NCBI GenBank assembly: GCA_022843165.1
Contig: JALHOD010000005.1
Coordinates: 124,001 to 188,000 of the forward strand
DNA length: 64,000 nucleotides
Direction of reading: 5' to 3'
From: Pseudorhodoplanes sp.
GTDB lineage: Bacteria > Pseudomonadota > Alphaproteobacteria > Rhizobiales > Xanthobacteraceae
Shown here: piece after piece, positions 1-64,000 of the stretch
Layout: every line of letters begins with the position of its first letter
Position numbering within the stretch: the first letter of the stretch is position 1
Translations under genes and position numbers: made by a program
The notes under the pieces: generated by a model
The model's database searches: none
Told to the model about the DNA's origin: nothing
Seen by the model: only the letters and a program-made list of their open reading frames with translations

Positions 1-651
1 CCTGCGATCACGCCTTATTCCAGCACGGACAGCAAGCAGCGCGAGGGCCATCTGGCCTATGCCAGCATCGATGCCGGCTTCAATCTGCTGCGCCAGCAGG
101 ATTTCCGGCTCGGCATTTTCGGCGGTTATCACTATCTCGAAGACAAGGTCAGCGCCTATGGCTGCCAGCAGCTCGCGAGCAATCCGAGCGTATGCGCGGG
201 GGGCATTGCCGATTCCGTTCTTGTGATCTCGCAGAACAACCGCTGGCAGTCGGTGCGCGTCGGTGCCGACGTCGACATCAAGCTCTCGGATCGCCTGATG
301 CTGCGGCTCGATGCGGCCTATCTGCCTTATGTCCGTCTGAGCGGCACGGATTTTCACTGGCTGCGCATCGGCAATGCGCCCGGCGATTTCACCGGCGGCA
401 TCCCCGAGGACGGCACGGGGCAGGGCTATCAGCTCGAGGCCGTCCTGTCCTACGCCTACAGCCCCAACGTCAGTTTCGGCATCGGCGGGCGCTACTGGAA
501 CATGAAAACCAGCGGTCACAGCCATTTCGAAAACCGCGTTGTCGGCGTCAACACCGCGCAGCAGCCGGTCGACTGGAAGACCGAACATATGGGCGTGTTC
601 GTCCAGGGGGCTTTCAAGTTCGGCCCCTATGTGACATCGCGCTCGTTCTGA
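1..651 (+). CDS. Outer-membrane beta-barrel protein, 5'-truncated
   Basis: An open frame runs from the first base of the window to a stop at 649-651, giving 216 residues; the true start and any signal peptide lie upstream. The sequence alternates short hydrophobic and polar stretches rich in Gly, Tyr and Phe, and ends in an aromatic Phe, the usual C-terminal signature of outer-membrane barrels recognised by BamA. Two Cys residues in the region of bases 160-200 could form a loop disulfide. The specific function (porin, omptin-like or adhesin) cannot be told from this part. The barrel call is inferred from composition and the C-terminus, not from a named motif. Confidence 0.65.
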   Translation, partial: PAITPYSSTDSKQREGHLAYASIDAGFNLLRQQDFRLGIFGGYHYLEDKVSAYGCQQLASNPSVCAGGIADSVLVISQNNRWQSVRVGADVDIKLSDRLMLRLDAAYLPYVRLSGTDFHWLRIGNAPGDFTGGIPEDGTGQGYQLEAVLSYAYSPNVSFGIGGRYWNMKTSGHSHFENRVVGVNTAQQPVDWKTEHMGVFVQGAFKFGPYVTSRSF

Positions 652-686
652 TCTAGACCTTCCGCCGTCACAATCCGGGTCTCGAC

Positions 687-1043
687 GTGCAGCGTATTCT
701 GCGGGCCACCATCCACACTCTGAACGGACTGCGCGCGGTGATCGCGAGCGAGGCGGCTTTCCGCCAGGAACTGGTCGTGCTGGGGGTGTCGGTGCCGCTG
801 GCGTTTTTCGTGGCGACCGACAACTGGAAACGGCTGGCTCTGGTCTGTCTGGTCTTGCTTGTCATGATCGTAGAACTGCTCAATACAGCGATCGAGAAGC
901 TGGCCGACCGGGTGACCCTGGAGCACGATCCGATGATCGGCCGGGTCAAGGATATGGGCTCGGCCGCCGTGGGCTTGAGCCTTCTGGTGGCCGGCCTGTT
1001 CTGGCTTCTGGCGCTCTGGGAGCGCATTTCAGCCTTTCTCTAG
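687..1043 (+). CDS. dgkA: Diacylglycerol kinase (GTG start)
   Basis: This 118-residue inner-membrane enzyme phosphorylates diacylglycerol to phosphatidic acid, recycling lipid left from osmoregulated glucan or envelope synthesis. The family signature is visible: EAAFRQE near residue 28, the catalytic segment ELLNTAIEKLADRV near residues 61-74, and KDMGSAAV near residue 90, with three membrane helices. The length matches the prokaryotic DgkA family (about 120). The frame opens with GTG, 36 bases after the upstream barrel gene, and the next gene (nadE) begins 54 bases downstream on the same strand. Confidence 0.93.
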   Translation: MQRILRATIHTLNGLRAVIASEAAFRQELVVLGVSVPLAFFVATDNWKRLALVCLVLLVMIVELLNTAIEKLADRVTLEHDPMIGRVKDMGSAAVGLSLLVAGLFWLLALWERISAFL

Positions 1044-1096
1044 GCGCCGCCGCATCGCATTGCGGCCCGGCCGTCCCTCGCGCTAGACCATCAATC

Positions 1097-2836
1097 ATGA
1101 CCCAGCGGCCCGCCGACCGTCTCGCCATTGCCCTTGCGCAGCTCAACCCCGTGGTCGGGGATGTGGCGGGCAATGCCGACAAATTGCGCCGGGCGCGCGC
1201 CGCGGCCGCGGGCGAGGGGGCCGATCTCGTGATCGTCCCCGAATTGTTCCTGGCCGGTTATCCCCCGGAGGATCTGGTGCTCAAGCCCGCCTTCCAGGCG
1301 GCGTGCCGGGCCGAGACCGAAAAACTGGCGCGGGACACCGCCGATGGCGGCCCCGCCCTCGTTGTCGGCACCCCATGGCTGGAGAACGGCAAGCTCTACA
1401 ATGCGGTCGCCCTGCTGGATGGCGGCCGGATTGCCGGCCTGCGCTTCAAGGTCGATCTGCCGAATTACGGCGTGTTCGACGAGAAGCGCGTCTTCACGCC
1501 GGGACCGCTGCCGGGGCCGGTCAGCTTCCGCGGCGTGCGGCTCGGCATTCCGATCTGCGAGGATATCTGGGGACCAGAGCCGGTCGAATGCATCCATGAA
1601 ACCGGCGGCGAAATCCTGCTGGTGCCGAACGGTTCGCCCTATCGCCGCGGCGTCGTCGACCAGCGCTTGAGCGTGGCGGTCGCGCGGGTGACGGAAACCG
1701 GATTGCCTCTGGTCTATCTCAACCAGGTGGGCGGACAGGACGAACTGGTGTTCGAAGGCGCGTCCTTCGTCCTGAACGGCGACGGATCGCTGGCGGCGCA
1801 GCTTCCCGCCTTTGCGGAGGCGATCGTCACCACGCATTGGACGCGCACGGCGGAAGGCTGGCGTTGCGCGCCCGGTCCGGTCGCCGCAATCGAGCCGCAG
1901 GAAAAGTCCGACTACACCGCCTGCGTTCTGGGACTGCGCGACTATGTGACCAAGAACGGTTTCCCCGGCGTGGTGCTCGGGCTGTCGGGCGGCGTGGATT
2001 CCGCGCTGGTCGCCGTGATGGCCGTGGACGCGCTCGGTTCCGAGCGCGTGCGCTGCCTGATGCTGCCATACAAGTTCACGTCGCGGGAATCGCTCGCCGA
2101 TGCCGCGCTGGTCGCGACGGCGCTGGGCGTGCAATACGACACGCTGCCGATCGCCAGCGCCGTGGAAGGACTGGAAGCCGCGCTGGCGCCACTGATGGCG
2201 GGCCTGCCGCGCGACGTCACCGAAGAGAATCTGCAGGCGCGCGCCCGCGGCGTCATCGTGATGGGCGTTTCCAACAAGTTCGGCCTCATGGTGCTCACGA
2301 CCGGCAACAAGTCCGAGATGTCGGTCGGCTATGCCACGCTGTATGGCGACATGAATGGCGGCTTCAATCCGGTGAAGGATCTGTACAAGACCGAAGTCTA
2401 CCGTCTGTCGCGTCTGCGCAACGCATGGAAGCCGGCGCTGGCGCTGGGCCCGTCCGGCCGCGTGATCCCGGACAACATCCTGACGCGCGCACCGACCGCC
2501 GAGCTGCGCGAAAACCAGAAGGACGAGGATTCGCTGCCGCCTTATGACGTGCTGGACGCCATTCTGGAACGTCTGGTTGAGCGCGAAGAGGCCGTTGCCA
2601 CCATCGCCGAGGCCGGGTTCGACCGCGACACGGTGATGAAGGTCGAGCGCATGCTGCACATCGCCGAATACAAGCGGCGGCAGGCGGCGCCGGGCGTGAA
2701 AGTGACCCTGAAAAATTTCGGGCGTGATCGCCGCTACCCGATCGTCAACAAGTTCCGCGATCCCGGCACGCCGCTGCCGCAGCCCGATATGTCGGCGGCA
2801 AGCGGTGCGGTGAAAACCGAGGCGTTCGATTTCTGA
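1097..2836 (+). CDS. nadE: Glutamine-dependent NAD+ synthetase
   Basis: The 579-residue protein makes NAD+ from nicotinic acid adenine dinucleotide, ATP and glutamine. The N-terminal half is a nitrilase-fold glutaminase with the triad Glu49, Lys118 and Cys154 (in IPICEDIWG). The C-terminal half is the synthetase, with the ATP-pyrophosphatase P-loop SGGVDS at residues 297-302 and a later TTGNKSE segment. The length and two-domain layout match the glutamine-using NadE type. The ATG at 1097 gives the normal family start (IALAQLNPVVGD). It converges on the DUF2865 gene with 40 bases between stops. Confidence 0.97.
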   Translation: MTQRPADRLAIALAQLNPVVGDVAGNADKLRRARAAAAGEGADLVIVPELFLAGYPPEDLVLKPAFQAACRAETEKLARDTADGGPALVVGTPWLENGKLYNAVALLDGGRIAGLRFKVDLPNYGVFDEKRVFTPGPLPGPVSFRGVRLGIPICEDIWGPEPVECIHETGGEILLVPNGSPYRRGVVDQRLSVAVARVTETGLPLVYLNQVGGQDELVFEGASFVLNGDGSLAAQLPAFAEAIVTTHWTRTAEGWRCAPGPVAAIEPQEKSDYTACVLGLRDYVTKNGFPGVVLGLSGGVDSALVAVMAVDALGSERVRCLMLPYKFTSRESLADAALVATALGVQYDTLPIASAVEGLEAALAPLMAGLPRDVTEENLQARARGVIVMGVSNKFGLMVLTTGNKSEMSVGYATLYGDMNGGFNPVKDLYKTEVYRLSRLRNAWKPALALGPSGRVIPDNILTRAPTAELRENQKDEDSLPPYDVLDAILERLVEREEAVATIAEAGFDRDTVMKVERMLHIAEYKRRQAAPGVKVTLKNFGRDRRYPIVNKFRDPGTPLPQPDMSAASGAVKTEAFDF

Positions 2837-2876
2837 TCACGCGCCGGAACGCACAGCGCTGAACTGTCGACATAGG

Positions 2877-3983
2877 CTATTGCGCGTTCAGGAATTTCGG
2901 TCCGACGCTGCGCACCGGCTTCTGGATGGCTTCGCCGGCACTGTCCTCGGCCGGTGTGGCCGGGGTGGTGCCGATGGTGGTGCCCTTCGGCGCCACGATC
3001 GGACGGCCTCTGGCGTCGCGCGGCGCCGACAGGGCCTTGGCGCGCTCTTCCGTCACGATGATGTCGCCGCGCTCCAGAACGGTCTGCCGGTCGTCGAGAT
3101 GCTTGAGCGCATCCGCCCAGCTTTCGCCCTGGCGCTTGCAGCTGCAGGCCGAGTTGTATTCCTGCTTGAACCGGAAGGCATTGGGCAGGGCGGTATAAGG
3201 CTGGCCGTTGATCGACACCGCCTTGGAAATGTCTTCGCCGGGATTGCGATACGAGAACAGGACGACTTCGGCGGCCGGGCACATGCGCTGGCAGGTGCGC
3301 TCGTCGTCGCGGAACCGGTCCTGCGAGGTCGAGAACGAAATCGGAAAGAACGACCCGTCGCAGGTGCGGACGCAGACCGTGCGGAAGCCCGAGCCTATCT
3401 GTTGCTGTTCCGGCGCGAAGATCGAGCCGCCGCCGCCGAAGAGCTGGTCGAAGAAGCCGCGGCCTTGCGGCTGCGCGGCCGCCTGCCGGTATTGCGGCCC
3501 GCAATCGTTCTGCGACAAGGCGGCGAGCACCGCGCGGCGCTGTCCGTCGCGCTCGTAATTCGCGCCGGCGCCCTGCATCCGCTGCAGGTCGGCCTGGATG
3601 CGGTTCAGGTTGCCGCGCATGTCCTGGATTTGCTTGGTCAGCGGCCCGCATTGCTGGGCCTGCTGCGGATTGAACAACTGAAAGAAGCCGGAGCTCTCGC
3701 ATCCCATGCGGCGCGACTGGGCCGTGGTGCGGTCGAGCTCGCTCTGCTGGCGGGCAATGGCGTCTTCATAACGGCGGATTTGTTCGACGCGGGCGGGATC
3801 GCCGCTGGCGCGGTCGATACCCGAAAGCTGCGCTTCCAGCCGGCTGCAGACCTGATCCCGGCCGCCGCCCGGGGGCGGGGGGAAGGATTGCGCCGCGGCG
3901 GCAAAGCCCGTGGCCGCCAGCATCAGCGCGGCGAGATTGGATGTGCGGAACAGCGTCAAAACCATCGTCCCCGCCGACTTCAT
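2877..3983 (-). CDS. DUF2865 secreted protein
   Basis: About 368 residues from the ATG at 3983; a second ATG at 3965 follows a GGCGGGG stretch and is also possible. The N-terminus is a signal peptide (hydrophobic core, then AAAAQS), so the protein is exported. It has a Glu/Gln/Arg-rich coiled-coil-like region (about residues 40-130), then a cysteine-containing core (VCVRTCDGSFFPISFSTSQ, CQRMCPAAEVVLFSYRNPGEDI, ACSCKRQGESWADAL) typical of DUF2865, a family largely restricted to Rhizobiales. Its function is unknown. Paired Cys residues suggest disulfides in the periplasm. It is transcribed towards nadE and stands alone. Confidence 0.82.
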   Translation of the reverse strand: MKSAGTMVLTLFRTSNLAALMLAATGFAAAAQSFPPPPGGGRDQVCSRLEAQLSGIDRASGDPARVEQIRRYEDAIARQQSELDRTTAQSRRMGCESSGFFQLFNPQQAQQCGPLTKQIQDMRGNLNRIQADLQRMQGAGANYERDGQRRAVLAALSQNDCGPQYRQAAAQPQGRGFFDQLFGGGGSIFAPEQQQIGSGFRTVCVRTCDGSFFPISFSTSQDRFRDDERTCQRMCPAAEVVLFSYRNPGEDISKAVSINGQPYTALPNAFRFKQEYNSACSCKRQGESWADALKHLDDRQTVLERGDIIVTEERAKALSAPRDARGRPIVAPKGTTIGTTPATPAEDSAGEAIQKPVRSVGPKFLNAQ

Positions 3984-4101
3984 GTCCGGTTCCATGGCCG
4001 CTTGCCGGCCATCAGGCGCCCGTTTGGTTAGCAAAGTGTAAACGAACGGCTCAAGCAGCACAGGCAGCCTACAAGGTCAATGCGGCGAGGGCGACCCCCG
4101 C

Positions 4102-4980
4102 TCACACAACCGGTGGTTTGGGGCGGGTTTCGGCGCGCAGGTTCCACAGGATACCGGCCAGGATGATCAATCCGCCGACGAACACCCAGATATCGACCGT
4201 CTCTCCGAAAAACCACCAGCCCACCACCGCGATCAGCGGGATGCGCAGGAAATCCAGCGGCGTCACCAGGCTGGCGTCGCCCCAGCGGAAGGCGTTGGTG
4301 AGACAATAATGCGCCGCCAGTCCCGCGACGCCGATGCCGAGCACGGACGGCAGATTCGAGAGATCCAGTTTCTGGACGAAGAGCGGGTCGCTGCCGGCAA
4401 GGCCCATCGGCAATTGCATCAGGTTCATCCAGAACACGATCGCAAAGGTAGTCGTATTCGAGGTCATCTTCTTGGTGAGGACGTTGAACACGGCGTAGAA
4501 CAACGCCGCCAGCAGCACCAGCAGCGAGGCGGGCTGGAAGGTCGCAAGACCCGGGCGCAGGATCACCAGCGCTCCGACAAAGCCGAACACGATCACGATC
4601 ATGCGGCCGACGGTCATCCGCTCGCCGAGAAACAGCACCGCCAGGATGACCACAAAGACCGGCAGCATGAATTCGAGCGTGAACACGACCGCAAGCGGCA
4701 GCAATGTGAGACTGAGCGCCCAAGAGTACTGACCGCCGAAATGCACCAGGCTGCGGATGAAATGCAGCCTGAGCTGTTGCGGCGCAAAACTCCTCCGCAA
4801 GTCCGGCCGGACAATCGCGAGCGATACCAGGATAATCAGCGCCACCGACGATCGGACGGTGAGAATCTCGAAAATGCTCAGACGTCCCGCAAGACCGCGC
4901 ACGGAGACGGCCATCACGGAAAAGGCGATGAGGGTGCCGGTCATCCAGAACAGGACCCGGCTGATCTGATGCAGTGTCAC
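4102..4980 (-). CDS. EamA/DMT-family transporter
   Basis: This 292-residue integral membrane protein has ten predicted hydrophobic segments arranged as two EamA repeats of five, the drug/metabolite transporter layout. Conserved features include LFLGERMTVGRMIVIVFGFVGALVIL in the first repeat and WWFFGETVDIWVFVGGLIILAG in the second. Family members mostly export metabolites or amino acids; the substrate here cannot be inferred. The frame opens with GTG at 4980. It lies 55 bases downstream of maiA on the same strand, so it may be the last gene of a marR-maiA-eamA transcript. Confidence 0.88.
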   Translation of the reverse strand: MTLHQISRVLFWMTGTLIAFSVMAVSVRGLAGRLSIFEILTVRSSVALIILVSLAIVRPDLRRSFAPQQLRLHFIRSLVHFGGQYSWALSLTLLPLAVVFTLEFMLPVFVVILAVLFLGERMTVGRMIVIVFGFVGALVILRPGLATFQPASLLVLLAALFYAVFNVLTKKMTSNTTTFAIVFWMNLMQLPMGLAGSDPLFVQKLDLSNLPSVLGIGVAGLAAHYCLTNAFRWGDASLVTPLDFLRIPLIAVVGWWFFGETVDIWVFVGGLIILAGILWNLRAETRPKPPVV

Positions 4981-5034
4981 GGCCCGCTCGTAACACGCCT
5001 GTGCGCGGCGAGATACGCGTCAGGCGGGAGGCTG

Positions 5035-5667
5035 TTATTCGCTGTCGAACTGGTTTTCGGGGCGCGCCTTGTCGAAGGCGGGCAATTTCGCGCAAGCCGC
5101 GTCGACGGCGACGATCTTCGGAAAGCGTTCGAGCGGCACCTTGAATCGCCGCGCATTGAACACCTGCGGCACCAGGCAGAGATCGGCCAGGGTGACATGC
5201 GATCCGAAGGCATAAGGCCCCGGCCGCAGCATGGTCTCGATCGCCTCGAAGCCAGACACAACCCAGGACGCGTACCATTCGTTCACGGTCTTGTCGTCAT
5301 GGCCGAGCTTGCGCAGATAATTCAGCGCCACGAGATTGTTGGTCGGGTGGATGTCGCAGGCGATGATCTGCGCCACCGCGCGCACATGCGCCCGCTCGAT
5401 CGCGTCGGTCGGTAGCAGGGCCGGATCGGGAAACACCTCGTCGAGATATTCGATGATGGCCAGCGACTGGATCAGGGTATCGCCGGTGGAGAGTTCCAGC
5501 GCGGGCACACGCATTTGCGGATTGACGGCCTGATAGTCCGGCTTCCTGTGCTGGCCGCCGTCCTTGGTCAGATGAACGGACACCGCATTGTAGGGCACTT
5601 CTTTCAGATTGAGCGCGATGCGAACCCGGTAGGCGGCTGACGAACGAAAGTAGGTGTAGAGCTTCAC
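5035..5667 (-). CDS. maiA: Maleylacetoacetate isomerase (zeta-class GST)
   Basis: The 210-residue protein has the glutathione transferase fold and the zeta-class signature SSAAYRVRIALN at residues 9-20, whose Ser residues hold the glutathione thiolate. It converts maleylacetoacetate to fumarylacetoacetate, the step after homogentisate dioxygenase in tyrosine and phenylalanine breakdown. hmgA is in the same window (8542-9960), which supports this over a generic GST. It starts with GTG at 5667, 43 bases downstream of the MarR gene on the same strand. Fumarylacetoacetase (fahA) is not present in the window. Confidence 0.9.
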   Translation of the reverse strand: MKLYTYFRSSAAYRVRIALNLKEVPYNAVSVHLTKDGGQHRKPDYQAVNPQMRVPALELSTGDTLIQSLAIIEYLDEVFPDPALLPTDAIERAHVRAVAQIIACDIHPTNNLVALNYLRKLGHDDKTVNEWYASWVVSGFEAIETMLRPGPYAFGSHVTLADLCLVPQVFNARRFKVPLERFPKIVAVDAACAKLPAFDKARPENQFDSE

Positions 5668-5710
5668 GTGGTGTCCTCTGGTTCAGTGTCCGGCGTGGCG
5701 GCGGGCGGCT

Positions 5711-6250
5711 TCAGTCGTCCTGTTCGCCCGTTTCGCCGTTGTCGGCAAGCGTCATCGATCTTTTGGTGAGTTGGTCCAGCGACCGCGCGAAGGCGGCGCG
5801 ATCGGCGGGATCGATGGCTTCGATGAGATGTCGGGAGAAGGCGAGCGCGCCGGGCGTCAGGTCCTCGTAGATCGCGCGCCCCTCGGATGTGAGCGACAGC
5901 AGCGATTCGCGCAGGTCATCCTTGTTGACCCGACGCTGGATGAGTTTGCGCTTCTCCAGATGCGCCACCGCCCGCGATACCTTGGTCTTGTGCATGTGGC
6001 TGTGCGCACCCACCGCCTTGCCGGTCATGACGCCGAACTGGCCGAGTGTCACCAGGACTCGCCATTCCGGCACGCCGATTCCGTAGCGTTGGGCATAGAG
6101 ACGCGACAGCGCCTGTGAGACCAGGCTGGCGGCGACATTGAGCTGATAGGGGAGAAATTCTTCGAGCTTCAGCGGGGCGTCGCCCGCCGCTCGCGCCTGG
6201 TCGTCGTGATCACCGGCCGGACCGTGGCCTGTTTTTGACTGTATAGCCAT
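5711..6250 (-). CDS. MarR-family transcriptional regulator
   Basis: This 179-residue protein has a MarR winged-helix fold: after a polar N-terminal extension of about 30 residues come PYQLNVAASLVSQALSRLYAQRYG, the recognition-helix region KTKVSRAVAHLEKRKLIQRRVNKDD, and the wing ending in LSLTSEGRAIYEDL. MarR proteins are usually repressors released by small aromatic ligands. Its place directly upstream of maiA suggests control of homogentisate catabolism; a palindrome in the hmgA promoter (8476-8489) is a candidate target. The regulatory target is inference. An IclR-type HmgR does this job in Pseudomonas, so a MarR protein would be a different solution. Confidence 0.9.
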   Translation of the reverse strand: MAIQSKTGHGPAGDHDDQARAAGDAPLKLEEFLPYQLNVAASLVSQALSRLYAQRYGIGVPEWRVLVTLGQFGVMTGKAVGAHSHMHKTKVSRAVAHLEKRKLIQRRVNKDDLRESLLSLTSEGRAIYEDLTPGALAFSRHLIEAIDPADRAAFARSLDQLTKRSMTLADNGETGEQDD

Positions 6251-6361
6251 GAAGGCGATGCGCGCCCGATTTGCTCCAGACCGGCGCGGACCATGACCGA
6301 ACTTTGAGCAACGTGCAACGGCGCGAGGCGGGTCCGCAGTCGCAGCTGAACCGGCCGGCGG

Positions 6362-6454
6362 TCAGTCCGTGGCGGTCCGGCGGCGCAAAAGCGCGTGGAT
6401 ATTTGGATAAGTGGTGATGGCGCCGAGCAGGAGAGTCATCAGCAGGAGCTTCAT
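6362..6454 (-). CDS. Possible 30-residue membrane peptide
   Basis: An ATG at 6454 opens a 30-codon frame ending at 6362 and coding MKLLLMTLLLGAITTYPNIH followed by an Arg-rich tail. It has a hydrophobic N-terminal helix and a positively charged C-terminus, as in single-pass small membrane proteins or a bare signal peptide. No strong ribosome-binding site is visible, and the ATG lies at the foot of an 11-bp inverted repeat (6452-6488). It is downstream of infA on the same strand. I consider it a candidate only. Confidence 0.3.
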   Translation of the reverse strand: MKLLLMTLLLGAITTYPNIHALLRRRTATD

Positions 6455-6488
6455 GGCTGTCGATCTCGTAAGGACACCGACAGCCATG
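6452..6488. repeat. Perfect 11-bp inverted repeat downstream of infA
   Basis: CATGGCTGTCG at 6452-6462 is repeated as its exact reverse complement CGACAGCCATG at 6478-6488, with a 15-base loop. On the plus strand it is followed by CTATTTTTATG, so it resembles a plus-strand terminator, although no plus-strand gene precedes it. On the minus strand it lies 38 bases beyond the infA stop and could act as a 3'-end stabilising hairpin. Confidence 0.55.
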
Positions 6489-6525
6489 CTATTTTTATGC
6501 CAGCCTCGGTGGCTGATGCCGATCG

Positions 6526-6798
6526 TCAGCGCTTGCGCACGAAGGTCTGCCGGCGGGTGGGCGGAGCGGCCATGGCGTTGCCGCGATGGCGGAAGCTGAT
6601 CCGTCCGCGCGTCAGATCGTAAGGTGACATTTCGACGATGACGCGGTCGCCCACGCCGGTGCGGATCTTGAACTTCCGCATCTTGCCGGCGGTGTAGGCC
6701 AGCACCTGGTGCTCGTTGTCGAGGGTCACCCGGAAGTGACCGTCGGGCAGCACCTCGGTGACGGTGCCGTCGAATTCCAGCATTTCTTCTTTAGCCAT
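6526..6798 (-). CDS. infA: Translation initiation factor IF-1
   Basis: This 90-residue protein is the single S1/OB-fold factor that binds the ribosomal A site during initiation. Diagnostic segments are [42 protein letters not shown] and [16 protein letters not shown]. After the usual end near residue 72 there is a basic tail ([12 protein letters not shown]), making it longer than the 72-residue E. coli protein. An AAGGA ribosome-binding site lies 7 bases before the ATG at 6798. It is 27 bases downstream of the DEAD-box helicase and probably co-transcribed with it, a pairing that fits RNA unwinding and initiation at low temperature. Confidence 0.95.
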
Positions 6799-6825
6799 GA
6801 AGCGATCCTTATCAGGTAAGCCGGA

Positions 6826-8214
<1,389 letters not shown>

Positions 8215-8541
8215 TAGACGAATCTTTCATGCAGCGAACCGTCCGCCGCCATTCAGGCATACGGATGCGTCCGCGGGGGTGGACAAGACACCCCGCGTGG
8301 TCTGGGCTGTCGATGGAATGAGATCGGGGAGAAAGGCAGGCCGAAAGCCAAATTGCTTTTGTTCAAGCTGGTTTTCGTTCACGCGGCCCGCAGGCGGCTG
8401 AAAAGCCGACTCCGATGTGTCTATATCGTCTTTCCATGTGGTGGTTTCAAGGCATTTATGCGCGAATTGACACTGGTTTCATATGTAACTAAAGCTTGAT
8501 GAACAAATAATGCTGCCTGAGGCGGCAAAAGGAGGATGTCC
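8215..8541. other. Divergent intergenic region between rhlE and hmgA
   Basis: These 327 bases separate two divergently transcribed genes and must carry both promoters. The hmgA side is A/T-richer and holds the TTGACA hexamer (8467-8472), the palindrome at 8476-8489 and the AAGGAGG ribosome-binding site (8529-8535). I see no convincing small gene; one short frame from the ATG at 8230 on the minus strand ends after ten codons. Confidence 0.6.
8467..8495 (+). promoter_or_regulatory. Candidate hmgA promoter with operator palindrome
   Basis: A consensus -35 element TTGACA lies at 8467-8472. A 17-base spacer then leads to a weak -10 (TAAAGC, 8490-8495). The spacer contains GTTTCATATGTAAC (8476-8489), a 14-bp palindrome with one mismatched pair centred on CATATG. 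A dimeric repressor bound between -35 and -10 would block polymerase, and the MarR protein encoded at 5711-6250 is the obvious candidate. The hexamers and palindrome are seen; the regulator assignment is inference. Confidence 0.5.
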
Positions 8542-9960
8542 ATGGCCAGCGAGATCGATACCCGTCTGCGCATGGCGCGCCCCGCGACCCCGTCGTCGGG
8601 ATCAGGGAAATCCCAGCCGGCCGGCAAGAAGCGGCCGCCCGAGTCGGCGATCCTGGACGGGTACATGTCCGGCTTCGGAAACAGCTTCGAGACCGAGGCG
8701 CTGCCGGGCGCGCTGCCGATCGGACGCAATTCGCCGCAAAAGGTGAATTACGGTCTGTACGCCGAACAGCTGTCCGGCTCGCCCTTCACCGCGCCGCAGG
8801 CGACCAACCAGCGCTCCTGGCTCTACCGCATCCGCGCCACCGTGCGGCACACCGCGCGCTTCAAGAGGATCGATCGGGGCCATATCCGCACCGCGCCCGA
8901 GCGCGAGGACAGCGATCTGGCGATCGGACCGCTGCGCTGGAACCCGACGCCGTTCCCGAAGAAGAAAACCAATTTTGTGACCGGGCTGCACACCATGACG
9001 GTGGCGGGCGATTGTGAATCCATGGCCGGCATGGCGGCGCATATTCTGCTGGTGACCGAGTCGATGGTGCGTGAGCATTTCTTCAACGCCGACGGCGAGA
9101 TGCTGATCGTGGCGCAGCAGGGCCAATTGCGCTTCCGCACCGAATTCGGCGTGATCGAGATCGAGCCCGGTGAAATCTGCGTGATCCCGCGGGGCGTGAT
9201 CTTCCGCTGCGAACTGATCGACGGGCCGGCGCGCGCTTATGTCTGCGAGAATTACGGCGGCGGCTTCATATTGCCGGATCGCGGCCCGATCGGCGCCAAT
9301 TGTCTCGCCAATCCGCGCGACTTCCATACGCCGGTGGCGTGGTACGAGGATGTCGAACAACCCACGACGCTGTTCGTGAAGTGGGGCGGGGAGATGTTCA
9401 AGACCCAGCTTCCGCATTCGCCGCTCGATGTTGTGGCTTGGCACGGCAATTACGCGCCTTACAAATACGACCTGCGGCATTTCTCGCCGGTCGGTGCGGT
9501 CTCGTTCGATCATCCCGATCCGTCGATCTTCACGGTGCTGACCTCGCCGTCGGAGACGGCGGGCACCGCCAACATCGATTTCGTGATCTTTCCGGAGCGC
9601 TGGAGCGTGGCGGAAAACACCTTCCGTCCGCCCTGGTATCACCGCAACATCATGTCGGAGTTCATGGGCCTGGTGTATGGTGTTTATGATGCCAAGCCCG
9701 AGGGCTTCGTGCCGGGGGGCATGAGCCTGCACAACACCATGCTGCCGCATGGCCCGGACACTGATGCCTTCGAGCATGCCAGCAACGTGGAACTGAAGCC
9801 GGTGCGGATGAACAACACCTTGGCCTTCATGTTCGAGACCCGCTTCCGTCAGCGGGTGACGAAGTTCGCGGCGAAATCCAGCACCCTGCAGGCCGAATAC
9901 ATGGATTGCTGGAAGGGGCTGAAAAAGCATTTCGACCCCAAACGCCGCGCGCCCAAATAG
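8542..9960 (+). CDS. hmgA: Homogentisate 1,2-dioxygenase
   Basis: This roughly 472-residue cupin-fold, iron-dependent enzyme opens the ring of homogentisate to maleylacetoacetate, the substrate of MaiA (5035-5667). Family segments include [28 protein letters not shown] and [10 protein letters not shown]. The iron-ligand regions are [18 protein letters not shown] (His and Glu) and MLPHGPD (His). Two ATGs are possible: AAGGAGG at 8529-8535 directly abuts the ATG at 8536 but lies 6 bases before the ATG at 8542, so 8542 is preferred. Residues 1-40 are a polar extension before the conserved domain. Confidence 0.95.
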
Positions 9961-10080
9961 GGACGCCGGTTTCGACGCCGTCAGCCGGTCCGGCGGCGCC
10001 GGACCGGCGAGGACGTTCGCGCTCTGCGCCGCCGGCGGGACGTGATACGCTTTCGGTCTGGCTAGACCAACGGAGGCAAC

Positions 10081-10521
10081 ATGGCCGAACAATCCCGCCT
10101 TCTGATCCCGGCGCTGGGCGGACTCTATCGCGCGCTCGCGCCGGTCACCGAATTGCTCATCCGCCTGATGGCGGGGCTGTCGCTGATCGCGCACGGCTAT
10201 CCGAAATTTTTCGCGCTGCCGGCGAACGCGGCCTTTTTCGAGAAGGCTGGTTTTACGCCGGGATTGCTGTGGGCGCTTGCGGTCGCCGTCACGGAGACGA
10301 TCGGCGGCCTGTTGCTGGCGGTCGGATTTCTGACCCGTGTCGTTTCGGTTCCGATCCTGCTCTTCCTGCTGACCGCGGTCGTCTATCACTCGCAGTTCGG
10401 ATTTTTCTGGAATGCGCGCGGCTTCGAATATCCGCTGTTCTGGTCCATCGTGGTGTTTCATTTTCTGATTCATGGCGGCGGCCGCTGGTCGATCGATCGC
10501 CGGCTGGGCCGTGAGGTGTAA
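10081..10521 (+). CDS. DoxX-family membrane protein
   Basis: The 146-residue protein has four membrane segments and the DoxX pattern: LIRLMAGLSLIAHGYPKFFALP near residues 25-45, then ETIGGLLLAVGFLTRVVSVPILLFLLTAVV. DoxX-family proteins are small quinone- or respiration-associated membrane proteins, many with no defined role. A GGAGG ribosome-binding site sits 5 bases before the ATG. The next gene (MBL-fold) starts 11 bases after the stop, so they form an operon. It is not a thiosulfate:quinone oxidoreductase subunit by any evidence here. Confidence 0.85.
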   Translation: MAEQSRLLIPALGGLYRALAPVTELLIRLMAGLSLIAHGYPKFFALPANAAFFEKAGFTPGLLWALAVAVTETIGGLLLAVGFLTRVVSVPILLFLLTAVVYHSQFGFFWNARGFEYPLFWSIVVFHFLIHGGGRWSIDRRLGREV

Positions 10522-10531
10522 GGGCGTAAAG

Positions 10532-11482
10532 ATGGCAAAAGGCTTCGCATCCACCACCGATACCGCGGACAAGACCATCTCCTTCGACGAGATCGGCAAG
10601 GGACTTTACGCCTTCACCGCGGAGGGCGACCCCAATTCCGGCATCATCGTCGGCGACGATGGCGTCATGGTCGTCGACGCGCAGGCGACGCCGGTCATGG
10701 CGCTCGAAGTGATCGCTCGCGTGCGCAAGGTCACCGACAAGCCGATCAAGTATGTCTTGCTGTCGCATTATCACGCGGTGAGGGTGCTGGGCGCTTCCGC
10801 CTACGCCGGTGCCGAAATCCTGGCGTCGGACGCGGCGCGCGACATGATCGTGGAACGCGGCCGGCAGGACATGGATTCGGAAATCGGCCGCTTTCCGCGG
10901 CTGTTCCGCGCGGTCGAATCCATTCCCGGCCTGACCTGGCCGACTATCACATTCCCGCAGCAGATGTCGGTCTGGCTCGGCAAGCGCGAAGTGCGCATCA
11001 TGCATATCGGCCGCGGCCACACTGCGGGCGATGTCGTGGCCTATGTCCCGGACGCCAACGTCGTCTTCTCCGGCGATCTCGTCGAATATCACTCGGCCTG
11101 CTATTGCGGCGACGCGCATCTGGCCGACTGGCCGAAAACGCTCGACCGTCTCGCCGCCTTCAAGGCCAATGCGCTGGTGCCCGGGCGCGGCGCGGCGCTC
11201 GATTCGTCGGACAAGGTGCAGGCCGGCATCGACGGCACGCGCGATTTTCTGGCGACGCTTTACACCTCCGCGCAGGACAGCGTCGCCCAGGGCCTGACGC
11301 TGAAACAGGCGTTCGCCGCGGCGCGCAAGGCGATGGATCCGAAATTCTCCGGCTACGCGATCTACGAACATTGCATGCCGTTCAATGTCGCGCGCGCGTA
11401 TGACGAAGCGAAAGGCATGGGCTGGCCGGTGATCTGGACCGCCGAGCGCGATCGCGAGATGTGGGCGGCGTTGCAGGACTGA
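10532..11482 (+). CDS. MBL-fold protein with altered metal motif
   Basis: The 316-residue protein has the metallo-beta-lactamase fold: IIVGDDGVMVVDAQATP, VLLSHYHAVRVLGAS, GRGHTAGDVVAYVPDANVVFSGDLVEYHSA. The usual first metal motif HxHxDH reads HYHAVR here, so the Asp and third His are replaced by Val-Arg, while the later His (GRGHTAGD) and the Asp of SGDLVE are kept. It may bind one metal or use a different site. The ATG at 10532 follows TAAGGG; earlier codons overlap DoxX. Its gene neighbours are an FAD hydroxylase and DUF2783, suggesting a role in degrading an aromatic compound. No substrate can be named. Confidence 0.85.
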   Translation: MAKGFASTTDTADKTISFDEIGKGLYAFTAEGDPNSGIIVGDDGVMVVDAQATPVMALEVIARVRKVTDKPIKYVLLSHYHAVRVLGASAYAGAEILASDAARDMIVERGRQDMDSEIGRFPRLFRAVESIPGLTWPTITFPQQMSVWLGKREVRIMHIGRGHTAGDVVAYVPDANVVFSGDLVEYHSACYCGDAHLADWPKTLDRLAAFKANALVPGRGAALDSSDKVQAGIDGTRDFLATLYTSAQDSVAQGLTLKQAFAAARKAMDPKFSGYAIYEHCMPFNVARAYDEAKGMGWPVIWTAERDREMWAALQD

Positions 11483-11569
11483 CACCTCCGCGCCACTGTC
11501 TCGCCGCGATCAGCCAGCATTGATGCGGGTCCGGACCTGGTTCCGGTTCCCTCATATCCATGGCGTCTG

Positions 11570-12604
11570 GTGCTGGTCCTGTCAAAAATAGTCGTCCGCC
11601 GCGCGTTGCTTTTGTCCGGGCTGCTCTGTCTTGCGGCGGCGGTGACCGCCTGTTCGACCGCGCCGGGAAGTTCCGCGCTGGTTCCGGCGGGCGAAAGCCG
11701 CGATGGGTCCGCCATCAGCGGCGATCCGGTGCTGACGGTGGTCACCACCCGCAGTCCGGTGAAGGGAGCCCGCGCTTCGCCCTGGTTCGGTGCGGAAAGA
11801 GCCAGTCAGGCCAGCCAGGCGCGTGTGCGGCTGGCATCGCCGGCCGCCAGTTCCTTCGCCGCTGTTGGGCTGGGCGGCTGGCGCATCGAGTCCGTCGAGG
11901 CGGTTCCGGTCGGGCAGGGCCTGTCGCGCGGTGCCGGCCGGCGCGACGTGCTCATCTATGTGCATGGCTTCAATCAGACCTTCGAGACGGCGGCGCTCGA
12001 TGCGGCGCGGCTGTCGGACGGCATCCAGTTCCGCGGCGAGACCCTGCTGTTCTCCTGGCCGTCGAAGGCGAGTCTTTCGGATTACAACTACGATCGCGAA
12101 AGCGCGATGTGGTCGCGCGATGCGTTCGAGAGCATGCTCGACCAGTTGATCGCCGACCCCAATGTCGGCCGGATCAGCATTGTCGCCCATTCCATGGGAA
12201 CCATGCTGACCGTCGAGATGCTGCGTCAGCTCTATGACAGCCGCGGCGCCAGTGTGGACCAGAATATCGGCGCGGTGGTGCTGGCGGCGCCCGACATCGA
12301 CATCGACGGCTTCTCCGCCTCGGTCAATCGCATCGGCCCCTTGAAGGGCAAGATCACGGTGCTGACCGCATCGACCGACCGCGCGCTCGATCTGATGCGG
12401 CGCATGTCCGGTGGCGTGACCCGGGTCGGGATGGCGGAAGCCAGGAAACTCCAGGCGCTGGGCCTGAAGGTAATCGACGCCTCGCAGGTCGGTGTCGGCG
12501 CGGTCAATCACGACCTGTTCCTGTCGGACGCCAGGGTGCGCGACCAGGTCCGGCGCGCCATCGATCAAACAGCCGCGCCATCCCATGCGGGCGCAGCCAA
12601 TTAG
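11570..12604 (+). CDS. Alpha/beta-hydrolase lipoprotein (DUF900)
   Basis: This 344-residue protein begins with a lipoprotein signal peptide ending in the lipobox VTAC near residue 28, so it should be acylated and tethered to a membrane facing the periplasm. The hydrolase domain shows DVLIYVHGFNQTFETAALDAARL (oxyanion side), LLFSWPSKA, and the nucleophile elbow AHSMGT, as in DUF900 esterases; the catalytic acid and His lie further on (APDIDIDGF; NHDLF). The start is GTG at 11570. No substrate is known. It lies between the MBL and FAD-hydroxylase genes on the same strand with gaps of about 90 and 120 bases. Confidence 0.85.
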   Translation: MLVLSKIVVRRALLLSGLLCLAAAVTACSTAPGSSALVPAGESRDGSAISGDPVLTVVTTRSPVKGARASPWFGAERASQASQARVRLASPAASSFAAVGLGGWRIESVEAVPVGQGLSRGAGRRDVLIYVHGFNQTFETAALDAARLSDGIQFRGETLLFSWPSKASLSDYNYDRESAMWSRDAFESMLDQLIADPNVGRISIVAHSMGTMLTVEMLRQLYDSRGASVDQNIGAVVLAAPDIDIDGFSASVNRIGPLKGKITVLTASTDRALDLMRRMSGGVTRVGMAEARKLQALGLKVIDASQVGVGAVNHDLFLSDARVRDQVRRAIDQTAAPSHAGAAN

Positions 12605-12722
12605 CGGGGCGGCCGCCGTCTGACCGCAAGTTGCCGGCCCGGATGAAGCGCGCTATTGGTTACAGTCGAAACCGTTCGGCGCAGCCTGCCGCCAAGAACA
12701 GGCGCCTGACCGGGAGGGACGC

Positions 12723-14330
12723 ATGACCTCTGCCGCGGGCGAGCGCAAGACCATCTATCATTACAGCTATCGCCGTTCGCGCGATCAGGACGCCCATGTG
12801 CCGGCGCGGCATCCGGTGGTGGTGGTCGGCGCCGGTCCGGTCGGGCTGACGGCGGCGATCGATCTGGCGTTGCGCGGCGTGCCGGTGGTGCTGCTCGACG
12901 ATTCCGACAAGATCGGCGAAGGCTCGCGCGGGATCTGCTACGCCAAGCGCACGCTGGAAATTCTCGACCGGCTCGGCGTCGGCGAGGGACTGGTTGAACA
13001 GGGCGTCACCTGGAAGCTCGGCAAGGTCTTTCTCGGCGATGACCTCGTCTATTCCTTCGATCTGTTGCCGGAAGACGGCCACAAGATGCCGGCCTTCATC
13101 AACCTGCAGCAATATTATCTGGAGAAGGCGCTGGTCGATCGCGCGCTCGCGCTCGATAACATCGATCTGCGCTGGCGCAACAAGGTGGCGGGGCTGGAGC
13201 AGCGCAATGACGACGTGCGCCTGACCGTCGAGACTCCCGACGGCCCGTACCAGATCGACGCCGACTGGCTGATTGCCGCCGATGGCGCGCGATCCAGCAT
13301 CCGCGATTTCATGGGTCTCGGTTTCAGGGGCGTCACCTTCGAGGACAAGTTCCTGATCGCCGATATCCGCATGACCGCGGACTTCCCGACCGAGCGCCGG
13401 TTCTGGTTCGATCCGCCGTTTCATTCCGGCCAGTCGGCCCTGATGCATCGCCAACCCGACAATGTGTGGCGCATTGATCTGCAGCTCGGGCCGGAAGCCG
13501 ATGTCGAGGCGGAGCAGAAGCCCGAACGTGTGACCGCGCGGCTGCGCAAGATGCTCGGCGAGCGCGATTTTGAACTGGAATGGGTGTCGATCTATCGCTT
13601 CAATTGCCGCAGGCTCGATCGCTTCCTGCATGGCCGGGTGATCTTTGTCGGCGACAGCGCGCACCAGGTCTCGCCCTTTGGCGCGCGTGGGGCGAATTCC
13701 GGGGTGCAGGACGCCGAAAATCTGGGCTGGAAACTGGCTGCCGTGATTGCCGGCGAGGCCGGTCCGGGCCTGCTGGAAAGCTACGATCTGGAGCGCCGGC
13801 AGGCGGCGGACGAGAACATCGCGCATTCGACGCGGTCGACCGATTTCATCGCGCCGCATTCGCCGGCCGAACAGAACCTGCGCAACGCCGTGCTCGATCT
13901 TGCGCCGCGCTGCGATTTCGCCCGCCGCATGGTCAATTCCGGTCGGTTGTCGGTCGCCACTGTCTATGACACGCCGCTCTCCACGCCGGACGAGGAGTCC
14001 TTTGCCGGGTCCGCGCGGCTGGGCGCGCCCGTTCCCGATGCCCGAATGCGAAAGGCGGACGGCACGAACTGCCATCTGGTGTCGGAATTGTCCGACGGCT
14101 TCGAATTGCTCTACGTGAAGAACGGCGTGGCGCCGTCATTGCCCGACGGCATCAGGCTGACCGAAATCGGGACCGGATTGCTGGACGATCGCGGATATTT
14201 CGCCGCACGCTTCGACGCCACGCCCGGGGCAGCCTATCTGCTGCGGCCCGACCAGCATCTATGCGCACGCTGGCGTACCTGCGATGCGGGCAAGGTGAGG
14301 GCGGCGCGCGATCGCGCGCTCGGCCGCTGA
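12723..14330 (+). CDS. FAD-dependent aromatic hydroxylase (PheA/TfdB/MhpA type)
   Basis: The 535-residue flavoprotein monooxygenase has the dinucleotide-binding motif VVVVGAGPVGLTAAIDLALRG (residues 29-49), the second FAD motif RVIFVGDSAHQVSPFGARGANSGVQDAENLGWKL (near 305-340), and an intermediate DG-containing segment LIAADGARSSIR. Enzymes of this group hydroxylate phenolic rings with NAD(P)H and oxygen. The C-terminal domain (from about 420) is the thioredoxin-like module seen in phenol hydroxylases. A GGGAGGG site precedes the ATG. Its position with hmgA, MBL and DUF2783 points to aromatic-acid catabolism; the substrate is unknown. Confidence 0.9.
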   Translation: MTSAAGERKTIYHYSYRRSRDQDAHVPARHPVVVVGAGPVGLTAAIDLALRGVPVVLLDDSDKIGEGSRGICYAKRTLEILDRLGVGEGLVEQGVTWKLGKVFLGDDLVYSFDLLPEDGHKMPAFINLQQYYLEKALVDRALALDNIDLRWRNKVAGLEQRNDDVRLTVETPDGPYQIDADWLIAADGARSSIRDFMGLGFRGVTFEDKFLIADIRMTADFPTERRFWFDPPFHSGQSALMHRQPDNVWRIDLQLGPEADVEAEQKPERVTARLRKMLGERDFELEWVSIYRFNCRRLDRFLHGRVIFVGDSAHQVSPFGARGANSGVQDAENLGWKLAAVIAGEAGPGLLESYDLERRQAADENIAHSTRSTDFIAPHSPAEQNLRNAVLDLAPRCDFARRMVNSGRLSVATVYDTPLSTPDEESFAGSARLGAPVPDARMRKADGTNCHLVSELSDGFELLYVKNGVAPSLPDGIRLTEIGTGLLDDRGYFAARFDATPGAAYLLRPDQHLCARWRTCDAGKVRAARDRALGR

Positions 14331-14333
14331 GAT

Positions 14334-14753
14334 TCAGGTCGGCATCCGCATCGACAGCAGCATGTCGTTGCAGGCGTCCGCGCACTCGCTGCAGGTCTTT
14401 GCGCAGACGGCGCAATGCTTGTGCATGCTGGCGTGGCGCTCGCACTCCGCGGCGCAGGATCGGCAGAAGGCGATGCAGGTGGTGAGCTGGGCTTCGAGCA
14501 ATTGCCGGTGCCCGACCTTGTTGGTGCGCGACATGATCGCGCCGGTGGCCGAGCACACGGCGGCGCAGTCGAGATTGAGCCGGATGCAGGTGATCAGCTT
14601 GCTGACATTGCTTTCGGCGAGACAGGCGTCGGCGCAGGCGGTGCAGGTTTCCACGCAGGCGAAACACGCCTCGATGCAGCGGCTGATGGCGTCGGCGTGA
14701 GCCGGATGGTCCGGGTGCGCTTTCACCATGGCCCGGACGGCGACGGCTGACAT
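14334..14753 (-). CDS. Four-helix-bundle copper-storage protein (Csp3-like)
   Basis: The 139-residue protein has 18 Cys residues, many in CxxxC and CxxC spacing along helices (CIEACFACVETCTACADAC; CIAFCRSCAAEC; CAVCAKTCSECADAC), plus several His and Met. This is the DUF326/Csp pattern, in which a tetramer of four-helix bundles stores many Cu(I) ions inside the helix core. There is no Tat or Sec leader, so it should be the cytosolic Csp3 type. A GGAGGC site 5-6 bases upstream fixes the ATG at 14753. It is encoded on the opposite strand between the FAD hydroxylase and DUF2783 genes and converges on the hydroxylase with 3 bases between stops. Confidence 0.88.
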   Translation of the reverse strand: MSAVAVRAMVKAHPDHPAHADAISRCIEACFACVETCTACADACLAESNVSKLITCIRLNLDCAAVCSATGAIMSRTNKVGHRQLLEAQLTTCIAFCRSCAAECERHASMHKHCAVCAKTCSECADACNDMLLSMRMPT

Positions 14754-14903
14754 AAGAGCCTCCATTGTTGTGAATGCCGCGATCGGCTTCAAAGCTAACG
14801 GGCACAACTGCAGATGGTTCCGGGGAACCCGGAATCCGCGCATTGACCCCTCCGATCGGGGCGCTAGGCTCGCGCCTCGTCGAAATCCCCGTCAGGACCG
14901 CCG

Positions 14904-15098
14904 ATGCCGACTCTTATCACCGCCTCGCAATTCAAGGATCCCGATTCCGCCTATGTGACGCTAATCGAAGCGCGGCGCGGTCTGTCCGAATCAGAGGCGG
15001 CGGCGCTCGATGCGAAGCTGGTTCTGATTCTCGCCAATCACATCGGCGATCCGGATGTGCTGAAGGAGGCGATCGCGCTGGCGAAAGCCGGCCGCTGA
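14904..15098 (+). CDS. DUF2783 small protein
   Basis: This 64-residue acidic/helical protein (LITASQFKDPDSAYVTLIEA, then LSESEAAALDAKLVLILANH) resembles DUF2783, a family of about 60-70 residues often encoded next to FAD hydroxylases and MBL proteins of aromatic degradation. No catalytic motif is present; it may be an accessory subunit. It ends one base before the stop of the convergent histidine kinase gene. The family name is from recall of the sequence pattern and is not verified. Confidence 0.7.
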   Translation: MPTLITASQFKDPDSAYVTLIEARRGLSESEAAALDAKLVLILANHIGDPDVLKEAIALAKAGR

Positions 15099-15099
15099 G

Positions 15100-17421
15100 T
15101 CAGGACTCGTCCGGATCGCGCGGCTTTTCCGCCATGCGGTCGAGCACGGCGCTGGCGCGTGCCACAGGATCCTTCGAATCCGCGTCCAGGATCTGGCGGA
15201 TTTTCTTGGCCAGATCGTCGGCCGTGAACGGCTTGGTCAAAAGATCCACGTCGGCATCAAGCCGCCCCTGGTGGATGATGGCGTTGCGCGTGTAGCCGGT
15301 AGCGAACAGCACTTTCAGGTCGGGCCGCCGCCGCCGTGCTTCGTCGGCGATTTGCCGGCCGTTCATGCCGCCGGGCAGCACCACGTCTGTGAACAGCATC
15401 TTGATATGCGGATTGGCGTCGAGCAGCCGCAAGGCGCTCTGGCCTTCATAGGTGGAAATCACGTCATAGCCTTCGTCGCGCAGCACTTCGGTGCTGAAGC
15501 GATTGACCTCTTCGTCGTCCTCCACCAGCAGGATCGTTTCCTTCAGGCTTTCGCTTGCGGGCGAGGCGGCCGGTTCCGGCTCGGACGGAAGCCAGGGTTC
15601 GACCTGGCTCTCGTCGGTCAGCCGCAGCAAATACAGCTTGATCGTCGTGCCTTCGCCGGCCTCGCTGTAGATCTTGATGTGCCCGCCCGACTGCTTGACG
15701 AAGCCATAGACCATGCTGAGACCGAGTCCGGTCCCGACCCCGGTCGGCTTGGTGGTGAAGAACGGCTCGAACGCGCGATCGATCACGTCCTTGGTCATGC
15801 CGGTGCCGGAATCGGTGATCGCCAGCAGCACATACTGGCCGGCCTCGACGTCTCCGCCCTGGGCCGCGGCATAGGCCTCGTCCAGATAGGTATTGGCGGT
15901 TTCGATGGTGAGCGTGCCGCCCTCCGGCATGGCGTCGCGGGCATTGATCGCCAGATTCAGGATGGCATTCTCGAGCTGGTTGGGATCGATCGCCGTCTTC
16001 CACAAGCCGCCGGCCAGCACGGTCTCGACCGTGATGCTCTCGCCGATCGAACGGCGCAGCAATTCCGACATGCCCTGGACCAGCCGGTTCAGATCGACCG
16101 CCTTTTCCTCCAGCGGATGCTGGCGGGAATAGGCGAGCAGCCGCTGGATCAGCGTCGCGGCGCGCTGCGAGGCCTGACGCGCGGAATTGAGCGTGCGCCG
16201 GAGGCGATCATCGCCCTCGGGAACGCGGCGCAAGGCGAGATCGACATTGCCGAGGATGGCGGTGAGCAGATTGTTGAAGTCATGCGCGATGCCGCCGGTG
16301 AGGCGGCCGACCGCCTCCATCTTCTGCGACTGACGCAGCGCGAGTTCCGTCCGCTCGCGGCGGGCGACCTCCTGCTGCAGGCGCGCCAGCGCCAGCGCGG
16401 CGTTGCGCGTGCGGCGCAGGGCGATCAGCGACAGAATGAAGAGGGCGATGGTGGCCGGCACGCCGAAAATCAGATGGCGCGACATGTTGATCAGCCATTC
16501 GGTGATCACCGTCTGCCGGTTAATGCCGACCATCGCGAACACGTCGACATTGGCGAGCCGCCGGTAGGCGAAAATCCGCTCCGCGCCGTCGAGTGGAGAG
16601 ACGGCGTAGATCAGCCCTGAATTGTTCTCCTGCATCGCGGGGATGAGCGGGCTGTTTCCAGGCAGGCGCCTGGGAAACCGGGCGTCCAGCGGGAAACGCG
16701 TCAGAACGGCGCCGTCTGCGCGGATCAGCTGCACGATGTCGCTGTCACGCCGGGGAAGGGTGGAATAGAATTGCGAAAAATATTCCGGCCTGGCCGAAAT
16801 CGTCGTCAGCCCGTTGAAATCGGGCGCGCCGCTCGCGGTCGAGCGGCGCTTGTTATAGGCGAAGAATCGAAGATCCTGAATGCGGGAATCGAGAACCTCG
16901 CTGACATGCAGCAGCAGGTTCGGATTGTCTTTCAGCATCTTGAAGTAGTCGCGGTCGCTCAGGTCGAGCGCCGGCATCGGAAACACGGTGCCGGACACCA
17001 GCGGCTTGCCGTCTGCCCCGATCACCCAGATGTCGAGCAATTGCGGCATGGAGTTGGCGAGGACGCGCAGGCGCTGGCTGAAGTCGCGCTCGCGGGCGCG
17101 AATCTCCGGGTCCGCGACATTGACCATTTCGTCGGTGTAGCGGGCGGCCAGATCGAGGGTCTCGAACACCTTGGTCGCGTGCTCATAGACCACATCGAGC
17201 GTGCGCTCGAGCCGGGCGGTGGACTCGGCGAATTGCTGGCGGTAGCCAAGCCATGCGGCGAGGGCGAAGATGATGATCGGGAACAGGATCGATGCGGCGA
17301 CCAGCAGCCGCAGTGGCCGCGTCGCATGCGCCATGTCGCGCGACGAGATCGGGTCCTCGGGGGCGGATTTTTTTGCGGTCTTCGCCAAGGCCAAATCGTC
17401 CGCCTGCCGGTCTCTATTCAA
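15100..17421 (-). CDS. Hybrid sensor histidine kinase/response regulator
   Basis: The protein has 773 residues from a TTG at 17421, or about 744 from an ATG at 17334 just before the first membrane helix. Order of parts: membrane helix (about 38-60), a periplasmic Cache/PDC-like sensor (about 60-310), second helix (about 316-338), HisKA with the phospho-acceptor His in GGIAHDFNNLL, an HATPase with N box NLAINARDAMPEGG and G boxes DSGTGM and GTGLGLSM, and a C-terminal receiver (ILLVEDDEEVN, phospho-acceptor Asp in LFTDVVLPGGMNG, Lys in LTKPF). It senses an extracytoplasmic signal and relays phosphate internally; no dedicated partner regulator is adjacent. Target genes are unknown. Confidence 0.92.
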   Translation of the reverse strand: MNRDRQADDLALAKTAKKSAPEDPISSRDMAHATRPLRLLVAASILFPIIIFALAAWLGYRQQFAESTARLERTLDVVYEHATKVFETLDLAARYTDEMVNVADPEIRARERDFSQRLRVLANSMPQLLDIWVIGADGKPLVSGTVFPMPALDLSDRDYFKMLKDNPNLLLHVSEVLDSRIQDLRFFAYNKRRSTASGAPDFNGLTTISARPEYFSQFYSTLPRRDSDIVQLIRADGAVLTRFPLDARFPRRLPGNSPLIPAMQENNSGLIYAVSPLDGAERIFAYRRLANVDVFAMVGINRQTVITEWLINMSRHLIFGVPATIALFILSLIALRRTRNAALALARLQQEVARRERTELALRQSQKMEAVGRLTGGIAHDFNNLLTAILGNVDLALRRVPEGDDRLRRTLNSARQASQRAATLIQRLLAYSRQHPLEEKAVDLNRLVQGMSELLRRSIGESITVETVLAGGLWKTAIDPNQLENAILNLAINARDAMPEGGTLTIETANTYLDEAYAAAQGGDVEAGQYVLLAITDSGTGMTKDVIDRAFEPFFTTKPTGVGTGLGLSMVYGFVKQSGGHIKIYSEAGEGTTIKLYLLRLTDESQVEPWLPSEPEPAASPASESLKETILLVEDDEEVNRFSTEVLRDEGYDVISTYEGQSALRLLDANPHIKMLFTDVVLPGGMNGRQIADEARRRRPDLKVLFATGYTRNAIIHQGRLDADVDLLTKPFTADDLAKKIRQILDADSKDPVARASAVLDRMAEKPRDPDES

Positions 17422-17530
17422 TGAATTAAGGGCTTTTGGTAGCCGCTCGCCGCCGCGAGTTCAATGCTGCGTCCGGGTCGCATTCACGGCGCCGGGTTCC
17501 CATATGGCGTCCGGACGAGGAGATTCCGGA

Positions 17531-18067
17531 ATGTTTGGGCTTCTGCGCACGGGTTCCATGGCGGCTGCGGCCGCGTTTTTTACAATGGCGGTCTGGGGGA
17601 TTGGTCCGGCCCGGGCGGCGGACGATCCGGACCTGCTGTTCAAGCGGTCCACGGTTTTCAAATGGCTGTCGCCGAACGACAAGCTCGCCACCTATGGAAT
17701 CGACGACCCGGAGGTCGAGGGCGTGGCGTGTCACTTTACCGTCCCCGAAAAGGGCGGCTTCAAGGGCTGGATCGGAATAGCCGAGGAGGTGTCCGATATC
17801 TCGCTGGCCTGCCGGCAGATCGGGCCGATCAAATTCAAGGCCAGGTTCGAGCAGGGCGAGGATGTGTTCCGCCAGCGCCGTTCGCTGCTGTTCAAGAAGA
17901 TGCAGATCGTGCGCGGCTGCGACATGAAGCGCAACGTGCTTGTCTACATGGTCTATTCCGACCGCATCATCGAAGGCTCGCCGAAGAATTCCACGTCTTC
18001 GGTGCCGATCATGCCATGGGGCGGCACGGGCGATGTTCCGCGCTGCGCCGACTGGGTGGAGAAGTAA
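17531..18067 (+). CDS. creA: CreA-family periplasmic protein
   Basis: About 178 residues from the ATG at 17531, chosen because AGGAG lies 8 bases upstream. A signal peptide (TGSMAAAAAFFTMAVWGIGPARA) directs export. The mature domain has the CreA hallmarks GVACHFTVPEKGGFKGWIG, RRSLLFKKMQIVRGCDMKRNVLVYMVYSDRIIEGSPKNSTSSVPI. CreA is widespread in proteobacteria but its biochemical role is not established. The neighbouring histidine kinase is divergent, with about 110 bases of shared promoter region. Confidence 0.92.
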   Translation: MFGLLRTGSMAAAAAFFTMAVWGIGPARAADDPDLLFKRSTVFKWLSPNDKLATYGIDDPEVEGVACHFTVPEKGGFKGWIGIAEEVSDISLACRQIGPIKFKARFEQGEDVFRQRRSLLFKKMQIVRGCDMKRNVLVYMVYSDRIIEGSPKNSTSSVPIMPWGGTGDVPRCADWVEK

Positions 18068-18076
18068 GGCACGAGG

Positions 18077-18122
18077 GCATGACCCCGAAAAGTAGGGACC
18101 GGTTTTCGGAAAAGATCCTGCT
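18077..18122. repeat. Bradyrhizobiaceae-like intergenic palindromic repeat
   Basis: The sequence reads GCATGACCCCGAAAAG at its left end and CCGGTTTTCGGAAAAGATC at its right. The inner arms CCGAAAA (18085-18091) and TTTTCGG (18103-18109) form a 7-bp stem with an 11-base loop, and GCATGA/ATCCTGC form imperfect outer arms. From memory, very similar elements are scattered between genes in Bradyrhizobium and related genomes. It sits between the convergent creA and 18135-18443 genes. I see one copy in this window. Confidence 0.65.
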
Positions 18123-18134
18123 GGCCCGAAAGCG

Positions 18135-18443
18135 TCAGCGCGAGCAGACGATGGCGACGAATTCCGAGCAGGTGCCGGCGCGGCAGGCGCCGCTGCCGGT
18201 GGTCGGCACGGCGCCGGTGATCTCGTCACGGTCGATCTTGCTGTAGGACGCCGCCTTGGAGAATTCCTTGGACTGGCAATAAGCGGCGGCCGCCGCCGCG
18301 CCGCAGGCCGCGCCCGAGGCCAGGCAGCGATCCACGCCATAGCCGTCGGCGTCATTGGCGATGATGAAGATGCGATTCTCGGCCTGGGCCGCGGAGGCCA
18401 GCAGGACCGCGATCAGCATGGGCAGTGCGAGCAGGCTCCGCAT
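18135..18443 (-). CDS. Small secreted cysteine-containing protein
   Basis: The 102-residue product has a clear signal peptide (MRSLLALPMLIAVLLASAAQA) and a mature part of about 80 residues with six Cys (DRCLASGAACG, YCQSKEF, GACRAGTC, IVCSR), consistent with a small disulfide-bonded periplasmic protein. I do not recognise a named domain; similar short proteins with the NDADGYGVDRCLASGAACG segment occur in Rhizobiales as far as I recall. No strong ribosome-binding site is evident. It converges on creA across the palindromic repeat. Confidence 0.72.
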   Translation of the reverse strand: MRSLLALPMLIAVLLASAAQAENRIFIIANDADGYGVDRCLASGAACGAAAAAAYCQSKEFSKAASYSKIDRDEITGAVPTTGSGACRAGTCSEFVAIVCSR

Positions 18444-18583
18444 CGGATCACGCGCGTTGGAGGTAATGCCATAATTTGGATGGAAATAACTAAGGTTCTG
18501 TTAACCGGTTCCATCCGGCCGCAACAATCCCTCCTTCAGCCCGGCCGGCGATTTCGCGCCGGGTGCGGCGCCGCGGCCACGCC

Positions 18584-18901
18584 TCAGCGTTTGCGCGTCG
18601 CGGGGCTGTCCTTGCAGAAGGCGCGATACAGCACGTCGATGAGCTTGCGGGCGGTCGGGTCCGCCAGCCGGTAATGCACGCTGGTGCCCTCGCGGCGCTG
18701 CGCCACCAGGCGCTCGGCGCGGAGCACCGCCAGATGCTGCGAGACCGTGGCCATGCGCAGGCCGGTCAGTTCGGCGATCTGGCCGACCGATTTTTCCCCT
18801 TTTCCCAGGTGGCACAGCACCATCAGCCGGGCCTTGGAGGCCAGCGCCTTGAGCAGGGCGGCCGCCGCCTGGGCGTTATATTCAAACTCTTGAATATTCA
18901 T
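18584..18901 (-). CDS. bigR: ArsR-family sulfide-responsive repressor, BigR/SqrR type
   Basis: The 105-residue winged-helix protein has the ArsR fold (ALASKARLMVLCHLGKGEKSVGQIAELTGLRMATVSQHLAVLRAERLVAQRREGTSVHYRL). It has exactly two cysteines, Cys30 and Cys96, 66 residues apart. As I recall, BigR (Cys42/Cys108) and SqrR (Cys41/Cys107) use a pair with the same spacing to form a di- or tetrasulfide bond with reactive sulfur and release DNA. The divergent neighbours are two YeeE/YedE genes, the standard BigR target. It should repress both itself and the transporters through the repeats at 18878-18913, which overlap its own start codon. Confidence 0.9.
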   Translation of the reverse strand: MNIQEFEYNAQAAAALLKALASKARLMVLCHLGKGEKSVGQIAELTGLRMATVSQHLAVLRAERLVAQRREGTSVHYRLADPTARKLIDVLYRAFCKDSPATRKR

Positions 18902-18913
18902 AACTTTGAATAT
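18878..18913. promoter_or_regulatory. BigR operator: three TTGAATAT half-sites
   Basis: ATATTCAA (18878-18885) and TTGAATAT (18890-18897) form a perfect 8-bp inverted repeat with a 4-base spacer. ATATTCA (18894-18900) and TGAATAT (18907-18913) form a second, overlapping inverted repeat with a 6-base spacer. The array spans the bigR start codon (18899-18901) and lies 48 bases before the first transporter start. AT-rich imperfect palindromes are usual for this regulator group. Binding is inference. Confidence 0.65.
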
Positions 18914-18960
18914 ATAAAAGAATGCGTGGGATCAATCAAGTTCGAACCGGGAGCATTGTC

Positions 18961-19476
18961 ATGTCGATTCTGTCCGCCCGGGTCTGGTCGCCCTATGCCG
19001 CCGGCATTCTGATAGGGCTTCTCCAGATTCCGGCCTTCCTTCTGATGAACACCGCGCTCGGTGCGTCCTCGTCCTTTGTGACGGTGGCGGCGAGCATCGC
19101 ATCCTTCTTCGATCCGGCCGTGAACGCCATTCCGTATTTCAAGGCGCATGTCTCCACCGCCAAGGACTGGTGGCAGGTGGCGCTGGTCGTCGGCGTCGCC
19201 GCCGGCGCCTTCATCTCGGCGAAGATGTCGGGCACCACGCGGCCGGCCATGTCGGAGATGTGGGGCAGGGTGATGGGCATCCATTCATTCCCGCTCCGTC
19301 TCTTGGTCGCCTTCGCCGGCGGCTTCGTGCTGCTGCTGGGCGCCCGCATCGCCAATGGCTGCACCTCCGGGCACGGATTGTCCGGCCTGTCGCAGCTCGC
19401 GGTGTCGTCGCTGATCGCCATGGCGGCCATGTTCGCCAGCGGCATGGCGATCTCCGCTGTCCTCAAACGCGCATAA
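18961..19476 (+). CDS. YeeE/YedE-family sulfur transporter, first half
   Basis: The 171-residue membrane protein has about four hydrophobic segments and the motif GARIANGCTSGHGLSG, whose conserved Cys is needed in thiosulfate/sulfur carriers of the YeeE (TsuA) group. GGGAG 8 bases upstream supports the ATG at 18961. It is followed after 11 bases by a second family member; each holds about half of the long single-chain YeeE fold. With BigR control, transport of a reduced or reactive sulfur species is the likely job; direction and substrate are unknown. Confidence 0.88.
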   Translation: MSILSARVWSPYAAGILIGLLQIPAFLLMNTALGASSSFVTVAASIASFFDPAVNAIPYFKAHVSTAKDWWQVALVVGVAAGAFISAKMSGTTRPAMSEMWGRVMGIHSFPLRLLVAFAGGFVLLLGARIANGCTSGHGLSGLSQLAVSSLIAMAAMFASGMAISAVLKRA

Positions 19477-19487
19477 CGGAGGCTGTC

Positions 19488-20123
19488 ATGTCGGTTTATC
19501 TTGCTGTCGCCATCGGCCTCGCCATGGGCGTGCTGTTCGGCCTCGCGCTGGAAAAGGCCCGCGTCATGGAGCCGGGGTTCCTGATCGGCCAGTTCCAGCT
19601 GACCAACTTCACCATGATCAAGGTGATGCTGTCGGCCATCGCCACCGGACTGGTCATTCTCGCCGTGCTGCACGGTTTTGGTATCGTGCAGCTGAGCGTG
19701 AAGACCGCGCTGGTCGGCCACATGATCGTCGGCGGGCTGCTGCTCGGCGTCGGCATCGTCTTCGCGGGCGCATGCCCGGGCACGGCGATGGCGCAACTCG
19801 GCGCCGGCTACAAGGATGCCTGGGCGGTGATCGCGGGCGGTCTCGCCGGCGGCTACACCTACGGCCTCTACCAGAAGCAGATCGACACCGCGCTCGACTG
19901 GTCGGGCATCGGTCTCGGCAATCTCGGCAAGATGACGCTGGCCGATCTGTTGCCGGGCGGGTTCGTGACGCTGGCGCTGATCTTTGCGGCGCTGATCGTC
20001 GTCGGACTGGTCGCGCTGGAGCGCTGGCGGCCGTGGCGGGTGGAGATGGAGCGGCACGATCCGACCAGCGGTCCCGGCCGCTCGGCGGGCATCGCCCCCC
20101 GCTACGCCGCGCCGGCCGAATAA
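19488..20123 (+). CDS. YeeE/YedE-family sulfur transporter, second half
   Basis: This 211-residue membrane protein has the matching family motif FAGACPGTAMAQLGAG with its conserved Cys, and four to five hydrophobic segments; the last 30 residues are polar and cytoplasmic. CGGAGG 5 bases upstream fixes the ATG. It forms an operon with the preceding gene, and the pair together equals a full YeeE fold. Unlike the Agrobacterium and Xylella bigR operons as I recall them, no sulfur dioxygenase (Blh/ETHE1) gene is present here. Confidence 0.88.
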   Translation: MSVYLAVAIGLAMGVLFGLALEKARVMEPGFLIGQFQLTNFTMIKVMLSAIATGLVILAVLHGFGIVQLSVKTALVGHMIVGGLLLGVGIVFAGACPGTAMAQLGAGYKDAWAVIAGGLAGGYTYGLYQKQIDTALDWSGIGLGNLGKMTLADLLPGGFVTLALIFAALIVVGLVALERWRPWRVEMERHDPTSGPGRSAGIAPRYAAPAE

Positions 20124-20129
20124 CGATCA

Positions 20130-20159
20130 AGGCCCGCTCCGGTTCGCCGGGGCGGGCCT
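20130..20159 (+). terminator. GC-rich hairpin after sulfur-transport operon
   Basis: AGGCCCGC (20130-20137) pairs with GCGGGCCT (20152-20159). Through a T-G wobble, the stem extends to CCGG/CCGG around a TTCG loop, giving about 13 pairs. It begins 6 bases after the second transporter stop. There is no U-tract after it, so it may be a 3'-stabilising or Rho-assisted end and not a classical intrinsic terminator. Confidence 0.55.
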
Positions 20160-20365
20160 GGCCGTCGTAACAGCCTCTTCATATTGCCGAAATCCCGCCC
20201 TTGACGGCGCGATGGGGCTTCGGCCATTGTCCGCCCATGAACGGCCTCAACGCATTTTTCGGCATTTGCCGGGAGATTATTCGCTAGCGCTTCACGCTGG
20301 CTGCGGCCGTCTTTTCTCCCATGAGATAAAGCAACGCCCGGGGCCAGCAGGCGCCGGAGATGCTT

Positions 20366-21730
20366 ATGGACTTGCGGCTCTACGATACGCTGTCGCGCGA
20401 GAAGCGGGTGTTCACCCCGCTCGATCCGAACAACGTGCGCATGTATGTGTGCGGGCCGACGGTCTACGACTTCGCGCATATTGGGAATGCACGACCCGTT
20501 ATCGTGTTCGACGTGCTGTACCGGCTGCTGCGCCACCTTTATGGCGCCGATCATGTCAAATATGTCCGCAACATCACCGACGTGGACGACAAGATCAATG
20601 CGCGCGCGGCCGAGCGCAACATCCCGATCCGCGATCTGACCGAAGAGACCTACAGGAATTTCAAGGAGGACGTCGCGGCGCTCGGCTGCTTAGCCCCCGA
20701 TGTCGAGCCGCGCGCCACCGAGCATATCGCGGAGATGAAGACGCTGATCGAGCGTTTGGTCGCTTCGGGCCATGCCTATGTCGCGGAAGAGCATGTGCTG
20801 TTCAGCGTGCCTTCGATGCCGGACTACGGCCAGCTCTCGAAGCGTCCGCTTGACGAGATGATCGCCGGCGCGCGCGTCGACGTCGCGCCCTACAAGCGGC
20901 ACGATCAGGACTTCGTGCTGTGGAAGCCGAGCAAGGAGAGCGAGCCGGGCTGGCCGTCACCCTGCGGGATTGCAACGCCCGGCCGTCCGGGCTGGCATAT
21001 CGAATGCTCGGCGATGAGCTGGAAGCATCTCGGCGAGACCTTCGACATCCATGGCGGCGGCATCGACCTGGTTTTTCCGCATCACGAGAACGAAATCGCG
21101 CAGTCGCGCTGCGCGTTCCATGCTGGCGTGATGGCGAACTATTGGCTGCATAACGGCTTCCTGCAGGTCGAAGGCGAGAAGATGAGCAAGAGCCTCGGCA
21201 ATTTCGTTACGATCAGGGATGTGTTGAAGGATTGGCCGGGCGAGGTGGCGCGCTTCAACATGCTGCGCACGCATTACCGCCAGCCGATCGACTGGACGGT
21301 GAAGGGATTGGAAGAGAGTTGGAAGACACTGGACGAATTCTACGCGGCAGCGGGTGACGTGGCGGACAAAGGCGTTTCAGGTGAAGTTCTCTGGGCGCTG
21401 ACCGACGATCTCAACACGCCCCAGATGATCGCTGAATTGCACCGCCTGCGCGCCGAGGTCCATTCCGGCGCGGCTGGCGCACCTGAGGCTCTGGCAGGTT
21501 CGCTCCGGTTCCTCGGTTTTCTGCGGGAGACCACGGCGCAATGGGCGGGCCGCCGTCAGGCGGCCAGCAACATTGATGTCTCGAAGGTCGAAGGTCTCAT
21601 TCAAGAGCGCACCGCCGCGCGCAAGGCCAAGAACTGGACCGAATCCGACCGCATCCGCGATGCACTCGCCGCCATGGGCGTGGTGCTGAAGGATTCCAAG
21701 GACGGCACCACCTGGGAGATCGCGCGATGA
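20366..21730 (+). CDS. cysS: Cysteinyl-tRNA synthetase
   Basis: The class I synthetase of about 454 residues charges tRNA-Cys. Visible are the zinc ligand Cys29 (YVCGPTVYD), the HIGH-type motif AHIGNARP (37-44), further zinc-site residues in GWHIECSAM and FPHHENE, the KMSKS loop [11 protein letters not shown] (near 270) and the C-terminal helical domain. Two starts compete: GCCGGAG directly abuts the ATG at 20360, whereas it lies 6 bases before the ATG at 20366, which also gives the usual MxLRLYDT beginning. It is the first gene of a run of five or six coupled genes. Confidence 0.96.
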
Positions 21731-22233
21731 TGGCGCGCGCCAATCCCACGCTCGCCATGCGGCCGTTCCTTGCCGCCGACACGCCGCTGCTGGCGGAGAT
21801 TTTCCGCGCCAGCATCGCCGAACTCGGCGCCGAGGACTATTCCGATGCGCAGCTCGATGCCTGGGCTTCGGCGGCCGATGACGAGGCGGAATTCGGCGGC
21901 CGGCTGGGCGGCCAGATCACGCTGATTGCGACCCTGGACGGCTCGGCCATCGGTTTTGCCTCGCTCAAGGGCGCCGATGTCATCGACATGCTCTATGTCC
22001 ACCCGGCGGCGGCGGGGCAGGGTGCCGCCTCCATGCTGCTCGATGCGCTGGAAAAGCTCGCGGGCGCGCGCGGGGCGACAAAGATCAATGCCGAGGCGAG
22101 CGACAGCGCGCAGGATTTCTTTCAGAAGCGCGGCTACGTGCCGATGCAGCGCAATACCGTGTTGCGCGGCGAGGAATGGCTGGCCAACACCAGCATGCAG
22201 AAGCCGCTCGGCGGCAGGCAGGATGCCCGATGA
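21727..22233 (+). CDS. GNAT-family N-acetyltransferase
   Basis: The 168-residue protein has the acetyl-CoA-binding fold: strand beta4 [28 protein letters not shown] (residues 85-112) with the Q/RxxGxG/A-type loop, followed by [17 protein letters not shown] as in the YafP/PhnO-like subgroup. The substrate is not predictable. Its start overlaps the cysS stop (ATGA), and its own stop overlaps the start of the next small gene, so translation is coupled on both sides. Confidence 0.9.
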
Positions 22234-22316
22234 ACTTGCAGAAGCATCATATCGTGGTCGCGGCCATCGCGATCGTCGTCGCCATCGCGCTGGCGTCGAA
22301 CTATTATCTGTGGTGA
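22230..22316 (+). CDS. 28-residue single-pass membrane protein
   Basis: An ATG at 22230 overlaps the GNAT stop (ATGA). The frame codes [20 protein letters not shown] then LASNYYLW and stops at 22316. It is one uninterrupted hydrophobic helix of about 17 residues with a basic/polar start and an aromatic end, the make-up of a small inner-membrane protein. It is too short for most gene finders. The tight overlap upstream and the next small gene 7 bases downstream argue that it is translated. Function unknown. Confidence 0.65.
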   Translation: MNLQKHHIVVAAIAIVVAIALASNYYLW

Positions 22317-22323
22317 GGACACC

Positions 22324-22437
22324 ATGAAACGCCCCGACACGCCTTTCCCCCGCCACTGGCTGTATTACATCGCGCTCAAGCTGGTGATCATCGCCGTGGC
22401 GGTGGCGATTGTGCTGAAACTGTACGGCTTCTGGTGA
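22324..22437 (+). CDS. 37-residue single-pass membrane protein
   Basis: An ATG at 22324 opens a 37-codon frame coding MKRPDTPFPRHWLYYIALKL and then a hydrophobic helix ending in KLYGFW. GAGG lies 3-6 bases upstream. It ends 3 bases before the cimA start. Topology is likely N-in, with a Lys/Arg/Pro/Trp/Tyr interface segment and one membrane span. It follows another tiny membrane gene in the same operon, and the two share an aromatic Trp-stop end. Function unknown. Confidence 0.68.
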   Translation: MKRPDTPFPRHWLYYIALKLVIIAVAVAIVLKLYGFW

Positions 22438-22440
22438 TCC

Positions 22441-24048
22441 ATGGTTCGTAACTTGGCTCGTGAGCGGCTTTATCTGTTCGACACCACCCTGCGCGACGGC
22501 GCGCAGATGAACGGCGTCGACTTCACGCTGCACGACAAGCTCGTGGTCGCAAAACTGCTGGACGATCTCGGCCTCGACTATGTCGAGGGCGGCTATCCCG
22601 GCGCCAATCCGACCGACAGCCAGCTGTTCGGCGAAGACCGCAAGCTCGACGCCACCTTCACGGCGTTCGGCATGACGCGGCGGCCCGGCCGCTCCACCTC
22701 CAATGACCCCGGCCTCGCAGCATTGCTGGAGGCGAAGGCCGACGCGATCTGCTTTGTCGCCAAGTCCTGGGATTATCACGTGCGGGTCGCGCTGGAGACG
22801 ACCGACGAGGAAAATCTCGCCTCCATCCGCGACAGCGTGACAGCGGCGAAGGACAAGGGCCGCGAGGTGCTGGTCGATTGCGAGCATTTCTTCGACGGCT
22901 ACAAGGCCAATCCGGATTACGCGCTCAGCTGCGCGAAATCCGCCTATGACTCCGGCGCACGCTGGGTGGTCCTCTGCGACACCAATGGCGGCACGCTGCC
23001 GCATGAGATCGAGCAGATTGTCGGCGCGGTGGTGAAGCAGATCCCGGGCGATCACGTCGGCATCCACGCCCATAACGATACCGAGCAGGCGGTGGCGAAT
23101 TCGCTCGCCGCCGTGCGCGCCGGCGCGCGCCAGATCCAGGGCACGCTGAACGGCATCGGCGAGCGCTGCGGCAATGCCAATCTGGTCTCGATCATCCCCA
23201 CACTGAAGCTGAAAAAAGAGTTCGCCGACAGGTTCGAGATCAATGTCTCGGACGATCAGTTGAAAAGCCTCGCCGCCGCCTCGCGCAAGCTCGACGACAT
23301 GCTCAACCGCGCGCCCAATCGCCATGCGCCCTATGTCGGCGATAGCGCCTTCGCCACCAAGGCCGGCATCCATGCCTCCGCGATCCTGAAGGACCCCGCG
23401 ACCTACGAGCACGTGCTGCCGGACAGCGTCGGCAATCATCGCCGGCTGATGATTTCGGACCAGGGTGGACGCTCCAATGTGCTCTCGGAGCTCGAGCGCA
23501 TCGGCATCCAGGTCGACAGGGCCGATGCCCGTGTCGCGCGGTTGCTCGACGAGGTGAAGGAGCGCGAGGCGCTGGGATTTGCCTATGAGGCCGCCGATGC
23601 CTCGTTCGAATTGCTGGCGCGGCGCGTGCTCGGCAAAGTGCCGGCCTATTTCGATGTCGAGCAGTTCGACGTCAATGTCGAGCAGCGCTACAACGCGGTC
23701 GGCAAGCGCATCACCGTGGCGATGGCGGTGGTGAAGGTGAAGGTCGGCAACGAGACGCTGATTTCGGCCGGGGAGGGCAACGGCCCGGTCAATGCGCTCG
23801 ACGTCGCCCTGCGCAAGGATCTCGGCAAGTACCAGAAATATATCGACGGGCTGAAGCTCGTCGATTACCGCGTGCGCATCCTCAATGCCGGCACCGAGGC
23901 GGTCACCCGCGTGCTGATCGAGAGCGAGGATGAGAACGGCGAGCGCTGGACCACCATTGGCGTGTCGCCGAACATCATCGATGCCTCGTTTCAGGCGCTG
24001 ATGGATTCGGTCGTCTACAAGCTGGTGAAGTCGGGCGCGCCGGCATGA
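22441..24048 (+). CDS. cimA: (R)-citramalate synthase, CimA/LeuA-like type
   Basis: The 535-residue enzyme condenses acetyl-CoA with pyruvate to (R)-citramalate, a threonine-independent entry to isoleucine. The HMGL-like TIM barrel begins RLYLFDTTLRDGAQMNGVDFTL (the metal-binding Asp and Arg) and has VGIHAHNDTEQAVANSLAAV with the metal-ligand His pair and LNGIGERCGNANL. A LeuA-type regulatory domain fills the last 150 residues. The opening motif (AQMNGVDF in place of the SPG seen in LeuA) matches the citramalate group more than isopropylmalate synthase. It is coupled downstream to the VOC gene by an ATGA overlap. Confidence 0.9.
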   Translation: MVRNLARERLYLFDTTLRDGAQMNGVDFTLHDKLVVAKLLDDLGLDYVEGGYPGANPTDSQLFGEDRKLDATFTAFGMTRRPGRSTSNDPGLAALLEAKADAICFVAKSWDYHVRVALETTDEENLASIRDSVTAAKDKGREVLVDCEHFFDGYKANPDYALSCAKSAYDSGARWVVLCDTNGGTLPHEIEQIVGAVVKQIPGDHVGIHAHNDTEQAVANSLAAVRAGARQIQGTLNGIGERCGNANLVSIIPTLKLKKEFADRFEINVSDDQLKSLAAASRKLDDMLNRAPNRHAPYVGDSAFATKAGIHASAILKDPATYEHVLPDSVGNHRRLMISDQGGRSNVLSELERIGIQVDRADARVARLLDEVKEREALGFAYEAADASFELLARRVLGKVPAYFDVEQFDVNVEQRYNAVGKRITVAMAVVKVKVGNETLISAGEGNGPVNALDVALRKDLGKYQKYIDGLKLVDYRVRILNAGTEAVTRVLIESEDENGERWTTIGVSPNIIDASFQALMDSVVYKLVKSGAPA

Positions 24049-24419
24049 TCGACCACGTTTCGGTGCCGGTCAGCGAGCTGGAGCGGTCGACGGCATTCTA
24101 CGAAGCCGTTCTTGGCGCCCTCGGCTATGAAAAGCTCGAAACGCGTCCCGCGACCATCGCCTTCGGCCGGAAATATTCCGAATTCTGGATCAACCATCGT
24201 CCCTGGATGAAGCCGGTCGAGGACGATTCCGGCATGCACATCGCGCTGCGCGCCTCGTCGCCGGAGATGGTCGATGCCTTTCATGCGGCGGCGCTGACTG
24301 CGGGCGGCTCCTCCGACGGCGAACCCGGCCTGCGACCGCAACACGGCGAGGGATATTACGCCGCCTTCATCCGCGATCCGGACGGCAACCGCATCGAGGC
24401 GGTGACGTTTGTGAAGTGA
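24045..24419 (+). CDS. VOC-family (glyoxalase-like) protein
   Basis: The 124-residue single VOC domain begins MIDHVSVPVSELERSTAFYEAVLGALGY and ends YYAAFIRDPDGNRIEAVTFVK, with His4 and the terminal Glu as likely metal ligands. Family members include lyases, isomerases and metal-free binding proteins; the reaction is unknown. Its ATG overlaps the cimA stop, so it is the last gene of the cysS-cimA operon. Confidence 0.87.
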   Translation: MIDHVSVPVSELERSTAFYEAVLGALGYEKLETRPATIAFGRKYSEFWINHRPWMKPVEDDSGMHIALRASSPEMVDAFHAAALTAGGSSDGEPGLRPQHGEGYYAAFIRDPDGNRIEAVTFVK

Positions 24420-24423
24420 CGGC

Positions 24424-25029
24424 CTAAAGCCGCTCCGCCGTTCCGGCTTCCATCATCTTCTCGGTTTCCGAGAGTGTGAGCGCGGCCTTTTTCAGCATCG
24501 GCAGGATGTCGTCCACGCGGTCGGCGCAGAGCAGGTTGATGTTGCCTGCGGTGTGGATGAAATCGAGGCTCTTCATGTGATCGAGCAGGACCCGCAGCGG
24601 ATCCCAGAAACCGCCGATATTGGCGAGCAGGATCGGCTTGCGATGGCGGCCGAGCTGCGCCCAGGTCAGTTGTTCGACCAGTTCCTCCAGGGTGCCGATG
24701 CCGCCCGGCAAGGCCACAAAGGCATCCGAGCGTTCGAACATGATGCGTTTGCGCTCGTGCATGTCATGGGTGACGATCAATTCCTGGCCGTCGGCGAAGG
24801 GCCGCTCGATGCCGGTGAGGAATTCAGGAATCACGCCGGTGACTTGCCCGTCCTTGGCCAGTACGGCCGCGGCGACAGCGCCCATCAGGCCGACCGATCC
24901 CCCGCCGAAGACCAGCCGGACATCGTTCTCGGCCATGATGGTGCCGAAGGCATGGGCCGCCTCCACAAAGCGAGGATCGTTGCCGGGGCCGGAACCGCAA
25001 TAGACGCAGATATTTCGAATCGTGGTCAT
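24424..25029 (-). CDS. LOG-family nucleotide phosphoribohydrolase
   Basis: The 201-residue Rossmann-like protein has the LOG signature: ICVYCGSGPGNDP at the start, LVFGGGSVGLMGAVA, HERKRIMFERSDAFVALPGGIGTLEELVEQLTWAQLG with the PGGxGTxxE motif, and KPILLANIGGFWDPL. These enzymes release free bases from nucleoside 5'-monophosphates (TIGR00730 family; cytokinin-activating in plants). In bacteria without cytokinin synthesis they may act on AMP or similar. It stands alone, convergent with the VOC gene. Confidence 0.92.
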   Translation of the reverse strand: MTTIRNICVYCGSGPGNDPRFVEAAHAFGTIMAENDVRLVFGGGSVGLMGAVAAAVLAKDGQVTGVIPEFLTGIERPFADGQELIVTHDMHERKRIMFERSDAFVALPGGIGTLEELVEQLTWAQLGRHRKPILLANIGGFWDPLRVLLDHMKSLDFIHTAGNINLLCADRVDDILPMLKKAALTLSETEKMMEAGTAERL

Positions 25030-25223
25030 GATCCTGACTGTGGCATTGGAGGCAAAAGGACGTCAAAGGCGGGGCCGCAATTGATGTAGGGCGGCAATGC
25101 GCCTATTCCAAGAACGGAATTTGACTGCGTTTTTTGGCTTCGCCGGTGCCGGACCCCGCCCGGCGGCCTATATGAACGCGGTTGCCCCAGCCAGCCCTGA
25201 TGCCAGCCGCCGGTAATTGACGC

Positions 25224-27221
25224 ATGAAAGATCGCCCAGCCTCCGGCACCGCCCGGGACCAGACCAGCGCCCGCGCGCCCGTGCGCAGCGGAGCGCTGTT
25301 CAAGACCTTGCTGCATCTGTGGCCTTATATCTGGCCGGCCGACCGGGCCGATCTGAAGCGGCGCGTCGTCTATGCGATGGCGCTGCTGCTGCTGGCCAAG
25401 CTCGCGACCGTCGCGGTGCCCTTCACCTACAAATGGGCCGTGGACGCGCTGAGCGGGCAGGCGCCGGCGCCGGCCGGCGGATCGTCGTGGCTCGATCACT
25501 GGCTGACCTGGGTGATCGCCGCGCCCATCGCCATGACGCTGGCCTATGGCGGCATGCGCATCCTGATGGCGGCGCTGACGCAATTGCGCGACGGCATCTT
25601 CGCCAAGGTCGCCATGCATGCGGTGCGGCGTCTCGCCATCCTCACCTTCGAGCACATGCACAAGCTGTCGCTGCGCTTTCATCTGGAGCGCAAGACCGGC
25701 GGCCTGACGCGGGTGCTGGAGCGCGGCCGCAACGGCATCGAAGTGATCGTGCGGATGGTCATCCTGCAACTGATGCCGACCATCGTCGAGCTGGCGCTCA
25801 TTGTCGGCGTTCTGCTCTGGCAATTCGATTGGCGCTATGTGGCGGTCGTCATCGTCACGGTCGCGGCCTATATGTGGTACACTTATATCGCCACCGAATG
25901 GCGCATCGCCATCCGCCGCAGGATGAACGACAGCGACACCGACGCCAATACCAAGGCGATCGACTCGCTGCTCAATTACGAGACCGTCAAGTATTTCGTC
26001 GCCGAGGAGCGAGAGGCGCGCCGCTATGACCGCTCGATGGCGCGCTACGAGGACGCCAGCGTGCAGGCTTATACCTCGCTGGCCTGGCTGAATGCGGGAC
26101 AGGCGCTGATCTTCACGCTCGGTCTCGCCGCCACCATGGTGATGTGCGCCTATGGCGTCAGGAACGGCACCAACACGGTCGGCGATTTTGTCATGATCAA
26201 CGCGATGATGATCCAGCTCTACGTGCCGCTGAATTTCATGGGCATGGTCTATCGCGAGATCAAGCAGGCGGTGACCGATATCGAGACCATGTTCTCCATT
26301 CTTGCCCGCGACCCGGAGATCGTGGACCGGCCGGATGCCAGGCCGCTCGCGATTTCGGCCGGCGACATCCGCTTCGAGAATGTGACCTTCGCCTACGATG
26401 CGGCGCGGCCGATCCTGAAGGGCATCAGCTTCCAGGTGCCTGCCGGAAAGACGGTGGCGATTGTCGGTCCCTCCGGCGCCGGCAAGTCCACGATCTCGCG
26501 TCTGCTGTTCCGTTTCTACGAGGTGACCGGCGGGCGCATCACCATCGACGGACAGGATATCCGCGACGTGACCCAGACGTCGCTGCGCTCCGCCATCGGC
26601 ATGGTGCCGCAGGACACCGTGCTGTTCAACGACACCATCCGCTACAACATCCGCTACGGCCGCTGGGAAGCGACCGACGCCGAAGTGGAAGAGGCGGCGC
26701 GGCTGGCTCAGATCGACGCCTTCATCCGGCTGTCGCCGAAGGGCTATGAGACCGAAGTCGGCGAGCGCGGCCTGAAATTGTCGGGCGGCGAGAAGCAGCG
26801 CGTCGCCATCGCGCGCACCATCCTGAAGGCGCCGCCGATCCTGCTGCTGGACGAAGCCACCTCGGCGCTCGACAGCCACACCGAGAAGGAAATCCAGGAT
26901 GCGCTGGAGCGGGTCTCGCGCAACCGCACAACGCTGGTGATCGCGCACCGGCTCTCCACCATTGTCGGCGCCGACGAGATCATCGTGCTCGACAAGGGCG
27001 AGATGGCCGAGCGCGGGACGCATGCGCAATTGCTGGCGCAGAACGGTCTTTATGCCAGCATGTGGAATCGCCAGCGCGAGGCCGAGGAGGCGCGCGAGAA
27101 ACTGGCGCTGGCGGGTGAGGGGGACGCCGCGCCCAACCGCAAGCCGCCGCTGGTCGAGGACGAGATTTCCGCCGCCGCCGATGCGCCGCGCCCGGTCGCA
27201 CCGGTCGATGCCGCTGGGTGA
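25224..27221 (+). CDS. atm1: Atm1-like ABC exporter (ABCB, fused permease-ATPase)
   Basis: The 665-residue half-transporter has six membrane helices (about residues 50-340), then a nucleotide-binding domain with Walker A GPSGAGKST (near 414), signature LSGGEKQR (near 518), Walker B ILLLDEATSALD (near 540) and the H-loop IAHRLST. The segment SLLNYETVKYF is characteristic of Atm1/ABCB7/HMT1 proteins, which export glutathione-derived persulfides or metal-thiol conjugates. It works as a homodimer in the inner membrane. The C-terminal 60 residues are low complexity. The gene lies about 195 bases from the divergent LOG gene. Confidence 0.93.
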   Translation: MKDRPASGTARDQTSARAPVRSGALFKTLLHLWPYIWPADRADLKRRVVYAMALLLLAKLATVAVPFTYKWAVDALSGQAPAPAGGSSWLDHWLTWVIAAPIAMTLAYGGMRILMAALTQLRDGIFAKVAMHAVRRLAILTFEHMHKLSLRFHLERKTGGLTRVLERGRNGIEVIVRMVILQLMPTIVELALIVGVLLWQFDWRYVAVVIVTVAAYMWYTYIATEWRIAIRRRMNDSDTDANTKAIDSLLNYETVKYFVAEEREARRYDRSMARYEDASVQAYTSLAWLNAGQALIFTLGLAATMVMCAYGVRNGTNTVGDFVMINAMMIQLYVPLNFMGMVYREIKQAVTDIETMFSILARDPEIVDRPDARPLAISAGDIRFENVTFAYDAARPILKGISFQVPAGKTVAIVGPSGAGKSTISRLLFRFYEVTGGRITIDGQDIRDVTQTSLRSAIGMVPQDTVLFNDTIRYNIRYGRWEATDAEVEEAARLAQIDAFIRLSPKGYETEVGERGLKLSGGEKQRVAIARTILKAPPILLLDEATSALDSHTEKEIQDALERVSRNRTTLVIAHRLSTIVGADEIIVLDKGEMAERGTHAQLLAQNGLYASMWNRQREAEEAREKLALAGEGDAAPNRKPPLVEDEISAAADAPRPVAPVDAAG

Positions 27222-27306
27222 CATATGCGGGCTAATCCGACAGAAATGCAGCTTGCCGCGTTGCGCGCGGTAAGGCACTAGAACGCCACGAAACAGAGCC
27301 ACAACC

Positions 27307-28005
27307 ATGTCCATCGTAAATTCCATCCGCTCCCAGATCGCGCCCATCCATTCCGAGGGCTATCCCTTCATCGGCGCCTTTGCGTTGCTCAGCCTGATCC
27401 TGTTCTGGGTCTGGACGCCGCTGGGCTGGATCGGCACGGTGCTCACTCTCTGGTGCGCCTATTTCTTCCGCGATCCGGTGCGCGTCACGCCGGTGCGCGA
27501 GGGCCTGATCGTGTCGCCGGCCGACGGTCGCGTCAGTCGCGTTACCAATGTCGTTCCGCCGGTCGAGCTCGATCTCGGCAGCAAGCCGTTGCCCCGGGTC
27601 TCCATCTTCATGAGCGTGTTCGATTGCCATGTGAACCGCAGCCCGTTCGCCGGGCGCATCGAGCGCATCGTCTACAAGGCCGGCAAGTTCCTGAACGCCG
27701 ATCTAGACAAAGCCAGCGAGGACAACGAGCGCAACTCGCTGGTGATCGCGAATGGCGGTGTCCGCATCGGCGTGGTGCAGATCGCGGGTTTGGTGGCGCG
27801 GCGCATCGTGTCGTTTGCCCGCGAGGGGGACGTGGTGGCGGCGGGCGACCGTTTTGGCCTGATCCGCTTCGGCTCCCGGCTTGACGTCTATCTGCCCGAA
27901 GGCACCAAGCCGCTGGTGGCGGAAGGCCAGACCTCGCTGGCCGGTGAAACGGTCCTGGCCGACCTGAAGGGCGGCGACGCGCTGCGGACCTTCCGGGTGG
28001 GGTAA
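27307..28005 (+). CDS. psd: Phosphatidylserine decarboxylase proenzyme
   Basis: The 232-residue short-form (PSD-B-like) enzyme makes phosphatidylethanolamine from phosphatidylserine at the inner membrane. It shows [37 protein letters not shown], and the self-cleavage site in [10 protein letters not shown], where the Ser after Gly becomes the pyruvoyl group. An N-terminal hydrophobic segment (about 20-55) anchors it. The next gene, 24 bases on, is pssA, which makes its substrate. Confidence 0.95.
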
Positions 28006-28029
28006 TGTTAAGGACGCCGCCCGGCCGCC

Positions 28030-28959
28030 ATGGCAAGGGTGGCCTTAACTTGCTATATTGAAAATATGTTCTTTCCCCCGCTCGACCCGGACCGTCTCGA
28101 AGCCCGCCGCAAGCGCTTTCGCGCCATCCCCGTGCGTGTGCTGCTGCCGAATCTCATCACCTTGCTGTCGCTCTGCGCCGGCCTGACCGCGATCCGGCTG
28201 GCCATTGAGGGGCGGCTGGAATGGGCGCTGGGCGCGATCGTGTTTGCCGCCATCCTGGACGGGGTGGACGGACGGCTGGCGCGCATGCTGAAGGGTCAGT
28301 CGCGCTTCGGGGCCGAACTCGACAGCCTGGCCGATTTCGTCAATTTCGGCGTGGTGCCGGGCCTCATTCTCTATTTCTGGGGCCTGAACGAACTGGGCTC
28401 GGCGGGCTGGATCGCCTCGCTGGTATTCGCGATCTGCATGGTGCTGCGGCTGGCGCGGTTCAACGTCATGGCCGACGACCCCACCAAGCCGGCCTGGTCG
28501 GCGAATTTCTTCACCGGCGTTCCGGCGCCCGCCGGCGCGATCATCGTCATGCTGCCGATCTATCTCAGCCTGCTCGGAATGCAGCGCATGCCGGCGCTGG
28601 CGCTGGTCTATACCCTGGTGGTGTCGTTCCTGCTGGTCTCGACCTTGCCGGTTCTTTCCGGCAAGCGCGTCGGCAAGCGGGTGCCGCCCGAAATGGTGCT
28701 GCCGATCTTTGTTGTGGTGGTGCTGTTCGTCGCGCTCCTGGTCAGCTACCCGTGGTGGGTGCTGACGATCGGCACGGTCGCTTATCTGGCGTCGCTGCCG
28801 TTCGGCTGGATCGTCTACAAGCGCTATCAGGCGCAGGATGCCGTCCCGGCCGCCACCGACGCCGACGCCGGCACCGTCGCCGCCCAGACCGGCTCGCCGC
28901 CGGTGTCGCCGGTTCTGCCCGGCAGCGAAGACGGCGAACGGCCCGGCCGCTTGAACTGA
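28030..28959 (+). CDS. pssA: CDP-diacylglycerol-serine O-phosphatidyltransferase
   Basis: This integral membrane enzyme makes phosphatidylserine from CDP-diacylglycerol and serine. The CDP-alcohol phosphotransferase motif is LDGVDGRLARMLKGQSRFGAELDSLADFVNFG (about residues 77-109), with the four conserved Asp. It has eight or so hydrophobic segments and a Pro/Gly/Ala-rich 40-residue tail. The start may be 28030 or the ATG at 28066; neither has a clear ribosome-binding site. It forms an operon with psd. Confidence 0.93.
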   Translation: MARVALTCYIENMFFPPLDPDRLEARRKRFRAIPVRVLLPNLITLLSLCAGLTAIRLAIEGRLEWALGAIVFAAILDGVDGRLARMLKGQSRFGAELDSLADFVNFGVVPGLILYFWGLNELGSAGWIASLVFAICMVLRLARFNVMADDPTKPAWSANFFTGVPAPAGAIIVMLPIYLSLLGMQRMPALALVYTLVVSFLLVSTLPVLSGKRVGKRVPPEMVLPIFVVVVLFVALLVSYPWWVLTIGTVAYLASLPFGWIVYKRYQAQDAVPAATDADAGTVAAQTGSPPVSPVLPGSEDGERPGRLN

Positions 28960-28989
28960 CTTCACGCTTCTTGTTGTGAGCCGGTGGAG

Positions 28990-29490
28990 ATGAAACGCGC
29001 CATTGCTGTGCTGCCGGCCGCCAACGGCACATCGCCGAAGGCCATCGATACGCTTTTGTTAGACTATGCCCAGCGGCAAATGCCGCAAGGCGTGTACACG
29101 GCGTTGCGCGGTACGCAGGTGGAGATGGATTTGCCGCAGCCGGTCCGGCTGTGCACCGATGATTGTCTGATCCTGGACGACGACAGTCTGGTGGAGATCG
29201 TGGCGCGGCCCGAGCCGCTCTACGAAGTGCGCGCGGGCAATCCGTCCGACCTTGCGAGGATCGCTTGGATGCTGGGCGACCGTCATATGCCGGTCGACAT
29301 CTCGGAGCGGCGTCTGCGGGTGCGGCGCGACCCGGCGATTGAAACCTTGCTAAGTAACGCGGCAGTTAAGATTGTTGCGATCGATGCACCGTTCGAGCCG
29401 GAGGGCGGAGCCTATGCGCGCGCCACGACGCAGGGACCGGCGCATGATCACGAGTGTGCGCATAGCGAACACGATCATCACGATCATTAA
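28990..29490 (+). CDS. ureE: UreE-like nickel chaperone, orphan
   Basis: The 166-residue protein matches urease accessory protein UreE: LYEVRAGNPSDLARIAWMLGDRHMPVDISERRLRVRRDP contains the conserved metal-binding His of the UreE dimer interface, and EAPF-like DAPFEPEGGAYA follows. The C-terminus is His-rich (HDHECAHSEHDHHDH), able to bind several Ni2+ or other ions. No urease structural or other accessory gene is near, so it may serve a urease elsewhere or act as a metal buffer. An earlier GTG at 28984 is an alternative start. Confidence 0.87.
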   Translation: MKRAIAVLPAANGTSPKAIDTLLLDYAQRQMPQGVYTALRGTQVEMDLPQPVRLCTDDCLILDDDSLVEIVARPEPLYEVRAGNPSDLARIAWMLGDRHMPVDISERRLRVRRDPAIETLLSNAAVKIVAIDAPFEPEGGAYARATTQGPAHDHECAHSEHDHHDH

Positions 29491-29593
29491 TTCCTGCTGA
29501 CCCAAGGCCTGCGGCCACTTGCGAGCCTCTTTGAAAAGCCGCATAAATCGCGGCAATTGCGCGTCCCCAGAGACGCCTTGCAGGGAGGACTCC

Positions 29594-30640
29594 ATGACCA
29601 TTGCCCGCCGTCAATTCATGAAAATCGCCGGCGCCGCCGTCGCCGCGCCCGCGGTGTCGCGCGTCGCTTTCGGCCAGGCGCCGACCACATTGCGGTTGCA
29701 TCATTTCCTGCCGCCGGTCTCGAACGTGCACACGCGGCTGCTGACGCCGTGGGTGAAGAAGATCGAGCAGGATTCCGGCGGACGTCTGAAGATCGATATT
29801 TTCCCGTCCATGCAACTCGGCGGAACGCCGCCGCAGCTCTACGATCAGGCGCGCGACGGCGTGGCCGACATGGTCTGGACTCTTCCGGGCTCGACGCCCG
29901 GCCGCTTCCCGAAGATCGAGGTGTTCGAGCTGCCGTTCGTCGCCGACAAGCGCGCGATCGTGAACGCCAAGGCCGTGCAGGATTTCTACGCCGGCAATCT
30001 GCGCGACGAATTCAAGGAGACGCAGACATTGTGCGTCTGGGCGCATGACCACGGGCTCATCCATGCCAGCAAGCAGGTCAGCAGCATGGACGACCTCAAG
30101 GGCCTCAAATTGCGTTCGCCCACGCGCCTCGCCGGCGACGCGCTGAAGGCGCTCGGCGCCAACGGCATCCCGATGCCGATTCCGCAGGTGCCGGAAGCGC
30201 TGGCGCAAAAGGTCATCGACGGCTGCGTGGTGCCGTGGGAAGTGGTGCCCGCGATCAAGGTGCAGGAGCTGGTGAAGTTCCACACCGAGATTTTCGGCTC
30301 GCCGACGCTCTATACCGCCACCTTCGTCATCGCGATGAACAAGCCGAAATATGACGGCCTGCCGGCCGATCTGAAGAAGGTGCTGGACGCGAATTCCGGA
30401 CAGGCCTTTGCGGAACTCGCCGGCAAGATGTGGGACGAACAGGCCGTCGCTGTCGAAAACATGGTCAAGGCCCGCGGCAACACCATTACACAACTCAGCA
30501 AGGACGAATCCGCGCGCTGGCAGAAGGCGACGCAGCCGGTTGTCGACAATTGGCTCAAACAGGCCAAGGACAAGGGGCTGAATGGCGAAAAGCTCATGGC
30601 CGACGCCAAGGCTGCGATCGCCAAATACGCCAAGTCCTGA
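29594..30640 (+). CDS. dctP: TRAP transporter substrate-binding protein (DctP family)
   Basis: The 348-residue periplasmic protein has a twin-arginine-type leader (ARRQFMKIAGAAVAAP) and the DctP fold: FPSMQLGGTPPQLYDQARDGVADMVW, and GLKLRSPTRLAGDALKALGANGIPMPIPQVPEALAQKVIDG, which contains the conserved Arg that binds the substrate carboxylate. GGGAGG sits before the ATG at 29594. The two permease genes follow directly, giving a complete TRAP system for an organic acid of unknown identity. Confidence 0.93.
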   Translation: MTIARRQFMKIAGAAVAAPAVSRVAFGQAPTTLRLHHFLPPVSNVHTRLLTPWVKKIEQDSGGRLKIDIFPSMQLGGTPPQLYDQARDGVADMVWTLPGSTPGRFPKIEVFELPFVADKRAIVNAKAVQDFYAGNLRDEFKETQTLCVWAHDHGLIHASKQVSSMDDLKGLKLRSPTRLAGDALKALGANGIPMPIPQVPEALAQKVIDGCVVPWEVVPAIKVQELVKFHTEIFGSPTLYTATFVIAMNKPKYDGLPADLKKVLDANSGQAFAELAGKMWDEQAVAVENMVKARGNTITQLSKDESARWQKATQPVVDNWLKQAKDKGLNGEKLMADAKAAIAKYAKS

Positions 30641-30650
30641 CCATCACGTC

Positions 30651-31181
30651 TTGAGCGCAAGTCCCGATCAGAGGCAAGAAACGGCCGGTGATGGCGGTCA
30701 GTCGGTCCGTGAAGGGCCGCTGGCCGCCCTCACGCGCCCGCTGGCGATTGCCGGCGGGTTGCTGTCAGTCGCCATTGCGATCCTGGTCGCCGTTCACGTC
30801 TGTCTGCGCTGGATGTTCAACAGCCAGGTGCCGGGCGATATCGAACTTGTGCAGATCGGCACCGCGCTGACCATTTTCGCCTTCTTCCCGTTGTGTCAGT
30901 CGCGGCGCGGCAACATCGTGGTCGACAGCTTCACCACGCGTATGTCGCCGCGCGGGCGCGACCGGCTCGATGCGCTCTGGGATCTGGTCTATGCCGGCAT
31001 GGCAGTGATCATCGCCTGGCGTCTCGGCGTCGGCGCCTGGGACACGATGCGCAGCAACACCGTCTCGATGATCCTCGGATTGCCGACCGGCTGGGCGATC
31101 GCGGCTTGCGCGGTGGCGGCGGCGTTTCTGGCGGTGGTTGCGGTCGCGACCTCGCTGCGCCTGTTACGGGCACGTTCATGA
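30651..31181 (+). CDS. dctQ: TRAP transporter small permease (DctQ)
   Basis: The protein has about 176 residues with four membrane helices and the DctQ pattern VHVCLRWMFNSQVPGDIELVQIGTALTIFAFFPLCQSRRGNIVVDSF. No ATG is well placed; a TTG at 30651, 11 bases after dctP, is the most likely start and keeps the protein short of overlap, but its ribosome-binding site is weak. It forms the membrane complex with DctM, whose start overlaps its stop (ATGA). Confidence 0.88.
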   Translation: MSASPDQRQETAGDGGQSVREGPLAALTRPLAIAGGLLSVAIAILVAVHVCLRWMFNSQVPGDIELVQIGTALTIFAFFPLCQSRRGNIVVDSFTTRMSPRGRDRLDALWDLVYAGMAVIIAWRLGVGAWDTMRSNTVSMILGLPTGWAIAACAVAAAFLAVVAVATSLRLLRARS

Positions 31182-32497
31182 GCCCGGCGGCGATTGCGGG
31201 ACTGGGCTTCCTGGCCATGCTGGTGCTGATTGCGATCCGCATGCCGGTCGGACTCGCCATGCTGGTCACCGGCAGCGCCGGGCTGGTCTATTTCTCCGGC
31301 TGGACGGCGTTTTTCAGCTACATGAATTCGACGCCGTTCTACCTGTTCTCCAATTACACCTTGTCGGTCATTCCGCTGTTCATCCTGATGGGGGCGATCG
31401 CCGAACGCTCGGGCCTGTCTTCCAAATTGTTCACCGCGGCGGCCGGGCTGATCGGACACCGGCGCGGCGGGCTGGCAATGGCGCTGATCGGCGCCTGCAC
31501 GGCGTTCGGGGCGATCTGCGGCTCGTCGGTGGCGACCACCGCGACGTTCGCGCGTGCGGCGCTGCCGGAATTCAAGCGCTACCGTTATGCGCCCGGTTTC
31601 GCGACCGGCGCCGTCGCGGTCGGCGGCACCCTCGGCATCCTGATCCCGCCGTCCATCATTCTCGTGGTCTATGCGATCACCACCGAGCAGAATATCGCAA
31701 AATTGTTCAAGGCGGCGCTCATTCCCGGCCTGCTGGCGGCGGTGTTTTACTGCATCGTCATCGCGCTGATCGTGCGCCGCCATCCCGACGCGGGTCCGGC
31801 GGTTCCCAAGGTGAGCCGGCGCGAGCGAATGGCCGCGCTCCTGGCTGTATGGCCGGTCCTGATCGTTGCCGTGATCGTGGTCGGCGGCATTTACGGCGGC
31901 GTGTTCACGCCGACGGAGGGCGCCGGCATCGGCGCGGTGTCGATGCTGGTGATCGCCGCCGGTCAGCGTGCGCTGGGCTGGCAGCGATTGAAAGAAGCGC
32001 TGCTGCAGACCGCGGAAACCTCCGCCATGATCTTCATCATCATTCTCGGTTCCCAGGTGTTCGAGGCGTTTCTCGGTCGCTCGCAATTGCCGGAAAAGGC
32101 CGCCGAATTTGTCACCGCCGTCGGCCTGCCGCCGCTCGGCGTGATCGCGCTGCTGATGCTGGTCTATATCCTGCTCGGCGCGGTGATGGACGAACTCGCC
32201 ATGATCCTGCTGACCCTGCCGGTATTCTTCCCGATCGTGTCGGCGCTGGATTTCGGACTGCCGCCGGACGAGGTGGCGATCTGGTTCGGCATTCTGGTGC
32301 TGATCGTGGTCGGGATCGGACTGACCTGTCCGCCCATCGGGCTCAATGTGTTCGTGGTTGCGGCCATCGCGCGCGACGTGCCCATGACCACGATCTATCG
32401 CGGCGTGCTGCCCTTCATCGCCGCCGACATCGTGCGGCTCGCGCTGGTGGCCGCGTTTCCGGTGCTGGCGTTGTGGCTGGTGCGACTGCTGGACTAG
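31178..32497 (+). CDS. dctM: TRAP transporter large permease (DctM)
   Basis: The 439-residue integral membrane protein has about 12 hydrophobic segments and DctM motifs: LFILMGAIAERSGL, GACTAFGAICGSSVATTATFARAALPEFKRYRYAPGFATGAVAVGGTLGILIPPSIILVVYAITTEQN, GVFTPTEGAGIGAV and LTCPPIGLNVFVV. It carries substrate driven by Na+ or H+. Its stop codon overlaps the stop of the convergent GST gene (shared CTAG). Confidence 0.94.
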   Translation: MSPAAIAGLGFLAMLVLIAIRMPVGLAMLVTGSAGLVYFSGWTAFFSYMNSTPFYLFSNYTLSVIPLFILMGAIAERSGLSSKLFTAAAGLIGHRRGGLAMALIGACTAFGAICGSSVATTATFARAALPEFKRYRYAPGFATGAVAVGGTLGILIPPSIILVVYAITTEQNIAKLFKAALIPGLLAAVFYCIVIALIVRRHPDAGPAVPKVSRRERMAALLAVWPVLIVAVIVVGGIYGGVFTPTEGAGIGAVSMLVIAAGQRALGWQRLKEALLQTAETSAMIFIIILGSQVFEAFLGRSQLPEKAAEFVTAVGLPPLGVIALLMLVYILLGAVMDELAMILLTLPVFFPIVSALDFGLPPDEVAIWFGILVLIVVGIGLTCPPIGLNVFVVAAIARDVPMTTIYRGVLPFIAADIVRLALVAAFPVLALWLVRLLD

Positions 32498-33141
32498 CGT
32501 CCCGGCAGCGGATGCCCGGGCATCAGGTCGTAAGGGTGGCCCCAGCCGGGCAGGGCCTTCATGCGTTCGAGCCAGGCCGCGATGTGGGGATAGGTCTTGG
32601 CAATGTCGAAGCCGAATTCCTCCGGCGGGTAATACATGTAGGCGACCAGGGAAATATCGGCGATGGTCGGATGATCTCCCACAACAAAGGTTGATTTCGC
32701 CAGCCGCTTGTCGAGAATGCCAAGCGCGTTGTCGATTCTGCCTTTGAGAAAATCGAGCACGGCCTGATTGCCGCGCGGGTTGGCGATGAAATTCAGAAAG
32801 CGGAACGGGCCGAGAAAGCCGTTAACTTTCTGATTGTCGAAAATGATCCAACGTAAAGCTTCAAGCCGTTCATCCTCGGTTTGAGGATGAAATTTTCCCG
32901 TCAGCTCAGACAGGTAGGTCAGGATCACACCGGACTGCGTGAGCGTCTTCGCGCCGTGCTTGAGAACCGGCACTTCCCCCATTTCGTTAACGGCGCTTCG
33001 GTACTCGGGCGTGAGCTGTTCGCGCTTGCCGAAGAAATCCACCCAGACCGGCTCCCAGTCCGCTCCGATCAGGTTGAGCATCAGCGCGGCGCGGTAGGCG
33101 TTGCCGGACTGCGCGAAGCAATAGAGTTTGTATTCGGCCAT
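32494..33141 (-). CDS. Glutathione S-transferase family protein
   Basis: The 215-residue protein has the N-terminal thioredoxin-like domain MAEYKLYCFAQSGNAYRAALMLNLIGADWEPVWVDF with the Ser of QSGNAYR as the probable glutathione contact, VPVLKHGAKTLTQSGVILTYLSE in the binding site, and an all-helical C-terminal domain. The subclass (Nu/beta-like or uncharacterised) is uncertain. The ATG at 33141 follows the stop of mmsA by 17 bases, so the two may be co-transcribed. Confidence 0.9.
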   Translation of the reverse strand: MAEYKLYCFAQSGNAYRAALMLNLIGADWEPVWVDFFGKREQLTPEYRSAVNEMGEVPVLKHGAKTLTQSGVILTYLSELTGKFHPQTEDERLEALRWIIFDNQKVNGFLGPFRFLNFIANPRGNQAVLDFLKGRIDNALGILDKRLAKSTFVVGDHPTIADISLVAYMYYPPEEFGFDIAKTYPHIAAWLERMKALPGWGHPYDLMPGHPLPGR

Positions 33142-33158
33142 GACGGTCTGCCCCGCCG

Positions 33159-34655
33159 TTACCGCATCGTCGGAATGACGAATTCCGCGCCTTCCTTGGT
33201 GCCGGACGGCCAGCGCGCCGTCACGGTCTTGGTCTTGGTGTAGAAGCGGATCGAATCCGGCCCGTGCTGGTTGAGATCGCCGAAGCCGGAACGTTTCCAT
33301 CCGCCGAAGGTGTGATAGGCGAGCGGGACGGGGATGGCGAAATTCACGCCCACCATGCCGACATTGACGCGGCTGGTGAAATCGCGCGCGGTGTCGCCGT
33401 CGCGGGTGAAGATCGAGACCCCGTTTCCGTATTCGTGCTCGGAGGGCAGGCGCACCGCCTCGTCGTAATCCTTGGCGCGCACCACCGACAGCACCGGCCC
33501 GAAAATCTCTTCCTTGTAGATCGTCATGTCCGGCTTCACGTGGTCGAACAGGCAGCCACCCATGAAATTGCCGTTCTCGTAGCCCTGCAGCTTGAAGCCG
33601 CGGCCGTCGACCACCAGCTTGGCGCCTTCCTTCACGCCGGTCTCCACATAGCCCTTCACCTTGTCATGATGGGCCTTGGTCACCATTGGTCCGTAATCGG
33701 CGCTCGGATCGGTGGAGGTTCCGATCTTCAGCGCCTCGACGCGCGGGATCAGCTTCTTCACCAGAATGTCGGCGGTCTTCTCGCCGACCGGCACGGCGAC
33801 CGAAATCGCCATGCAGCGTTCGCCGGCCGAGCCGTAGCCCGCGCCGATCAGCGCGTCGACCGCCTGGTCGATGTCGGCGTCCGGCATCACGATCATGTGG
33901 TTCTTGGCGCCGCCAAAACATTGCACGCGCTTTCCATGCGCGCAGCCGGTGGCATAGATGTATTCGGCGATCGGGGTCGAGCCGACAAAGCCGATCGCCA
34001 TCACGCGCGGGTCGGTCAGGATCGCATCGACCGCTTCCTTGTCGCCATTGACGACATTCAGCACGCCGTCCGGCAAGCCGGCCTCGACCAGCAATTCCGC
34101 GATCCGCATCGGGACGGACGGGTCGCGCTCCGACGGCTTGAGGATGAAGGTGTTGCCGCAGGCAATGGCGGGCGCGAATTTCCACATCGGGATCATGGCC
34201 GGAAAGTTGAACGGCGTGATACCCGCCACGACTCCCAGCGGCTGCCGCATGGAATAGAGATCGATCCCGGGCCCGGCGCTGTCGCTGAATTCGCCCTTCA
34301 GCAGATGCGGAATCCCGCAGGCGAATTCCACCACCTCGATGCCGCGCTGGATGTCGCCCTTGGCGTCGGCCAGCACCTTGCCGTGCTCGGACGACAGCAG
34401 CCGGGCGAGCGGCTCCATGTCCTTCTGGATCAGCTCCAGAAACTTGAACAGCACGCGGGCGCGCCGCTGCGGATTGGTCGCCGCCCAGGCCGGCTGGGCG
34501 GCCTCCGCATTGGCGATCGCCTGGCTCATCTCGGCGCGGCTGGCGAGGGCGACCTTCGCCTGAACCTCTCCGGTGTTCGGATCGAAAACGTCGCCGAAAC
34601 GTCCGGAGGCGCCTGTGACTGCCTTGCCGCCGATGAAGTGGCCAATCTCACGCAT
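33159..34655 (-). CDS. mmsA: CoA-acylating methylmalonate-semialdehyde dehydrogenase
   Basis: The 498-residue aldehyde dehydrogenase converts methylmalonate semialdehyde to propionyl-CoA in valine and thymine breakdown (or malonate semialdehyde to acetyl-CoA in the inositol route). Distinctive segments are HFIGGKAVTGASGRFGDVFDPNTGEVQAKV, NFPAMIPMWKFAPAIACGNTFILKPSERDPS, and the nucleophile Cys in GSAGERCMAISVAVPVG. The end segment (AYHTFGGWKRSGFGDLNQHGPDSIRFYTKTKTVTARWP) is typical of this subfamily. No other valine-pathway genes are adjacent. Confidence 0.95.
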   Translation of the reverse strand: MREIGHFIGGKAVTGASGRFGDVFDPNTGEVQAKVALASRAEMSQAIANAEAAQPAWAATNPQRRARVLFKFLELIQKDMEPLARLLSSEHGKVLADAKGDIQRGIEVVEFACGIPHLLKGEFSDSAGPGIDLYSMRQPLGVVAGITPFNFPAMIPMWKFAPAIACGNTFILKPSERDPSVPMRIAELLVEAGLPDGVLNVVNGDKEAVDAILTDPRVMAIGFVGSTPIAEYIYATGCAHGKRVQCFGGAKNHMIVMPDADIDQAVDALIGAGYGSAGERCMAISVAVPVGEKTADILVKKLIPRVEALKIGTSTDPSADYGPMVTKAHHDKVKGYVETGVKEGAKLVVDGRGFKLQGYENGNFMGGCLFDHVKPDMTIYKEEIFGPVLSVVRAKDYDEAVRLPSEHEYGNGVSIFTRDGDTARDFTSRVNVGMVGVNFAIPVPLAYHTFGGWKRSGFGDLNQHGPDSIRFYTKTKTVTARWPSGTKEGAEFVIPTMR

Positions 34656-34839
34656 TTGGATCTCCCATACGGATCTTGATTTTTCTTAACGATTACATGT
34701 TCTTCGCCGATATCGGCGCGCTCCCTGGCGCAGCCGTCGCGGCGCGGCCATTAGCCTTTACGCTCCTTTAAGCGCACGCGGCCTAAGGTGCCAAGGCCTG
34801 TTATGGGCCTTGTGTGGCGTTGGCGTTGGGGTAGCGTTT

Positions 34840-35613
34840 ATGGATATTGCAACCGGTTTGGGTCTCCTCGCCGGAGCCGTGGTTCTCGTCACCCTGATCC
34901 TGATGGGCGGCGAGCTCGGAATGTTTCTCGACGTCCACGCGGCGATCGTGATTTTCGGCGGCGCCTTCGCCGCGACCCTGATCCGCTTTCCGCTGACCTC
35001 GATCTTCCACGGCTTGCCGGTGGGGCTGAAATACGCGTTCACGCTGCGCCGCACGACCCAGCGCGAGCTCGTTGACGAGATCGCCAGCCTGGCCGAAATC
35101 GCGCGCAAACAGGGACCGATCGGTCTTGAGCGCGTCGAAGTCGACGATCCATTCCTCGCCAAAGGCGTGCGGTTTGTGGCCGACGGCTATGACTCCGACT
35201 TCATCCGCGACAATCTTGAGCGCGATCGCGATAATTTCATCACCCATCTCGACGAAGGCCAGAAAATCTATCGTGCGATCGGCGATTGCGCGCCGGCCTT
35301 CGGCATGGTCGGCACGCTGATCGGCATGGTGCAGATGTTCGCCAACATGACCGATCCGTCGAAGCTGGGTCCTTATATGGCGGTCGCCTTGCTCGCCACG
35401 TTCTACGGCGCGGCGGTCGCCAATCTGTTCTGCCTGCCGATCGCCGACAAGTTGCAGCTCAGGCTGCACGACGAGGACATCAACCGCACCCTGATCATCG
35501 ACGGCATCCTGATGATCCGCGATGCCAAATCACCGACATTGGTGCGCGAAATGCTGCTGGCCTATTTGCCCGAGAAGCACCGCCACGGCGAGGCCGAACT
35601 GGCGGCGGCGTAG
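34840..35613 (+). CDS. MotA/TolQ/ExbB-family proton channel
   Basis: The 257-residue protein has four hydrophobic segments and the MotA pattern: MGGELGMFLDVHAAIVIFGGAFAATLIRFPL, a cytoplasmic loop of about 85 residues, then APAFGMVGTLIGMVQMFANMTDPSKLGPYMAVALLATFYGAAVANLFCLPIADKL. With the MotB-like product of the next gene it should form a stator or energising unit using ion flow. No flagellar genes lie in the window, so the pair could serve flagella encoded elsewhere or another envelope machine. The ATG at 34840 is the best start. Confidence 0.88.
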   Translation: MDIATGLGLLAGAVVLVTLILMGGELGMFLDVHAAIVIFGGAFAATLIRFPLTSIFHGLPVGLKYAFTLRRTTQRELVDEIASLAEIARKQGPIGLERVEVDDPFLAKGVRFVADGYDSDFIRDNLERDRDNFITHLDEGQKIYRAIGDCAPAFGMVGTLIGMVQMFANMTDPSKLGPYMAVALLATFYGAAVANLFCLPIADKLQLRLHDEDINRTLIIDGILMIRDAKSPTLVREMLLAYLPEKHRHGEAELAAA

Positions 35614-35625
35614 CGGGCGGTCGTC

Positions 35626-36459
35626 ATGGCGCGGAAGAAAAAGGGCGACGGACACGGCGGCGGCGGACACGGGTGGTTTGTCACCTTTGCCGACCTGATG
35701 GGTCTGCTGGTCGCGTTCTTCGTCATGCTGGTGGCGTTTTCCACGCAGGATCAGGCCAAGCTGCAGGTCGTCGCCGGCTCCATGCGTGAAGCCTTCGGCG
35801 TGCAGCAGAATGTCCGCTATTCCGGCATCATTGAGGTGGACGGGTTGCCGACACGGCCCCGTCTGAAGAATGCCGCGCGCATCAATCCGGAAGATACGAC
35901 CAACACGCCGGCGCCGGACGAACAGGATCACAATCGCCAGCAAGGCATGAAGCTGAAACAGGACCGCGCCTTCGCGGTGGCCTCGGCGTCGCTGCGTCAG
36001 GCCATGCAGGACATGCCGGAACTGTCCGAAATCTCCAAGCACATCATGTTCGAGGAGACCAAGGACGGTCTCAATATCGAGATTGTGGACCAGGACGGGC
36101 GTTCGATGTTCTCCGACGGCGCCAAGGAGCCGTATGAGCGCACCCGCCGTGTCGTTCAGAAACTGGCGACACAGTTGAAAGGCATGCCGTACCGCATTTC
36201 GGTCACTGGCCATACCTCAGCCAGCCGGGTTCCGCCCCGGCGCGGCTATGGTCCCTGGGACCTGTCCGCCGACCGCGCCAACGCGATCCGCCAGATTCTG
36301 GAGGAGGAGGGCGTGCCGGCGTCCCACATCTACATGGTGGCCGGCCGGGCCGACACCCAGCCGCTGTTCGCGGATGACCCCTATATCGCCGCCAATCGCC
36401 GGGTCACGATCACCCTCATGAAAGAAGAGCCGCCGCTTCCGGTCAACTTCAAGCCCTGA
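35626..36459 (+). CDS. MotB-like OmpA-domain protein
   Basis: The 277-residue protein has a basic Gly/His N-terminus, then one membrane span WFVTFADLMGLLVAFFVMLVAFS containing the ion-binding Asp (in FADLM), a long linker, and a C-terminal OmpA peptidoglycan-binding domain (SVTGHTSASRVPPRRGYGPWDLSADRANAIRQILEEEGV). This matches MotB/PomB and partners the upstream channel gene 12 bases away. The PWDLSADRAN stretch contains the peptidoglycan-contacting Asp and Arg. Confidence 0.9.
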   Translation: MARKKKGDGHGGGGHGWFVTFADLMGLLVAFFVMLVAFSTQDQAKLQVVAGSMREAFGVQQNVRYSGIIEVDGLPTRPRLKNAARINPEDTTNTPAPDEQDHNRQQGMKLKQDRAFAVASASLRQAMQDMPELSEISKHIMFEETKDGLNIEIVDQDGRSMFSDGAKEPYERTRRVVQKLATQLKGMPYRISVTGHTSASRVPPRRGYGPWDLSADRANAIRQILEEEGVPASHIYMVAGRADTQPLFADDPYIAANRRVTITLMKEEPPLPVNFKP

Positions 36460-36552
36460 GCAGGGCGTGGTAGGGCCAATCAAAAGTCTGTTGCCGGGCA
36501 GGATGGGGTAGGATAAGCCCCCGGTCCTTGTGGCGCATCGTCAGTCCGTTTC

Positions 36553-38475
36553 ATGAAGAATGCCTCCACTGCTGTTTCGGCCGGCCCTGACGGTGGTGGG
36601 TCGTACGCGCATTCAAAGCCGAATTTCTTCGCCTTGACGCTGGGCAGCGTCGGTGTGGTCTATGGCGATATCGGCACCAGTGTCCTCTATGCCTTCCGCG
36701 AAGCGGTGAAGGCGGCGAGCGGAGATGCCGAAGGCTTTGTGACGGAAGCCACGGTGCTGGGTGTGCTGTCTCTCATCATCTGGACGCTCATCCTGGTCGT
36801 CACCGTCAAGTATGTCGTCATCCTGTTGCGGGCTGACAACAACGGCGAAGGGGGAACCCTGTCGCTGACCGCGCTCGCCTTTCGTGTCATGGGCAGGCGT
36901 GCGCCGCTGGTGCTGATGCTGGGCGTGATCGGCGCATCGATGTTCTACGGGTCGTCCTTCATCACGCCGGCATTGTCGGTGATGTCGGCGGTCGAGGGCC
37001 TCAAGGAAGTGTCGCCGCAATTTGATCCTTACGTCGTGCCGCTGACCGTTCTGATCCTGGTCGGTCTGTTTGCCGTGCAGTCGCATGGCACCGGTCGGGT
37101 GGCGATCCTGTTCGGTCCGATCACGCTTGTATGGTTCGTCACGATCGCTGTTTTGGGCGCGATCCATATCGCCGACGATCCGCGCGTTCTGTATGCGCTC
37201 AATCCTTATTACGGGATTGTGTTTCTGGCGCAGAACGGCTTTGTGGGACTGTTGACGCTGGGCGCGGTTTTTCTGGTCGCGACCGGCAGCGAAGCGCTCT
37301 ACGCCGATCTCGGGCATTTCGGGCGTAAGCCGATCCAGATGGCTTGGCTTGTCGTCGTTCTGCCGGCGCTGTTGCTGAATTATTTCGGGCAAGGCGCTCT
37401 TGTGCTGGCGAATCCGGCCGCGATCCGCGATCCTTTCTACAATCTGGTGCCCCAGGGCTTCCTGTTGCCGATGATCGTTCTTGCGACGATCGCCACTGTC
37501 ATTGCAAGCCAGGCTGTTATCACCGGCGCTTATTCCCTGACCCAGCAGGCCATCCAGCTCGGCCTGTTGCCGCGTCTGGAAATCAGGCACACGTCTGCCG
37601 CGCATTATGGGCAAATTTACATTCCGCGCATCAACACGATCCTGCTGATCGGTGTCCTTCTGCTGGTGCTCGTGTTCCGCAGTTCGGGCGCGTTGGCGTC
37701 GTCATATGTTCTGGCGGTTGCGGCCACCGAACTCGTGACGACATTTCTTGGGTTCATCGTCATTTGGCAGTTATGGCAATACCGGTTCTGGACGACGGCT
37801 TTGCTGATGGTTCCGTTCATCGTCATCGACGTCGCGTTCTTTCTGGCGACAGGATTGAAGTTGCTGGAAGGGGCGTGGGTGCCGGTGCTGCTGGGCGCCG
37901 TGATCGTCATGATCATGCTGACTTGGCGGCGCGGAACGCACATGCTGTCCGACAAGACGCGCAAGATTGAAGTGCCTCTGGAATCCCTGCTGCGCAGCCT
38001 GGAGAAGAAGCCGCCGCACGTGGTGCCCGGCACCGCGGTGTTCCTGACCAGCGATCCGGCCTTTGCGCCGACCGCGCTCATGCACAACCTCAAGCACAAC
38101 AAGGTGCTGCATGAGCACAACGTGATCCTGACCATCGTCGCCGGCGATACGCCGCGCGTGACCGAAGAGGATCGCGTCACCATGACGCCGGTGTCGCCGC
38201 ATTTCAGCCGGATCTCGCTCAAGTTCGGCTATATGGAACAACCCAATGTGCCCAAGGCACTGGCGATCGCGCGCAAACAGGGCTGGACCTTCGACATCAT
38301 GTCGACGTCGTTTTTCCTGTCGCGGCGCTCGCTCAAGCCGTCGGCCCATTCCGGGATGCCGGTCTGGCAGGACCGGCTGTTCATCAGGTTGGCCAAGAGC
38401 GCCAGCGACGCCACCGACTTCTTCCAGATTCCGACCGGGCGGGTGGTGGAAGTGGGCACCCAGGTCACCATCTGA
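36553..38475 (+). CDS. kup: Kup potassium transporter, first and diverged paralogue
   Basis: The 640-residue KUP/HAK/KT protein has about 12 membrane helices and a C-terminal cytoplasmic domain. It keeps [53 protein letters not shown] and [21 protein letters not shown]. It has lost two conserved stretches: YG[D/E]xxITPA reads YGSSFITPA, without the acidic residue, and YGIAVTGTM reads YVLAVAATE. It may have altered K+ affinity, a regulatory role or reduced transport. A second, canonical copy follows in tandem. Confidence 0.95.
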
Positions 38476-38495
38476 CAACGCCGGCACGCCCGGTC

Positions 38496-38530
38496 TTGTC
38501 AAAAAATTATATATAAAACAAAGGTTTGAT
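38496..38530 (+). promoter_or_regulatory. AT-rich promoter-like block upstream of second kup
   Basis: A TTGTCA hexamer (38496-38501) is followed by an AT-only stretch running through ATTATATATAAAA, in strong contrast to the GC-rich surroundings. No well-spaced canonical -10 is obvious, but a TATA-type core is present. It lies about 140-175 bases before the second kup gene and suggests that copy has its own promoter. Confidence 0.4.
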
Positions 38531-38671
38531 TGAGCGTTGTGACGCCAAGCCCGCTGTCCTTGCATGGCTGGGGCCGGGATTTGCGGCCCGACCGGCCGCG
38601 ACGCCGCAGGACATTCGGCGTATAGCGCCGTCCCGCGTTTTTGCGGTGCAGCATCCAGAGGAGTTCCAGCC

Positions 38672-40591
38672 ATGGTTTTATCAGCCGCCGCCGGCCATGC
38701 CGGCGGCACCTCGCATGCCGACCGGAAACAGGGACATGCGGGTTTTTGGGCGCTGACGCTCGGCAGCATCGGCGTGGTCTACGGCGACATCGGCACCAGT
38801 CCGCTATACGCGGTGCGCGAATCCGTGACGGCCGCCGTGGGCGCGGGCAATCCCGCAAGCGAAGCCGCGGTGCTCGGCATTCTGTCCCTGATCATCTGGG
38901 CGTTGATCCTGGTGGTTACGGTGAAATACGTCATCATTCTGCTGCGCGCCGACAATAACGGTGAGGGCGGAACGCTGGCTCTCATGGCGCTGGCGCATCG
39001 CGCATTGCAGCGCGGCGGCGGATTGGTGGTTCTGCTCGGCATCGTGAGCGCGGCGCTGTTCTACGGCGACGCCATGATCACGCCGGCCTTGTCCGTTCTC
39101 TCCGCGGTGGAGGGCCTGAAGATCGTGACACCGGCCTTCGAGCCGTATGTCGTGCCGCTCGCGATCGTGATTCTGGTCGCCCTGTTCGCCGTGCAGTCAC
39201 GCGGGACGGCCAGCGTTGCAGCCTATTTCGGTCCGATCACCCTGGTCTGGTTCATCGCACTGGCGGGAGCCGGTCTCTGGCATATCGGCGACAACCCGGC
39301 GGTGCTGCGCGCCTTCGATCCGCGCTATGGCGCAATCTTTGTGATCGAGCACGGCGTAATCGGCCTGCTGACTCTCGGCGCGGTGTTCCTGGTGGTGACC
39401 GGTGCGGAGGCGCTTTATGCCGATCTCGGACATTTCGGCAAGAAGCCCATCCGCATGGCCTGGCTCACCGTGGTGCTGCCGGCGCTGACCATCAATTATC
39501 TCGGGCAGGGCGCTCTGGTTCTGGCCGATCCAAAAGCGATCGAGAATCCGTTTTTCCTGCTCTATCCGGAATGGGCGATCCTGCCGATGGTTGGACTCGC
39601 CACGGCGGCAACCGTCATCGCCAGCCAGGCCGTGATCACCGGCGCCTATTCCATCACCAGCCAGGCGATCCAGCTGGGATTGTTGCCGCGGTTTGAAATC
39701 CGTCATACGTCCGAATCCCAGTTCGGCCAGATCTTCATGCCGCGCGTCAACATGCTGCTGCTTCTCGGCGTTGTGGTTCTGGTGATCTTCTTCCGCTCGT
39801 CCAGTGCGCTGGCCTCGGCCTACGGTATCGCCGTGACCGGCACCATGGTTGTGACCGCGATGATGGCCTTCGTCGTTGTCTGGAAAGTGTGGAAATGGGG
39901 ACCGGTGGCGGCTGCCTTGCTCATGGTCCCGTTTCTGTTGATCGACCTGGTGTTCCTGTCCGCCAACATGCTCAAGGTGTTTGAGGGCGGCTGGATGCCG
40001 CTCGCGCTCGGCGCGCTGGTCATGCTGGTGATGTATTCTTGGCGGCGCGGCAGCCGGGTGCTGTTCCAGAAGACGCGCAAGCTGGAAATTCCGTTGCGCG
40101 ATCTGGTGACGTCGCTGGAAAAAAAGCCGCCGCAGAGGGTGCCCGGCACAGCCGTGTTCCTGACCAGCGATCCGGACAGCGCCCCGACCGCTCTGCTGCA
40201 CAGCCTGAAGCATTACAAGGTGCTGCATGAGCAGAACGTGATCCTGACCGTCGAGTATGCGCCGACGCCGCGCGTGGATGAATCCGAGCGCGTCCGTATG
40301 GAGCCGATCGGCGAGACCTTCATGCGGGTGGTGCTGCGGTTCGGTTTCATGGAACGGCCCAACGTGCCGAAGGCGCTGGCGGTCGCGCGCAAGCAGGGCT
40401 GGACCTTCGACATCATGTCGACGTCGTTCTTTCTGTCCCGGCGCGCGCTCCGGCCGGCGAAGGATTCGGTTTTGCCGCTCTGGCAGGACCGCCTCTTTAT
40501 CGGCCTGGCCAGAAGCGCCAGCGATGCCACCGACTATTTCCAGATTCCGACCGGGCGGGTCGTGGAAGTTGGCACGCAGGTGACGGTATAG
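38672..40591 (+). CDS. kup: Kup potassium transporter, second and canonical paralogue
   Basis: This 639-residue low-affinity K+/H+ symporter has all family hallmarks: [29 protein letters not shown] with the conserved acidic residue, [30 protein letters not shown], and a C-terminal domain ending in [18 protein letters not shown] 8 bases before the ATG at 38672 fixes the start; an upstream in-frame region is not conserved. It is nearly identical in length to the first copy, and the C-terminal 150 residues of the two are highly similar, so they are a tandem duplication. Confidence 0.96.
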
Positions 40592-40654
40592 ATTTCGGCC
40601 GGCGGACGTTCTAAATCAGGGCGTCCGTCGCCAGCAGTTCGAGGGAGTTTTTGC

Positions 40655-40996
40655 ATGGGCCTGTTCAGTAGCAAGCCGACCGTTCGCGACCTGACGGTGG
40701 AAGAGGTCGCGCGCGGCGTCACCGAAGGCAGGATGCTGCTGGTCGATGTGCGTGAACCCAACGAAACCGCGGCCGAGAGCTATCCCGATGCCGTGGTGGT
40801 GCCGCTGTCGACATTCGATCCCAAAGCCATCCCCGACCCGCAGGGCAAGCAGGTGGTGTTTGCCTGCCGTTCCGGCAAACGGTCGGTGACCGCCTCGCTC
40901 GCGGCGCAGGAGGCAGGCTTGCCCTACGATTCCCATCTGGCTGGCGGCATTCTTGCCTGGAAGGCGGCCGGGCTTCCGACCAAGACCGGGGCGTGA
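40655..40996 (+). CDS. Rhodanese-domain protein
   Basis: The 113-residue single rhodanese domain has the active-site loop CRSGKRS (71-77) with Cys71 as persulfide carrier, and the family segments LVDVREPNETAAES and LAGGILAWKAAGLPT. It should act as a sulfurtransferase. GAGGGAG precedes the ATG. It is separated by 18 bases from the following polyamine-binding protein gene. Confidence 0.92.
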   Translation: MGLFSSKPTVRDLTVEEVARGVTEGRMLLVDVREPNETAAESYPDAVVVPLSTFDPKAIPDPQGKQVVFACRSGKRSVTASLAAQEAGLPYDSHLAGGILAWKAAGLPTKTGA

Positions 40997-41014
40997 AAAA
41001 ACAGTGAGCGACCG

Positions 41015-42127
41015 ATGATATTGCGATCCGCTTTTGCCGCGTTCGTTGCCGCCGCCCTTGTTTCGTCCGCGTCCCCTTCCGCCGGCGCGCAGACGCCGCG
41101 CGAGCGGGTGGTGAATGTCTATAACTGGTCGGACTATATCGATCCGGCGGCGATTGCGGGTTTCACCAGGGAGACCGGCATCAAGGTGCGCTACGACACC
41201 TTCGATTCCAACGACACGCTGGAAACCAAGTTGCTGGCCGGCAAGTCGGGCTACGACGTGGTGGTGCCTACCGCGTATTTTCTGGAACGCCAGATCAAGG
41301 CCGGCCTGTTCCAGAAGCTCGACAAGAGCAAGCTGCCCAATTTCGTCCATGTCTGGCCGGAGATCGCACAGCGCCTGTCCGGCTACGATCCCGGCAACCA
41401 GTTCGCGGTCAACTACATGTGGGGGACGACCGGCATCGGCTATAATGTCGAGAAGGTGCGCGCCGTGCTGGGACCGGACGGTCGGATCGACAGCTGGGAT
41501 CTCGTATTCAAGCCGGAGAATCTGGCGAAGTTCAAGGATTGCGGCGTGATGATGCTGGATTCATCCGACGACATCATGCCGGCGGCCTTGCGCTATCTCG
41601 GTCTCGATCCGAACAGCAAGAATCCCGCCGATCTCGAAAAAGCCGCCAACCTGCTGATGAAGGTGCGGCCGTCGGTGCGCAAGTTCCATTCCTCCGAATA
41701 CATCACGGCGCTGGCCACCGGCGAAATCTGCCTGGTGATGGGCTGGTCGGGCGACATCAAGCAGGCGCAGAAGCGCGCGCAGGAATCTAAAAATAAGATC
41801 GACATCGGCTATGCGATTCCCAAAGAAGGTGCGCAGATGTGGTTCGACAATTTTGCCATTCCGAAGGATGCCAGGAATGTCGCTGAGGCGCATGCCTTCA
41901 TCGACTACATGCTGCGGCCGGAGGTGGCGGCTAAGAATTCCAACTTCATCTCCTATGCCAACGGTAATCTGGCGAGCCAGAAATTTATCGACAAGAGCGT
42001 GCTGGACGACCGGTCGGTCTATCCCGACGCCGAAACCATGAAGAGCCTCTACACCATCACCGCGCACGACCAGAAGACGCAGCGGCTGATGAACCGGCTC
42101 TGGACCCGGATCAAGACCGGCAGGTGA
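41015..42127 (+). CDS. potF: Polyamine ABC transporter substrate-binding protein, PotF-like
   Basis: The 370-residue periplasmic protein has a signal peptide (MILRSAFAAFVAAALVSSASPSAGAQ) and the PotD/PotF fold: VVNVYNWSDYIDPAAIAGFTRETGIKVRYDTFDSNDTLETKLLAGKSGYDVVVPTAYF, AVNYMWGTTGIGYN, and CLVMGWSGDIKQA. The aromatic and acidic residues in NWSDYID and in WSGD line the polyamine site, and the protein resembles putrescine-binding PotF more than PotD. No ATP-binding or permease genes follow, so it must pair with a transporter encoded elsewhere. Confidence 0.92.
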   Translation: MILRSAFAAFVAAALVSSASPSAGAQTPRERVVNVYNWSDYIDPAAIAGFTRETGIKVRYDTFDSNDTLETKLLAGKSGYDVVVPTAYFLERQIKAGLFQKLDKSKLPNFVHVWPEIAQRLSGYDPGNQFAVNYMWGTTGIGYNVEKVRAVLGPDGRIDSWDLVFKPENLAKFKDCGVMMLDSSDDIMPAALRYLGLDPNSKNPADLEKAANLLMKVRPSVRKFHSSEYITALATGEICLVMGWSGDIKQAQKRAQESKNKIDIGYAIPKEGAQMWFDNFAIPKDARNVAEAHAFIDYMLRPEVAAKNSNFISYANGNLASQKFIDKSVLDDRSVYPDAETMKSLYTITAHDQKTQRLMNRLWTRIKTGR

Positions 42128-43030
42128 TCACCGCCACCTGCGGTGTAGCCACAGCCATTGTTCGGGATGCTCGCGCACCCAGCCTTCCACCACGCTGGTG
42201 ATGGTCTGCATCGTGCCGGCAATGTCGATCTTGCCTTCGGCGTCGCGCACCGGCGGAATTTCCTCGGTCAGCTCGATGAAAAAGCGGTGGTTCGGCAGGC
42301 GCGCGACGCGCACGCCATGGATCGGGCAATCGACCTGGCGGGCGAGGCGGGCGATCAGCGGGTTGGCATTGGTCTGCCGTCCGAAAAAGGTCACCGGCAC
42401 GCCACGCACGTAATATTGGTCGACCAGCATCCCGACATGCAGGCCTTCGGCCAGAGCGTCGGCCGCCTTCACCGGAGCGTCGAGCCCGGTCTTGATCAGC
42501 CGCCCCATATTCACCCCGCGCGTCGCCATCACCATGTCGGCGACCGCGCCGATATTGGGCGCGCGATAGAGCACGGCGCTGGGCAGCCCGTGTGCCGCGC
42601 CCGGCAGGGCCGGCATTTCCCAGTTGGCCAGATGGGCGGCGAAGACCAGCGCCGGTTTGCCGTCGTCGCGCAGCCTGATGAAGCGCTCTTCGGATTCGGG
42701 CGAGAATTCGATGTGGCTGTTGCCCCGGTTCTCGGGGTCGTGATCCCAGATACGGTCGAGATGGGCGAACTCCACCGCGATGCGGCCGAGATTGTCCCAG
42801 ACCCCGCCGAGAATGGTCTCGATCTCTTCCGGTGTTTTTTCCGGAAAGGCGGCGGCGAGATTGGCGCGGCCGATCCGGTGTTCGCGCAGCTTGGGCCCGA
42901 TCCGGCGCATGAATCCGCCGGCAAAGTCCGACATCCTGTGCGGATCGGTCCAGCGGATCGCCTTGATCAGTCCGACCGCCAGGCGGCCCAGCACCGCGTC
43001 GCGCAGGGCGTTCGGAATCCGGATGCGCAT
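42128..43030 (-). CDS. lpxXL: Lipid A very-long-chain acyltransferase LpxXL
   Basis: The 300-residue LpxL/LpxM-family enzyme has the HX4E catalytic motif (His133, Glu138 in AHLANWEMP), an N-terminal membrane anchor, and GLHVGMLVDQYYVRGVPVTFFGRQT. It should transfer the 26- to 30-carbon hydroxy fatty acid from AcpXL to lipid A. It is the last gene of the acpXL cluster and its ATG overlaps the adh stop (TGATG). Its stop abuts the stop of the convergent potF gene without a gap. Confidence 0.93.
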   Translation of the reverse strand: MRIRIPNALRDAVLGRLAVGLIKAIRWTDPHRMSDFAGGFMRRIGPKLREHRIGRANLAAAFPEKTPEEIETILGGVWDNLGRIAVEFAHLDRIWDHDPENRGNSHIEFSPESEERFIRLRDDGKPALVFAAHLANWEMPALPGAAHGLPSAVLYRAPNIGAVADMVMATRGVNMGRLIKTGLDAPVKAADALAEGLHVGMLVDQYYVRGVPVTFFGRQTNANPLIARLARQVDCPIHGVRVARLPNHRFFIELTEEIPPVRDAEGKIDIAGTMQTITSVVEGWVREHPEQWLWLHRRWR

Positions 43031-44052
43031 CAGAAGCTGACGATCACTTTTCCGAACACCTGACGGCTCTCCAGCCGTTCGAGGCCGCGCTCCAGATCCT
43101 CGAGCCCGACTTCGGTATCGATCACCGGCGTCAGCCCGCCCGCCATCTTGTCGAGGCTGTCGCGAATGTTGCGCATCGAGGCGCCGAACGAGGCGAGGAT
43201 CTTGTATTGCTGCTGGAACAGCTGCATCAGGTTGATGGTGACGGTGGGGCCGGCGGTCGAGCCGCAGGTGACCAGGCGGCCGCCCTTTTTCAGGCAGAGC
43301 AGCGAGCCGTTGAAGCCTTCGCCGCCGACATGCTCGAAGACGACGTCGACACCCTTCTTACCGGTGAGTTTGCGCACGCGGCCCTCGAAACGGTCAGTGC
43401 GGTAGTTGATCACATGATCGGCGCCGATTGCCTTGGCCTTCTCGATCTTGTCGTCGCTGCCCACCGTGGTGATGATCGTGCAGCCGAGCTGCTTCGCCAT
43501 CTTGATCGCGGTCGAGCCGATCCCCGAGCCGCCGGCATGGACCAGAATGGTTTCGCCCGGCTGCAGCTTGGCGTTGTCGAACAGCATGTGCTCGACGGTG
43601 GAGAAGGCGACCGGCGCGCAGGCGGCGTCGCGCATCGACACGCCCTTCGGCACCGGGATCACCAGGCGTTCCTGCATGTTCACGAGTTCGCGCGCAAAAC
43701 CGTCGACATGGAAGCCCATGATGCCGGACACATTTTCACAAAGGTTGTCGCGGCCTTCGCGGCAATATTTGCAGGTGCCGCAGGTCAGCGCGCCATACAT
43801 GACCACTGGATCGCCGACCTTGAAGCGGGTCACGCCGGGGCCGACGGCGGCGATTTCACCGGCCGCTTCGGCACCCACGACCAGCGGATAGGCGCGCTTG
43901 GCGAAGGCCATGCCGCGATAGCCCCAGACGTCGATGTGGTTGAGGCCGACGGCGCGCACGCGGATCTGCACTTCGCCCTCGGCGGGCGGCGGCGGGGGCG
44001 GCAGGTCGGTCAGCTCGAGCTTCCGGTCACCGAGCAGGGCAAGCGCACGCAT
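43030..44052 (-). CDS. adh2XL: Zinc-binding dehydrogenase of the acpXL cluster
   Basis: The 340-residue MDR-family oxidoreductase has the catalytic-zinc segment VGLNHIDVWGYRGM, a four-Cys structural-zinc loop (GALTCGTCKYCREGRDNLCEN), the Rossmann motif ILVHAGGSGIGSTAIKMAKQLG and ITTVGSDDKIEKAKAIGADHVI. In rhizobia the equivalent gene (adh2XL) is required in, or linked to, very-long-chain fatty-acid synthesis and may act as an enoyl or keto reductase. It follows fabF1XL by 104 bases. Confidence 0.92.
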   Translation of the reverse strand: MRALALLGDRKLELTDLPPPPPPAEGEVQIRVRAVGLNHIDVWGYRGMAFAKRAYPLVVGAEAAGEIAAVGPGVTRFKVGDPVVMYGALTCGTCKYCREGRDNLCENVSGIMGFHVDGFARELVNMQERLVIPVPKGVSMRDAACAPVAFSTVEHMLFDNAKLQPGETILVHAGGSGIGSTAIKMAKQLGCTIITTVGSDDKIEKAKAIGADHVINYRTDRFEGRVRKLTGKKGVDVVFEHVGGEGFNGSLLCLKKGGRLVTCGSTAGPTVTINLMQLFQQQYKILASFGASMRNIRDSLDKMAGGLTPVIDTEVGLEDLERGLERLESRQVFGKVIVSF

Positions 44053-44156
44053 GGACGCGATATCTCCGGGAAACGGCCAAAAAGGGCGGGAAATCGTGCG
44101 CTTGGGTAGCCCCCGGTGGCGGGCGGCGTCAACCCTGAACGGTCAGGCGGCGGACT

Positions 44157-45443
44157 TCAGGCCGGCTCGCCGGTCAGCACCAGGCAGGTGTTCTGGCCGC
44201 CAAATCCGAAGGAATTGGAGATCACCCGCCGCACCCTGGCGTCGCGCGCCACATTCGGCACCACGTCGAGCGGAATCGCCGGGTCCGGCATGGCGTAATT
44301 GATGGTGGGTGGAATGCGCTGGTTGATGATGGTCAGCGCCGACACCACCGCCTCGATCGCGCCGGCGGCGGTCAGGGTATGCCCGACCATCGACTTGTTG
44401 GACGAGATCGGAATGTTCTTCAGATGCTCGCCGAACACGGTGGAGACGCCGAGATATTCCATCTTGTCATTTTCCGGCGTCGAGGTGCCGTGCGCGTTGA
44501 TGTAGTCGACGTCTTCCGGCGTCACGCCGGCATCGGCCAGCGCATTGCGCATGCAGGAGATCACCGGCTTGCCGTCGGGGCTCGAGCGGGTGCGATGGAA
44601 ATTGTCGGCCTTCTCGCCGCAGCCTTCCACCACGCCGAGAATTCTGGCGCCGCGCGCCACGGCATGATCGTAGTTTTCCAGCACGACCGCGGCGGCGCCT
44701 TCCGCCAGCACGAAGCCGTCGCGGTTCTTGGAGAAGGGGCGCGAGGCGCCCTGCGGGGCGGCATTGTTGGTCGAGAGCGCGGACAACAGCGAGAACCGCA
44801 CCACCGATTCCGCAGTGATCGAGCCGTCGGCGCCGATCGCAAGCGCGGCGTTGCATTCGCCGCGCTGGATCGCTTCCAGCCCGAGCTGGATCGCGGTCGC
44901 GCCGGAGGCGCAGGCGGTGGTCAGCGAGATCGGCGAGCCCTGCGTGCCGAAATGCTCGGCCAGATGCTCGGCAACGATGCCGTATTTCGAGACTTCGTAG
45001 AACGGTGCGAATTCCTGGCGGGCGGCGGCGCGCACCAGATCGCCGTAATCGATCTTTTCGTTGGCGCCAGACGCGCCGGCCAGCGCGAAACGCTGCGACC
45101 ATTCGATCTCGATCGGGGGCAGGGCGAGAAACAGCGGACCCGGAAAATTGCCCTTCGCGCCGATGCTGGATTCGGCGATCGCTTCGGTGCCGGCGAGCCG
45201 CGCCAGTTTTTCCGACAGCTGCGCCGATACCATGCCGTCTTCGTAGACATGATCGACGGTGCCGGCGATGGTAGTGCGCAGGCCGTCGGTGGCGAAACGC
45301 GTGATGGTGCGAATGCCGGATTCCCCGGCGGTCAGTTTTTTCCAGTTGTCGGCCTTGCCGGTGCCGAGCGGAGTCACGATGCCCATGCCGGTGATCGCGA
45401 CCACCGGGCGCCCGGCCTTGTCCCGTCGTCCCTGATTTGCCAT
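44157..45443 (-). CDS. fabF1XL: Ketosynthase FabF1XL (active)
   Basis: The 428-residue beta-ketoacyl-ACP synthase II has its catalytic Cys178 (TTACASG), His318 (NAHGTST), Lys350 and His355 (NKSMVGHTLTAAG) all intact, so it can condense malonyl and acyl groups. It should elongate chains on AcpXL to C26-C30. The ATG at 45443 is 10 bases after the upstream gene, with GAGGCG before it. It probably pairs with the catalytically dead FabF2XL as a heterodimer, as in type II polyketide synthases. Confidence 0.95.
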   Translation of the reverse strand: MANQGRRDKAGRPVVAITGMGIVTPLGTGKADNWKKLTAGESGIRTITRFATDGLRTTIAGTVDHVYEDGMVSAQLSEKLARLAGTEAIAESSIGAKGNFPGPLFLALPPIEIEWSQRFALAGASGANEKIDYGDLVRAAARQEFAPFYEVSKYGIVAEHLAEHFGTQGSPISLTTACASGATAIQLGLEAIQRGECNAALAIGADGSITAESVVRFSLLSALSTNNAAPQGASRPFSKNRDGFVLAEGAAAVVLENYDHAVARGARILGVVEGCGEKADNFHRTRSSPDGKPVISCMRNALADAGVTPEDVDYINAHGTSTPENDKMEYLGVSTVFGEHLKNIPISSNKSMVGHTLTAAGAIEAVVSALTIINQRIPPTINYAMPDPAIPLDVVPNVARDARVRRVISNSFGFGGQNTCLVLTGEPA

Positions 45444-45453
45444 CGCTGTCGCC

Positions 45454-46644
45454 TCAATCGATCCGTTCAATCAGCGCCAAGCCTTCGCCGCGCCAATGGC
45501 CGACGCTGGTGACCAGCGCCTGGCACACGCCCTTGGATGGCGCGGTGCCGATATCGCCGCTGCCGGCGGCCGGAAACAGCGTTCCCGCGCGCACAGCCTG
45601 GCAGCCCAAGGCGATATTGGCGAGGAATTGCGCCTCCATCCCGTTCCCAATATGGGTCGCCGTGGCGCGAACCGGAAGACCGATATCGGCGAGAACTTTG
45701 CGCTCCTCCGAGGTGGCCGGCTCGGCGCCGGACGCACCGGAGACGACCACGGCGCAGTCTTTTTTGACCTTGCCGGCGATACTGTCCCATTCGCTGCGCA
45801 GCGTGGCCGCGGCGTCGCCGGGCTTGCGCGGATTGCGGCTGGACAGCACCGAGGACAGGCGCGCCACCGGCTTGGCGCCGCGCTTTTCGGCGTGTTCGCG
45901 GCTCTCGATGACTACGAAGGCGCCCATGGCGGCAAGCGCAATAGCGCCGTTCGGGCCGCGATCCCAGACCGGCTTGAAGGGACCTTCGAGCAGCGGTGTG
46001 CCCAGCTTGAACAGCAACACCAGATCCCAGCGCGTGCCGTTATAGGCGCCGCCGACCAGGCTGATCTCGCTCTGTCCGGCCGCGATGCGCGAATGCGCAA
46101 CGCGCAAGGCGTCGACGCCGGAGGATTCCTCGCCCATGAAGGTGCGCGACGATCCCACCACGCCATGCACCAGCGAAATATTGCCGGCGAGCAGGTTCGG
46201 CAATTGCGCCAGGAACAGGGTGGGACGCAGGTCGCTCATCAGGCGTTCGTTGACGAAAGCGTCCGGCTTGTCGGCCTTGCGAACGTCGGTGAGGATCGCC
46301 GAGTCGACCGCGACATCGCGCTCGCCGCCGCCGGCGGCCACGATCATGTCGGTCTTGTCGAGAATTTCGGTCTTGCCGGCGACGCCGGCATCGGTGAGCG
46401 CGAGACCCGCGGCGTAGACGCCGATGCGCTGCCAGGCTTCCATCTGGCGCTGGTCGCCCTTTTTCGGAATCTGGCTGTCGAGATTGAGCGGCACCACCGG
46501 AAAGGTGGTGTAGGGCGCAAATGTCTTGTCGTCATAGGGCGGAGGATCGCCCGCCATCAGGCGCGACCAGTGCTGCTCCAGCCCCTCGCCGAGCGCGGAG
46601 ACGATGCCGACACCGGTGATCCAGACTTCGCGCCGATCGCTCAC
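45454..46644 (-). CDS. fabF2XL: Ketosynthase-like FabF2XL lacking catalytic residues
   Basis: The 396-residue protein has the thiolase-fold ketosynthase architecture but no catalytic residues. The position of the nucleophile Cys is Glu173 (GEESSGVDAL), the NAHGT region reads VSGASGAEPAT (no His), and GHTLTAAG is GNGMEAQF (His replaced by Asn). By analogy with chain-length factors of type II polyketide synthases it may control acyl length on its active partner FabF1XL. The start is a GTG at 46644 that overlaps the fabZ stop (GTGA). It lies between fabZXL and fabF1XL, the usual rhizobial order. Confidence 0.92.
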   Translation of the reverse strand: MSDRREVWITGVGIVSALGEGLEQHWSRLMAGDPPPYDDKTFAPYTTFPVVPLNLDSQIPKKGDQRQMEAWQRIGVYAAGLALTDAGVAGKTEILDKTDMIVAAGGGERDVAVDSAILTDVRKADKPDAFVNERLMSDLRPTLFLAQLPNLLAGNISLVHGVVGSSRTFMGEESSGVDALRVAHSRIAAGQSEISLVGGAYNGTRWDLVLLFKLGTPLLEGPFKPVWDRGPNGAIALAAMGAFVVIESREHAEKRGAKPVARLSSVLSSRNPRKPGDAAATLRSEWDSIAGKVKKDCAVVVSGASGAEPATSEERKVLADIGLPVRATATHIGNGMEAQFLANIALGCQAVRAGTLFPAAGSGDIGTAPSKGVCQALVTSVGHWRGEGLALIERID

Positions 46645-47111
46645 TTTTTGAATTCCTGCAGCGGAAAGTTGAGCTGCTTGGCCCATGTGACCATGGTGTT
46701 CTGAAATTCCGGGCTTGGATAGGGGATGATGCGGTAGGTCAGTCGCGCATCGGCGATCGCGGTATCGCCCGAGGAGATCTTGCCGTCGGCGATCGCGAAG
46801 CCCGAGCCGTCATGCACGATCTTGCCCTCGGTCGAAATGTCCATGCCCGGAAACACCGCGCCGCGGATTTTGGCTTCCTTTACGCCGGCCAGAACCGGCA
46901 ATCCGGAAAAGCCCGTGATCGCGCTGACCAGCCAGCCGCAGGTCTGCGCCATGTTCTCGATCAGCAACACGCCCGGCATCAGCGGATAGCCCGGGAAATG
47001 GCCCTCGAAAACCGGGCTCTCCATCGGCACCCTGGATTCGGTCTTGATCCAGCGCTCATCGGCCTTGACCTCGACGAACCGGTCGAGCATCTGGAAATAT
47101 TCAAGCCGCAT
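46641..47111 (-). CDS. fabZXL: 3-Hydroxyacyl-ACP dehydratase, FabZXL
   Basis: The 156-residue hotdog-fold protein has the FabZ active-site motif EGHFPGYPLMPGVLLIENMAQTCGWL with catalytic His (in GHFPG) and Glu (in LIENMAQ). It dehydrates the 3-hydroxyacyl chain during very-long-chain elongation on AcpXL. It overlaps the fabF2XL GTG start by four bases, so the two are translationally coupled, and begins 62 bases after acpXL. Confidence 0.93.
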   Translation of the reverse strand: MRLEYFQMLDRFVEVKADERWIKTESRVPMESPVFEGHFPGYPLMPGVLLIENMAQTCGWLVSAITGFSGLPVLAGVKEAKIRGAVFPGMDISTEGKIVHDGSGFAIADGKISSGDTAIADARLTYRIIPYPSPEFQNTMVTWAKQLNFPLQEFKK

Positions 47112-47173
47112 GATCGCTTGCCTGACTCAGAGGGGTGCCGCTGGGCGACGGAAATCCGGCATCCGGCCGCGCG

Positions 47174-47455
47174 TCACGCACCCTTCGCGGCGATCAGTTC
47201 GTCGATGCGGGCGCAGAGATTCTTCAGGACGAAATACTGTTCGGTGGTGGCCTGGCCGTCGTTGATCTTTTGCGTCCACTGTTCCAGCGGCAGCTTGATC
47301 CCGAACGCCTTGTCGATGGCAAAGGCGATATCCAGAAAATCGAGACTGTCGATTTTCAGATCGTCGATGGCATGGCTTTCCGGCGTGATCGTGTCGCGCG
47401 GAATATCGCAGGTCTCGGCAATGATATCGGCGACTTTATCAAACGTTGTGGACAT
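47174..47455 (-). CDS. acpXL: Acyl carrier protein AcpXL
   Basis: The 93-residue acyl carrier protein has the phosphopantetheine site Ser37 in [18 protein letters not shown]. It is longer than ordinary AcpP and has the C-terminal segment typical of AcpXL ([26 protein letters not shown]), which carries the 26- to 30-carbon hydroxy fatty acid for lipid A. The ATG at 47455 begins the operon. It is the first gene of acpXL-fabZXL-fabF2XL-fabF1XL-adh-lpxXL. Confidence 0.95.
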
Positions 47456-47754
47456 TGGCGCTCTCAGATGATCACGGGGCGGGGCCGGAGGAAGCCTTGG
47501 TAGCCGGGAGGGCCCAAGTCTTGCAAGCCTCAAGTCTTGCAAGCCTGTCGTACAAGCCTGCTCTCGGCCCGTCGTGCAAGCCCGGTGGGGACGGCAAAAG
47601 CCTTCCGGTGAAGGGGTTTAGGAAGCCCCTATAGCGAAGGACAGCCCCAAGTTCAACGGCAGCGCAGCATGTTGGGGGCGGAATCGGCTGCCGCCTTGTA
47701 CATCGGTCCCGATTTCCCTTAGAGCCTGCTGGGCAAGGGAAACCGGGGCAGGTC
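47456..47754. other. Divergent intergenic region with short tandem repeats
   Basis: These 299 bases separate acpXL from the 47755 gene and must hold both promoters. They contain CAAGTCTTGCAAGCCT twice in tandem (47515-47546), followed by degenerate copies ending CAAGCCTG and CAAGCCCG. I see no open frame with coding character and no strong -35/-10 pair. Confidence 0.55.
47515..47546. repeat. Two-copy 16-bp tandem repeat
   Basis: CAAGTCTTGCAAGCCT occurs at 47515-47530 and again at 47531-47546 without change. Two further diverged copies (GTCGTACAAGCCTG, GTCGTGCAAGCCCG) follow. It could be a slippage product or a set of binding sites near the acpXL promoter. No function is known. Confidence 0.75.
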
Positions 47755-48963
47755 ATGGCAGCGCAGGAGGTCCGGAAACGTTGTGTGTTCTTTCTGGGCG
47801 GCTATGAGCCGATCCCGCCCGAGCGCCAGCACGAGCGCTTTCTGCGCGAACTGGGCCGTTTCCAGACCACCTGGCACGTGACGGCCACGGTCTCCGGCCT
47901 GACCCTGTCGGAGGGCGGGGCGATCGGCTCCTGGACCATCCGGACCCAGGGCCCTGACTGGGCGGTGGAAACCGAATACCGCTCCCTGCTCTGGGGCGAC
48001 CTCGTGGCCTCCGATTTCGAGCGATCGGACTGGGAGCGGGTGCCCTGTGCAATCCGGGCTTTCGCCGATTTCATCTGGTCCGGCACCGCGTTGCGCTATT
48101 TCGCGGTCAATTGGCGCTACGGGCTGTTTTTCCTCTATCCGATCCTGATCCTGGCCGCCTTTGCGGGACTGGGGCTTGCCGCCGCCTGGTACGCCACCGG
48201 CTATGGCTTGCCCCTGCTGCTCGTCGCGCCTGTGGCGCTGGCGGTGTTCGCGCTTCTGAATATCTGGCCGGGCCGCTTCCTGCTGCTGCCCTACATGCTC
48301 GACGACTGGCTGTTCGCCCATGAACTGGTGCATCGCTCCCGCACCGGGCTGGACGAACGTCTCGGTGTGTTTGCCGGGGATGTGGCGAAGCGGCTGCAAG
48401 CGGGCGGCGTCGACGAGATCGTCTTTTGCGGTCACAGCCTGGGCTGCGCGCTCAAGGTCGAGGTGCTGGACCGCGCCCTGCGGCTCGCAGCGGAGGCCGG
48501 GGCAGGGGATGCGCGGCTGAGCGTTTTGTCCACCGGCTCATCCCTGCTCAAGATCGCGCTGCATCCGGCCGCCGCCTGGCTGAAAGCGGCGGTGGCGCGG
48601 GTGTCGCAGAATAACGCGGTGTTTTGGGTCGAATACCAGACGATGGTGGACATCATCAGCTTCTACAAGGTCAACCCGCTGCTGGCGCTCGACCTGCCTG
48701 ACACCGGACGGCCGACGATCCGGCGGGTGCATGTGCGTGACATGCTCAATTCCGAAACCTATCGCCGCTTCAAGGGCAATTTCTTCCGCCTCCATCGCCA
48801 GCTCGTCATGGGTAACGACAAGCGTTACTTCTACGATTACTTCATGGTGTGCTGCGGCCCGTTCCGCCTGCAGACCCGCGTCGACCAACCGGAGCTGGTC
48901 ACGGCCTTGTCCCCCGAGGGCGGGCTGGACGACCAGAGCGCTCACTCCCAACAGACAGAATAG
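47755..48963 (+). CDS. Membrane-bound alpha/beta-hydrolase-like protein
   Basis: The 402-residue protein starts with a hydrolase-like strand (KRCVFFLGGYEP), then has two membrane helices (about residues 122-145 and 150-180), and a cytoplasmic part with the nucleophile elbow FCGHSLGCALKVE near residue 223, the GxSxG signature of serine hydrolases. It is therefore a probable lipase or acyl-ester hydrolase facing the cytoplasm. No family name is recalled. It is followed by an ICMT-type methyltransferase 12 bases on, suggesting joint action on a membrane lipid or quinone. Confidence 0.82.
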   Translation: MAAQEVRKRCVFFLGGYEPIPPERQHERFLRELGRFQTTWHVTATVSGLTLSEGGAIGSWTIRTQGPDWAVETEYRSLLWGDLVASDFERSDWERVPCAIRAFADFIWSGTALRYFAVNWRYGLFFLYPILILAAFAGLGLAAAWYATGYGLPLLLVAPVALAVFALLNIWPGRFLLLPYMLDDWLFAHELVHRSRTGLDERLGVFAGDVAKRLQAGGVDEIVFCGHSLGCALKVEVLDRALRLAAEAGAGDARLSVLSTGSSLLKIALHPAAAWLKAAVARVSQNNAVFWVEYQTMVDIISFYKVNPLLALDLPDTGRPTIRRVHVRDMLNSETYRRFKGNFFRLHRQLVMGNDKRYFYDYFMVCCGPFRLQTRVDQPELVTALSPEGGLDDQSAHSQQTE

Positions 48964-48975
48964 GGCTCACGCATC

Positions 48976-49560
48976 ATGACCCCGCTGATAGCCAAAACCA
49001 TTCTCATTGTGGGCGCGATCGCGTGGTTCGTGATCCGCTGGCCGCATCAGCGCCGCTCCTGGAAGACCCCGGTCAGCAAGAACCAGCGCACCACGCGCGA
49101 AAAGCTCCTGTTGCTGTCCAATTTCATGGGCCTGGGCGTCATCCCGTTCACCTACGCCTTTACCGGCTTTCCGCGCTTTGCCGACTATCCCTTCAATCCC
49201 GCCCTGGCGCTGGTCGGTGCCGTTATCATGGCCGCATCGCTGCTGCTGTTTCACCGGGTTCACCGGGAGCTCGGGCGCAACTGGTCGGACTCGCTGCAAC
49301 TGCGCGAAACCCACACGCTCGTGACCCATGGCCTCTACACCTATGTGCGGCATCCGATGTATTCGGCGTTCTTCATGTGGGGACTGGCGCAGCTTTTCCT
49401 GTTGCCGAACTGGATCGCGGGTCCCGCCGGCCTGGTCGGGTTCGCGATCCTGTTCGGGTTCCGGGTCGGCCGGGAAGAGCGGATGATGGAAGAGACGTTC
49501 GGCGACCAGTATCGCGAGTACATGAAGCGGACCCCCCGGATCATTCCGTGGGTCTATTAG
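48976..49560 (+). CDS. ICMT/PEMT-family membrane methyltransferase
   Basis: The 194-residue integral membrane protein has four or five hydrophobic segments and the isoprenylcysteine-methyltransferase-like motif LGRNWSDSLQLRETHTLVTHGLYTYVRHPMYSAFFMW (His-Pro and Arg bind S-adenosylmethionine), followed by EERMMEETFGDQYREYMKRTPRIIP. Bacterial members methylate small lipids or are uncharacterised. It probably shares a transcript with the upstream hydrolase. Confidence 0.87.
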   Translation: MTPLIAKTILIVGAIAWFVIRWPHQRRSWKTPVSKNQRTTREKLLLLSNFMGLGVIPFTYAFTGFPRFADYPFNPALALVGAVIMAASLLLFHRVHRELGRNWSDSLQLRETHTLVTHGLYTYVRHPMYSAFFMWGLAQLFLLPNWIAGPAGLVGFAILFGFRVGREERMMEETFGDQYREYMKRTPRIIPWVY

Positions 49561-49743
49561 GGGCGGATTAGGAGTTCCCGGTATATAAGTTGCAATCAGG
49601 CAACACCGGTTCACGTTCAGTTTGAAAAGTGGCTGCCGGACTGGCCTTTTCCGTCAATCGCGTTGTAAATCGACGCAAGACGGGCTCGGTGTTGCGCCGG
49701 TCCGGATTTGAATATGAACGAATTTGCGGAGCTTCGGCGGACG

Positions 49744-50661
49744 ATGAGCAGGATCGTACGTTTCCCGGCCATGTGGGCGGTGGCGGCAAGTCTCTTTCTC
49801 GGCAGTGCTTTTTCGGCCTCCGGCCAGGATATCGTGGCGCCTGAAAAGCGCGTCTCCTCTGCGGTCAGTGCGCAGAAGCGCACGACAAGTTCCGCGCATG
49901 TCTATCTGCTGCGCGGGCTGCTGAACATCTTCTCCCTCGGGATGGACGATCTGGCGCAGAAGATCGAGCGCCGCGGCATCAGCGCATCGGTTCACAACCA
50001 CGCGGAATGGGAAACGCTGTCCGATCAGATCGCGGCGAAATACAAGGCCGGCAACAGGGGCGCCATCATTCTGGTCGGCCATTCGCTCGGCGCCGACGCC
50101 GTGATGTTCATGGGCGAATATCTCGGCAAGAAGGGCGTGCCGGTTGCGCTGGTGGTTCCGTTCGACGGCACCGGCTCGTTCGCCGCCAGCAGCAATGTGG
50201 CGCGCGTGATGAATCTCACGCAGCGCGATTACGCCTACATGAAGCGCGGCAACGGCTTCCGCGGCGAACTGGCGAATATCGACGTCAGCGGTCAGGGCTA
50301 TGGCCATACCGATATCGACAAGTCGGCCAAGCTGCACAGCATGGTGATCAACAAGATCGTCGGCGTTGTCGGACGCGGGGGTATCCGCACGGCGGAGCCA
50401 GACGCACCGAAGCCGCAAGCGCGACCGGCCGCGGCGCCGGCTGCTGCGTCCGAGGCGGCGACCAAGCCGGCACCTGCTGCGGCGCCGGCCACGCCGCCCG
50501 CGCCGACGCCGGCGGCTGCACCGTCCGGCAATTCCGGATCGACGGTTCCCGCCTCGCGTTCGGCGAGCGCGACGTCCGGCGCCGCCAGCGACATCTCCTC
50601 ATCGTCGCCGCCTGCGGCCAGCGAGAGCGCGGTTCCGCTGAAACCCGCTTTGCGCTTCTGA
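49744..50661 (+). CDS. Secreted alpha/beta-hydrolase-like protein
   Basis: About 305 residues from the ATG at 49744; an ATG at 49714 gives ten more residues. A signal peptide (RIVRFPAMWAVAASLFLGSAFSASG) is followed by a hydrolase-like domain: HVYLLRGLLNIFSLGMDDLAQKIERRGI, AIILVGHSLGADAVMFMGEYLG with the GHSLG elbow, LVVPFDGTGSF and a His-containing GYGHTDIDK. The last 95 residues are an Ala/Pro-rich low-complexity tail. Likely a periplasmic esterase/lipase-like protein of unknown substrate. Confidence 0.82.
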   Translation: MSRIVRFPAMWAVAASLFLGSAFSASGQDIVAPEKRVSSAVSAQKRTTSSAHVYLLRGLLNIFSLGMDDLAQKIERRGISASVHNHAEWETLSDQIAAKYKAGNRGAIILVGHSLGADAVMFMGEYLGKKGVPVALVVPFDGTGSFAASSNVARVMNLTQRDYAYMKRGNGFRGELANIDVSGQGYGHTDIDKSAKLHSMVINKIVGVVGRGGIRTAEPDAPKPQARPAAAPAAASEAATKPAPAAAPATPPAPTPAAAPSGNSGSTVPASRSASATSGAASDISSSSPPAASESAVPLKPALRF

Positions 50662-50691
50662 GCGGCATCCGCTAACGGCTACCGTTCAAAG

Positions 50692-50719
50692 AGCCCGGCG
50701 CGGTCGCGCCGGGCTTTTT
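50692..50719 (+). terminator. Intrinsic terminator after the secreted hydrolase
   Basis: GCCCGGCGC (50693-50701) pairs exactly with GCGCCGGGC (50706-50714) around a four-base loop. A run of five T (50715-50719) follows. It begins 31 bases after the 49744-50661 stop. This is a textbook Rho-independent terminator for the plus strand. Confidence 0.85.
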
Positions 50720-50822
50720 CGTTGCGGCATGCTTGCCCGGAGAATTCCCCGATTGCGCCCAGAAAGGGAACGATTTCGTCCCTAGCGGACTTCCCATCCA
50801 TTCGCTTCAAGGGGACATCCGA

Positions 50823-51185
50823 ATGATCGTTCATCCGATCGGCGTGAAAGCCATTGTCATCGCGGCGCTGCCGTTCACCTGCACAGCCGCGCCGGCGGAT
50901 TCCAGCCGGACGCAGAGCGGAATTGCGTCGGTCTACGGCTATCACGGCAGCAAGACCGCGAGCGGCGAGCGCGCCGACAAGCAGGGACTGACCGCCGCGC
51001 ATCGCACCTTGCCGTTCGGCACGCGGGTGCGGGTGGTCAACAAGCGCAACGGCAAGGCGGTGGTGGTGCGAATCAACGACCGCGGTCCCTTCATCAAGGG
51101 CCGCATCATCGATCTCACGCCGACGGCGGCGTCGGCTTTGTCGTTTTCGGGACTGGCGCCGGTTACGGTCGCGGTCGTGAACTGA
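50823..51185 (+). CDS. RlpA-like double-psi beta-barrel protein
   Basis: About 120 residues from the ATG at 50823 (AGGGGA upstream). After a signal peptide comes one RlpA/DPBB domain: [74 protein letters not shown]. The catalytic-type Asp (INDRGPF) and His (AAHRTLPFG) are present. It lacks the SPOR domain of full RlpA, so it is a minimal periplasmic, possibly peptidoglycan-cleaving, version. Confidence 0.88.
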
Positions 51186-51191
51186 GAGCGG

Positions 51192-51515
51192 TCAGCGCGG
51201 CTGCACCGGAGCCTCGACCGGCGTGCAGCCGCGCCGGCCGGACAGCACGCAATCCTGGTTCTTGCGCATGGCCGCCAAGGTGTCGGCCAGCCAGAGCCCG
51301 GCGACGATCAGCAGCAGCGTGAACGCCGCGGCCGCGATGTTGGTGATCATGCGATGGCGGTAATCGTCCCGCTCGCCGGTCTGCTCGAATTTTTGCAGAT
51401 CCTCGACCGAGGGCGGTTCCTGCGTCCGGTGGTGCCCGGCCTGCGGGCGTGCGCCGGTCTTGCGGCGAAAGCTCACCACGCGGTTGTCGGAACTCGGGGA
51501 CGGGCTGTCAGGCAT
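51192..51515 (-). CDS. Single-span membrane protein of unknown function
   Basis: The 107-residue protein has a basic/polar N-terminal half (SPSPSSDNRVVSFRRKTGAR), one membrane span (about 56-80, MITNIAAAAFTLLLIVAGLWLADTLAAM) and a short periplasmic tail with two Cys (KNQDCVLSGRRGCTPVE), which could form a disulfide. I recognise no domain. It converges on the RlpA-like gene with 6 bases between stops. Confidence 0.75.
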   Translation of the reverse strand: MPDSPSPSSDNRVVSFRRKTGARPQAGHHRTQEPPSVEDLQKFEQTGERDDYRHRMITNIAAAAFTLLLIVAGLWLADTLAAMRKNQDCVLSGRRGCTPVEAPVQPR

Positions 51516-51627
51516 CCGGCGATCCTGATCGATGACGTGTCAGGATAGCACAATAGGTGCGTGGCCGCTGCGCGGCATCTGTGGCCTGCTGGATAGTGTC
51601 AACACCGGGCCCGTGGCGCAGGCGTCG

Positions 51628-52239
51628 CTATTTCTCACGGAAGGGCAGGGTTTCGCCCGCCGGCAGCGGCACGTTGAACACGTTCAGCGACATTGCGACC
51701 AGCGTGTAATAGCCGAGAATGCCGGTGAACTCGACCATGCCGGCATCGCCGAACAGCGCATGCACCTTGGCATAGGTCTTGTCGGACACGCGTCGCGTCT
51801 TGTGCAGTTCCTCGATGAAATCGTAGATCGCCCGTTCATCCTTGTTGAGCTTCGCCGGACGCCGTCCGGCGCGCAGATCGGCGATCGTTGTTTTCGGCAC
51901 GCCGGCTTTTTCGGCGATCGGCGAATGCACCCAGAATTCGTATTGCGAGCGCCACATCCGCCCGATCACCAGGATGGTGAATTCCGACAGCCGCGGCGGC
52001 ACCGCGGTCTTGTAGCGGCAAAAGGCGCCGAGTTTCTGCGCCAGATCGCCGTAGTCGGGCGCATGCAGCATCACACCGAAGGGGCCGCCCAATGTCGCGC
52101 GGCCGCGCGAGGCTTGGATCTCGGCCAGCACCTCCCGCTGCTTGGGCGTCATCCCGGCTTCGGGGATGTCCTTCAGGCGCGGGATCAGCGGCTTGATTTT
52201 TGCCGTCTTGCGGTTTGTCGTTTTCGTCTTCTTGGCCAT
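51628..52239 (-). CDS. Carboxymuconolactone-decarboxylase-like protein
   Basis: The 203-residue helical protein matches the CMD/AhpD-like fold: AGMTPKQREVLAEIQASRG, FGVMLHAPDYGDLAQKLGAFCRYKTAVPPRLSEFTILVIGRMWRSQYEFWVHSPIAEKAGVPKTTIADLRAG and a second helical repeat. It lacks the CxxC of peroxidase-active AhpD, so redox activity is doubtful. An N-terminal Lys/Thr-rich stretch is low complexity. Function unknown; the 52321 gene is divergent. Confidence 0.85.
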   Translation of the reverse strand: MAKKTKTTNRKTAKIKPLIPRLKDIPEAGMTPKQREVLAEIQASRGRATLGGPFGVMLHAPDYGDLAQKLGAFCRYKTAVPPRLSEFTILVIGRMWRSQYEFWVHSPIAEKAGVPKTTIADLRAGRRPAKLNKDERAIYDFIEELHKTRRVSDKTYAKVHALFGDAGMVEFTGILGYYTLVAMSLNVFNVPLPAGETLPFREK

Positions 52240-52320
52240 ACGGCGAATCCCCTCGATTGCGGCGGCAATCTGCGGCAGGATGAAACAACAGGCAAGCGCT
52301 CAGACGCACGAGGCTCTGTC

Positions 52321-52944
52321 ATGTCGCACTCCATCATGTATCACGACGGAAACCGTCAGCTGCAGGATGAGTTCTCCTCGCGCCGGATCTCCGACCGGCT
52401 CGAAGAGAAGCTGACCCGCACCGCCTTCACGCCCGACGACAGGGCTTACATCGAGAGCGCGTCATATTTCTTCATTGCCACGGCCGACGCCGAAGGGCGG
52501 CCGGATTGCTCGTTCAAGGGCGGACCGCCCGGTTTCGTGCGGGTGACGGGCGACGCTGAACTGGCTTTCCCGGATTACGACGGCAACGGCATGTTCAAGA
52601 GTCTGGGCAATCTTCTGGTCAATCCCGATGTCGGCTTGCTGTTCATTGCCATGCACGGCAAACCCAAGCGCCTGCGTGTCAACGGTGCGGCCAGCATCAG
52701 CCGCGACGATCCGTTGCTGGCCGAAACGCTCGGGGCGCAATTGATCGTTCGGGTGAGGGCGCGCGCCATCTTCCCGAACTGCCCGCGCTATATCCCGTCG
52801 ATGCAGTTGATTGCGCCCTCCGACTATGTCCCGAAGGCCGGCTGCGATCCGCTGGAGCCGGCCTGGAAGGGCTTTGCCGACTTCAAGGACGTGGTGCATC
52901 CCCGTCAGCCCATGGCCCGAAAAGGCCCGGATTCCGGGGATTAG
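52321..52944 (+). CDS. Pyridoxamine 5'-phosphate oxidase-family protein
   Basis: The 207-residue split-barrel flavoprotein-like protein has the PNPOx pattern: YIESASYFFIATADAEGRPDCSFKGGPPGFVRV, LAFPDYDGNGMFKSLGNLLVNPDVGLLFIAM and KRLRVNGAASIS. It probably binds FMN and reduces an unknown substrate; it is not PdxH itself. GAGG before the ATG at 52321 supports the start. It is divergent from the CMD-like gene. Confidence 0.87.
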   Translation: MSHSIMYHDGNRQLQDEFSSRRISDRLEEKLTRTAFTPDDRAYIESASYFFIATADAEGRPDCSFKGGPPGFVRVTGDAELAFPDYDGNGMFKSLGNLLVNPDVGLLFIAMHGKPKRLRVNGAASISRDDPLLAETLGAQLIVRVRARAIFPNCPRYIPSMQLIAPSDYVPKAGCDPLEPAWKGFADFKDVVHPRQPMARKGPDSGD

Positions 52945-53057
52945 GTCGATTACATCGCCAATCTGTAAAATTAGAGCGATCCGTAAAACCGTACCGCAAA
53001 GGTCTTTTGGTACCGTCGCAGCGCTCGATCGTGTCGAGTCAGGTGGCGAGGGTGGCG

Positions 53058-53489
53058 ATGCGTGCGTTTGTTTTGATCCCGTATTTCACGATAGCGGCCG
53101 CCTGCGGCGTGCTCGGCATTGCCTCGCCGGCGGCGATCATGGCCGGTCCGACCGAGGGGCAGATGCGGGCCGCCTTCGAGGAAAGCCTGACGCGGCAGGT
53201 GCGCAATGCCCTCGACTTCGCCGCCGAAACCGGCGGCCCCGCGGCCGTCGCGCTGATCCGCGCGCAGGGACATGACCGCTTCAGCATCGCGGCATTCAGG
53301 AAACTGGGATGTGTGAGGGAGCCGCAGGAGCAGGCCTATCGCTGCGATTTCAGCGTCGCAGTCGATCTGACAAATGGCAACCTGCAGAAGACGATGAGCG
53401 GCCGGTTCACGACCGCGCCGGAGACCCGCGCCGTGCAACTCGACGCATTGCTCGACGATCCGCTTACGACTCCCCGAACACGCGCCTGA
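53058..53489 (+). CDS. Secreted protein of unknown function
   Basis: About 143 residues from the ATG at 53058. A signal peptide (MRAFVLIPYFTIAAACGVLGIASPAAIMA) is followed by a mature domain with GQMRAAFEESLTRQVRNALDFAAETGGPAAVALIRAQGHDRFSIAAFRKLGCVREPQEQAYRCDFSVAVDLTNGNLQKTMSGRF. The two Cys (LGCVRE, YRCDF) may pair. I recognise no named family. Its 3' end overlaps the purB 3' end on the other strand by 26 bases. Confidence 0.72.
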   Translation: MRAFVLIPYFTIAAACGVLGIASPAAIMAGPTEGQMRAAFEESLTRQVRNALDFAAETGGPAAVALIRAQGHDRFSIAAFRKLGCVREPQEQAYRCDFSVAVDLTNGNLQKTMSGRFTTAPETRAVQLDALLDDPLTTPRTRA

Positions 53490-54771
53490 AAATCGTGTCG
53501 ACGTGCTTGAAGTGATAGCCGAGATCGAAATTCTCCTCGATCTCCTTCGCTGACATCTTCGCCGTGACGCGCGGGTCGGCTTTCAGGAAGGTGAGGAAAT
53601 CGCCTTCGCCGCGCCACACCTTCATCGCGTTGTCCTGCACGATCCTGTAGGCGTCTTCGCGCGCCACGCCTTTCTGCGTGAGCGCGATCAGCACGCGTTG
53701 CGAATGAACGAGGCCGCCGAGCCGGTCGAGATTCTTCTGCATGTTGTCCGGATAGACCACGAGCTTCTCGATCACCCCGGCAAGACGGTTGAGCGCGAAG
53801 TCGAGCGTCACGGTGGCGTCCGGCCCGATCATGCGCTCGACCGAGGAATGCGAAATGTCGCGTTCGTGCCAGAGTGCGACATTCTCCATCGCCGGCAGCG
53901 CATAGGCGCGCACCATGCGGGCAAGGCCGGTGAGGTTTTCCGTCAGCACCGGGTTGCGCTTGTGCGGCATCGCCGAGGAGCCTTTCTGGCCGGGCGAGAA
54001 ATATTCCTCGGCCTCCAGCACTTCGGTTCGCTGCAGATGGCGGATCTCGATCGCCAGCCGCTCCATGGAGGACGCGACCACGCCGAGCGTCGCGAAATAC
54101 ATGGCATGGCGGTCGCGCGGGATTACCTGCGTGGAGACCGGCTCGATCTCAAGGCCCATGGCCTTGGCGACATGCGCTTCCACGCGCGGATCGATCTGCG
54201 CGAAGGTGCCGACCGCTCCGGAGATCGCGCAGGTCGCCACCTCCTTGCGCGCGGCGACGAGGCGTTCGCGCGCGCGGGCGAACTCTGCATAGGCTTGCGC
54301 CAGTTTCAGTCCGAAGGTCACGGGCTCGGCGTGGATGCCGTGCGAGCGGCCGATGGCCGGCGTCATCTTGTGCTCGAAGGCGCGTTTTTTCAGCGCGGCG
54401 AGCAGCTTGTCGACATCCGCGATCAGGATATCGGCCGCGCGCACGAGCTGCACGTTCAGGCAGGTGTCGAGCACGTCGGAGGAGGTCATGCCCTGATGCA
54501 CGAAACGCGCCTCCGGCCCCACGATCTCGGACAGGTGGGTGAGGAAGGCGATGACGTCGTGTTTGACCTCGGCCTCGATGGCGTCGATGCGGGCGACGTC
54601 GAAGACGGCTTTCTCGCCCTTGTCCCGCACCGCGCGGGCGGCCTCTTTCGGGACCACGCCCAGCTCCGCCAACGCGTCGGTCGCATGCGCCTCGATCTCG
54701 AACCAGATGCGGAAGCGGGTCTCCGGCGACCAGATGGCGGTCATTTCGGGGCGGGAATAGCGGGGGATCAT
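53464..54771 (-). CDS. purB: Adenylosuccinate lyase
   Basis: The 435-residue enzyme acts twice in purine synthesis, splitting SAICAR and adenylosuccinate. The family signature loop is GSSAMPHKRNPVLTENL, with the catalytic Ser; the conserved HQGMTSSDVLDTCLNV and GRSHGIHAEPVTFGLK carry the active-site His residues. Length matches the short bacterial PurB. It is the last gene of rpe-PH-DUF2259-purB, 64 bases after DUF2259. Confidence 0.96.
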   Translation of the reverse strand: MIPRYSRPEMTAIWSPETRFRIWFEIEAHATDALAELGVVPKEAARAVRDKGEKAVFDVARIDAIEAEVKHDVIAFLTHLSEIVGPEARFVHQGMTSSDVLDTCLNVQLVRAADILIADVDKLLAALKKRAFEHKMTPAIGRSHGIHAEPVTFGLKLAQAYAEFARARERLVAARKEVATCAISGAVGTFAQIDPRVEAHVAKAMGLEIEPVSTQVIPRDRHAMYFATLGVVASSMERLAIEIRHLQRTEVLEAEEYFSPGQKGSSAMPHKRNPVLTENLTGLARMVRAYALPAMENVALWHERDISHSSVERMIGPDATVTLDFALNRLAGVIEKLVVYPDNMQKNLDRLGGLVHSQRVLIALTQKGVAREDAYRIVQDNAMKVWRGEGDFLTFLKADPRVTAKMSAKEIEENFDLGYHFKHVDTIFRRVFGES

Positions 54772-54835
54772 GCGGCGCTCGTCGTGTGGGCGGTATGGCG
54801 TGGCCTAACATGCGCCGGAGGCCGCGCAAACCCTG

Positions 54836-55609
54836 TCACGGCTTCGGCAGCCGTTTGGTCACAGCCAGAAAGCGCCGGTTCGGGCCGGCATGGTAGTCGT
54901 GGTTGTCGGCATATTCGATCAGGACCGCCAGCGTCACGGTGCCGTCCGGCGCGGTGTGCAGATAGGCTTCGGCGATCCCGTAATCGGCGGCGCAGCGGCG
55001 GCTTTTGGGCAGGGTCTTGTCCTGCTGCAGAATCACGGGCGCGGCGCCGTCCAGGCTCAGGGTCAGCTTCAGGCCGGCCACCTTGGCCCGCCCGGCCGTG
55101 GCGCGTCCGCCATAGCCTTCGCACCGTGCGGTCCCGAGCGGGTGGCTTGCAAGGGCGAGCCGCGCCTTGCGGCCGCCGGGCAGGGGCACGTCCAGCGCCT
55201 TCGCCAGCGGTTTCGGGTCCTGGTGATAGATGCCGATGTCGTCGAGATCCATCGACGGCTGGCCGGCGATATAGCTGCCCGGCTCGCGGACGTTGTATTT
55301 CTCCAGCAGCGGCTTTGCTTTTTTCTCCGCTTCCGCCCGCGCCTTGGTTTCGTCCAGCCCGTCATCCTCATCGCGGATGAAAACGCGGACCGGCGCGCCC
55401 GGAACGAAACGGTCCTTCTCGGTGTCGATGATGACATATTCCGAGAACGCGGCTTCCTCGTCGTAGACCGTGGTGTATTGCTCGAAGGCAAAGACCTTGC
55501 CGTCCGGCGAGAAGCCGATGAAGCGGCGGGCGGCGGCGTCGCCGGCATGGGCCGGTGCGCAGAAAATGGTGAGTGCACCGAGGATCAGAGCGGACAGACC
55601 GGCTTTCAT
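54836..55609 (-). CDS. DUF2259 secreted protein
   Basis: The 257-residue protein has a signal peptide ([22 protein letters not shown]) and the DUF2259 pattern ARRFIGFSPDGKVFAFEQYTTVYDEEAAFSEYVIIDTEKDRFVPGAPVRVFIRDED, a predicted periplasmic beta-rich domain. Function unknown. Its start overlaps the previous stop either as GTG 55612 (GTGA) or ATG 55609 (TGATG), so it is coupled to the PH-like gene. Confidence 0.82.
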   Translation of the reverse strand: MKAGLSALILGALTIFCAPAHAGDAAARRFIGFSPDGKVFAFEQYTTVYDEEAAFSEYVIIDTEKDRFVPGAPVRVFIRDEDDGLDETKARAEAEKKAKPLLEKYNVREPGSYIAGQPSMDLDDIGIYHQDPKPLAKALDVPLPGGRKARLALASHPLGTARCEGYGGRATAGRAKVAGLKLTLSLDGAAPVILQQDKTLPKSRRCAADYGIAEAYLHTAPDGTVTLAVLIEYADNHDYHAGPNRRFLAVTKRLPKP

Positions 55610-56151
55610 CACGTCTTCTTTTCACGCGACTCGTTGCGGACCTTCTGAAGCAGCGCCTTGACGTCTTCCGGTTTCCGCACCTCGCGGAACGCGACCTTGC
55701 CGGCATGATCGGCGTCCGGCACTTTCGAGCGCGCGCCGGACATAACATAAAGATGGCCGGTATTCTCGCCGCTGTTGAGGATTTCGAAGTCCTCGTCCAG
55801 TTGCTCCAGACTGTACCAGAGGAGCCGCCGTTTTGTTGTGACCGTGTCATGTTTGACAATCACACGCCGGTCGGTGATGGCGTAGGTCGTGCCATAGGCG
55901 AACATCACCATCAGGAAGGGTGCGGCGAGAAAGACAAACGCGATCATCATCGGAAAGAAGCTGATCTCGGCCGGGATGACTCCGGCAAGCCGCAGGCCGA
56001 GGGTGACCGCCATCAGCGGCAGGCCGAGCCACCACCAGAACAGTTGCGTGCGAAAGGTCGCGATGGTGTCGGGCCGGCCCGCCCAGATCACGCGTTCGCC
56101 GGGTTGCAGGATGCCGGCGAGAGCGGCAATGGCCGCTCCCGGAACGATCAC
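55609..56151 (-). CDS. PH-like domain membrane protein
   Basis: The 180-residue protein has a first segment [14 protein letters not shown], two membrane helices (about residues 38-85), and a bacterial PH-like domain starting [36 protein letters not shown]. This is the YdbS/YdbT (DUF304-like) arrangement. Start is a GTG at 56151 overlapping the rpe stop (GTGA). It ends in a charged tail ([11 protein letters not shown]). Role unknown, perhaps envelope related. Confidence 0.82.
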
Positions 56152-56831
56152 GCCGCTTCCCCGCGCGCGAGCGCGCCGGCATTGCGGATCGCGGAGATGT
56201 TGCCGCGATAGGCCGACGCGCCGCCCTTGAACACGGCCGAGCCCGCGACGAGGACATTTGCGCCGGCGGCGGTGACGGCGGCTGCGGTCTCCGGCGTGAC
56301 GCCGCCGTCGACTTCCAGATCGATCGGCCGCCCGCCGATCATGGCGCGGATGCGCGCGATCTTCTCGACCGCCGCCGGAATGAAGGCCTGTCCGCCGAAA
56401 CCGGGATTGACCGACATCACCAGCACGAGGTCCACGAGATCGAGCACATGCTCGATGGTGTTTTCGGGGGTGGCGGGATTGAGCGACACGCCGGCTTTCT
56501 TGCCGAGCGCGCGGATCGCCTGCAGCGAGCGGTGCAGATGCGGACCGGCCTCCACATGCACGGTGATGATGTCGGAGCCGGCCTTGGCAAAAGCTTCCAG
56601 ATGCGGATCGCAGGGCGCGATCATCAGATGCACGTCGAAGATTTTCCTGGAATGCGGACGCAACGCCTTCACCACATCCGGGCCGAAGGTGATGTTCGGC
56701 ACAAAGTGGCCGTCCATCACGTCGAGATGGATCCAGTCGCCGCCGGCCTGGTCGACGGCGCGCACGTCCTCGCCGAGCTTGGAGAAATCCGAGGCCAGAA
56801 TCGAAGGCGCGATCAGCAGCGGGCGGGTCAT
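56148..56831 (-). CDS. rpe: Ribulose-phosphate 3-epimerase
   Basis: The 227-residue TIM-barrel enzyme interconverts ribulose 5-phosphate and xylulose 5-phosphate in the pentose-phosphate and Calvin pathways. Signature segments are [36 protein letters not shown] (metal-binding His, Asp), [14 protein letters not shown] and [17 protein letters not shown] lies before the ATG at 56831. The stop overlaps the GTG start of the PH-like gene. No other Calvin genes are nearby. Confidence 0.95.
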
Positions 56832-56892
56832 CGTGTCCTCTTCGGCGGTCGAGCTTTCGTCTATCACCCCCCTGTCGGGGGAGCAACGCGGC

Positions 56893-57861
56893 TTACTTCT
56901 TGCTGTTAATTCTCCGTGCCAGCGGCCCCAACATGTGCGGCAGCAGGTAGATCGGAAACTGCGCCAGCGCGAAATAGAGCCAGGTTAGCTCCGGCAGCGC
57001 GCCGCCGGTCGCGGCCAGCATCAGTCCGGTATTGCGCTGGGACGCCATCAGGCCGAGGGCGAAGGCGTCGCGCCAGCCGGCGGGCGCGAAGACGAGGGCG
57101 GTCAGCCCCATCATCAGAAACGTGACGGCGAAGGCGAGGGCGGTCAGGCCGATCACCAGCAGCGGATCGGACAGGGTGCGCGCGGCCACGTCGCTCATCA
57201 GCGCGGCGACGAACACGAACAGCAGGATCACGTTGAGGCCGTCGATTTCCTCCTTGCGCCGCGCCACGCGCTCTACACCCGCGATCCGGCGGATGACGGC
57301 GGCCAGCACCGCCGCGCCGCCCAGCATCGCGAACAGCGCCAGCCCGAGCGCCAGCGGCGACAGCGTCAGTCCGTCTCCGATGAAGATGCGGACGAATACC
57401 GGCGCCGCGAACGGAATGAGCATTGTGCAGGCCACCATGGCGCTCAGCACCAGGGCGGCGTCGAGGCCCATCAGCGCGGCGATGGCGGGCGAGGACATCA
57501 TCGGGGTGGTGGCGGCCTGCAGCACCAGCGCCAGAAACAGCGCCGGCGCCAGCGCGCCGAATCCCAGCAGCCAGTACAGCGCGCCGAGCAGGACCGGCTG
57601 CGCCAGCATGATCCAGAGGCTGGCGCCGATCACCAGACCGGGCCGCGCCAGCCGGACGCGGATCGCGGCCGGCTCCACCCGCAGGAAAGTCAGCACCAGC
57701 AGCAGGAACACCGAGGCCGACAGGAACGGCTTGAGCAGCACGCCGAGCGGCGGCACCGCCACGCCGATGATCACCAGCGCCGCGACCGCGCGCGTGCCCT
57801 GCCGGCCGAGCCAGGACAGGGCTTTCGACAGGATCGCCGCCGGTCCGTTGACGAGGGGCAT
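56893..57861 (-). CDS. BASS-like sodium/solute symporter
   Basis: The 322-residue membrane protein has about ten hydrophobic segments and the bile-acid:sodium symporter (SBF-like) pattern [41 protein letters not shown], and [43 protein letters not shown]. Substrate is unknown (organic acid or sterol-like acid). GGAG 6-7 bases upstream supports the ATG at 57861. It ends 62 bases before rpe on the same strand, so the two could share a transcript. Confidence 0.85.
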
Positions 57862-58025
57862 GCAAACTCCGGCGGGTGATGACGAATCTGTGAGTCGGGG
57901 CGGCAGGCAGCCCGATCTGTAGCGCGGCCGGGACAGGCAATCCATATAAGGACAGCCATGCGTCCGCGCGGCTTTTCCGGGCCGCGCAGGATGCTAAGGG
58001 ATCGTTTTGACGGGAGAGCCTATCG

Positions 58026-59273
58026 ATGGCGCGGACTGATGCGATCGTTCTGGGCGCGGGCATTGTTGGCGTCTCGGCCGCCCTGCATCTGGCCAGGCGC
58101 GGCCTCTCGGTCGCGCTCGTCGACCGCCGCGCGCCGGGAGAGGAGACCTCCTACGGCAATGCCGGCATCATCGAGGGCAACACCTATTTCCCGTATCCCT
58201 TTCCGCTCAAGCCGGCGGCGCTGCTGAAGATCATCTTCAAGCAGGCGCCGGAAGCCAACTACCATCTCTCGCATCTTCCAAAACTCGCGCCCTGGCTGTT
58301 CTCCTATCTGATGCATTCGCGCGGTCCGGCGATGCTCGACTTCGCGCACCGGATGCGCCCGCTCTTCGCCAATGCCGTCGCCGAGCACGAAAAGCTGATG
58401 CAGGAGGCCGGCGCCGAGAGCTATCTGCGCACGAATGGCTGGTTGAAGGTCTATCGCAGCGTGCGCGGGCTCGAGGACGCGCGGCGCGATCTCGACGTCA
58501 TCGCCGCCGCCGGCATCGCTTTCGAGCCGCTCGACACCGATGCCGCGCTGGCGCTGGAGCCGGATCTCGCGCCGGTCTTCGAGCGCGCGGTGTTCTGGCC
58601 GGGCGCCGCCAGCCTGAGCAATCCGCTGGCGGTCACGCGGGCCTATGCCGAAAGGTTCAAAAAGCTCGGCGGCGTGCTGCTGGAAGGGGATGCGCGCTCG
58701 CTGCATCGCGCGGGCGACAAGTGGCGCGTCGACACCGACGAGGGCGCGGTCGATGCCGCCGCGGCCGTGATCGCGCTCGGTCCCTGGGCGCCGGACGTGC
58801 TCGATCCGCTCGGCATCAGATTGCCGCTGCTGGTCAAGCGCGGCTATCACCGCCATTTCAAGCCGGCCGGCAACAAGGGATTGTCGCGGCCGGTGCTGGA
58901 CGCCGAGGTCGGCTATCTGGTGGCGCCGATGGAGCAGGGGCTGCGACTGACCACCGGTGCCGAATTCGCCGATCGCGATGCGCCCGCAACGCCGGTGCAG
59001 TTCGACCGCCTGATGCCGCAGGCGCGCGAACTCTTTCCGCTCGGCGCGCCGGTTGAGCCGGAGCCCTGGCTCGGGCGGCGTCCCTGCTTTCCGGATTCCA
59101 TGCCGGTAATCGGCCGCGCGCCCGGCCAGCCGGGGCTGTGGCTGGATTACGGGCACGCGCATTGGGGACTCACCCTCGGCCCGGTCGCCGGACGTCTGCT
59201 CGCCGAAATGATGACCGGAGAGACGCCGTTCACCGATCCCAAGCCCTACGCGGCCGAACGGTTTTTGCCGTAA
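58026..59273 (+). CDS. DadA-like FAD-dependent D-amino acid dehydrogenase
   Basis: The 415-residue flavoprotein has the N-terminal dinucleotide motif IVLGAGIVGVSAALHLARRG with VDRRAPGEETSYGNAGII (DadA-type ETSYGNAG), and a C-terminal DYGHAHWGLTLGPVAGRLLAEMMTG. It oxidises D-amino acids or similar amines to ketoacids, passing electrons to quinone. The exact substrate is uncertain. It is divergent from the BASS-like gene; a GC-rich hairpin (GCGCGGC/GCCGCGC, about 57964-57985) lies upstream. Confidence 0.9.
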   Translation: MARTDAIVLGAGIVGVSAALHLARRGLSVALVDRRAPGEETSYGNAGIIEGNTYFPYPFPLKPAALLKIIFKQAPEANYHLSHLPKLAPWLFSYLMHSRGPAMLDFAHRMRPLFANAVAEHEKLMQEAGAESYLRTNGWLKVYRSVRGLEDARRDLDVIAAAGIAFEPLDTDAALALEPDLAPVFERAVFWPGAASLSNPLAVTRAYAERFKKLGGVLLEGDARSLHRAGDKWRVDTDEGAVDAAAAVIALGPWAPDVLDPLGIRLPLLVKRGYHRHFKPAGNKGLSRPVLDAEVGYLVAPMEQGLRLTTGAEFADRDAPATPVQFDRLMPQARELFPLGAPVEPEPWLGRRPCFPDSMPVIGRAPGQPGLWLDYGHAHWGLTLGPVAGRLLAEMMTGETPFTDPKPYAAERFLP

Positions 59274-59276
59274 CGA

Positions 59277-59489
59277 TCAGCGCGGGCAGGCCCTGTGCGC
59301 GGCAGGTATGCAGCGTCTGCTGCGATGATCGCGCACGCGCTCCCGCGCCTCGGCGTCGGATGCGGCCATGATGGTGGTGACGCCGATCGCGGCGGCGGTC
59401 ACGGTGCTGCCGCCGGCGGACGGGGTGAGAACAGAGAAGAGCGCGGCGGCGAAGGCGGCCTGGCGCAGACGGGACGGCAGGAACGGCAT
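59277..59489 (-). CDS. Small secreted protein, uncertain
   Basis: A frame of about 70 residues from the ATG at 59489, preceded by GGAG 6 bases upstream, codes a signal-like N-terminus (PFLPSRLRQAAFAAALFSVL) and then a short polar tail ending in Arg/Cys-rich residues. A role is not predictable, and the small size and high GC mean it may be spurious. It converges on the DadA-like gene. Confidence 0.45.
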   Translation of the reverse strand: MPFLPSRLRQAAFAAALFSVLTPSAGGSTVTAAAIGVTTIMAASDAEARERVRDHRSRRCIPAAHRACPR

Positions 59490-59554
59490 GGCGGTCTCCA
59501 TAAAATATGAGGCTCCGTTCATTGGTCGCGTGCCGGCCATGGCCGGTTCAAATG

Positions 59555-59761
59555 TCAGGCGCGGCGCTTCACTTCGTGAAATGCATAGCGATCGCGAATG
59601 TTCGCATTGAAGAAGCGCCCCTTCGAGGGCGCCGTCTGAAACGCGGCATATACGCCCGGCGGCACGGCGTCATAGATGTATTTTCGGCCGGTCGTGAAAG
59701 TCACCAGCAGGCGCCGCGACGAAGCGTCATAGACGATGGTTCTGATCGCGGTTGAGGGCAT
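59555..59761 (-). CDS. KTSC-domain protein
   Basis: The 68-residue product matches the KTSC domain (after lysyl-tRNA-synthetase C-terminal extension): MPSTAIRTIVYDASSRRLLVTFTTGRKYIYDAVPPGVYAAFQTAPSKGRFFNANIRDRYAF. The SKGxFFN and IRDxY residues are the family core. Function unknown; the domain is often found alone or fused to nucleic-acid enzymes. It is 35 bases after the P1 peptidase on the same strand. Confidence 0.85.
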   Translation of the reverse strand: MPSTAIRTIVYDASSRRLLVTFTTGRKYIYDAVPPGVYAAFQTAPSKGRFFNANIRDRYAFHEVKRRA

Positions 59762-59796
59762 GCCGGTCAACGCGCGGCTGCGGCTTCTGGTTCGCC

Positions 59797-60786
59797 TCAA
59801 CGGCCGAATTTGCTGCGCCAGTCCGGCAATGCGCCGTCGAATGGCAGCGCGGTCGCCTCATGCACCCCGCGTGCAATCGCGCGCGCCAGCACATTGGCGG
59901 CGGCAATGCCGATCGCGGTGAGATCGGCGAGCGGATCCGTCAGCGGCCTGGTGCCGGTGGCGGCGGCGAACACGATGTCGCCGTCGAGCGGGGTGTGCAC
60001 CGGATAGATCGCGCGCGCGAGACCGACCTGCGCCATCACCGCGAGCCGCTTGCATTGCGCCTTGGTGAGCCGGGCGTCAGTGGCGACCACCGCCGGCGTC
60101 GTGCTTTGCGGGGCGCCGCCCTTCATCCTCGGGTCCAGCGCGTTTGCCGGAAACGGCGAGGGCAGGCCGCGCCCGCCGAATTCCCTGTCCTGTTCGAACG
60201 GCGCCGCCCAGAAATGCGCGCCGTCACCGATCGTGACGCTGCCGACGGCGTTGACGGCGACCAGCGCGCCGACCGTGAATCCCTGCGCCGTGCGCGCCGA
60301 GGCCGAACCCAGCCCGCCTTTCAGGTTGACCGTGGTTGCGCCGAGGCCAGCGCCGGCGCTGCCCAGTGCGAAATCATGACCGGCCCTGGCGGCCGCCTCA
60401 TAGCCGAGATCGCGATAGGGCGAAAAGCGCCCCCAGGCCTTGTCGCCGCCATTGATCAGATCGAACAGGATGGCGCCCGGCACGATCGGCACGCGTGCCT
60501 TGCCGACCGCGAAGCCGCGGCCGATTTCGGCAAGAAAGGCCTGCACGCCCGAGGTCGCATCGAGGCCGAAGGCCGAGCCGCCCGACAGGCAGATCGCGTC
60601 CACGCTTTCGACCGTCATCGCCGGGTCGAGCAGTTCGGTGTCGCGCGTTCCGGGCCCGCCGCCGCGGATGTCGACGGCGGCCGTGGCCGGCGCGTCGAAC
60701 ACGATCGCGGTCGTGCCGGAGGCGAGTTTCGCGTCGCCGGCATGGCCGACGCGCAGACCGGGGATGTCGGTGATGAGATTGCGCAT
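59797..60786 (-). CDS. P1-family (DmpA-type) aminopeptidase
   Basis: The 329-residue self-cleaving Ntn-like hydrolase has MRNLITDIPGLRVGHAGDAKLASGTTAIVFD, VESVDAICLSGGSAFGLDATSGVQAFL, VNLKGGLGSASA and the cleavage/nucleophile region QSTTPAVVATDARLTKAQCKRLAVMAQVGLARAIYPVHTPLDGD, where Thr of STTPAVVATD is the likely N-terminal nucleophile after autoprocessing. Family members remove N-terminal residues from small peptides, including D-amino and beta-amino peptides. Confidence 0.92.
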   Translation of the reverse strand: MRNLITDIPGLRVGHAGDAKLASGTTAIVFDAPATAAVDIRGGGPGTRDTELLDPAMTVESVDAICLSGGSAFGLDATSGVQAFLAEIGRGFAVGKARVPIVPGAILFDLINGGDKAWGRFSPYRDLGYEAAARAGHDFALGSAGAGLGATTVNLKGGLGSASARTAQGFTVGALVAVNAVGSVTIGDGAHFWAAPFEQDREFGGRGLPSPFPANALDPRMKGGAPQSTTPAVVATDARLTKAQCKRLAVMAQVGLARAIYPVHTPLDGDIVFAAATGTRPLTDPLADLTAIGIAAANVLARAIARGVHEATALPFDGALPDWRSKFGR

Positions 60787-60930
60787 GGATGGGACCTTTG
60801 GCCGGCGAGTGTCACGATTGCACCGCGAAGGTCAACGCTTCACGCGTCCATCACATCCCCGCCAGATCGTGCCCGCGCGCTTGCACCCCGGCCCGGGCCG
60901 TGCAAACCAGACGCCAGTCACGAGGGCTTC

Positions 60931-61665
60931 ATGGCCGCCGATATCTCCTTTCTTGCCGCCCTGTTCGCGGGCCTGATCAGTTTCCTGTCGCCCTGCGTGC
61001 TGCCGCTGGTGCCGCCCTATCTGGTCTATCTCGCCGGCACCTCGCTGGAGCGGCTCGCCGACCAGGAGCCGGAACCGCAGGTCAAGCGCGACGCGGTGAT
61101 CGCGGCCTGCCTGTTCGTGCTCGGATTTTCCACCGTCTTCGTCGCGCTCGGCGCCAGCGCCAGCCTGATCGGCGGCTTGATCCGCGCCTGGTCCGACATT
61201 CTGTCCACCATTGCCGGCATCGCCATCATCGTGATGGGCCTGCATTTTCTCGGGCTGACGCGGATTGCCTTTCTGCTGCGCGAGAAGCGGCTCGGCATGG
61301 CCAAGCCCGTGGGCCTGTGGGGCGCCTATGCCATGGGGCTCGCCTTCGCCTTCGGCTGGACGCCCTGCATCGGGCCGATCCTCGCCGCCATCCTGGCGGT
61401 GGCGGCGTCGGAGGCGACGGTGCTGAAGGGCGCCTCGCTGCTGGCGGTCTATTCGCTGGGCCTTGGCATTCCATTCGTGATCGCGGCGGTCGCGATCGAA
61501 CCGTTCGCGGCGTTCCTCGCGCGCTTTCGCTCACACCTTGCGCATGTCGAGCGAGTCATGGGCGCGCTGCTGGTTTTGACCGGCATCATGTTCCTCACCG
61601 GCACCATCACCCAGATGAGCTTCTGGCTGCTGGAGACGTTTCCCGTGCTGGGCCGGATCGGATAG
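60931..61665 (+). CDS. ccdA: Cytochrome c biogenesis/thiol transfer protein CcdA
   Basis: The 244-residue six-helix membrane protein carries reducing equivalents from cytoplasmic thioredoxin to periplasmic thiol proteins. The redox cysteines are Cys22 (SFLSPCVLPLVPPY) and Cys146 (GWTPCIGPI), in the first and fourth helices. CGAGGG lies 6 bases before the ATG at 60931. It converges on the COG0523 GTPase with 3 bases between stops. Confidence 0.94.
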   Translation: MAADISFLAALFAGLISFLSPCVLPLVPPYLVYLAGTSLERLADQEPEPQVKRDAVIAACLFVLGFSTVFVALGASASLIGGLIRAWSDILSTIAGIAIIVMGLHFLGLTRIAFLLREKRLGMAKPVGLWGAYAMGLAFAFGWTPCIGPILAAILAVAASEATVLKGASLLAVYSLGLGIPFVIAAVAIEPFAAFLARFRSHLAHVERVMGALLVLTGIMFLTGTITQMSFWLLETFPVLGRIG

Positions 61666-61668
61666 CGG

Positions 61669-62874
<1,206 letters not shown>

Positions 62875-62945
62875 CTGGGACCTGCGTCGGTTTTGGGGAG
62901 AAGGGGAGTGCGGCTCCCGCCGCTGGATCGGAAACGGACATGCGG

Positions 62946-63233
62946 CTATTGCCTGCGGGTGCTGGCGGCGTGGCCGGTGGCGATTTCGCCGCTCAGGCGT
63001 GTGAGCATGGCCGCCACCCAGTGGGGGCCATAAAGATCGACCAGGCGGGGCAGCGCCTCGCTGAACAGCGCGGCGGCGAGGGTCGGGCCGCCGATGCCGG
63101 CCTCATGCGCCCGGGCGAGGCCCGCGCGGACATGCCCGCGCGCCTCCCAGAAGCGTGGCGGCAGGACGGAAGGACTGATCTCGTCCTGCGCGGCTATCAT
63201 CTCCTGGCCCAGGGGACCCATGCTGTGATCCAT
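62946..63233 (-). CDS. Unknown 95-residue protein, first gene of a Zur operon
   Basis: This 95-residue protein ([85 protein letters not shown]) is mostly helical, with no cysteine or clear metal motif; His residues are scattered. I recognise no family. It starts 36 bases downstream of the Zur box with GAGG adjacent to the ATG, and precedes the COG0523 GTPase. It may be a partner of that GTPase or a zinc-stress factor. A later ATG at 63221 is possible. Confidence 0.72.
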
Positions 63234-63269
63234 GCCTCAATATTCCCTGTCCCTCGCGGGTCATTCTTG

Positions 63270-63288
63270 TATGTTATATTATAACATA
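63270..63288 (-). promoter_or_regulatory. Zur box
   Basis: TATGTTATA-T-TATAACATA is a perfect 9-bp inverted repeat around a central T, matching the alphaproteobacterial Zur consensus core (TGTTATANTATAACA). Read on the minus strand it contains TATAAT, a probable -10, so zinc-loaded Zur would block the promoter of the 63233-61669 operon. Confidence 0.85.
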
Positions 63289-63324
63289 ACAGTCTAGCAA
63301 GATGAGATGCGCGGGGCGTCCATC

Positions 63325-63351
63325 TTGACTATATTCCTATATGAATATAAT
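63325..63351 (+). promoter_or_regulatory. Sigma-70-type promoter with inner inverted repeat
   Basis: TTGACT (63325-63330) and TATAAT (63346-63351) are near-consensus with a 15-base spacer, which is slightly short. The spacer and -10 hold ATATTC (63331-63336) and GAATAT (63343-63348), a 6-bp inverted repeat that could bind a repressor. It points away from the Zur operon into the GC-rich region. Confidence 0.5.
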
Positions 63352-63851
63352 CTGACCTCACCTCGTCCGCCGAGGGGCGCTGTCATGAGGCGTCGTGAGA
63401 GCGGGACGAAGAAAGGGGTGCCGTGGAGATGCGCGGCACGGCCTTTCTGGGCATGTGCGGGCAATTCCCGTGCGTGACCGGTGCGGCGCCCGCGCGCCGG
63501 CCTCGCAAGCCGGCTCCCGGGCAACGGCGGGGCTCCGCCCGAGGCCACTATTGGGCCTCTGCCAGGAGCTGGCTGATGACAGGCGGCCCCGGTCGGCCAC
63601 CGTCAAAAGCGCGGCCCGCCGTCGCAGTGAAAACGCCGCGATGGTGCGTCGAGAGACGCGGCGGCCTTCGAGAGGAGGTCGTCTCTGAACGGACTTGGTT
63701 GCGTCACTCGGCGCACCATCCCCCTCTTTCATTCAAAGGGGGGAAGGAAAATGAAGGCGATCCCGGCGCCTCCAACAATACGGGCGGCGGAGCGTTGGCT
63801 GTTTGAGAATTGAATCGGACGATGAAGACCGTGCGGGCGAGGCGAACTCCC

Positions 63852-63878
63852 TTACCCTCCCCCTCCAGGGGAGGGTAA
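63852..63878. repeat. 11-bp perfect inverted repeat
   Basis: TTACCCTCCCC (63852-63862) and GGGGAGGGTAA (63868-63878) are exact reverse complements with loop CTCCA. Similar CCCTCCCC/GGGGAGGG elements are common between genes in this bacterial group, as I recall, and usually mark 3' ends of transcripts. Confidence 0.7.
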
Positions 63879-63884
63879 AGGCAA

Positions 63885-63914
63885 ACAAAAAAGCCCGCGC
63901 TGGTGCGCGGGCTT
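63885..63914 (-). terminator. Intrinsic terminator for the truncated 3' gene
   Basis: Stem AAGCCCGCGC (63891-63900) pairs with GCGCGGGCTT (63905-63914) around a TGGT loop. On the minus strand it is followed by a T-rich run (63892-63885). It starts 23 bases after the stop of the minus-strand gene at the window end. Confidence 0.85.
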
Positions 63915-63936
63915 CTCTGCGAAATGCGATGGCGGT

Positions 63937-64000
63937 TTACGACCGAGGCTTCGACTCGATCTCCTCGTAGGTGATCTTGCCGTCCTTGCCCTTCTTCCAG
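63937..64000 (-). CDS. C-terminus of a gene running out of the window
   Basis: The last 64 bases read on the minus strand as ...WKKGKDGKITYEEIESKPRS and stop at 63937-63939. Only 20 residues are visible; they are charged and could be an EF-hand-like or basic tail. A terminator follows at 63885-63914, which supports this being a real gene end. Its identity cannot be determined. Confidence 0.6.
   Translation of the reverse strand, partial: WKKGKDGKITYEEIESKPRS

What the first reader, a model, noticed from the sequence alone, without database searches (positions are those of the whole stretch)
45454..46644. Ketosynthase-like FabF2XL has lost its Cys, His and His catalytic residues
In the active partner (44157-45443) the triad Cys178, His318 and His355 and Lys350 are intact. 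At the matching places FabF2XL has Glu173 (GEESSG), no His in the NAHGT region (SGASGAEPA) and Asn in place of His (GNGMEA). An acidic or amide residue replacing the Cys resembles the Gln of polyketide chain-length factors. This suggests a KS/CLF-type heterodimer that sets the C26-C30 length of the lipid A acyl chain, so chain length may be measured by a dead subunit. The alignment is by eye.
Basis: partly seen in the sequence, partly recalled or inferred. Interest (0 to 1): 0.7.

Follow-up and report, generated by a model that had tools for sequence, protein, structure and literature searches.

The report
Dead ketosynthase partner for lipid A
A gene annotated as an enzyme that lengthens the very long fatty acid of the bacterial outer membrane has lost its catalytic residues throughout the relatives examined, and probably works as the inactive half of a two-part enzyme, much like the chain-length factors of antibiotic synthesis.

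Summary
FabF2XL (45454-46644) has Glu173 where FabF has Cys163, no His at the His303 place, no Lys at the Lys335 place and Asn334 at the His340 place. FabF1XL next door keeps all four. In 151 FabF2XL proteins Glu replaces Cys in 151, and His303 and Lys335 are absent in 151, but His340 is kept in 139, so the window's Asn is a local loss. 41 of 151 have no Cys at all.

Both families occur in the same 64 of 249 genomes, and 147 of 150 FabF2XL copies have FabF1XL beside them. Conservation is mirrored: FabF1XL conserves its active site; FabF2XL conserves FabF 126-163, which reaches the partner in ketosynthase dimers (recalled), while FabF1XL lets most of it drift. Best fit: a heterodimer with one working pocket, as in KS/CLF pairs. 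Modelling is compatible but weak, and the KS/CLF control is mixed. That FabF2XL sets chain length is untested; one Bradyrhizobium cluster is linked to C26 and C30 chains. Kinship to CLFs is unresolved.

The parts
45454..46644 (-). fabF2XL: ketosynthase-fold protein without the catalytic residues (396 aa, GTG start)
   Evidence: (NF005084, 520.8 bits, cut-off 320)
46126..46131 (-). codons of Glu172-Glu173; Glu173 is at the place of the FabF nucleophile Cys163
   Evidence: EE in 151 of 151
46126..46242 (-). codons of residues 135-173 (FabF 126-163): near-invariant arm and strand leading to the Glu pair; 18 of 41 near-invariant residues lie here
   Evidence: residues 141-146 are the only run of three or more under pLDDT 50 in the monomer model
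45730..45732 (-). codon of Ser305, at the place of FabF His303
   Evidence: Thr or Ser in 142 of 151
45643..45645 (-). codon of Asn334, at the place of FabF His340 (139 of 151 keep His)
44157..45443 (-). fabF1XL: partner ketosynthase with the catalytic residues C178, H318, K350, H355 intact
   Evidence: (NF005076, 731.2 bits, cut-off 629)
46641..47111 (-). fabZXL: FabZ-like dehydratase
   Evidence: PF07977 over cut-off; best FabZ models below their cut-offs; found in 93 of 96 related loci
47174..47455 (-). acpXL: special acyl carrier protein (93 aa)
   Evidence: NF005079, 178 bits, cut-off 83; found in 95 of 96 related loci
43030..44052 (-). adh2XL: medium-chain dehydrogenase, possibly an enoyl reductase
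   Evidence: found in 64 of 96 related loci
42128..43030 (-). lpxXL: acyltransferase that moves the very long chain to lipid A
   Evidence: NF005120, 413 bits, cut-off 273; found in 86 of 96 related loci

Best explanation
FabF2XL is a catalytically dead ketosynthase that forms an obligate heterodimer with FabF1XL. FabF1XL carries out each condensation on chains held by AcpXL. FabF2XL lends its conserved arm and interface strand (FabF 126-163) to complete and shape the partner's acyl pocket, so that chains far longer than those of ordinary FabF can be held and extended. Shown here: the catalytic residues are lost in every relative examined, the two genes keep together, and conservation is mirrored between the two proteins. 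Inferred: physical pairing and completion of the pocket. Only guessed: that FabF2XL decides the final C26-C30 length.
For: Glu at Cys163 in 151 of 151, no His303 and no Lys335 in 151 of 151; FabF1XL keeps Cys in 148 of 149 (one row reads X) and His303, Lys335 and His340 in 149 of 149. The two families occur in the same 64 of 249 genomes. 147 of 150 FabF2XL copies have FabF1XL beside them on the same strand; two of the three exceptions are at contig ends. A conjugative plasmid carries the pair without the other four cluster genes within 13 kb. Conservation percentile (0 = most conserved) at FabF 128-140: FabF2XL 0.13, FabF1XL 0.83; homodimeric FabF 0.30 (30 sequences). Of 381 windows of 25 residues, FabF 126-150 is the most lopsided. 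Read through the stop as one chain, a natural pair gives pTM 0.73, and its top-ranked Foldseek match (E-value tied with a FabF entry) is the PfaC KS-CLF didomain 6riw, TMq 0.70 over 962 columns; single ketosynthases, which can cover only half the model, give 0.42-0.43 in rows 2-50. An A. fabrum fabF2XL insertion mutant has no very long chains in lipid A, and the gene on a plasmid restores them partly (PMC11901934, passages).
Against: No interaction or activity data were found. In the single-chain model residues 144-175 (the FabF2XL arm and strand) are under pLDDT 50, as are other runs in both halves; the overlay on 6riw has rmsd 7.4, runs in the order dead-active against KS-CLF, and so shows a ketosynthase pseudo-dimer but not which partner is which; AlphaFold knows ketosynthase dimers. 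No unrelated-pair control was folded. The known KS/CLF pairs are a mixed control: at 128-140 they lean the same way (KS-alpha 0.51, CLF 0.39), at 154-162 the opposite way (0.44, 0.64). FabF1XL aligns poorly with FabF around 110-137, which can inflate its apparent variability. One FabF2XL copy (L074) has 6.5 kb downstream without FabF1XL, although its genome holds a second FabF1XL on another contig (G333:C78). His340 is kept in 139 of 151. The A. fabrum insertion may be polar on the genes behind it. The segment was named after the data were seen.
Confidence: 0.72

Rival explanations
1. FabF2XL is the heterodimer partner, but serves to dock AcpXL or to stabilise and activate FabF1XL; chain length is set by the FabF1XL pocket and by the acyltransferases that remove the chain.
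For: One Bradyrhizobium cluster is linked to C26 and C30 chains, and lpxXL loss removes the C26 one while the C30 one stays (PMC5613085, passages and section 17). In the ishigamide KS-CLF complex the carrier protein is reported to interact with the CLF (PMC8358021, passages). FabF1XL has its own fixed pocket change, Pro at FabF 108 in 149 of 149.
Against: The most conserved part of FabF2XL is the stretch that faces the partner in ketosynthase dimers (the facing is recalled). No docking surface was mapped here.
Confidence: 0.35
2. FabF2XL pairs with itself or stands alone as a chaperone or shuttle for acyl-AcpXL.
For: It is a well-folded ketosynthase fold by itself in prediction (mean pLDDT 90.2, pTM 0.89). 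One copy lies without FabF1XL next to it (L074).
Against: Occurrence in the same 64 of 249 genomes and adjacency for 147 of 150 copies. It does not explain why FabF1XL lets its own arm drift.
Confidence: 0.1
3. FabF2XL is an enzyme with altered chemistry, for example a malonyl-ACP decarboxylase that primes the chain, using Glu in place of Cys.
For: Glu-Glu is present in 151 of 151 and His340 in 139 of 151. Cys-to-Gln ketosynthases that decarboxylate malonyl-ACP are known (recalled).
Against: His303 and Lys335 are missing in 151 of 151; decarboxylation by ketosynthases is held to need the His pair (recalled). The other active-site loops rank as poorly conserved (0.51-0.60 at 263-275, 298-312 and 330-345).
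Confidence: 0.06

Closest known systems
[quoted passage not shown]
   Same: A dead ketosynthase paralogue is encoded next to an active one in a cluster with its own acyl carrier protein. Nine Streptomyces CLFs carry an acidic residue plus Gln at FabF 162-163, beside Glu-Glu here. A review (PMC12664062, passages) describes an obligate heterodimer of an active and an inactive KS with the channel at the interface.
   Different: Gln, Asp303, Lys335 and Arg340 in the nine CLFs against Glu, mostly Thr/Ser, mostly Gly/Ala and mostly His here. Gene order is reversed: the dead gene comes first. The product is a lipid A acyl chain. Kinship is unresolved. The actinorhodin CLF sequence itself was not aligned.
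KS-CLF didomain of polyunsaturated fatty acid synthases (PfaC, 6riw)
   Same: A fatty-acid, not polyketide, system in which a dead CLF beside a KS serves C10 and C20 chains (PMC9702510, passages). It is the top-ranked Foldseek match of the paired model.
   Different: One multidomain chain in the order KS-CLF; here two separate proteins. No PfaC sequence was aligned here.
ApeO-ApeC of aryl polyene synthesis
   Same: KS-CLF heterodimer in Gram-negative bacteria (PMC8358021, passages and one section).
   Different: ApeC is about half-size (240 aa in E. coli CFT073) and has lost most of the second thiolase domain; FabF2XL is full length.
NCBIfam NF005084 / PRK06519 'beta-ketoacyl-ACP synthase'
   Same: FabF2XL is a member (520.8 bits, cut-off 320).
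   Different: The name implies a condensing activity that the residues do not support.

Membership tests
FabF/KAS II condensing enzyme | Catalytic Cys163, His303, His340 and Lys335 | tested here: not met
   E, S, N and A at these places in the window protein; Cys, His303 and Lys335 absent in 151 of 151
FabF/KAS II condensing enzyme | Ketosynthase fold over the whole length | tested here: met
   Monomer model, pLDDT 90.2; 376 residues aligned with S. pneumoniae FabF 2rjt_A, Z 44.9, rmsd 2.9
NF005084 (PRK06519) | Score above the curated cut-off | tested here: met
   520.8 bits against 320
Type II PKS chain-length factor | Ketosynthase paralogue without the nucleophile Cys | tested here: met
   Glu in 151 of 151
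Type II PKS chain-length factor | Gln at the Cys place, as in aromatic CLFs | tested here: not met
   Glu here; Gln in 9 of 9 Streptomyces CLFs. Other partner-like proteins vary: Ala in two polyene KS-beta, Arg in an Azospirillum one
Type II PKS chain-length factor | Gene next to its ketosynthase | tested here: met
   147 of 150 copies, in reversed order
Type II PKS chain-length factor | Obligate heterodimer with the ketosynthase | tested here: inconclusive
   pTM 0.73 and top match 6riw, but the interface stretch has pLDDT under 50 and no control pair was folded
Type II PKS chain-length factor | Common descent with CLFs | tested here: inconclusive
   Branch uniting FabF2XL and aromatic CLFs 80/66; a FabF2XL+FabF1XL clade is not rejected, p 0.369
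Type II PKS chain-length factor | Determines product length | not testable with these tools
   Needs enzyme assays or exchange experiments

The most novel reading that the evidence does not exclude
FabF2XL is a molecular ruler in lipid A synthesis. The growing chain runs from the FabF1XL Cys through the dimer interface into the emptied pocket of FabF2XL, and the invariant Glu172-Glu173 pair marks the far end, perhaps by bonding the (omega-1)-hydroxyl of the C26-C30 chain. The old catalytic site would have become the end-stop of the ruler. A narrow canal running across the dimer has been described for the ApeR homodimer (PMC8358021, section 7); the rest is inference.
Probability: 0.12. Interest if true: 0.85.

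Novelty: new variant of a known kind. Interest (0 to 1): 0.6.

Why it matters
The very long acyl chain of lipid A supports outer-membrane strength, stress tolerance and symbiosis in rhizobia and their relatives. Its two ketosynthase genes are described as two elongation enzymes. If one is a dead partner, the pathway has a single condensing site of KS/CLF type: a discrete fatty acid system built like a reducing polyketide synthase. That would explain why both genes are needed, would correct a family name in NCBIfam, and gives a concrete handle (arm and Glu pair) on how C26-C30 length arises.

Tried and rejected
Kinship to CLFs or origin by duplication of FabF1XL: a 56-row maximum-likelihood tree puts FabF2XL on a branch of 2.57 and cannot place it. 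Holding FabF2XL+FabF1XL together is not rejected (p 0.369), and the same test does not reject CLF+KS-alpha (p 0.275). Profile comparison scores: FabF 166, CLF 151, KS-alpha 142, polyene KS-beta 138, FabF1XL 126, polyene KS-alpha 90: no special kin. I therefore claim no descent.

Distant hits below the family cut-off: the five weak class hits L024-L028 carry Cys, His, Lys and His and look like ordinary ketosynthases. The Photobacterium plasmid hit is also an active-type ketosynthase.

Covariation between the two proteins was not run: the FabF2XL arm is nearly invariant, so little signal is possible. In Foldseek and VIA-align the FabF2XL monomer is closest to FabF entries; chains A of the ishigamide KS/CLF (6kxf, 6kxd; the ketosynthase chain by its name) come within 1.4 Z of the top, and no CLF chain is among the 50 rows shown, which excludes nothing. 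6riw is not among the 50 rows that VIA-align shows for the paired model, whose rows cover almost only the FabF1XL half.

The KS/CLF pairs as a control for mirrored conservation came out mixed: same direction at 128-140 and 141-153, opposite at 154-162; nine sequences each are few. FabF as the homodimer control ranks 0.30 at 128-140 and 0.26 at 154-162 but only 0.52 at 141-153.

Sampling: of the 64 genomes, the copies in six (G382, G413, G415, G418, G509, G510) were not fetched. Two fragments (L022 and the second copy in L064) were dropped from the counts. The 80 loci are the best of at least 577 and lean to Xanthobacteraceae and Bradyrhizobium. The hypergeometric p of 6e-10 for clustering of near-invariant residues is descriptive, since the segment was chosen after looking. 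The first-pass and second-pass alignments disagree at FabF 111, so I draw nothing from that column.

Full report
OBSERVATION. Both genes lie on the minus strand of a six-gene cluster: acpXL (47174-47455), fabZXL (46641-47111), fabF2XL (45454-46644), fabF1XL (44157-45443), adh2XL (43030-44052), lpxXL (42128-43030). NCBIfam names FabF2XL a 'beta-ketoacyl-ACP synthase' (NF005084, 520.8 bits, cut-off 320) and FabF1XL likewise (NF005076, 731.2 bits, cut-off 629). Pfam sees only the N-terminal ketosynthase domain in FabF2XL and both domains in FabF1XL. Against FabF, FabB and other ketosynthases (E. coli FabF numbering), FabF2XL has Glu at Cys163, Ser at His303, Ala at Lys335 and Asn at His340; FabF1XL has C, H, K, H. 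A phmmer alignment to FabF structures also places GEES on the nucleophile segment.

FAMILY. I gathered FabF2XL relatives from genomes of the class and the order, from named genome contigs and from two plasmids. After removing duplicates, the window copy and two fragments there were 150; with the window, 151. Glu is at the Cys place in 151 of 151, preceded by Glu in 151 of 151 and Gly in 151 of 151. His303 is absent in 151 of 151 (Thr 90, Ser 52, Cys 7, Asn 1, Gly 1) and Lys335 in 151 of 151. His340 is kept in 139 of 151. The residue opposite His303 in the window protein shifts between alignments (a gap, Gly), but none puts His there. No column has Cys in more than 30 of 151, and 41 proteins lack Cys altogether. 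FabF1XL keeps Cys in 148 of 149 (one row reads X) and both His and the Lys in 149 of 149.

PAIRING. In the same 249 genomes of the order, FabF2XL (E up to 1e-30) is found in 64 and FabF1XL (E up to 1e-140, set to leave out FabF) in 64, and the listed handles are the same (compared by eye). Of 150 FabF2XL copies, 147 have FabF1XL on the same strand in the same locus, beside or overlapping its open frame (134 within 200 nt). Two exceptions are at contig ends; the third (L074) is a second copy with 6.5 kb downstream, whose genome has a further FabF1XL on another contig (G333:C78). In loci of at least 8.9 kb, AcpXL is found in 95 of 96, FabZXL in 93, LpxXL in 86 and Adh in 64. On a conjugative plasmid of Bradyrhizobium sp. 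Ash2021 the pair stands without the other four within 13 kb.

MIRRORED CONSERVATION. Entropy ranks (0 = most conserved) by FabF numbering, FabF2XL against FabF1XL: 128-140, 0.13 and 0.83; 141-153, 0.18 and 0.60; 154-162, 0.10 and 0.29; 298-312, 0.52 and 0.21; 330-345, 0.51 and 0.23; 395-405, 0.37 and 0.08 (effective numbers 85 and 61). Of 381 windows of 25 residues the most lopsided is 126-150 (+0.64; mean -0.01, sd 0.25). Eighteen of 41 FabF2XL residues that match the window in at least 150 of 151 lie in residues 135-173, while 5 of 84 such FabF1XL residues (at least 148 of 149) lie in FabF 126-163. From ketosynthase structures (recalled) this stretch packs at the dimer interface and reaches the partner's acyl pocket. 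A homodimer with two working pockets should keep it: 30 FabF proteins rank 0.30 at 128-140 and 0.26 at 154-162, though 0.52 at 141-153. A heterodimer with one working pocket needs it only on the dead side. That is the pattern seen. The known pairs are a mixed control: KS-alpha against CLF (nine each) gives 0.51 and 0.39 at 128-140, 0.54 and 0.47 at 141-153, but 0.44 and 0.64 at 154-162. The alignment of FabF1XL to FabF is uncertain around 110-137, which can inflate its variability.

STRUCTURE. FabF2XL alone is predicted with pLDDT 90.2 and pTM 0.89; the only run of three or more residues under 50 is 141-146, inside the invariant arm, as might be expected if the arm needs a partner. It has the ketosynthase fold end to end (S. 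pneumoniae FabF 2rjt_A: Z 44.9, rmsd 2.9, 376 residues). In 29 of 78 loci examined the two genes lie in one frame with a single stop between them; 28 were read through as one chain. The L108 pair gives pTM 0.73 and pLDDT 74.9, but residues 144-175 and several other runs are under 50. Its top-ranked Foldseek match is the PfaC KS-CLF didomain 6riw over 962 columns (TMq 0.70, rmsd 7.4; E-value tied with a FabF entry), against TMq 0.42-0.43 for the single ketosynthases in rows 2-50, which can cover only one half. The match runs in sequence order, dead half on KS and active half on CLF, so it shows a ketosynthase pseudo-dimer, not the roles. No unrelated-pair control was folded. This is compatible with a KS-CLF arrangement and no more than that.

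GENETICS IN PRINT. An A. fabrum fabF2XL insertion mutant lacks very long chains in lipid A and the gene on a plasmid restores them in part (PMC11901934, passages); the insertion may be polar. In Bradyrhizobium ORS278 acpXL, fabZXL, fabF1XL and fabF2XL could not be disrupted (PMC5613085, passages and section 17). A. fabrum itself was not in my alignment; a Rhizobiaceae copy (Sinorhizobium sp. K101, L107) shows the same Glu.

HOW IT MAY WORK. FabF1XL condenses; FabF2XL completes its pocket across the interface; FabZXL dehydrates; Adh2XL, a medium-chain dehydrogenase with the structural zinc loop but without the usual catalytic zinc ligands (reading of motifs recalled), may reduce the enoyl bond; a housekeeping FabG would reduce the ketone (inference); LpxXL delivers the chain. 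The cluster then resembles a reducing type II polyketide synthase more than a pair of redundant FabF enzymes. Length setting by FabF2XL is a hypothesis. The ORS278 lipid A carries 26:0(25-OAc) and 30:0(2,29-2OH) with one cluster identified.

LITERATURE. I searched the held library for FabF2XL, AcpXL, ketosynthase and CLF terms. Four held papers name fabF2XL. In three of them I searched for 'chain length factor', 'catalytic' and 'heterodimer' and found none of these; in the fourth I looked only for the two gene names and 'chain length factor', and found no CLF mention. No held paper that these searches showed calls FabF2XL catalytically dead. Subscription papers are not held; in particular the JBC 2011 S. 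meliloti study (recalled) could not be read. PUFA-synthase papers describe a dead CLF beside a KS that serves C20 chains (PMC9702510, passages; PMC12895367, passages), so a dead KS partner in very long chain fatty acid synthesis has a precedent in multidomain systems.

Noticed in passing
window 43030-44052 (-): Adh2XL is called an alcohol dehydrogenase but keeps only the structural zinc Cys loop; its best NCBIfam scores are a quinone oxidoreductase model (215.7 bits) and others including acryloyl-CoA reductase (171 bits), all below cut-off. It may be an enoyl reductase.
   Followed up: partly
window 36553-38475 and 38564-40591 (+): Two Kup-type potassium transporter genes in tandem.
   Followed up: no
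L106 (Bradyrhizobium sp. Ash2021 conjugative plasmid) 5983-8504: A FabF2XL-FabF1XL pair alone, beside a methyltransferase gene, without AcpXL, FabZXL, Adh or LpxXL found within 13 kb.
   Followed up: partly
L064, L065 (genomes of family code f170): Two FabF2XL-FabF1XL clusters close together in one genome, one with AcpXL, FabZXL and Adh beside it and one without.
   Followed up: partly
L233 (Azospirillum brasilense Sp7 plasmid) 1691-4401: An active-type ketosynthase, a dead one (Arg at the Cys place, Asp at His303) and an acyl carrier protein in a row: an alphaproteobacterial KS/CLF-like cluster.
   Followed up: partly
window 45643-45645 (-): His340 is lost in the window protein and 11 other family members, to Asn, Gln, Thr, Ala or Tyr: perhaps the last catalytic residue still decaying.
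   Followed up: partly
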